From a virus, in IMG/VR virus record IMGVR_UViG_3300048061_000231, positions 1 to 20,704 of that record: 20,704 bases of DNA, one strand, 5' to 3'. The notes under the pieces are model-generated. The model was not told where the DNA came from, did not search any database, and saw only the letters and a list, made by a program, of their open reading frames with translations. Shown one piece after another: positions 1 to 20,704 of the stretch. Within the stretch, counting starts at the first letter, position 1; every line of letters starts with the position of its first letter. The translations under genes and the position numbers were made by a program.

Positions 1-59
1 ATTACCCATCCTTCAAGTGTTTGTTCTAGTACAAATTGATCTTTTTCTTCATTTAGCAT
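1..59 (-). CDS. Partial unknown gene downstream of TerL
   Basis: Only the first 19 codons lie in the window. An ATG at 59 opens a frame that stays open to the left edge and begins MLNEEKDQFVLEQTLEGWV. The start lies one base after the TerL stop (63-61), so it continues the packaging operon. No strong ribosome binding site is visible, which suits translational coupling to TerL. Too little is visible to name a product. Confidence 0.6.
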   Translation of the reverse strand, partial: MLNEEKDQFVLEQTLEGWV

Positions 60-60
60 A

Positions 61-1314
61 TTAATACCCTGCGTATGCGTCTAATAGTTGATAGTCTTCT
101 TCTTCAAAGTCCGATGTGTATGCTATGTTAGCTAATTGGTCTATGTAAGCTAATGCATCAATTAAATCATCGTGTACTAATTGATTAGGAAACTGAAATA
201 ACTCATCAAGGAACTGACTGTTCCATTCTCCTTTGTTTAAGGAGATTGTACCATGTTCAAACCTGCCTTGTAAAGCCCAAACAATTCTGTCGGTTTTCTT
301 TTTATTGCCGTGGGTAAGCTCGTCCACTCTAAAAAACCGTTGATTCTTTTTCATGTAGTCGCTTAAGTATGGAAGTACAGCGTTCTTTAATGCTCCCTTC
401 TCTATACCTACTGCTACAGGTTGGTAGTCTCTGACTGCTTGGAAGATTCTTCTGGCAGTCTCTTGGACACCCCAACGCCCATGTACAATATTAGCAACCC
501 ACCAGCCTTCTTCGTTCGCTTTAACAATAGCGATAGCCGTTTGGTCAAGTCTTTTTGTCTTCGTTGTAACTTTAGCGACATCCGCAAAACCCGCCAAGTC
601 AACCGCAATGTAAAACTGACCTTGTTCAGGCTCTTCCTCAGAAAATTTAATATATTCTTCTTTAAAAAGTTCACTACCTTGAGCCTCAAAAGATGCCATA
701 AACTCCTGACGGAAGGAAAAAGCTGACATAGACTTTTGAGCCGCTTCAATCTCTTCAGGGTCTAGCAATGGGTTATCATAGCTTGTAAAATGAAAACCTG
801 CAAAACTAGGATCATCAGATACACAAGCGTATGTATATAGTTCATAAAAGTGATTACGTCCCATAGGCGTACCTATAAACAACGCATCACCCTTTTGGTC
901 AGCCAAGGCAGGTCTCAGTATCTGCTCCCAAACCTCTGGCTTCATGTCAGCGTACTCATCCATTACTAGGAACTTGAGGCTGACACCCCTCATTGTCTCT
1001 GGTCTATCCGCACCCTTTAGGGCAATTACAGCACCATTAATGAGTTTAATCTGTAGGTTATTAACGTGGCTAGAGGCTATGACGTTATGACCTAACTCTA
1101 GTAGCATCTGCCACATAATGTCCCTAGCCTGTCCCTGTGTAGGGGCAACGTAGAACACATGGCCTTTGGTATCACTAAGGGCGCGGAGTATTAACATCCA
1201 TGCCGCTAGTCTACTCTTACCTGTACGTCTACCTGCGGCTATAACTTTAAATCTTGTTTCGTTGTTATATACTTTCTGTTGCCACGGTAGAAGAGAGACA
1301 TTTAAGTCCGTCAA
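61..1314 (-). CDS. terL: Terminase large subunit (packaging ATPase-nuclease)
   Basis: This is the motor that pumps DNA into the prohead and cuts the concatemer. The ATPase half shows a Walker A motif AGRRTGKS (residues 27-34), a Walker B FLVMDE (115-120) and a coupling motif FIGTP (146-150). The C-terminal RNase H-like nuclease half shows the expected acidic residues: D239 in AVDLAG, E305 in GIEKG, and D382/D383/D386 in HDDLIDALAY. At 417 aa it is slightly short for the family but complete. The start is a TTG that overlaps the TGA stop of the upstream M15 gene by 4 bp (TTGA). No in-frame ATG exists before Walker A, so a non-ATG start is required. The identification is firm from the motifs; the subfamily is not resolved. 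Confidence 0.93.
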   Translation of the reverse strand: MTDLNVSLLPWQQKVYNNETRFKVIAAGRRTGKSRLAAWMLILRALSDTKGHVFYVAPTQGQARDIMWQMLLELGHNVIASSHVNNLQIKLINGAVIALKGADRPETMRGVSLKFLVMDEYADMKPEVWEQILRPALADQKGDALFIGTPMGRNHFYELYTYACVSDDPSFAGFHFTSYDNPLLDPEEIEAAQKSMSAFSFRQEFMASFEAQGSELFKEEYIKFSEEEPEQGQFYIAVDLAGFADVAKVTTKTKRLDQTAIAIVKANEEGWWVANIVHGRWGVQETARRIFQAVRDYQPVAVGIEKGALKNAVLPYLSDYMKKNQRFFRVDELTHGNKKKTDRIVWALQGRFEHGTISLNKGEWNSQFLDELFQFPNQLVHDDLIDALAYIDQLANIAYTSDFEEEDYQLLDAYAGY

Positions 1315-1691
1315 CTATAGCACCACATTACAGGAGACTCACCAACGTCCAACTTGCGGATGTCAACATGGACAAAGCTGTCAGCAACTCCGATACCGTT
1401 GAACCCCATCGCAGTGGCGTGTTTAACGATGTCATACCTTTGCTGAGAATTCTCAGTCCTGATGTCACAGGCGATACCTTGTGCGTGAGTTCCTGCAACT
1501 TTTTTCTTAGCCTCTATGGGATGACTAGGGTCTCTGTAACCACTAGTGATTATAAATGGAAAACCACATACATAACGTAGGTGATCTAATTTGGTTAGGA
1601 ACTGATCGTCAATCTTATTCTTACCTGTGTACTGACAGGCAAACTCTTCCCTGTTAAAGTATCTTAACATATCATTAATGTTATTAATCAT
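1311..1691 (-). CDS. M15 family peptidase, probable endolysin
   Basis: This is a zinc D-Ala-D-Ala carboxypeptidase/L-alanyl-D-Glu-type peptidase that probably cuts the peptide part of peptidoglycan at lysis. The M15 signature is clear: SGYRD near residue 50, GTHAQGIACD with zinc ligands H69 and D76, and a third ligand H108 in FVHVDI. The protein is 126 aa, about one catalytic domain, with no signal peptide or wall-binding domain, so a holin elsewhere would have to release it. The ATG at 1691 is chosen because GGGAG lies 9 nt upstream; a TTG at 1697 is too close to that site. The start overlaps the TerS stop by 8 bp and the stop overlaps TerL by 4 bp. Confidence 0.87.
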   Translation of the reverse strand: MINNINDMLRYFNREEFACQYTGKNKIDDQFLTKLDHLRYVCGFPFIITSGYRDPSHPIEAKKKVAGTHAQGIACDIRTENSQQRYDIVKHATAMGFNGIGVADSFVHVDIRKLDVGESPVMWCYS

Positions 1692-2094
1692 TGACAACTT
1701 CTCCCTCTAATGGGTCTTGCTGTTCATTACCAGAGATAACAGTGGTTTCACCACCTACTCCAGTGATAGAGATGTTGATAGCACTACGACCACCACTACC
1801 TCCTTTCTCCTTCTCAAAGTAACTGATAGGTAACATCCTATCCATTACCAACTTCCATGCCGCTGACTGATTCTTATGATCGTTGTCAAGAGCCGCATCA
1901 AAGATTGCATCCATCACTTTGCGTGACTTTGGGGACGCAAGCATCCTAGCTTTATAGTCGTTGATGATTGAAGCATCACCTTTGGGGCGACCTACCCCTT
2001 TTCTATTACCTGTTGTTTTAGACACTACAGATTTCTTTGGTGGCCGACCCTTCCGCTTCGCGGCAGTGGCTGACCTATCTATTTCTTTACTCAA
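1684..2094 (-). CDS. Putative terminase small subunit (basic DNA-binding protein)
   Basis: A 136-aa protein, first in the leftward operon and just upstream of the lysin and TerL, which is where T7-like phages carry TerS. The N-terminal third is very basic and has two AT-hook-like segments (KRKGRPPKK and GVGRPKGD). The middle (about residues 47-95) is predicted helical and the C-terminus is acidic, as TerS C-termini that contact TerL can be. The start is a TTG preceded by AAGGGGA about 5 nt upstream; no better start is visible. TerS proteins are poorly conserved, so the call rests on position, size and DNA-binding character. A transcription factor is the main alternative. Confidence 0.55.
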   Translation of the reverse strand: MSKEIDRSATAAKRKGRPPKKSVVSKTTGNRKGVGRPKGDASIINDYKARMLASPKSRKVMDAIFDAALDNDHKNQSAAWKLVMDRMLPISYFEKEKGGSGGRSAINISITGVGGETTVISGNEQQDPLEGEVVND

Positions 2095-2112
2095 AGTATT
2101 CCCCTTAGTTAT

Positions 2113-2197
2113 CTTAAGGATACTTAAGTAGAGTTTAGTTATTTTCTTTAATTATTAATAAAAGTAAAATACTATAGTTTACTTAAGGTACTTAAGG
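2113..2197. repeat. CTTAAG-centred short repeats (iteron-like)
   Basis: The hexamer CTTAAG occurs at 2113, 2122, 2182 and 2191, and again at 2404. TACTTAAGG is present as a perfect tandem at 2180-2188 and 2189-2197 and once more at 2402-2410; CTTAAGGATAC occurs at both 2113 and 2404. The first four copies lie in the leader between the leftward promoter and TerS. They could be binding sites for a phage initiator, for TerS (a pac-like site) or for a regulator; the sequence does not decide between these. Confidence 0.5.
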
Positions 2198-2235
2198 CGC
2201 GGATGGTTTCCTTTAACTAACTTAGTATACTTGAT

Positions 2236-2264
2236 ATTATAGCACAGATCAGTCTAAAAGTCAA
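2236..2264 (-). promoter_or_regulatory. Strong sigma-70 promoter for the leftward (TerS/lysin/TerL) block
   Basis: On the minus strand, TTGACT (2264-2259) is followed by exactly 17 bp and a perfect TATAAT (2241-2236), with an extended -10 TG one base upstream (TGCTATAAT). The predicted start is near 2229, giving a leader of about 135 nt before the TerS TTG. It is the best promoter match noticed in the window and implies that host RNA polymerase transcribes the late block. Confidence 0.8.
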
Positions 2265-2479
2265 GCATTATTTTCTATATTTACTAAATTATATTGAGTA
2301 CACCCAAGCCCCTTGTGTGTCAACCTGTGTGTCCCTTAACTGCTTGTGTCAAGACTAGGGGGCCACCTGTGTTTTCCTTATGTAATTCAAGGACTTAGGT
2401 ATACTTAAGGATACACCCCTTTTTTCCTAATTTACTCCTTTTTTGTATGCCAGAGGGTACTGTAACAATCCTGCGATAA

Positions 2480-2517
2480 CCCGCGGCCCCCCCGCCCCCC
2501 AACGGGCTCCCCCGGGG
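2480..2517 (-). other. GC-rich tract with G-quadruplex potential
   Basis: In otherwise AT-rich DNA the plus strand has C runs of 3, 7, 6 and 5 close together. The minus strand therefore carries G runs that satisfy the canonical four-run pattern with loops of 1-4 nt between 2480 and 2500, plus a further run to 2513. It ends about 20 bp left of the DnaA boxes. Folding in vivo is not shown by the sequence. Confidence 0.5.
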
Positions 2518-2537
2518 CTACATTAGTTATACATGAG

Positions 2538-2579
2538 TTATCCACGGCCTGTGCATAAGTCATCCACAGGTTATACACA
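2538..2579. other. Cluster of four DnaA boxes (candidate oriC-like initiation site)
   Basis: Four nonamers match the bacterial DnaA box TTATNCACA: TTATCCACG at 2538-2546 (8/9), TTATGCACA on the minus strand at 2558-2550 (perfect), TCATCCACA at 2560-2568 (8/9) and TTATACACA at 2571-2579 (perfect). The three plus-strand boxes start 22 and 11 bp apart, so they face the same side of the helix. Such density in 42 bp is unlikely by chance and suggests recruitment of host DnaA. Confidence 0.65.
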
Positions 2580-2714
2580 AGGCTCCATGTTGGCACGGGT
2601 ATTGCATGGGTGACCAAGGGCCGCCATTGGGTCGAGCTTATGTTTGACAGGTGAAGTGTGAGTATGCTAGTGGATACCTATAGAGCCACATGCAAACACC
2701 ATGCCACTTATGTA

Positions 2715-2742
2715 TTCACAAGATGAATGACGATTATATAGT
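2715..2742 (+). promoter_or_regulatory. Rightward sigma-70 promoter for the early block
   Basis: TTCACA (2715-2720, 5/6) is separated by 16 bp from TATAGT (2737-2742, 5/6). The predicted start is near 2749, about 63 nt before the first rightward gene at 2812. The 7-mer TGAATGA at 2724-2730 and its complement TCATTCA at 2765-2771 and 2786-2792 flank the -10 and initial transcribed region at spacings of 41 and 21 bp, as operator half-sites could. The promoter call is moderate; the operator idea is speculative. Confidence 0.5.
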
Positions 2743-2811
2743 TTACATTATATACATTAGCTGATCATTCAGGCACTGTAGCACTTCATTCATTTATACA
2801 GGTATATACAC

Positions 2812-3396
2812 ATGGCTACTAAAACTATGACAATCAAGCAAGCTAAGGCACTCGCGGCAGAGTTGGTACTAGGTACAGCGGTTAAGACTAAAGTTACTGA
2901 CGCGGTTAGTTCTCTATACTACAAACATATTGACGATAATCGCTTAGGTGCTGATACGGTAATGATAGAATTATGGTGTGGTTGCGCGGTTGATAAACCA
3001 TCACTCGCGGTAATAAGGGCAATATTTAATAGAGTCACTGCGAGAATACATAAAGAGTTAGATATAGATAAACGCGCTATGTGCGTTAAAGACGGCAAGT
3101 TAGTCGAAGTTCAATTCCGCGGTGCTAGTAAAGGCACGGGCAATGGTGGTGATGGTGAAGGCGATACTGGTAAAGCGTCTACAGGTGCAAGTGTAATAGC
3201 ACCTAATGGTCAAGCATTATCACCAGTCGAAGCACTAGCGGAAGCATTGTTTCAACTATCGGCATACGCGGAAGAACTAGCCAAAATAGAACAAGACAGC
3301 GAATTGTCACAATCAATTATAGATGTTGATCTCTCTCTATGTCAGATCAAAGAGAAACTATTGGAAGCATTGATTCCACTAGACAAAGCGGCATGA
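2812..3396 (+). CDS. Unknown early protein, two domains with Gly-rich linker
   Basis: First gene of the rightward block, 194 aa, not recognised. An N-terminal part (about residues 1-103) contains a CGC motif at 56-58 and mixed helix/strand sequence. A flexible Gly/Asp/Ser/Thr-rich linker follows at about 105-126. The C-terminal part (137-192) is helical and acidic, possibly coiled coil. There is no signal peptide or membrane segment. The ribosome binding site is weak (AGG about 9 nt upstream). A second ATG at 2827 is an alternative start. It uses GCG for alanine unusually often compared with the replication genes. Position suggests an immediate-early host-takeover or regulatory protein, but no function can be assigned. 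A hairpin terminator follows. Confidence 0.7.
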   Translation: MATKTMTIKQAKALAAELVLGTAVKTKVTDAVSSLYYKHIDDNRLGADTVMIELWCGCAVDKPSLAVIRAIFNRVTARIHKELDIDKRAMCVKDGKLVEVQFRGASKGTGNGGDGEGDTGKASTGASVIAPNGQALSPVEALAEALFQLSAYAEELAKIEQDSELSQSIIDVDLSLCQIKEKLLEALIPLDKAA

Positions 3397-3410
3397 TAGC
3401 TATACACTAG

Positions 3411-3437
3411 ATGCCGTTAGATACTAGCGGCATTTAT
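3411..3437 (+). terminator. Hairpin terminator after the first early gene
   Basis: ATGCCGTTAG (3411-3420), loop ATA, and CTAGCGGCAT (3424-3433) form a 10-bp stem with one G-U pair, followed by TTTAT. The U tract is short, so termination may be partial. It lies between the stop at 3396 and the palindrome at 3446. Confidence 0.5.
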
Positions 3438-3445
3438 GGGTAAAG

Positions 3446-3461
3446 TTATAACAAGTTACAA
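3446..3461. repeat. 16-bp palindromic element, copy 1
   Basis: TTATAACAAGTTACAA: two 7-bp arms (6 of 7 positions complementary) around AA. An identical copy lies at 6056-6071, a near-copy at 4656-4671 and an exact reverse complement at 13927-13942. This copy lies just after a terminator and 18 bp before the ATG of the Gp88-like gene. A dimeric DNA-binding protein site is the simplest reading. Confidence 0.7.
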
Positions 3462-3479
3462 TTAATGGAGTATATACAA

Positions 3480-4133
3480 ATGATTAAATTGTCAAAAGCG
3501 GGTAAGATGCCTTGTAGGTCTTGGAGTCTACAGGCATTAGATACGTGTCCCGCATCAAAAGATTCTAACGGTGATCTAGTCCCTGCGTGTAAGGGATGCT
3601 ACGCCACAAGCGGTAACTATAGATTTCCTAATGTCAAAGCACCAAGGGAGCATAATAAGGAAGATTGGAAGCGTGATTCATGGGTTGATGATATGGTCGC
3701 AGAACTAGACAATGATCGGTATTTTCGTTGGTTTGATTCAGGTGATATGTACAGTATAAAACTCGCTCAAAAGATGCTTGAAGTCATGCGTTTGACTCCG
3801 TGGTGTAATCATTGGCTACCAACTAGAATGCATAAGTTTGACAAGTTTGCCCAAGTTATCGCAGACATGGAGTCATTGCCTAACGTGGTTGTTAGGTTGT
3901 CCAGTGATAGCGTACTAGGTGAAGTTATTCCGAATGTGGCAAACAGTAGCACCATATTGCCCACAATAAGCCATAGTTTAAAAGGCGTCACAGTTTGCGA
4001 GGCAAGTACACGCGAGGGCAAATGCGGATCATGCCGCGCATGTTGGAAAAAGGATGTTTCAGTAATAGGATACCCCGCGCATGGTGTATCAATGAAAAAA
4101 CAAATTAATAATCTAATAGCTATTGGGGGGTAA
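3480..4133 (+). CDS. Gp88-like phage protein with cysteine clusters
   Basis: This 217-aa protein resembles, from memory, the 'gene product 88' family of phages and plasmids, whose function is unknown to me. Features seen are SKAGKMPCRSWSL at the N-terminus, a first cysteine group C23/C37/C40 (CKGCYA), an acidic RWFDSGDMYS (83-92), WLPTRMH (112-118), VVRLSSDS (137-144), and a C-terminal cluster C173/C182/C185/C188 (CGSCRACW). The two cysteine groups could bind zinc or an iron-sulfur cluster; a radical-SAM-like barrel is possible but unproven. The ATG at 3480 is preferred over 3465 because GGAG (3467-3470) sits 9 nt before it. It is the first gene after palindrome copy 1. Confidence 0.75.
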   Translation: MIKLSKAGKMPCRSWSLQALDTCPASKDSNGDLVPACKGCYATSGNYRFPNVKAPREHNKEDWKRDSWVDDMVAELDNDRYFRWFDSGDMYSIKLAQKMLEVMRLTPWCNHWLPTRMHKFDKFAQVIADMESLPNVVVRLSSDSVLGEVIPNVANSSTILPTISHSLKGVTVCEASTREGKCGSCRACWKKDVSVIGYPAHGVSMKKQINNLIAIGG

Positions 4134-4137
4134 TACA

Positions 4138-4278
4138 ATGGAATTTAAAACGTACTGTTTAAAAGAATTTGCGGCAATGGTTGCCTTAGCGGTCGAACAT
4201 GGCTTACAATTTCAGGCGGAAGGTTGCGGAGATGAGCTACACCGCGTCTATATAATAACTTATACTGGAGGTTTTTAA
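4138..4278 (+). CDS. Small unknown protein (46 aa)
   Basis: A short frame begins MEFKTYCLKEFAAMVALAVE and ends YTGGF. The ATG is 4 bp after the Gp88-like stop, with a run of six G (4125-4130) about 7 nt upstream as ribosome binding site. It is acidic and amphipathic, with no membrane segment or known motif. The next gene starts 4 bp later. Support comes from tight spacing and good translation signals, not from homology. Confidence 0.55.
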   Translation: MEFKTYCLKEFAAMVALAVEHGLQFQAEGCGDELHRVYIITYTGGF

Positions 4279-4282
4279 TACA

Positions 4283-4429
4283 ATGAAAAAAGCATACGAG
4301 CATTTTAGTGATGAATATATGTACCTTGACTGGTTTAATAATTTTCTGACTGTGGCTAGATTCGCGGAGTATTACGAAATGAGCGAAGAACAAGCCCACG
4401 ATTTAATAAAACGGATGCGGATGGAGTAA
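4283..4429 (+). CDS. Small helical protein (48 aa)
   Basis: ATG at 4283 with GGAGG at 4267-4271, 11 nt upstream. The peptide contains LDWFNNFLTVARFAEYYEMS and ends in a basic stretch (LIKRMRME). The middle looks like a helix-turn-helix-sized unit (FAEYYEMSEEQAHDLIKR); tiny phage proteins of this look are common in my memory but have no assigned function. It is the last gene before the attenuator-like structure at 4438. A mini DNA-binding role is possible but unproven. Confidence 0.6.
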   Translation: MKKAYEHFSDEYMYLDWFNNFLTVARFAEYYEMSEEQAHDLIKRMRME

Positions 4430-4437
4430 GCACCACA

Positions 4438-4467
4438 AAGCCTATGGTTTGCATTCTTAGGCTTTTT
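4438..4467 (+). terminator. Terminator hairpin of an attenuator-like structure
   Basis: AAGCCTA (4438-4444) and TAGGCTT (4458-4464) form a 7-bp stem with a 13-nt loop, followed by a T run (4463-4467). The same sequences recur downstream as AGCCTAA (4491-4497) and ATAGGCTT (4506-4513), allowing a competing fold that would break the terminator (see findings). Confidence 0.55.
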
Positions 4468-4540
4468 AGTGTTTATTAGTAGGGTAGCATAGCCTAACCC
4501 ATGAAATAGGCTTAGAATTAACTATATGAGGTTTTAAGGT

Positions 4541-4654
4541 ATGAATAATAACAGAGAGCCAGAAAGTGACTTCTGGGCGTGGATAGGTGTTGCAATTTTG
4601 GTCGGAGTCTATATAATGGCTAGTACGTTGGAATTTTTTACTCTGATTCCTTAA
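4541..4654 (+). CDS. Small single-pass membrane protein (37 aa)
   Basis: Begins MNNNREPESDFW, followed by a strongly hydrophobic segment (about residues 12-31, FWAWIGVAILVGVYIMAS), so it is probably an inner-membrane peptide with a short N-terminal tail. GAGG (4528-4531) lies 9 nt before the ATG at 4541. It sits in the early block, which argues against a holin and for a membrane-directed host-takeover or exclusion role; that is conjecture. A promoter-like sequence for the following genes lies inside it, and palindrome copy 2 starts one base after its stop. Confidence 0.6.
   Translation: MNNNREPESDFWAWIGVAILVGVYIMASTLEFFTLIP
4590..4617 (+). promoter_or_regulatory. Candidate sigma-70 promoter for the 4685-5921 gene cluster
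   Basis: TTGCAA (4590-4595, 4/6) is 16 bp from a perfect TATAAT (4612-4617), inside the small membrane-protein gene. A start near 4624 would place palindrome copy 2 about 30 nt downstream, where a bound protein could block elongation. Confidence 0.4.
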
Positions 4655-4655
4655 T

Positions 4656-4671
4656 TTATAACTTGTTACAA
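4656..4671. repeat. 16-bp palindromic element, copy 2
   Basis: TTATAACTTGTTACAA. The arms are identical to copies 1 and 3; only the two central bases differ (TT instead of AA). It lies between the stop at 4654 and the ribosome binding site of the gene at 4685. Confidence 0.7.
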
Positions 4672-4684
4672 CTAGAGGTGATTT

Positions 4685-4891
4685 ATGGTACGTTTTATGG
4701 AGAACAGAAAGGAACTGCGCGGTTTGATTCAGCAGTTAAAGGACGGAGGGTTTACGGTAACCAATAGCGATGGGTGGTATAAAGCTTTGGATGATGACGA
4801 TACCGAAGTTATGGTCGCAATGCCCCATAGTGATGGCTCGTACATGCTTAATTTAAACAATGATTATTTTGATCAATCAGGGAGACACTGA
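4685..4891 (+). CDS. Unknown small protein (68 aa)
   Basis: Acidic protein with a helical N-terminal half (RKELRGLIQQLKDGGFTVT) and a strand-rich second half (VMVAMPHSDGSYMLNL). No cysteine, membrane segment or known motif is seen. AGAGGTG lies a few nt before the ATG at 4685; an in-frame ATG at 4697 is an alternative. First gene after palindrome copy 2 and head of a run of six tightly packed small genes. Its stop is one base before the next ATG. Confidence 0.65.
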   Translation: MVRFMENRKELRGLIQQLKDGGFTVTNSDGWYKALDDDDTEVMVAMPHSDGSYMLNLNNDYFDQSGRH

Positions 4892-4892
4892 G

Positions 4893-5144
4893 ATGGAAAT
4901 TGAAGGATTGACACAAAAGGAAATAGTGAAGGCACAGTTTGACGCTCTGTCTCGCTTAGGGGATGAGAGAACCTATGCTCAAAACTTGCTATATGACAAG
5001 GTAAGGCGCGAACACTTAGCCAATGTACACATGGATGGTCTAGAGAGTGTCTATGCTTGCAGACCTTTCACGGAGCATTCAAAGCAGGTTATGCGTACCC
5101 AAGCAGTTGATTTTATGGCTAATGTTTACGGGGTGGATTTATGA
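4893..5144 (+). CDS. Unknown small protein (83 aa)
   Basis: The ATG at 4893 is chosen because AGGGAG (4879-4884) lies 8 nt upstream; an upstream in-frame ATG at 4860 would overlap the previous gene by 32 bp and lacks a good site. The protein is mostly helical and charged (KEIVKAQFDALSRLGDERTY, then KVRREHLANVHMDG), with one cysteine and no membrane segment. Its stop overlaps the next start (ATGA), implying co-translation. Function unknown. Confidence 0.65.
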   Translation: MEIEGLTQKEIVKAQFDALSRLGDERTYAQNLLYDKVRREHLANVHMDGLESVYACRPFTEHSKQVMRTQAVDFMANVYGVDL

Positions 5145-5299
5145 AAACTAACGACCTGTACGAACATAGCGAATTCACGCATTGGCTGTCACAAATGCCT
5201 GAGAATGTTGCGTGTAATTACCGCGAGGAAATGGTTGATTTGCACGGTACGCGAGTTGAGATCATATTTTACATAACAGATGAGGAGGTGGAGTTATGA
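5141..5299 (+). CDS. Unknown small protein (52 aa)
   Basis: A short frame between two better-supported genes, with 4-bp ATGA-type overlaps on both sides. It begins MKTNDLYEHSEFTHWLSQMP and ends IIFYITDEEVEL. It is acidic, with a helix then a beta-like pair (TRVEIIFYIT). The overlaps at both ends are the main evidence that it is translated. No function is suggested. Confidence 0.6.
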   Translation: MKTNDLYEHSEFTHWLSQMPENVACNYREEMVDLHGTRVEIIFYITDEEVEL

Positions 5300-5514
5300 A
5301 CTGGCGAATAGGTAAAAACACGCTGTCAATAGAACTCAGGAATGGTACAGGTATAGATATTGAGTTTGTGGATTCTAGGGCAGTATGGACGGTAAACGAA
5401 AATGATCCTTTCAGTTTACAGGCTATGCCCTTTAGTGGTACAATAATACTGTTACCATTACTGGTTATATCCTTTGGTTATGTCTATAAGGTGGAGGAAA
5501 TTGACAATGAGTAG
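5296..5514 (+). CDS. Unknown small protein with one hydrophobic segment (72 aa)
   Basis: ATG at 5296, overlapping the previous stop by 4 bp and preceded by GAGGTGGAG. The N-terminal 45 residues look beta-rich (NTLSIELRNGTGIDIEF). Residues 46-64 (FSGTIILLPLLVISFGYVY) are hydrophobic enough for a membrane helix, followed by an acidic tail. It may be an inner-membrane protein of the early region. Its stop overlaps the next gene by 8 bp. Confidence 0.6.
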   Translation: MNWRIGKNTLSIELRNGTGIDIEFVDSRAVWTVNENDPFSLQAMPFSGTIILLPLLVISFGYVYKVEEIDNE

Positions 5515-5728
5515 AATAAAAGAACGCTTGATCGGGTATGAAGGAGGCGATGATAACGACATTAGACCTATTACCCGATTGATTGATGAGATGGTTGACT
5601 ATGAAATGTTAGCTATGACATTACAGGAGGCGCACCAACGCGCAGAGGATAGCGTCAGGGCTTACTACAACACCCTGACAGCCAAAGAGTTTTTAGACCA
5701 ACATAAGAGGGCTTTTAGCCATGAGTAG
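5507..5728 (+). CDS. Unknown helical protein (73 aa)
   Basis: The ATG at 5507 follows GGAGG (5493-5497) by 9 nt, a near-ideal signal, and is preferred to an in-frame ATG at 5474 deep in the previous gene. The protein is helical and charged (RLIDEMVDYEMLAMTLQEAH, then RAEDSVRAYYNTLTAKEFLD) and may form a small helical bundle. No catalytic motif is visible. It overlaps both neighbours by 8 bp. Confidence 0.65.
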   Translation: MSRIKERLIGYEGGDDNDIRPITRLIDEMVDYEMLAMTLQEAHQRAEDSVRAYYNTLTAKEFLDQHKRAFSHE

Positions 5729-5921
5729 ATGCAAAGCGTGTGACGTTATAATGAATGAGTTTGAGATGAGAAGGATTGACAGAGCGACAGGGGAATACTC
5801 AGAGTTATGCTCAGATTGCCTGTCAGCATCCAATGAGGCAACACTGGACAGCCCTATGCACACGATTCTTGATGATGTTGTCAATCCCTTTGAATTCCTA
5901 GCGGACATGGAGGAGCAATAG
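5721..5921 (+). CDS. Small zinc-finger protein (66 aa)
   Basis: Two CxxC pairs, CKAC (C4, C7) and CSDC (C30, C33), separated by 22 residues, form a likely four-cysteine zinc ribbon. An acidic C-terminal half ends EFLADMEEQ. Small phage zinc ribbons of this kind bind nucleic acid or host proteins; the exact target is unknown. It is the last gene before the roughly 200-bp control region of the replication module, so a regulatory role is plausible. It starts 8 bp inside the previous gene. Confidence 0.7.
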   Translation: MSRCKACDVIMNEFEMRRIDRATGEYSELCSDCLSASNEATLDSPMHTILDDVVNPFEFLADMEEQ

Positions 5922-5943
5922 TAGTATTGATTTGATGAATAAT

Positions 5944-5975
5944 GGGTATAACTTTGAATGATTAAGGTTATGCCC
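5944..5975. promoter_or_regulatory. Long inverted repeat upstream of the replication-module promoter
   Basis: GGGTATAACTTT (5944-5955) pairs with AAGGTTATGCCC (5964-5975) in a 12-bp stem with two G-U pairs and an 8-nt loop. It covers roughly the -35 area of the extended -10 promoter at 5983-5991. It lacks a T tract, so it may be an operator rather than a terminator. Confidence 0.4.
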
Positions 5976-5982
5976 TAATTCA

Positions 5983-5991
5983 TGTTATACT
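5983..5991 (+). promoter_or_regulatory. Extended -10 promoter for the replication module
   Basis: TGTTATACT combines TATACT (5986-5991, 5/6) with the TG of an extended -10; no good -35 is present. The 18-bp context TGTTATACTATACTTATG recurs with one mismatch at 10176-10193. It is followed by an almost pure A/T stretch (5997-6040), then palindrome copy 3 and SSB. Confidence 0.45.
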
Positions 5992-6055
5992 ATACTTATG
6001 TATTAAAGGAAAATATTTAATATATAATTATAGTATTAACCAAACGATTCTTAAG

Positions 6056-6071
6056 TTATAACAAGTTACAA
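6056..6071. repeat. 16-bp palindromic element, copy 3
   Basis: TTATAACAAGTTACAA, identical to copy 1, 50 bp before the SSB start and about 60 nt downstream of the predicted transcription start. It lies in the leader of the replication operon. Confidence 0.7.
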
Positions 6072-6121
6072 AAGTTATACATAAGGGTCATTCACTAAGC
6101 TAGAAAAAAGAGGTAGTAACT

Positions 6122-6487
6122 ATGGCAGTATTAGAAGGTCTATTAGCATTTGAAAACTTGGAAGAGCATGAGATGTATCAGGGTCAATCAACAGGTAAGT
6201 TCTCTGTTGTCCTAACCTTGGACGATTCAACTGCTGACGAGTTGGAAGGCAAAGGCGTTAAGTTGCGTGAGTATGAAGGCGCAAAGCAACGGAAGTTCTC
6301 AACTAAGTACAGTGTCCCTGTGCTTGATGCAGAAGGAGGTTCATTCAAGGGACGTATTGGCAGAGGGTCTAAGGTTCGTGTCCTGTATGCAGAGGGACAG
6401 CCTCACCCTGTACATGGTACTTCAGTCTATCTCAACAAGATCAAGGTCTTAGAGCAAGCTGAAGATACTGGTGGAGAGGACTTCTAA
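6122..6487 (+). CDS. Single-stranded DNA-binding protein, T7 gp2.5-like
   Basis: A 121-aa protein of the size and character of compact OB-fold SSBs of T7-like phages. It coats ssDNA at the fork and contacts polymerase and helicase. The body is strand-rich with basic and aromatic patches (GKFSVVLTL, GRIGRGSKVRVLYAE). The C-terminus is acidic and ends in phenylalanine (EDTGGEDF), as in T7 gp2.5, where this tail binds the polymerase and primase-helicase. It is about half the length of T7 gp2.5 (232 aa), so the domain is minimal. AGAGG lies 8 nt before the ATG. The stop is directly followed by the primase-helicase ATG, placing both in one operon. Confidence 0.8.
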   Translation: MAVLEGLLAFENLEEHEMYQGQSTGKFSVVLTLDDSTADELEGKGVKLREYEGAKQRKFSTKYSVPVLDAEGGSFKGRIGRGSKVRVLYAEGQPHPVHGTSVYLNKIKVLEQAEDTGGEDF

Positions 6488-8107
6488 ATGACATCCTCGT
6501 TTGTCCGACATGAGCCATGCCCCAAGTGTGGCTCAAAGGATAACTTGGCGAGGTACTCCGATGGTCACGCCACCTGTTTTTCAGGTGGTTGTGACTACTA
6601 CGAGAAAGGTAACGGTCAGGTTATAGAACAAGCAACACAAAGAAAAGCGAGGCATTTGGAAATGACAGGAACAGTAGCGGCAATCCCTGACAGGAGAATA
6701 AGCCAAGAGGTGGCTAAGAAGTACGGAGTCACCGTTGAGTTTGCCCCTGATGGGAAGGTCAGTAAACATCACTACCCATACCACGACAAGGACTCAGGTG
6801 CAGTGTTAGGCACTAAGGTACGCATTGTGGACAACAAGAACTTTTATGCTACAGGAGAATTTAATAATGTTGGGTTGTTCGGTCAACAGGCTTTCAAGGG
6901 TGGCGGTAAGTACATTACGGTCACAGAGGGCGAGGCAGACGCACTTGCAGTTCACGAAATGTTTGACGGAAAGTGGCCTGTTGTCTCCATTAGAAGTGGC
7001 TCAAGCGGAGCATCAAAAGACATTAAAGAAAACCTTGAGTGGTTAGAGTCCTTTGAAAACGTAGTCATTTGTTTTGATGCAGATAAAGCAGGACAGTTGG
7101 CGGCTAAGTCTGTCCTTGATTTGTTCACCCCTAACAAGGCAAAGAATGTCGTATTGTCCATGAAGGACGCAGGGGATATGCTCAAGGCTAACAAGGTCAC
7201 AGCCTTTGTTCGTGAGTGGTGGAACGCTAAGTCATATCAGCCTGATGGAATCATTGCAGGTAATGAGACTTGGGATTTAATCATCAAGCAATCCGATGTC
7301 AAGTCCATACCCTATCCTTGGGCTTGTCTGAATGAGTACACCTATGGCTTCCGTCCGCGTGAGTTAGTCACAATCACTAGTGGTAGCGGCATGGGTAAGT
7401 CTCAGATGGTACGTGAGTTAGAACATTACTTGCTAGGTGCTACGGAGGACAACATAGGCATCCTAGCGTTGGAAGAGGACATACCTAAGACAGCATTAGG
7501 CATCATGTCCATTGAAGCTGAGAAGCAACTACATCTTAACCAGACTATCTCTGAGGAAGAGAAGAAGAGTTATTGGGATAAGACGTTAGGCTCTGGGCGC
7601 ATCTATATGTTTGATCACTGGGGTTCTACTAATGAGGACAACCTACTTGGGCGCATACGTTATATGGCTAAAGGGTTGGACTGTAAGTGGATTATCCTTG
7701 ATCACCTTAGCATTGTGGTTAGCGATCAGGACAATGGGGACGAGCGTAAAGCCATCGACAGCATTATGACTAACCTTAGAAAGCTAGTTCAGGAGACAGG
7801 TGTAGGGCTATTCCTAGTATCACACTTGCGTAGACCTAGCGGCTCAAAGGCGCATGAAGATGGCGGTAAGATTAGTTTGGGAGAACTACGTGGTTCAGCG
7901 GCTATTGCACAGCTAAGTGATATGGTCATTGGACTTGAACGAGATCAGCAACACGCTGACCCTGAGACACGTAACACCACAACAGTTCGTGTACTCAAGA
8001 ACAGATTTGTTGGACTCACTGGTGCGGCTTGTTACCTTTACTATGATAAAGAGACAGGTCGGATGATTGAAACTAGTTGCCCTATGGGTGAAGAATCGGA
8101 GTTTTAA
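6488..8107 (+). CDS. DNA primase-helicase, T7 gp4-like
   Basis: Bifunctional replicative enzyme (539 aa). An N-terminal zinc-binding primase domain has C11, C14, C30 and C35. The TOPRIM core has VTEGEADA (E148) and VICFDADKAG (D197, D199). The C-terminal DnaB/RecA-type helicase has Walker A GSGMGKS (298-304), Walker B IILDH (402-406), LFLVSH (441-446), GELRGS (465-470) and a likely arginine finger in KNRFVGL. The tail is acidic and ends in F (GEESEF), as in T7 gp4, where it binds polymerase. The ATG follows the SSB stop without a gap, with GGAGAGGA upstream. An internal ATG at codon 59 (6662) has GAGG 9 nt before it and could give a helicase-only form, as in T7. Confidence 0.95.
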   Translation: MTSSFVRHEPCPKCGSKDNLARYSDGHATCFSGGCDYYEKGNGQVIEQATQRKARHLEMTGTVAAIPDRRISQEVAKKYGVTVEFAPDGKVSKHHYPYHDKDSGAVLGTKVRIVDNKNFYATGEFNNVGLFGQQAFKGGGKYITVTEGEADALAVHEMFDGKWPVVSIRSGSSGASKDIKENLEWLESFENVVICFDADKAGQLAAKSVLDLFTPNKAKNVVLSMKDAGDMLKANKVTAFVREWWNAKSYQPDGIIAGNETWDLIIKQSDVKSIPYPWACLNEYTYGFRPRELVTITSGSGMGKSQMVRELEHYLLGATEDNIGILALEEDIPKTALGIMSIEAEKQLHLNQTISEEEKKSYWDKTLGSGRIYMFDHWGSTNEDNLLGRIRYMAKGLDCKWIILDHLSIVVSDQDNGDERKAIDSIMTNLRKLVQETGVGLFLVSHLRRPSGSKAHEDGGKISLGELRGSAAIAQLSDMVIGLERDQQHADPETRNTTTVRVLKNRFVGLTGAACYLYYDKETGRMIETSCPMGEESEF

Positions 8108-8109
8108 TT

Positions 8110-9840
8110 ATGAAACAGTTTGTACTTGACATTGAAGCCAACGGCCTTGACCCTGATACAGTATGGTGTATTGTTGTGCGACAGCTAGGACACGATGATT
8201 CCTTAACTTGGTCGGGAGATAGACTACCTGAATTTATAACTTGGTTACAACTGCAGGACGAGTGCGAACTAATTGGTCACAACCTTATAGGATATGATAT
8301 ACCTGTACTGGAAAAACTACTAGCGGTAGACTTTAGCAAGTGTAAAATAACTGACACACTGGTAATGTCCCGACTAGCTAATCCGTCAAGAGAGGGTGGT
8401 CATTCCTTAGATAACTGGGGTTCTATACTTAATTGCCCCAAAGGAGATCATAATGTTTGGGATGTTTTTTCGTATGATATGTTGGAGTATTGCATACAGG
8501 ACGTTAGAGTTAATGCGTTGGTGTACCAGAGATTACTTTCTGAGCTTAGAGGCTTTGAGTCTGAAAGTATTGATCTTGAGCATCAAGTACAAAGCATTGT
8601 TACTCAGCAGATTAAACAGGGGTGGCTCTTAGACCAAGAGAAAGCTTATCATTTACTGGCTACATTAAAGGAGAAAAAGAATGACCTTGAAGATGAAGTG
8701 CATCAGGTTTTCAAACCGTTACCGACATTTGTCAAAGAGATTACGCCCAAGTTTAAGAAGGATGGTACGCAATCGGTTGTTGGACTCAAGTTTCTTGGTG
8801 ATAACTGGGAGGAAGCGGTAGCACCCTTTAGTCGCATAGATTTCCCTGTGTTTAATCTAGGTTCAAGACAGCAGATAGGCAGACACCTACAGTATTATGG
8901 GTGGAAGCCTAAGCAATTCACTGAGACAGGACAGGCCATCGTTGATGAGGCAGTGCTAGGTACAGTGAAGGGCATACCACAGGCCGCTTTGATAGCTGAG
9001 TATCTTATGATACAGAAGCGTGTGGCTCAGGTACAGAGTTGGTTAGAGGCTGTTAAAGAGGACGGTAGAGTACATGGTTACGTTAATCCTAACGGAGCAG
9101 TGACAGGACGTATGACTCATTCCAGTCCTAACATGGGACAAGTACCTGCGGTTTACTCACCGTATGGTAAGGAGTGCAGGGACGTATGGACAGTACCAGA
9201 AGGTTACAAACTTGTAGGTATGGACGCAAGCGGTCTTGAGTTACGGATGCTTGCACATTACATGAATGACGAGGGCTATACAAATGAAATTCTCACAGGA
9301 GATATTCACACGGCAAATCAGTTGGCTAGCGGCCTTGAAACTAGAGACCAAGCAAAGACTTTCATATACGCTTTCCTTTATGGAGCAGGAGATTCCAAAA
9401 TCGGAAGTATCGTTGGAGGAAGTGCAAAGGATGGTAAACGACTTAAGGAAAAATTCCTTGGAAATACGCCATCTCTTGGAAGACTACGAGAACGAGTTGC
9501 AGTGGCATCTGGAAGAGGCTATGTTCTTGGATTGGATGGGCGAAGGGTCTATGTACGGTCACAACACGCGGCACTGAACACTTTGTTGCAGTCCGCAGGG
9601 GCTATTGTTATGAAGAAAGCCTTGTGCTTGTTGGATGAGTACGCAACTAAATGGAACATTGACTATAACTTTATAGGAAATATACACGATGAAATCCAGA
9701 CAGAGGTTAGAGAAGAGAAATCAGAGGTTTTCGGAGGACTTGCAACCAGTTGTGTCGAAGCCGCAGGAATCTACTACAAGCTCAACTGCCCCCTTGCAGG
9801 AGAGTTTAAAGTTGGAGATAGTTGGGCAGACACCCACTAA
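8110..9840 (+). CDS. Family A DNA polymerase with 3'-5' exonuclease, T7 gp5-like
   Basis: Replicative polymerase of 576 aa. Exonuclease motifs: DIEANGL (D7, E9), GHNLIGYD (D63) and YCIQDVRV (Y127, D131). Polymerase motif A is MDASGLELR (D372), motif B is RDQAKTFIYAFLYG (R412, K416, Y420) and motif C is IHDEIQ (H526, D527, E528). Y420 matches the T7 Tyr526/E. coli Pol I Phe762 position. The stretch between exonuclease motif III and motif A is about 60 residues shorter than in T7 gp5 (704 aa), so a thioredoxin-binding insertion may be missing. It starts 2 bp after the primase-helicase. The 3' end overlaps the T5orf172 gene by 29 bp. Confidence 0.95.
   Translation: MKQFVLDIEANGLDPDTVWCIVVRQLGHDDSLTWSGDRLPEFITWLQLQDECELIGHNLIGYDIPVLEKLLAVDFSKCKITDTLVMSRLANPSREGGHSLDNWGSILNCPKGDHNVWDVFSYDMLEYCIQDVRVNALVYQRLLSELRGFESESIDLEHQVQSIVTQQIKQGWLLDQEKAYHLLATLKEKKNDLEDEVHQVFKPLPTFVKEITPKFKKDGTQSVVGLKFLGDNWEEAVAPFSRIDFPVFNLGSRQQIGRHLQYYGWKPKQFTETGQAIVDEAVLGTVKGIPQAALIAEYLMIQKRVAQVQSWLEAVKEDGRVHGYVNPNGAVTGRMTHSSPNMGQVPAVYSPYGKECRDVWTVPEGYKLVGMDASGLELRMLAHYMNDEGYTNEILTGDIHTANQLASGLETRDQAKTFIYAFLYGAGDSKIGSIVGGSAKDGKRLKEKFLGNTPSLGRLRERVAVASGRGYVLGLDGRRVYVRSQHAALNTLLQSAGAIVMKKALCLLDEYATKWNIDYNFIGNIHDEIQTEVREEKSEVFGGLATSCVEAAGIYYKLNCPLAGEFKVGDSWADTH
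8234..8250. repeat. Variant palindromic element inside the polymerase gene
   Basis: TTATAAC-TTG-GTTACAA has the same two arms as copies 1-3 but a 3-bp spacer. Its flanks also match copy 2 (AATTTATAACTT before, GTTACAACT after). It lies within the polymerase coding sequence, so it may be chance or a weaker site. Confidence 0.3.
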
Positions 9841-10333
9841 TAAGAACTGTATTTATGAAGATGGACAGTGGTGGTACGTTGGAACTAATGATGGGGGGCG
9901 TAGAAGTGTAGACGCTCACAATAAAAAGAACACTAGCCGTATGTTTGTAAATGGCAAGTACGTCCCTAAGTCTCACCCCCTGTACAAAGCAGGGAGATAC
10001 AAAGGGTTTGAGGAAGCGGCCTTTAGTTCCTTGGAGAACTACAAGGAGAGCGCGGAAGGTGAGGTATACATTATCACCAACAAAGCTTGGGATGGTTGGG
10101 TCAAGGTAGGAATGGCTGTGGACGCGGAAGACAGGTTAAAAAATTATCAAACCTCTTCCCCTTTCAGAGATTATGTGTTATACTATAGTTATGATACTGA
10201 TGATAGACGTAAGGCTGAATCTACAGCCCACTCAAAGTTAGAGCAGTTGTTTGAAAGGAATAACGAGTGGTTCAAATGTACACCACAGGAAGCCAAAGGG
10301 GTTTTAAATGAACAACAACAAGACAACGGATAA
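9812..10333 (+). CDS. T5orf172/GIY-YIG domain protein
   Basis: Putative nuclease of 173 aa. The C-terminal domain (about 83-162) shows the GIY-YIG pattern as VYII (85-88) and VKVG (97-100), followed by R108 in DRLKNYQT and E136 in a KAESTAHSKLE helix, the positions of the catalytic Arg and Glu in this superfamily. The N-terminal part (1-80) is basic/aromatic (YEDGQWWYVGTNDGGR) and may bind DNA. The TTG at 9812 is chosen because AGGAGAG (9798-9804) sits 7 nt upstream; the frame is open further left, inside the polymerase gene, without such a site. It lies between polymerase and exonuclease, where free-standing homing endonucleases are often found. Activity is inferred. Confidence 0.72.
   Translation: MEIVGQTPTNKNCIYEDGQWWYVGTNDGGRRSVDAHNKKNTSRMFVNGKYVPKSHPLYKAGRYKGFEEAAFSSLENYKESAEGEVYIITNKAWDGWVKVGMAVDAEDRLKNYQTSSPFRDYVLYYSYDTDDRRKAESTAHSKLEQLFERNNEWFKCTPQEAKGVLNEQQQDNG
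10176..10193 (+). promoter_or_regulatory. Candidate internal extended -10 promoter
   Basis: TGTTATACTATAGTTATG matches the sequence at 5983-6000 in 17 of 18 positions, including the extended -10 TGTTATACT. It lies inside the T5orf172 gene about 120 bp before the exonuclease start and could add transcription of the distal genes. No -35 is evident. Confidence 0.3.
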
Positions 10334-11195
10334 CTTGGTGCAAGACATCTATGATTTAATGATCAGCAAGGACGCTGATCCATCGGTAGATGTTGAGGCA
10401 GAGATAGATAAGTTTGGTGAGGGTGTTAAGGCTCTTATGCGTACAGAGTTTGGCAGGGAGAAGCGTAAGGATAACCGTAAGCTACGCCTGTCTAACATTG
10501 GGCGCACCGATAAGTACCTATGGAATCATGTCAACGGTACTGAGGGCGAAGACATTCTACCGCACACTTATGTGAAGTTTATGTACGGTCACTTGATTGA
10601 GGAGATGTTGTTATTCCTTACTCGCATGGCAGGACATAGTGTAACTGACGAACAAAAGGTATGTAAAGTTGAAGGAATCGTGGGTCACATGGACTGCAAG
10701 ATTGACGGTGTTGTTACTGATGTCAAGTCAGCAAGCAGTTATGGGTTTAAGAAGTTCAAGGATGGATCGCTTGCCTTTGACGATCCCTTTGGTTATATTG
10801 ATCAGATCAAAGCCTACGCTCACTCAGAAGGAGACAGAAAGTTCGGGTGGTTAGCTATGGACAAAGCCAACGGACACCTGACCTACCTCAAGTACGACTT
10901 GGATGATAAGAATGCTAGAGTTTACGATGCGCTGTCTCAGGATATAGCAGAGAGAGTACGCCATGTAAAAAAGCTAGTAGAGCATCCAGAACCAGAGTTA
11001 CTTTGCTACGAGCCTTTGCCCGATGGCAAGTCAGGAAACTTAAAACTCTCCGTTGGTTGCTCTTACTGTCAGTTCAAAAAACATTGCTACCCAGACTTAA
11101 GAGTATTCAATTATTCCTACGCTCCTAAGTTTCTTTGTAAAGTAGTTAAGGAACCTAACGTACAGGAGATCATACTAGATGAAGAAGGTTTTTAG
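10308..11195 (+). CDS. PD-(D/E)XK exonuclease (RecB/Cas4-like)
   Basis: A 295-aa nuclease in the place where T7 carries its gp6 exonuclease; it probably degrades host DNA or trims recombination intermediates. Seen: GHLIEE (94-99), GHMD (126-129), the catalytic D138-V-K140 within VVTDVKSAS, and the RecB-type QxxxY motif Q166-Y170 in DQIKAY. The C-terminal group C251-C254-C260 (CSYCQFKKHC) resembles the three C-terminal cysteines of the Fe-S clusters of Cas4 and AddB; the fourth ligand is uncertain (C119, C233 or C277). AAGGGG lies 6 nt before the ATG at 10308, which is 26 bp inside the previous gene. It overlaps endonuclease I by 17 bp. Confidence 0.82.
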   Translation: MNNNKTTDNLVQDIYDLMISKDADPSVDVEAEIDKFGEGVKALMRTEFGREKRKDNRKLRLSNIGRTDKYLWNHVNGTEGEDILPHTYVKFMYGHLIEEMLLFLTRMAGHSVTDEQKVCKVEGIVGHMDCKIDGVVTDVKSASSYGFKKFKDGSLAFDDPFGYIDQIKAYAHSEGDRKFGWLAMDKANGHLTYLKYDLDDKNARVYDALSQDIAERVRHVKKLVEHPEPELLCYEPLPDGKSGNLKLSVGCSYCQFKKHCYPDLRVFNYSYAPKFLCKVVKEPNVQEIILDEEGF

Positions 11196-11559
11196 ATCGG
11201 GACTTGAGTCTGCTCTTTACGATGTTCTTAATAAAGAGTTTAAGTATGAGCCTTACAAGCTACCTTACATTATACGTAAGAACTATCTTCCAGACTTTGT
11301 ACATGAAGACAAGAAGATACTGATTGAGGCTAAGGGTTACTTTAGAGTAGGGGACACACAGAAATACACATCCATAAGAGATTCTATCGGAGATTGGGAG
11401 TTAGTATTTGTGTTGTCAGACCCTAACAAGAAAGTAAGGAAGGGCAGTAAATTAACTATGGGGCAGTGGTGTGATAAGGAAGGCTTCTCTCATTTCACTG
11501 TAAAGACAAGCAAAGAGTTACTGAAGTATGTGAGGAATAAAAATGTCACTAACACTTGA
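11179..11559 (+). CDS. Endonuclease I, T7 gp3-like Holliday junction resolvase
   Basis: A 126-aa nuclease that cuts branched DNA and helps break down host DNA. The catalytic set of the T7 enzyme (E20, D55, E65, K67) is matched by E10, D39 in YLPDF, E50 and K52 in LIEAK, with nearly the same spacing. The protein is slightly shorter than T7 endonuclease I (149 aa), mainly at the N-terminus, which in T7 swaps between subunits. AGGAG is 9-10 nt before the ATG inside the exonuclease gene. The stop overlaps the next small gene by 17 bp. Confidence 0.9.
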   Translation: MKKVFRSGLESALYDVLNKEFKYEPYKLPYIIRKNYLPDFVHEDKKILIEAKGYFRVGDTQKYTSIRDSIGDWELVFVLSDPNKKVRKGSKLTMGQWCDKEGFSHFTVKTSKELLKYVRNKNVTNT

Positions 11560-11710
11560 GGAATTAAAGGAAGAAGTAATAAGGGAGTACGATGTTGTTC
11601 TGTTGTGTGAAGTGTTAGACATAACCCCCGAAGATATTTTGGAAGCTTTTGAAGATCGCTTAATTATTAATAGAGATAAATTTACAGAGGATACTGAAGA
11701 TGAGACTTAA
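11543..11710 (+). CDS. Small acidic helical protein (55 aa)
   Basis: Begins MSLTLEELKEEVIREYDVVL, continues with CEVLDITPEDILEAFEDRL, and ends in an acidic tail (TEDTEDET). GAGGA is about 7 nt before the ATG at 11543. It overlaps endonuclease I by 17 bp and DUF3310 by 11 bp. Short proteins of this pattern (an LTLEELKE start and a PEDILEAFEDR motif) are familiar to me from many phage replication regions, but no function is known to me. An adaptor or dimer-forming role is possible. Confidence 0.72.
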   Translation: MSLTLEELKEEVIREYDVVLLCEVLDITPEDILEAFEDRLIINRDKFTEDTEDET

Positions 11711-12050
11711 TGACGCAACTCCTGCTGATTGGGATAGGGTAGCTAAGGAACATCCTGCTATAGAAAAAGTACCCAAGATAGACAAGGCTATGAAAGCTTA
11801 TGTAGACATGGCTGATGAAGAACTTGAGGATTTAGTTAATAAGCCAAAGCATTATAACACTGGCAACATTGAGTGTATTGAAGCTATAGAGGAGTCCATG
11901 TCTTCAGTAGCATTCAAAGGATACCTCAAGGGCAACTGTATGAAGTACCTTTGGAGGTACGACTATAAGGGCAAGCAGGTAGAGGACTTAAATAAAGCTA
12001 AGTGGTACTTAAACAAACTAACCATTATGGTTTCCAAGGAGAATAGTTAA
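11700..12050 (+). CDS. DUF3310 protein, related to T7 gp1.7 nucleotide kinase
   Basis: A 116-aa protein whose C-terminal two-thirds (47-108) carries the DUF3310 pattern: NKPKHYNTGNIECIEAIE, FKGYLKGNCMKYLWRY and KAKWYLNKL. In T7 gp1.7 this domain belongs to a nucleotide kinase acting on dGMP and dTMP. The first 45 residues are acidic/helical and not recognised. It lies directly before the ribonucleotide reductase with a one-base stop/start overlap (TAATG), so a nucleotide-supply role fits. Kinase activity is inferred from the relative only. Confidence 0.85.
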   Translation: MRLNDATPADWDRVAKEHPAIEKVPKIDKAMKAYVDMADEELEDLVNKPKHYNTGNIECIEAIEESMSSVAFKGYLKGNCMKYLWRYDYKGKQVEDLNKAKWYLNKLTIMVSKENS

Positions 12051-13924
12051 TGGATCAATATCAGCAGTTTATACATAAGTCTCGCTACGCACGTTGGATG
12101 CCTGAAGAGAAACGTAGAGAGACTTGGGAGGAGACAGTACAGCGTTATGTGGACTTCTGGGTTAACCGTGGACAGCTTGACAAGAAGACAGCCAAACGAC
12201 TGTACAACGGAATACACAGCTTAAAAGTAATGCCCTCAATGCGATGTATGATGACAGCAGGGGAAGCCTTAGACAAAGACAATGTAGCAGGGTTTAACTG
12301 TAGCTACTTACACATAGACTCACCTCGTAGCTTTGATGAGTTGATGTATGTCCTTATGTGTGGCACTGGTGTAGGCTTTAGTGTTGAGCGTAACTTCATC
12401 AACAAGCTACCAATGGTTGCTGAGTCCTTCCATAAAACTGACAGTGTGATTGTTGTTTCCGACAGTAAGATTGGTTGGGCATCTGCATTCCGTGAGTTGA
12501 TAGCTATGTTGTACGCAGGTAAAGTACCTCAGTGGGATGTAAGCAAAGTGAGACCTGCAGGAGCAAGGCTTAAGACATTCGGTGGTAGAGCAAGCGGCCC
12601 TGAGCCTTTGGTAGATTTGTTTAACTTCTGTATAGAGGTGTTCACCAAGGCTACAGGACGCAAGCTGACATCCATTGAGTGTCACGACATCTGCTGTAAG
12701 ATAGCTGACATTGTAGTGGTGGGTGGTGTACGTAGGTCTGCTTTGATTAGCCTGTCTAACCTATCCGATCCTCGTATGGCTAAGGCTAAGATGGGTGATT
12801 GGTGGCGTAGTGAAGGACACCGTAGACTAGCTAACAACAGCGTAGCGTACACAGAGAAGCCTGACTTTGAGTCCTTCCTGTCTGAGATGCAGAATATGTA
12901 CGAGTCTAAGGCAGGTGAGCGTGGTATCTTTAGTAGAGTTGCGGCACAGAAGATAGCCGCTAGGAATGGACGTAGAGACGCAGAGCAGGACTTTGGGACT
13001 AACCCTTGCAGTGAGATCATATTACGCAGTAATCAGTTCTGTAATCTGTCTGAGGTGGTTGTACGTGCTAACGATACCAAAGCTACCCTCAAGGAAAAAG
13101 TAGAACTGGCGGCTATTATAGGGACACTACAGGCTACTCTGACTGACTTCAGGTATCTACGTAAGTTGTGGCAGAGAAACACAGAGGAAGAGGCTTTGCT
13201 TGGTTTAAGCTTGACAGGCATTATGGATCATAAGGTCTTAAGCAATGACACAGCGTCAGCAAAGTGGTTGGAGGATTTAAAAGATGTGGCAATCAAAACT
13301 AATAAAGCTTGGGCAAACAAGTTGGGAATCAACCAGTCAGTGGCTATTACGTGCGTTAAGCCTAGTGGTACTGTGTCTCAGTTGGTCGATAGCGCTAGCG
13401 GCATTCATCCTAGGTTTTCTAAGCATTACATTAGAAGAGTTCGTTCAGACGCGAAAGACCCGCTTGCACAGTTCATGTCAGCAGGAGGATTCCCTGTAGA
13501 GCAAGACATTATGTCCCCTGCATCCTTAGTCTATAGTTTCCCTGTGAAGTCACCAGAGACTAGTGTTACAGTCAAACAGGTGGGTGCAATGGAACAGCTT
13601 AAGTTATGGAAGGCTTACCAGAACCACTGGTGTGAACATAAGCCAAGTATCACTGTTTATTATACAGACGATGAGTTCTTGGAAGTTGCTCAGTGGATTT
13701 GGAATAACTTTGACTTGTGCAGTGGGATTAGTTTGTTGCCAGTTAGTGATCATGTGTATCAGCAAGCTCCTTATGAAGACATCAGCGAGGATAAGTATCA
13801 GGAGTTAGTACAGCAGATGCCTGTGGGTATTGATTGGAATGACCTTGTTAACTTTGAACAAGAGGATAATACAACAGGCAGTCAAGAGTTAGCCTGTGTG
13901 GGTGGTGCATGTGAAATAGTGTAG
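12050..13924 (+). CDS. Class II adenosylcobalamin-dependent ribonucleotide reductase
   Basis: Monomeric B12-dependent reductase (624 aa), of the Lactobacillus leichmannii ribonucleoside triphosphate reductase type, which supplies dNTPs. Active-site residues are conserved: C84 (GFNCSYLH) and C331 as the redox pair; N318, C320 and E322 in NPCSEI, where C320 carries the thiyl radical; spacing C320-C331 is 11, as C408-C419 in the model enzyme. The C-terminal shuttle pair is C616 and C621 (ACVGGACEIV). It is shorter than the 739-aa bacterial enzyme, so parts of the N-terminus or the allosteric insertion may be reduced. The ATG overlaps the DUF3310 stop. No cobalamin riboswitch is visible. It ends the rightward operon. 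Confidence 0.93.
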   Translation: MDQYQQFIHKSRYARWMPEEKRRETWEETVQRYVDFWVNRGQLDKKTAKRLYNGIHSLKVMPSMRCMMTAGEALDKDNVAGFNCSYLHIDSPRSFDELMYVLMCGTGVGFSVERNFINKLPMVAESFHKTDSVIVVSDSKIGWASAFRELIAMLYAGKVPQWDVSKVRPAGARLKTFGGRASGPEPLVDLFNFCIEVFTKATGRKLTSIECHDICCKIADIVVVGGVRRSALISLSNLSDPRMAKAKMGDWWRSEGHRRLANNSVAYTEKPDFESFLSEMQNMYESKAGERGIFSRVAAQKIAARNGRRDAEQDFGTNPCSEIILRSNQFCNLSEVVVRANDTKATLKEKVELAAIIGTLQATLTDFRYLRKLWQRNTEEEALLGLSLTGIMDHKVLSNDTASAKWLEDLKDVAIKTNKAWANKLGINQSVAITCVKPSGTVSQLVDSASGIHPRFSKHYIRRVRSDAKDPLAQFMSAGGFPVEQDIMSPASLVYSFPVKSPETSVTVKQVGAMEQLKLWKAYQNHWCEHKPSITVYYTDDEFLEVAQWIWNNFDLCSGISLLPVSDHVYQQAPYEDISEDKYQELVQQMPVGIDWNDLVNFEQEDNTTGSQELACVGGACEIV

Positions 13925-13926
13925 AG

Positions 13927-13942
13927 TTGTAACTTGTTATAA
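13927..13942. repeat. 16-bp palindromic element, copy 4 (inverted)
   Basis: TTGTAACTTGTTATAA is the exact reverse complement of copies 1 and 3. It starts two bases after the RNR stop and just before the convergent terminator, so unlike the other copies it does not precede a rightward gene. Confidence 0.7.
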
Positions 13943-13947
13943 AACTA

Positions 13948-13975
13948 AGGGGCCTTAAGTGGCCCCTCTTTTATT
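13948..13975. terminator. Bidirectional terminator between convergent operons
   Basis: AGGGGCC (13948-13954), loop TTAAGT, GGCCCCT (13961-13967): a GC-rich 7-bp stem followed by CTTTTATT on the plus strand and by TAGTTTTAT on the minus strand. It can end both the RNR transcript and the leftward structural transcript, whose last stop is at 13971. Confidence 0.8.
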
Positions 13976-15773
13976 CTTCGTCTTCTAGTGCAGAAACAAC
14001 CCCTGCTGTCGTTAGTAACCCTGCGGCCCCTGCTGTCCCTTGTAGTTTTCTTTTAGCTGAATTAGCTCTAGCTACGTCAGCCTCAGTAACTTGAGGTTTA
14101 GAAAACTTCATGGCTCTTTTTGTATAAGCCTCGTTTGTTTCTTTTGGCAGTTGTTTTACACCTGTTACTTTTTCTGTTTCTTTCAGTGCTTTGTTAATCT
14201 TTCTTTTTGTCATGTTGGTTTTTATTTGTTTGTTGTTATACTTAGCACCTGTTTTAATTGAAGACTCAATCAGCGGAGAGACAGTGATTAAACCATGACC
14301 ACCAATAGGGTCTTTACCAAAGATGTCATGTCCGTCACTTAACATTGTATACATCTTTTCTTTGTTAGGATCAACTACAACAAAAGCATTAACACCGCCC
14401 AGTTCTTTTTGTCTTGAATTATAAGACTGCTGTGTAACTAAGTAACCTTCAGGTTTTTTAATGTCTGTTAAATTTCTAGCACCAACAGAGTTCCCTGCTT
14501 CGTCACTTACTCTTGCCATTTTTATAGCTTTAGTGTCTAATAGTTTATTAAAAGAATCTAAAACTTTTTGTTCTCCTTTTTTAAGCTTAGAACCTTTAAG
14601 TGTTTTTGCTCTAGCCCTTAATAAATCATTTACAACTTGACTAGGCTGACCGCTAACACCTAGCTTTTTCATTAGTTGATAGGTGTTGTTGTTTAAAGTA
14701 GAAGCTATCTGCATAAACTCTACCATTCCTTCAGAGTCTAATTTAGCTTTGGGTTTTGTCCCTGTAGATTTTCGGAGGTTATTAACGACTTTTAAATAGG
14801 TGTCTGTAGATTTTCCGTGAAGTGACCTAACTACCTGCGCCCCTCCTCCTGAAAGACCAATAGATTCTACGTAACCTACATTTTTATCTACAGAAGGGTC
14901 TTTAATTTGATAGTCATATCTATAGTTTTGTTTTTTAATATGAGGGCCATCAGTCAAATGCTTGGTAGCTCTTTGAATTATAGACTCTGGAATCTCACCT
15001 GTAGTTCTAAATCCTTGACCTATGCCCTTAGACAGGGTGGCTCCGTCTGATCTAGCAATTCTTGAATCTAAATAGTTAAGCCCCACAACGCTTTTTTCAA
15101 GTAAGGCATCCTCTGACATATCAAGTTGCCTATTAATAGCGATAGCTGTCTTTTCTGCGTCTTGTCCAACATCACTTGCCCAATCATCTAACTTTCTATC
15201 AGAAATACCTAAAACCCTGCGTTTTGCAACAGCCGCAGGATCAATGCTTTCCCTAACAGCAGGAGCTACAGACTTTCCGTATTCTTTTAGAAAGTTTATT
15301 CCCCCTTTTACAGGGTTAGTATAAAACTCAGCAATATCTGTTGGGACGTTTTGCGCCACTCTGTTAACTAAGTTACCTGCGCTTGAGAAGAGACCCTTAC
15401 CTCCTCTGGCTAAAGATGGCCCTGCCACTGGAACAGCCCCTAACATAGCCAACATTCCTGCTGTTCCGTAGTTTCCCGCCTCATATTCATCAGCAATATC
15501 GGCAGACATCAAACCACCACCAACAGCAGGTAGAAAGTCACCTACAGATAAAAGGTTTTCTGCTTGCCTATAGTTTTTCCGTTCTCCACCTAAAGACTCC
15601 GCAAGGATGTTCCTTATGGAGTCTCGCCAAGTAGGATCAACAGCAGTAATTGAACCTACATCGTCATCAGCAGTAGGGAAAAAATCAGGAGTACGTGCAT
15701 ATCTTTCCTGCGTGTTGACAGTATACTCTCCCAGAAGGTCTCTTAAAAAGCTATCATACTCTTTATCAGCCAT
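13971..15773 (-). CDS. Putative internal virion/ejection protein (600 aa)
   Basis: Last gene of the leftward structural block. No domain is recognised. The N-terminus is acidic, followed by a small-residue hydrophobic segment (about 104-118, TAGMLAMLGAVPVAG); the long middle is charged and mixed. A second hydrophobic segment lies near the C-terminus (AGAAGLLTTAGVVSALEDEE). Large proteins with Gly/Ala-rich membrane-prone ends, encoded together after the tail genes, are typical of podovirus ejection proteins that form a channel through the envelope. That role is inferred from position and composition. The ATG has AGGA 8 nt upstream, and the gap to the upstream gene is 9 bp. Confidence 0.6.
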   Translation of the reverse strand: MADKEYDSFLRDLLGEYTVNTQERYARTPDFFPTADDDVGSITAVDPTWRDSIRNILAESLGGERKNYRQAENLLSVGDFLPAVGGGLMSADIADEYEAGNYGTAGMLAMLGAVPVAGPSLARGGKGLFSSAGNLVNRVAQNVPTDIAEFYTNPVKGGINFLKEYGKSVAPAVRESIDPAAVAKRRVLGISDRKLDDWASDVGQDAEKTAIAINRQLDMSEDALLEKSVVGLNYLDSRIARSDGATLSKGIGQGFRTTGEIPESIIQRATKHLTDGPHIKKQNYRYDYQIKDPSVDKNVGYVESIGLSGGGAQVVRSLHGKSTDTYLKVVNNLRKSTGTKPKAKLDSEGMVEFMQIASTLNNNTYQLMKKLGVSGQPSQVVNDLLRARAKTLKGSKLKKGEQKVLDSFNKLLDTKAIKMARVSDEAGNSVGARNLTDIKKPEGYLVTQQSYNSRQKELGGVNAFVVVDPNKEKMYTMLSDGHDIFGKDPIGGHGLITVSPLIESSIKTGAKYNNKQIKTNMTKRKINKALKETEKVTGVKQLPKETNEAYTKRAMKFSKPQVTEADVARANSAKRKLQGTAGAAGLLTTAGVVSALEDEE

Positions 15774-15782
15774 TTAACTATC

Positions 15783-17786
15783 CTATTGTCTAAAGTAGTT
15801 ACGCATTTCCGCTTGCTCTTCTTCAGACAGAGCATCCATTGTGTCGCTGACAATAAAGCTTGCGAACTTTTCCATAGCTTCAGGAGATTTAAACGTCATC
15901 TTTTCAAAAGCAAGTAACTTGTTCACAGCTTTAGGATTAGAGGCAGCTTTTGATAGAAAAATAGGAGTAGCTAAGACTATAGAGGGTGCTACAAACGCCC
16001 CTACCATAGCACCTAAAGCCCCACCTGTTATGGCTACACCTGCACCTGCGCCAACAGAAGAAGATAACCCTTGAAGAGCTTGAAACTCTTTACCTCTTAG
16101 AAATAAAGTACCAAAGTTTCCTTCTGGTCTTTTACTGGCTTCAGAAAACAGATTAAATATCTGCTTTGTCCTTGCGTAGTCTTCACCCATAATAACTTTT
16201 AATCTTTTGTCTGCGTCTGGTTTACTAAATTGGGCGGCTAGACTATTGTAACGTGAAATATCAAAATCAGGAGAAGATACATCAGGAATCAAGTTTCTAA
16301 GGAAAGACTGTTTAATGACTTGTTTTGCTTCCTTAGCTGTACCATAGGCTATTTCTGAAGGTAAGCCTTCTCTCTTACCTATTTCTTTATAAGCCTCATC
16401 TATGCTTTTCATAAAACCTTGAATTTTGTCACTATTAGATTGAGTAGTCAACATAGCGCCTAAAGCTTTATAATCACCAATTTCTGCTCTCATTATTGTA
16501 TTTTTATTTAACATAGGAAGCAAACCAGACAGTCCTTCTTTATAGGAAGTCTTCAGTAACGCATATTCCTTTGCCATTTTAGGGTCAGCTTGTTTTAAAG
16601 TATTTATAAAAGAATCTTTTAAGATACCTTGTAATGCTATAAGTTCTCCATCAGCCACTGAATTATAGTTTTGCGTTCCTTTAGTTCCAAACTGACGCAT
16701 TTGTGCTGACATCATTTTATCAAGACGAATTAAAGCTTGTGCTGACATATTTCCGTATTCTAAAGTTCCTGCTAGTTCTTTTTCAATATATGCTATAGTA
16801 GCATCGTCAAGAAGTATTTTATCTTTAGTCACCACTTTACCATCAACTACATCTGAGGTTTTTATAGTGTTTTGTTTTAAGTATGACTCTAGTTGTTTCT
16901 TAATTCCTGCCGTGTTTACAGTTCTGTTTTTAACTTGACTCATAATAGAATCTAAACCGTCACCATAGGAATCACTAAGTGCTGATCGACCTGCGGATAA
17001 AATGTCAAACATTGCTCCCCCTAGATCGGAAGGAGACGCACCAGTTCTTAAGTCAACAGCATTAGCTATGTCGTTCAACGCTGACTGTGCCGCTTCATTT
17101 ACTTTCTTTACATTACCTGTGGCTTCCTTACCTGATAAAAGACCTGCATCCCCTATCTTTTCAGCAAAGACAGCAAGACTAGAGGCTTGTCCTGTTTGAT
17201 ACCTCGTTAAACTAGACCCACTTTCTTCTAAAATCTTTTGAGTTGCTTTTAAAGACTCAGCTGATCCTGTCTCTAAACCTTCCTTTATTATTTCTTCCGC
17301 TACTTCCTTTGGCCCATAACCTAAAGCGGCTTTGGCGGCTAGATATGGCCCTTTTAAATACTTACCTAAAGTTAAAGTTGCTACATCAAACCCTGCGGAT
17401 ATTAAAGCTTCTTTAACAGCAGATTGAAAGTCCAGTTCTTTACCTTCCAAAACATCAGATGTTAAAGACCCTGCTCCTGTCCCTACTGAACCGCCTATGA
17501 TTCCCCCTGCTACCATTCCTGGAGGGCCTAAAGGAATACCTGCCGCGGCTCCTGCAAGACTACCTCCAAGACCCAAAGGTATTTCCATGTTTCCCTTAAG
17601 GAAATCACCTACGTCCTGATACCAAGGCAAGTCTTCTTCTGTAGGAGTTGGTTTTGGAGCAAAGTCTTCAAGAGTAGCCAAGCCGCCAGAAATTGCTAAG
17701 TCTTTGACTACTTCTTCACTGGTTCCCACAGGTACGTCATAAATAGTTTCACCGTTAGGAAGATCAACATCATAAAGTTTACTCAT
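15783..17786 (-). CDS. Putative internal virion/ejection protein (667 aa)
   Basis: The N-terminus has a short beta-like unit (LYDVDLPNGETIYDVPVGTS) of a kind I associate with podovirus internal proteins. A Gly/Pro-rich hydrophobic stretch follows (about 68-108, including GGSLAGAAAGIPLGPPG). The middle is helical and charged (280-560). A second strongly hydrophobic stretch lies at about 578-613 (GAGVAITGGALGAMVGAFVA). Such paired glycine-zipper segments suit membrane insertion during DNA ejection. No lytic transglycosylase or protease motif was seen. The start overlaps the upstream stop by one base (TAATG). Confidence 0.6.
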   Translation of the reverse strand: MSKLYDVDLPNGETIYDVPVGTSEEVVKDLAISGGLATLEDFAPKPTPTEEDLPWYQDVGDFLKGNMEIPLGLGGSLAGAAAGIPLGPPGMVAGGIIGGSVGTGAGSLTSDVLEGKELDFQSAVKEALISAGFDVATLTLGKYLKGPYLAAKAALGYGPKEVAEEIIKEGLETGSAESLKATQKILEESGSSLTRYQTGQASSLAVFAEKIGDAGLLSGKEATGNVKKVNEAAQSALNDIANAVDLRTGASPSDLGGAMFDILSAGRSALSDSYGDGLDSIMSQVKNRTVNTAGIKKQLESYLKQNTIKTSDVVDGKVVTKDKILLDDATIAYIEKELAGTLEYGNMSAQALIRLDKMMSAQMRQFGTKGTQNYNSVADGELIALQGILKDSFINTLKQADPKMAKEYALLKTSYKEGLSGLLPMLNKNTIMRAEIGDYKALGAMLTTQSNSDKIQGFMKSIDEAYKEIGKREGLPSEIAYGTAKEAKQVIKQSFLRNLIPDVSSPDFDISRYNSLAAQFSKPDADKRLKVIMGEDYARTKQIFNLFSEASKRPEGNFGTLFLRGKEFQALQGLSSSVGAGAGVAITGGALGAMVGAFVAPSIVLATPIFLSKAASNPKAVNKLLAFEKMTFKSPEAMEKFASFIVSDTMDALSEEEQAEMRNYFRQ

Positions 17787-19000
17787 TATTTCCCCGCTCT
17801 TTTTTTCAACATATCAAACGTTACTTTTTCGTTTTCGGGTTCTTTATCTTCCTTTAACAACTCTTGTACAAAAGCATTGTATTCGTCAAAGTCTTCTGAA
17901 TCAGAATATAGTTTAGCTTGTGAAATTCTTTGATTCATATCTTTAATTAATCTTTTAATAATTGCACTATTAGCTTTGTTTCCTCTTCCAACTGTTGCCG
18001 CTATTTCTAATAAGGCCATTCTTTCAGGATCAGAAATAACACCACCAAAGATAGGCTTTAACGACTTAAAAGTTTCCATAGCTAACACACGCTCAAAGTC
18101 TGCTCTATTGCCGCTAGTTACACCAAAGAAATCTTCTATACCATAAGCCGCTATGTTGATAGGGCCGCCTGTTGGTAAAGTTTCAAGTATTTTTTGAGCT
18201 TCCTCAATGTTCTTTTTATTATCAAGTAAAGCAGGTAAACCACCAACAGCCTGAGCTTTGTTTTTTAGAAATTCTTTTGATTTCTCTTTAGCTGCTGACG
18301 TTTCAATTATTCTTGCTTGTTTTTCTGCTGAAGTCTCTCCAGAAGAACCAACAGGAGTAACATTTCCTACAGGTTCAGTTGGCCCCGAAGCATCAACAGG
18401 GGAAAGAGATGTTGAAGTAGTTTTAGTTCTTGGGTCTTTTATTTGTGTTCCATAAAAATAATTCCCTTTTTCATCTACCCATTTATCTGATCCTCCAAAC
18501 TGAGCATTAACATCTCCTGTAGCATCAGGTAAAAAGTCTTTTAAGTTTTTAGCTGTGGCAACTCCTGATTGTACTAACATCGCTAACTGAGGTAGTTCAG
18601 GATATTTTTCCTGTACATACGTAGATAAAGAAATCCTATCAGCCGCTTCCTTATCTTCAAGCTCTTGTTTTTGAGCCACAGCAGATTCTTGAGCTTTAAT
18701 TCTGTCAGCCATTTGTGCCGCACGTAAAGGATCAACACGAGACACAATGCCGACTAGCTTCTTCATGTCATCCGCGTTGTTTAAATCTAAACTTGACAAC
18801 TCTGCTTGCATTTTTTCTTGAGGAGTACGCATATCTACCCCAAACAAGTTATAACTTAAATCTCTAGCCCCTTTATTCATTCTTTGAGCGTTTGAAGCTG
18901 ATTGTTGCAATAGTGCTTCTTTCCAGCTACCACCAAAACTTCTAGGCTGTTCGTTTAAGGGGGTGTTTGTAAGCAAACCTACTAAATCTCTACTAGCCAT
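17786..19000 (-). CDS. Putative internal virion protein (404 aa)
   Basis: Not recognised by domain. The N-terminal 60 residues are Asn/Gln/Ser-rich. Residues about 91-130 form a long charged helix, likely coiled coil (RAAQMADRIKAQESAVAQKQ). A Ser/Thr/Pro/Gly-rich linker lies near the middle. The C-terminal third is helical and ends in a basic patch (FDMLKKRAGK). It lies between two proteins with glycine-rich membrane-prone segments and probably packs in the core or tail as a partner of the ejection proteins. AGGAGA is 6 nt before the ATG. It is coupled to the next gene by a TAATG overlap. Confidence 0.55.
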   Translation of the reverse strand: MASRDLVGLLTNTPLNEQPRSFGGSWKEALLQQSASNAQRMNKGARDLSYNLFGVDMRTPQEKMQAELSSLDLNNADDMKKLVGIVSRVDPLRAAQMADRIKAQESAVAQKQELEDKEAADRISLSTYVQEKYPELPQLAMLVQSGVATAKNLKDFLPDATGDVNAQFGGSDKWVDEKGNYFYGTQIKDPRTKTTSTSLSPVDASGPTEPVGNVTPVGSSGETSAEKQARIIETSAAKEKSKEFLKNKAQAVGGLPALLDNKKNIEEAQKILETLPTGGPINIAAYGIEDFFGVTSGNRADFERVLAMETFKSLKPIFGGVISDPERMALLEIAATVGRGNKANSAIIKRLIKDMNQRISQAKLYSDSEDFDEYNAFVQELLKEDKEPENEKVTFDMLKKRAGK

Positions 19001-19012
19001 TTTATTCTCCTA

Positions 19013-19912
19013 TTATCCGAAAAGACCGCCAAGCGCACTACCTATTGCTCCACCAACTGGCCCTCCTAGTGCAGTACCCGCGGCTCCTCCTAGAGTGCTA
19101 AACAATCCTGCTTTACCTCCACCCTGTCCTGCAATGGCGTTTCCAATACCTTGAGATTCAAAGTAAGCTTGCAAAGCCGCTAACTCTGCCTCCGATTGAA
19201 GCACTGCACCAGCTTCTCTACCGCTTTGTGCTTGCGCTGATAGAGGAGTAGCTGTTTGAATTAGACTACTTAGCTCCTGCTGTGGTTTATAACCTAGACC
19301 CATAAGACCACCAGCTAAACCAAAAGCTTGTTGTCTGTCTGCTTGAGATTGTCCATAAGCTTGATAAGCCGCTTCATTACGTGCTTGTTCTTTAGCTAAT
19401 TCTAGTGCAAATTGCTCTGGACTACCACCATACTGAGAAGTCATTAAACCTAGCCTACCTTGGCCTCTTAAACGGTTCTCTAGCTCAAGTCGTTGACGTT
19501 CTTCCTCTGGGCTTTGTATGCCTCTTATTTGCTCATATAAAGCCTTTTGTCGATCAAGAGGATCACCGCCTAGCTCATCTAAGAAACCGCCTGTCATGCC
19601 AAACAGACGGTCTTGTAGAGCTTGTTGTTCTTCAGATAGGTTCATATCAAACCCACCTTGTTCGTTAACATCCGCACCACCTAAGCTAGATGTGACACTA
19701 AAGGGTTGAAAACGACTAGCCTCAACTGATGCATCGCCTATTTCTTTTCCTTTACCTAAAATATCATCACCTAATTTTTTCATATCTTTAGATAATGCTC
19801 TGTTGCCAAAGTAGCCTGAAATAGCGTCTCCTAAACCACCAAAGTTCATTCCATCAAACATACCACTTGCACTACCGCCTGTTGCTTGTTGTGTAAGTCC
19901 GCCACCTAACAT
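19013..19912 (-). CDS. Putative internal virion protein with glycine-zipper ends (299 aa)
   Basis: Both ends are rich in glycine and small residues (GGGLTQQATGGSASGMFDGM at the start; TLGGAAGTALGGPVGGAIGS near the end), the latter a typical glycine-zipper membrane segment. The middle (about 90-260) is a long Glu/Gln/Arg-rich helix, probably coiled coil (EEERQRLELENRLRGQGR). Podovirus ejection proteins such as P22 gp7 or T7 gp14 have similar size and composition; the match is by character only. GGAGGGAG precedes the ATG, which overlaps the previous stop by one base. Confidence 0.55.
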   Translation of the reverse strand: MLGGGLTQQATGGSASGMFDGMNFGGLGDAISGYFGNRALSKDMKKLGDDILGKGKEIGDASVEASRFQPFSVTSSLGGADVNEQGGFDMNLSEEQQALQDRLFGMTGGFLDELGGDPLDRQKALYEQIRGIQSPEEERQRLELENRLRGQGRLGLMTSQYGGSPEQFALELAKEQARNEAAYQAYGQSQADRQQAFGLAGGLMGLGYKPQQELSSLIQTATPLSAQAQSGREAGAVLQSEAELAALQAYFESQGIGNAIAGQGGGKAGLFSTLGGAAGTALGGPVGGAIGSALGGLFG

Positions 19913-20151
19913 TAGTAACTCCCTCCGCTAATTGTACCTGATAGTGTTCCTGTGAGGCTACTTGCTGATAGTGTTGAAACAGTAACTACACCTGTGAATG
20001 TTGGCCCTGACAAGTCTGCTTTAGTTGCAATAGCTGTAGCGATAGAGTTAAACTCATCGTTTATTTCTGTACCTTTTACTATTTTACCTGCACTACCTGT
20101 TGGTAAATTATCTTTAGCCATAAAGTCTGTGGCTTTTGTATAATTACTCAT
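19912..20151 (-). CDS. Small tail-fibre-like protein (79 aa)
   Basis: The N-terminus (TKATDFMAKDNLPTGSAGKI, then VKGTEINDEFNSIATAIATK) matches a pattern I know from short proteins and N-termini of tail fibres in T7-like and other podoviruses, where it probably forms a trimeric attachment segment. The remainder (ADLSGPTFTGVVTVSTLSAS onward) is Ser/Thr/Gly-rich and beta-repeat-like, as in fibre shafts, and stops abruptly. It may be the stub of a fibre or an adaptor for one encoded elsewhere. AGGGAGA lies about 8 nt before the ATG; TAATG junctions exist at both ends. Confidence 0.65.
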   Translation of the reverse strand: MSNYTKATDFMAKDNLPTGSAGKIVKGTEINDEFNSIATAIATKADLSGPTFTGVVTVSTLSASSLTGTLSGTISGGSY

Positions 20152-20704
20152 TAAAAAAGTCTCCCTAATAATACGTTTATATCAATTTTTTGTATTGAAA
20201 ATTCACTACCGCTAATTGTAGACTCTAAACCAACAGTGACTACGTTTCCATGTCCTGAACCGTGTACATTAGGTACTTGAGTTTGAGTACCTGCTGTGTA
20301 TTCAGAAGTTGTAACATTGTATTCGCTTACACCATAATAAGCTATGTTTGGGTTAGTTCTTTTAGAGTTAAAAGTTTGTTTGTAATAGGAGTCTGAGTAA
20401 TCATATCCCCAACTTAATACAGACTGTGCCTCTGCATCTCCAATGATTGTCATTTTAAACTTCTTAAGAAACTTAATGTTTGACGAGTTTCCAAAATCTA
20501 AAGGATTGCTAAAATAAGATAAAGGATAAGAAGAGACTGAATAAGTATACGTACCGCCAACAAGAGTACACAAGCCATCTACAAAACCTGTGTATTTGTA
20601 TATGCCGCCTTGTCTTCCCATATATATAAAGCCTTCCTGCGTTCTTGTATAACACAACGCAATAGGAGTTGCCCACGTAGTAACTCTGTGTGATCCATCA
20701 GGTA
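20151..20704 (-). CDS. C-terminal part of a tail/stabilisation protein (partial)
   Basis: The frame is open to the right edge (first visible residues PDGSHRVTTWATPIA), so the 5' end is outside the window; a TTG at 20657 is not the true start. The visible 184 residues are beta-rich with many Tyr, Gly and Ser (GRQGGIYKYTGFVDG, KFKMTIIGDAEAQSVLSWGY) and end FSIQKIDINVLLGRLF. Sequences of this look occur in tail tubular B or packaged-DNA-stabilisation proteins of podoviruses, which form the tail hub below the portal. That match is from memory and weak. It is coupled to the small fibre-like gene by a TAATG overlap. Confidence 0.6.
   Translation of the reverse strand, partial: PDGSHRVTTWATPIALCYTRTQEGFIYMGRQGGIYKYTGFVDGLCTLVGGTYTYSVSSYPLSYFSNPLDFGNSSNIKFLKKFKMTIIGDAEAQSVLSWGYDYSDSYYKQTFNSKRTNPNIAYYGVSEYNVTTSEYTAGTQTQVPNVHGSGHGNVVTVGLESTISGSEFSIQKIDINVLLGRLF

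Follow-up and report, generated by a model that had tools for sequence, protein, structure and literature searches.

How a phage that carries a T7-type replisome and no RNA polymerase of its own starts to copy its DNA is the question raised by the locus described here, a short row of DnaA boxes in a 20.7-kb virus fragment (the window, meaning throughout the whole stretch of 20,704 nucleotides that was analysed) from a family of marine podoviruses. T7 itself initiates by transcription from its own polymerase, and a first-pass annotation of the window had proposed that the host initiator is recruited here instead, to an oriC-like origin in front of the phage replication genes. The genes and the junction concerned are:

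61-1314, minus strand: terminase large subunit
1684-2094, minus strand: putative terminase small subunit, assigned by position alone (no family match)
2095-2811: divergent intergenic junction of 717 bp, between the leftward terminase-side operon and the rightward early/replication operon
6122-6487, plus strand: gp2.5-like single-stranded DNA binding protein (SSB)
6488-8107, plus strand: T7 gp4-like primase-helicase
8110-9840, plus strand: family A DNA polymerase

The SSB, primase-helicase and polymerase genes begin about 3.5 kb into the rightward operon and are of T7 type, as had been proposed. The replication operon ends with a gene for a B12-dependent (class II) ribonucleotide reductase at 12050-13924, and family matches among the virion proteins include the portal and the head-tail connector.

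Within the junction, two perfect and two one-mismatch copies of the DnaA nonamer occupy positions 2538-2579:

2538-2546, plus strand: DnaA box TTATCCACG, one mismatch to TTATNCACA
2550-2558, minus strand: DnaA box TTATGCACA, perfect, inverted
2560-2568, plus strand: DnaA box TCATCCACA, one mismatch; L003, a close relative, has TTATCCACA here
2571-2579, plus strand: DnaA box TTATACACA, perfect

This arrangement is as first annotated, with the direct copies at 2538, 2560 and 2571 starting 22 and 11 bp apart; the inverted TTATGCACA is also present in many relatives. The whole window holds two perfect TTATNCACA boxes, both of them here, and 27 boxes with at most one mismatch against 24.6 expected, which is chance level, so that the signal lies in the clustering. 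When 42-bp stretches were scored at 2 per perfect box and 1 per one-mismatch box, the best cluster in the window reached 6; dinucleotide shuffles of the whole window (n = 300) never exceeded 3, and when the 717-bp intergenic region was shuffled 20,000 times, no shuffle reached 5 and five reached 4. Two other accounts of the array were rejected, namely that it is part of a hairpin (the fold is no better than that of shuffles) and that it derives from a plasmid origin (plasmid matches are few, short or weak).

That the cluster is real is settled by its conservation in relatives, which were gathered by terminase and primase similarity, the boxes not being used as a criterion, and which gave a comparison set of 56 dereplicated terminase/early-gene junctions. 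These junctions contain 139 perfect boxes (3.1 per kb) against 23 elsewhere in the same loci (0.042 per kb), a 73-fold difference in density, while control words of permuted letters gave a mean of 2.1 matches per set. The perfect boxes sit mostly beside the position of the terminase small subunit. The commonest distances between boxes on one strand are 22 bp (24 pairs) and 11 bp (21 pairs), 111 of 138 boxes share one orientation, toward the early genes, and the extended repeat unit is AGTTATCCACAGG, with spacers of 2 bp. Box position 5 varies, as the DnaA consensus tolerates. The phased boxes bear out the view that a DnaA-type array is under selection here, and we consider it very likely that the junction boxes are a binding array for host DnaA. 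The window holds a reduced copy, among the poorer ones; relatives reach seven perfect boxes.

Conservation is nevertheless only part of the picture. The array is present in 35 of the 56 junctions; 21 junctions have fewer than two perfect boxes and 20 of these have none, including several relatives whose primase-helicase is 73-84% identical to that of the window. On the terminase tree the state of the array changes at least nine times, by gain or loss, and these changes together with the boxless close relatives imply that the array is dispensable or replaceable. One pair of loci, L012 (no array) and L015 (array), is about 98% identical from the terminase side up to a C-rich stretch and begins to diverge at the array, so that array and downstream sequence appear to have been exchanged as a block, with the replication-side arm. 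No single neighbouring gene could be tied to the array: early genes conserved in boxed loci are also found in boxless ones, and those confined to boxed loci are present in a minority of them. Bacterial genome contigs checked for a host gave only marine MAG bins of mixed phyla.

A single-subunit RNA polymerase, the enzyme of a T7-type transcription-primed origin, was found in none of the 20 records searched, near-complete relatives included, by a search that detects the enzymes of the control P-SSP7 and of Autographiviridae and was positive for 7 of 10 cultured or fosmid relatives. One of these records, G001, has proteins mostly 99-100% identical to those of the window (61-88% for some) and forms a circle through another gene, its ends overlapping by 565 bp at 98% identity, so its gene content is near complete. 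The absence of a phage RNA polymerase, as first reported, is thus upheld. It does not follow that recruitment of DnaA replaces the missing enzyme, and as a rule that claim has to be rejected, because close relatives without an RNA polymerase also lack the array and because the cultured phage phiEap-1 has both an RNA polymerase and an array in its terminal repeat. No phage DnaA gene was found in the near-complete relatives.

As for the hallmarks of an origin, the junction shows the consensus box cluster, helical phasing and common orientation of an oriC-like site. An adjacent, easily melted unwinding element is absent, the flank after the last box being more stable than average. One candidate lies at a distance:

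2121-2181: 60-bp stretch, the second least stable in the window, to the left of the boxes by about 360 bp; a possible distant unwinding element

An AT-rich stretch 180-380 bp to the left lies opposite to the box direction and is also found in boxless relatives. The GC-skew minimum falls at the array or within tens of bases of it in G001, G004 and G008, and it falls at the junction likewise in the boxless G013; in G001 the skew peaks where convergent genes end, rather than on the far side of the circle. The skew thus appears to follow transcription, and it was set aside as separate evidence for an origin.

The junction carries several further signals:

2236-2264, minus strand: strong sigma-70-type promoter of the leftward operon (TTGACT-17-TATAAT)
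2444-2459: imperfect palindrome GTATGCCAGAGGGTAC (M1), flanking the array on the left
2478-2518: C-rich stretch adjoining the array, in relatives with and without boxes
2590-2607, plus strand: sigma-54-type (-24/-12) promoter consensus TTGGCACGGGTATTGCAT, to the right of the last box, about 11 bp away
2662-2677: imperfect palindrome GTATGCTAGTGGATAC (M2), flanking the array on the right
2689-2706, minus strand: second copy of the sigma-54 (-24/-12) consensus
2715-2742, plus strand: candidate sigma-70-type promoter of the rightward operon (TTCACA-16-TATAGT)

Sigma-70-type promoters serve both operons whether the array is present or absent, so the array is not required merely for their expression. 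TTGGCACGGGTATTGCAT matches the sigma-54 consensus in full, and most boxed relatives have one to three copies of it, unusual in a phage. The 56 junctions together contain 65 copies of the palindrome, GTATNC-N3-5-GGNTAC, which is absent from the rest of those loci and is a candidate terminase or end-formation site; the interval from M1 to M2 (2444-2677) may be a terminal repeat.

Other features of the junction stand apart from the array. CTTAAG is 17 times denser in its first 450 bp (2095-2545 in the window, and relatives) than elsewhere, at 6.7 against 0.39 per kb, and surrounds the leftward promoter with or without boxes. Inverted sites of the type GTGACC-N-GGTCAC occur in the boxless L062, L064, L026 and L059, and in degenerate form at 2611-2635 of the window. 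The leader of about 290 nt before the first rightward gene has a consensus fold of 79 pairs, in 22 of which both partners have changed with pairing preserved, and is a candidate new structured RNA, predicted at:

L157, 4612-4910
L086, 4831-5130
L122, 2042-2340
L138, 5452-5750
L042, 4110-4399

The leader had no credible Rfam match, and its single-sequence folding energy is not exceptional. That it substitutes for the array was rejected, as it occurs in boxed and boxless relatives alike.

Similar arrays are also found outside this family. In viral contigs, exact triple boxes make up at least 120 stretches at an 11-bp period and at least 120 at a 12-bp period, compared with 7 stretches at a control period of 10 bp and 1 for the reversed word. 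Among the 11-bp triple matches listed, 118 loci were fetched for comparison with the terminase gene; a family profile found the large subunit in 46 of them, in 44 of which the array is no more than 2.5 kb away on the 5' side, and a broader profile placed the array likewise in 53 of 64 loci against 22 expected at random. Roughly half of these terminase-associated loci are members of the window's own family, which leaves less independent evidence than the raw count suggests. The 12-bp arrays are only weakly associated with terminase (12 against 6.6 expected).

Among cultured phages, phiEap-1 carries an identical set of five boxes in each copy of its terminal repeat of about 195 bp, Klebsiella phage ZK1 has box arrays at both record ends, Shigella phage A7 and the T7-like E. 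coli phage P483 have theirs close to a gene for a DNA packaging protein, and the T5-like Spc35 has boxes inside its annotated left terminal repeat. Perfect DnaA-box arrays in cultured T7/SP6-like phages, all at record ends or near the packaging gene, are at:

KT321314.1, 71-174 and 39009-39112
OK625527.1, 19-198 and 45566-45745
MK685668.1, 22-135
KP090453.1, 37256-37359

No such annotation accompanies these arrays in the record stretches examined, and the literature searched, whose limited coverage bounds the novelty, yielded no paper on such arrays in lytic phages. Rows of boxes that recur beside the packaging gene and in end repeats probably mark where viral copying starts or where it is linked to packaging.

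We suggest that an array for host DnaA at the early/late junction, possibly within an end repeat, serves as an origin or as a secondary, terminal origin, a reading to which we give somewhat less than an even chance. Host DnaA would assemble on the array as it does on that of oriC, and the assembly would help to open the DNA there. T7-type primase-helicases such as T7 gp4 can enter single strands without a loader, so opening of the strands by DnaA would in principle suffice, and the phage enzyme could then enter. This would yield an origin, or else a secondary one linked to the region of the genome end. We stop short of calling the origin role more likely than not because arrays come and go within one family, because an adjacent unwinding element is lacking, and because arrays elsewhere lie in the terminal repeats of phages that have other ways of starting replication.

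The main rival, which overlaps with this reading, makes the array a terminal-repeat or packaging element, at which bound DnaA would act in concatemer processing, in duplication of the terminal repeat or as a fork barrier, and not in the main start of replication. The placement of the array 5' of the terminase gene in 44 of 46 viral contigs by the family profile, and in 53 of 64 by the broader one, favours such a role, as do the boxes in both terminal-repeat copies of phiEap-1 and at both ends of the ZK1 record, the junction-only palindrome that flanks the array, and the contig ends, only mildly enriched there when M1 and M2 were considered as possible physical genome ends. Yet no terminal repeat could be demonstrated in the family (the window is a fragment, and the circle of the near-complete G001 closes through another gene), the palindromes are kept in boxless relatives, and the array that lies 5' of the large terminase gene here lies 3' of it in cultured T7-like phages; on balance we think this rival rather unlikely. 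A transcriptional switch, in which DnaA would activate or repress the adjacent rightward sigma-54-type promoter and so couple early genes or origin transcription to host DnaA, is unlikelier again. It would account for the 54 sigma-54 consensus sites (shuffling predicts 0.2) spread over 26 of the 35 boxed junctions, compared with 3 of 21 boxless junctions that have the consensus, and for the mostly rightward direction of the sites and their frequent distance of 11 or 22 bp to the last box; it accords poorly with the 9 boxed junctions that lack the motif, with sigma-70-type promoters that are there regardless of the array, and with the finding of no sigma-54 activator gene in the phages searched.

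Titration of host DnaA in the manner of datA, by which the boxes would curb host replication, we regard as improbable: box density is high at one site, and arrays also occur in the first-entering DNA of a T5-like phage, but each genome has only 2-7 perfect boxes, sited at one functional junction, and positions 1900-3000 contain no strict IHF consensus. Chance or decaying sequence without function is scarcely credible for the window, whose copy is down to two perfect boxes in a family where some lineages have lost the array, and it is refuted for the family by conservation and phasing across dozens of relatives. Of these explanations the origin role is the best single mechanism. Its extension, that several lineages of tailed phages with terminal repeats gained phased DnaA arrays independently, and that host DnaA there starts synthesis by a T7-type replisome without the host helicase loader, as the main origin or in terminal-repeat duplication, is a conjecture that we advance only tentatively.

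Two wider questions are how replication begins in T7-type phages that lack an RNA polymerase of their own, which sequence alone does not settle, and how T7-like phages duplicate their terminal repeats. A conserved junction array, met again in end repeats among cultured T7/SP6-like phages, brings both within reach of direct tests in laboratory strains, and an array bound by host DnaA would link the host's control of initiation to phage replication or packaging.

Among known systems, lambda replication uses the O and P proteins, and the boxes of ori-lambda are not known to form such an array. Transcription at ori-lambda is stimulated by DnaA (PMC8203912), and the likeness is that host DnaA would act on a phage replication region. 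The origin of the P1 plasmid, oriR, can be opened by DnaA alone (PMC5043065), with DnaA boxes that are carried by the phage and used by host DnaA (PMC5043065, PMC4980987); unlike P1, a temperate phage-plasmid with RepA iterons, the window's family has no comparable initiator gene that we could recognise. In the arrays of E. coli oriC the sites are 2 bp apart, on one helix face and mostly in the same direction (PMC4451416), and the family's 9-mers share these 2-bp spacers, common face and prevailing direction. The phage boxes are near-consensus, however, whereas those of the low-affinity oriC arrays are weak, and unlike bacterial oriC the phage array has no adjacent unwinding element and belongs to a phage with its own helicase-primase. 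Autographiviridae and HMO-2011-like marine phages (Pelagibacter and Roseobacter phages) have primase-helicases 45-50% identical to that of the window, but the cultured or fosmid relatives of these groups that were checked have no comparable box array, and most have an RNA polymerase. A parallel in placement is seen with phiEap-1, Shigella A7, Klebsiella ZK1 and their relatives, in which perfect TTATCCACA boxes, often 21-22 bp apart (mostly two turns), lie beside a packaging gene or in an end repeat.
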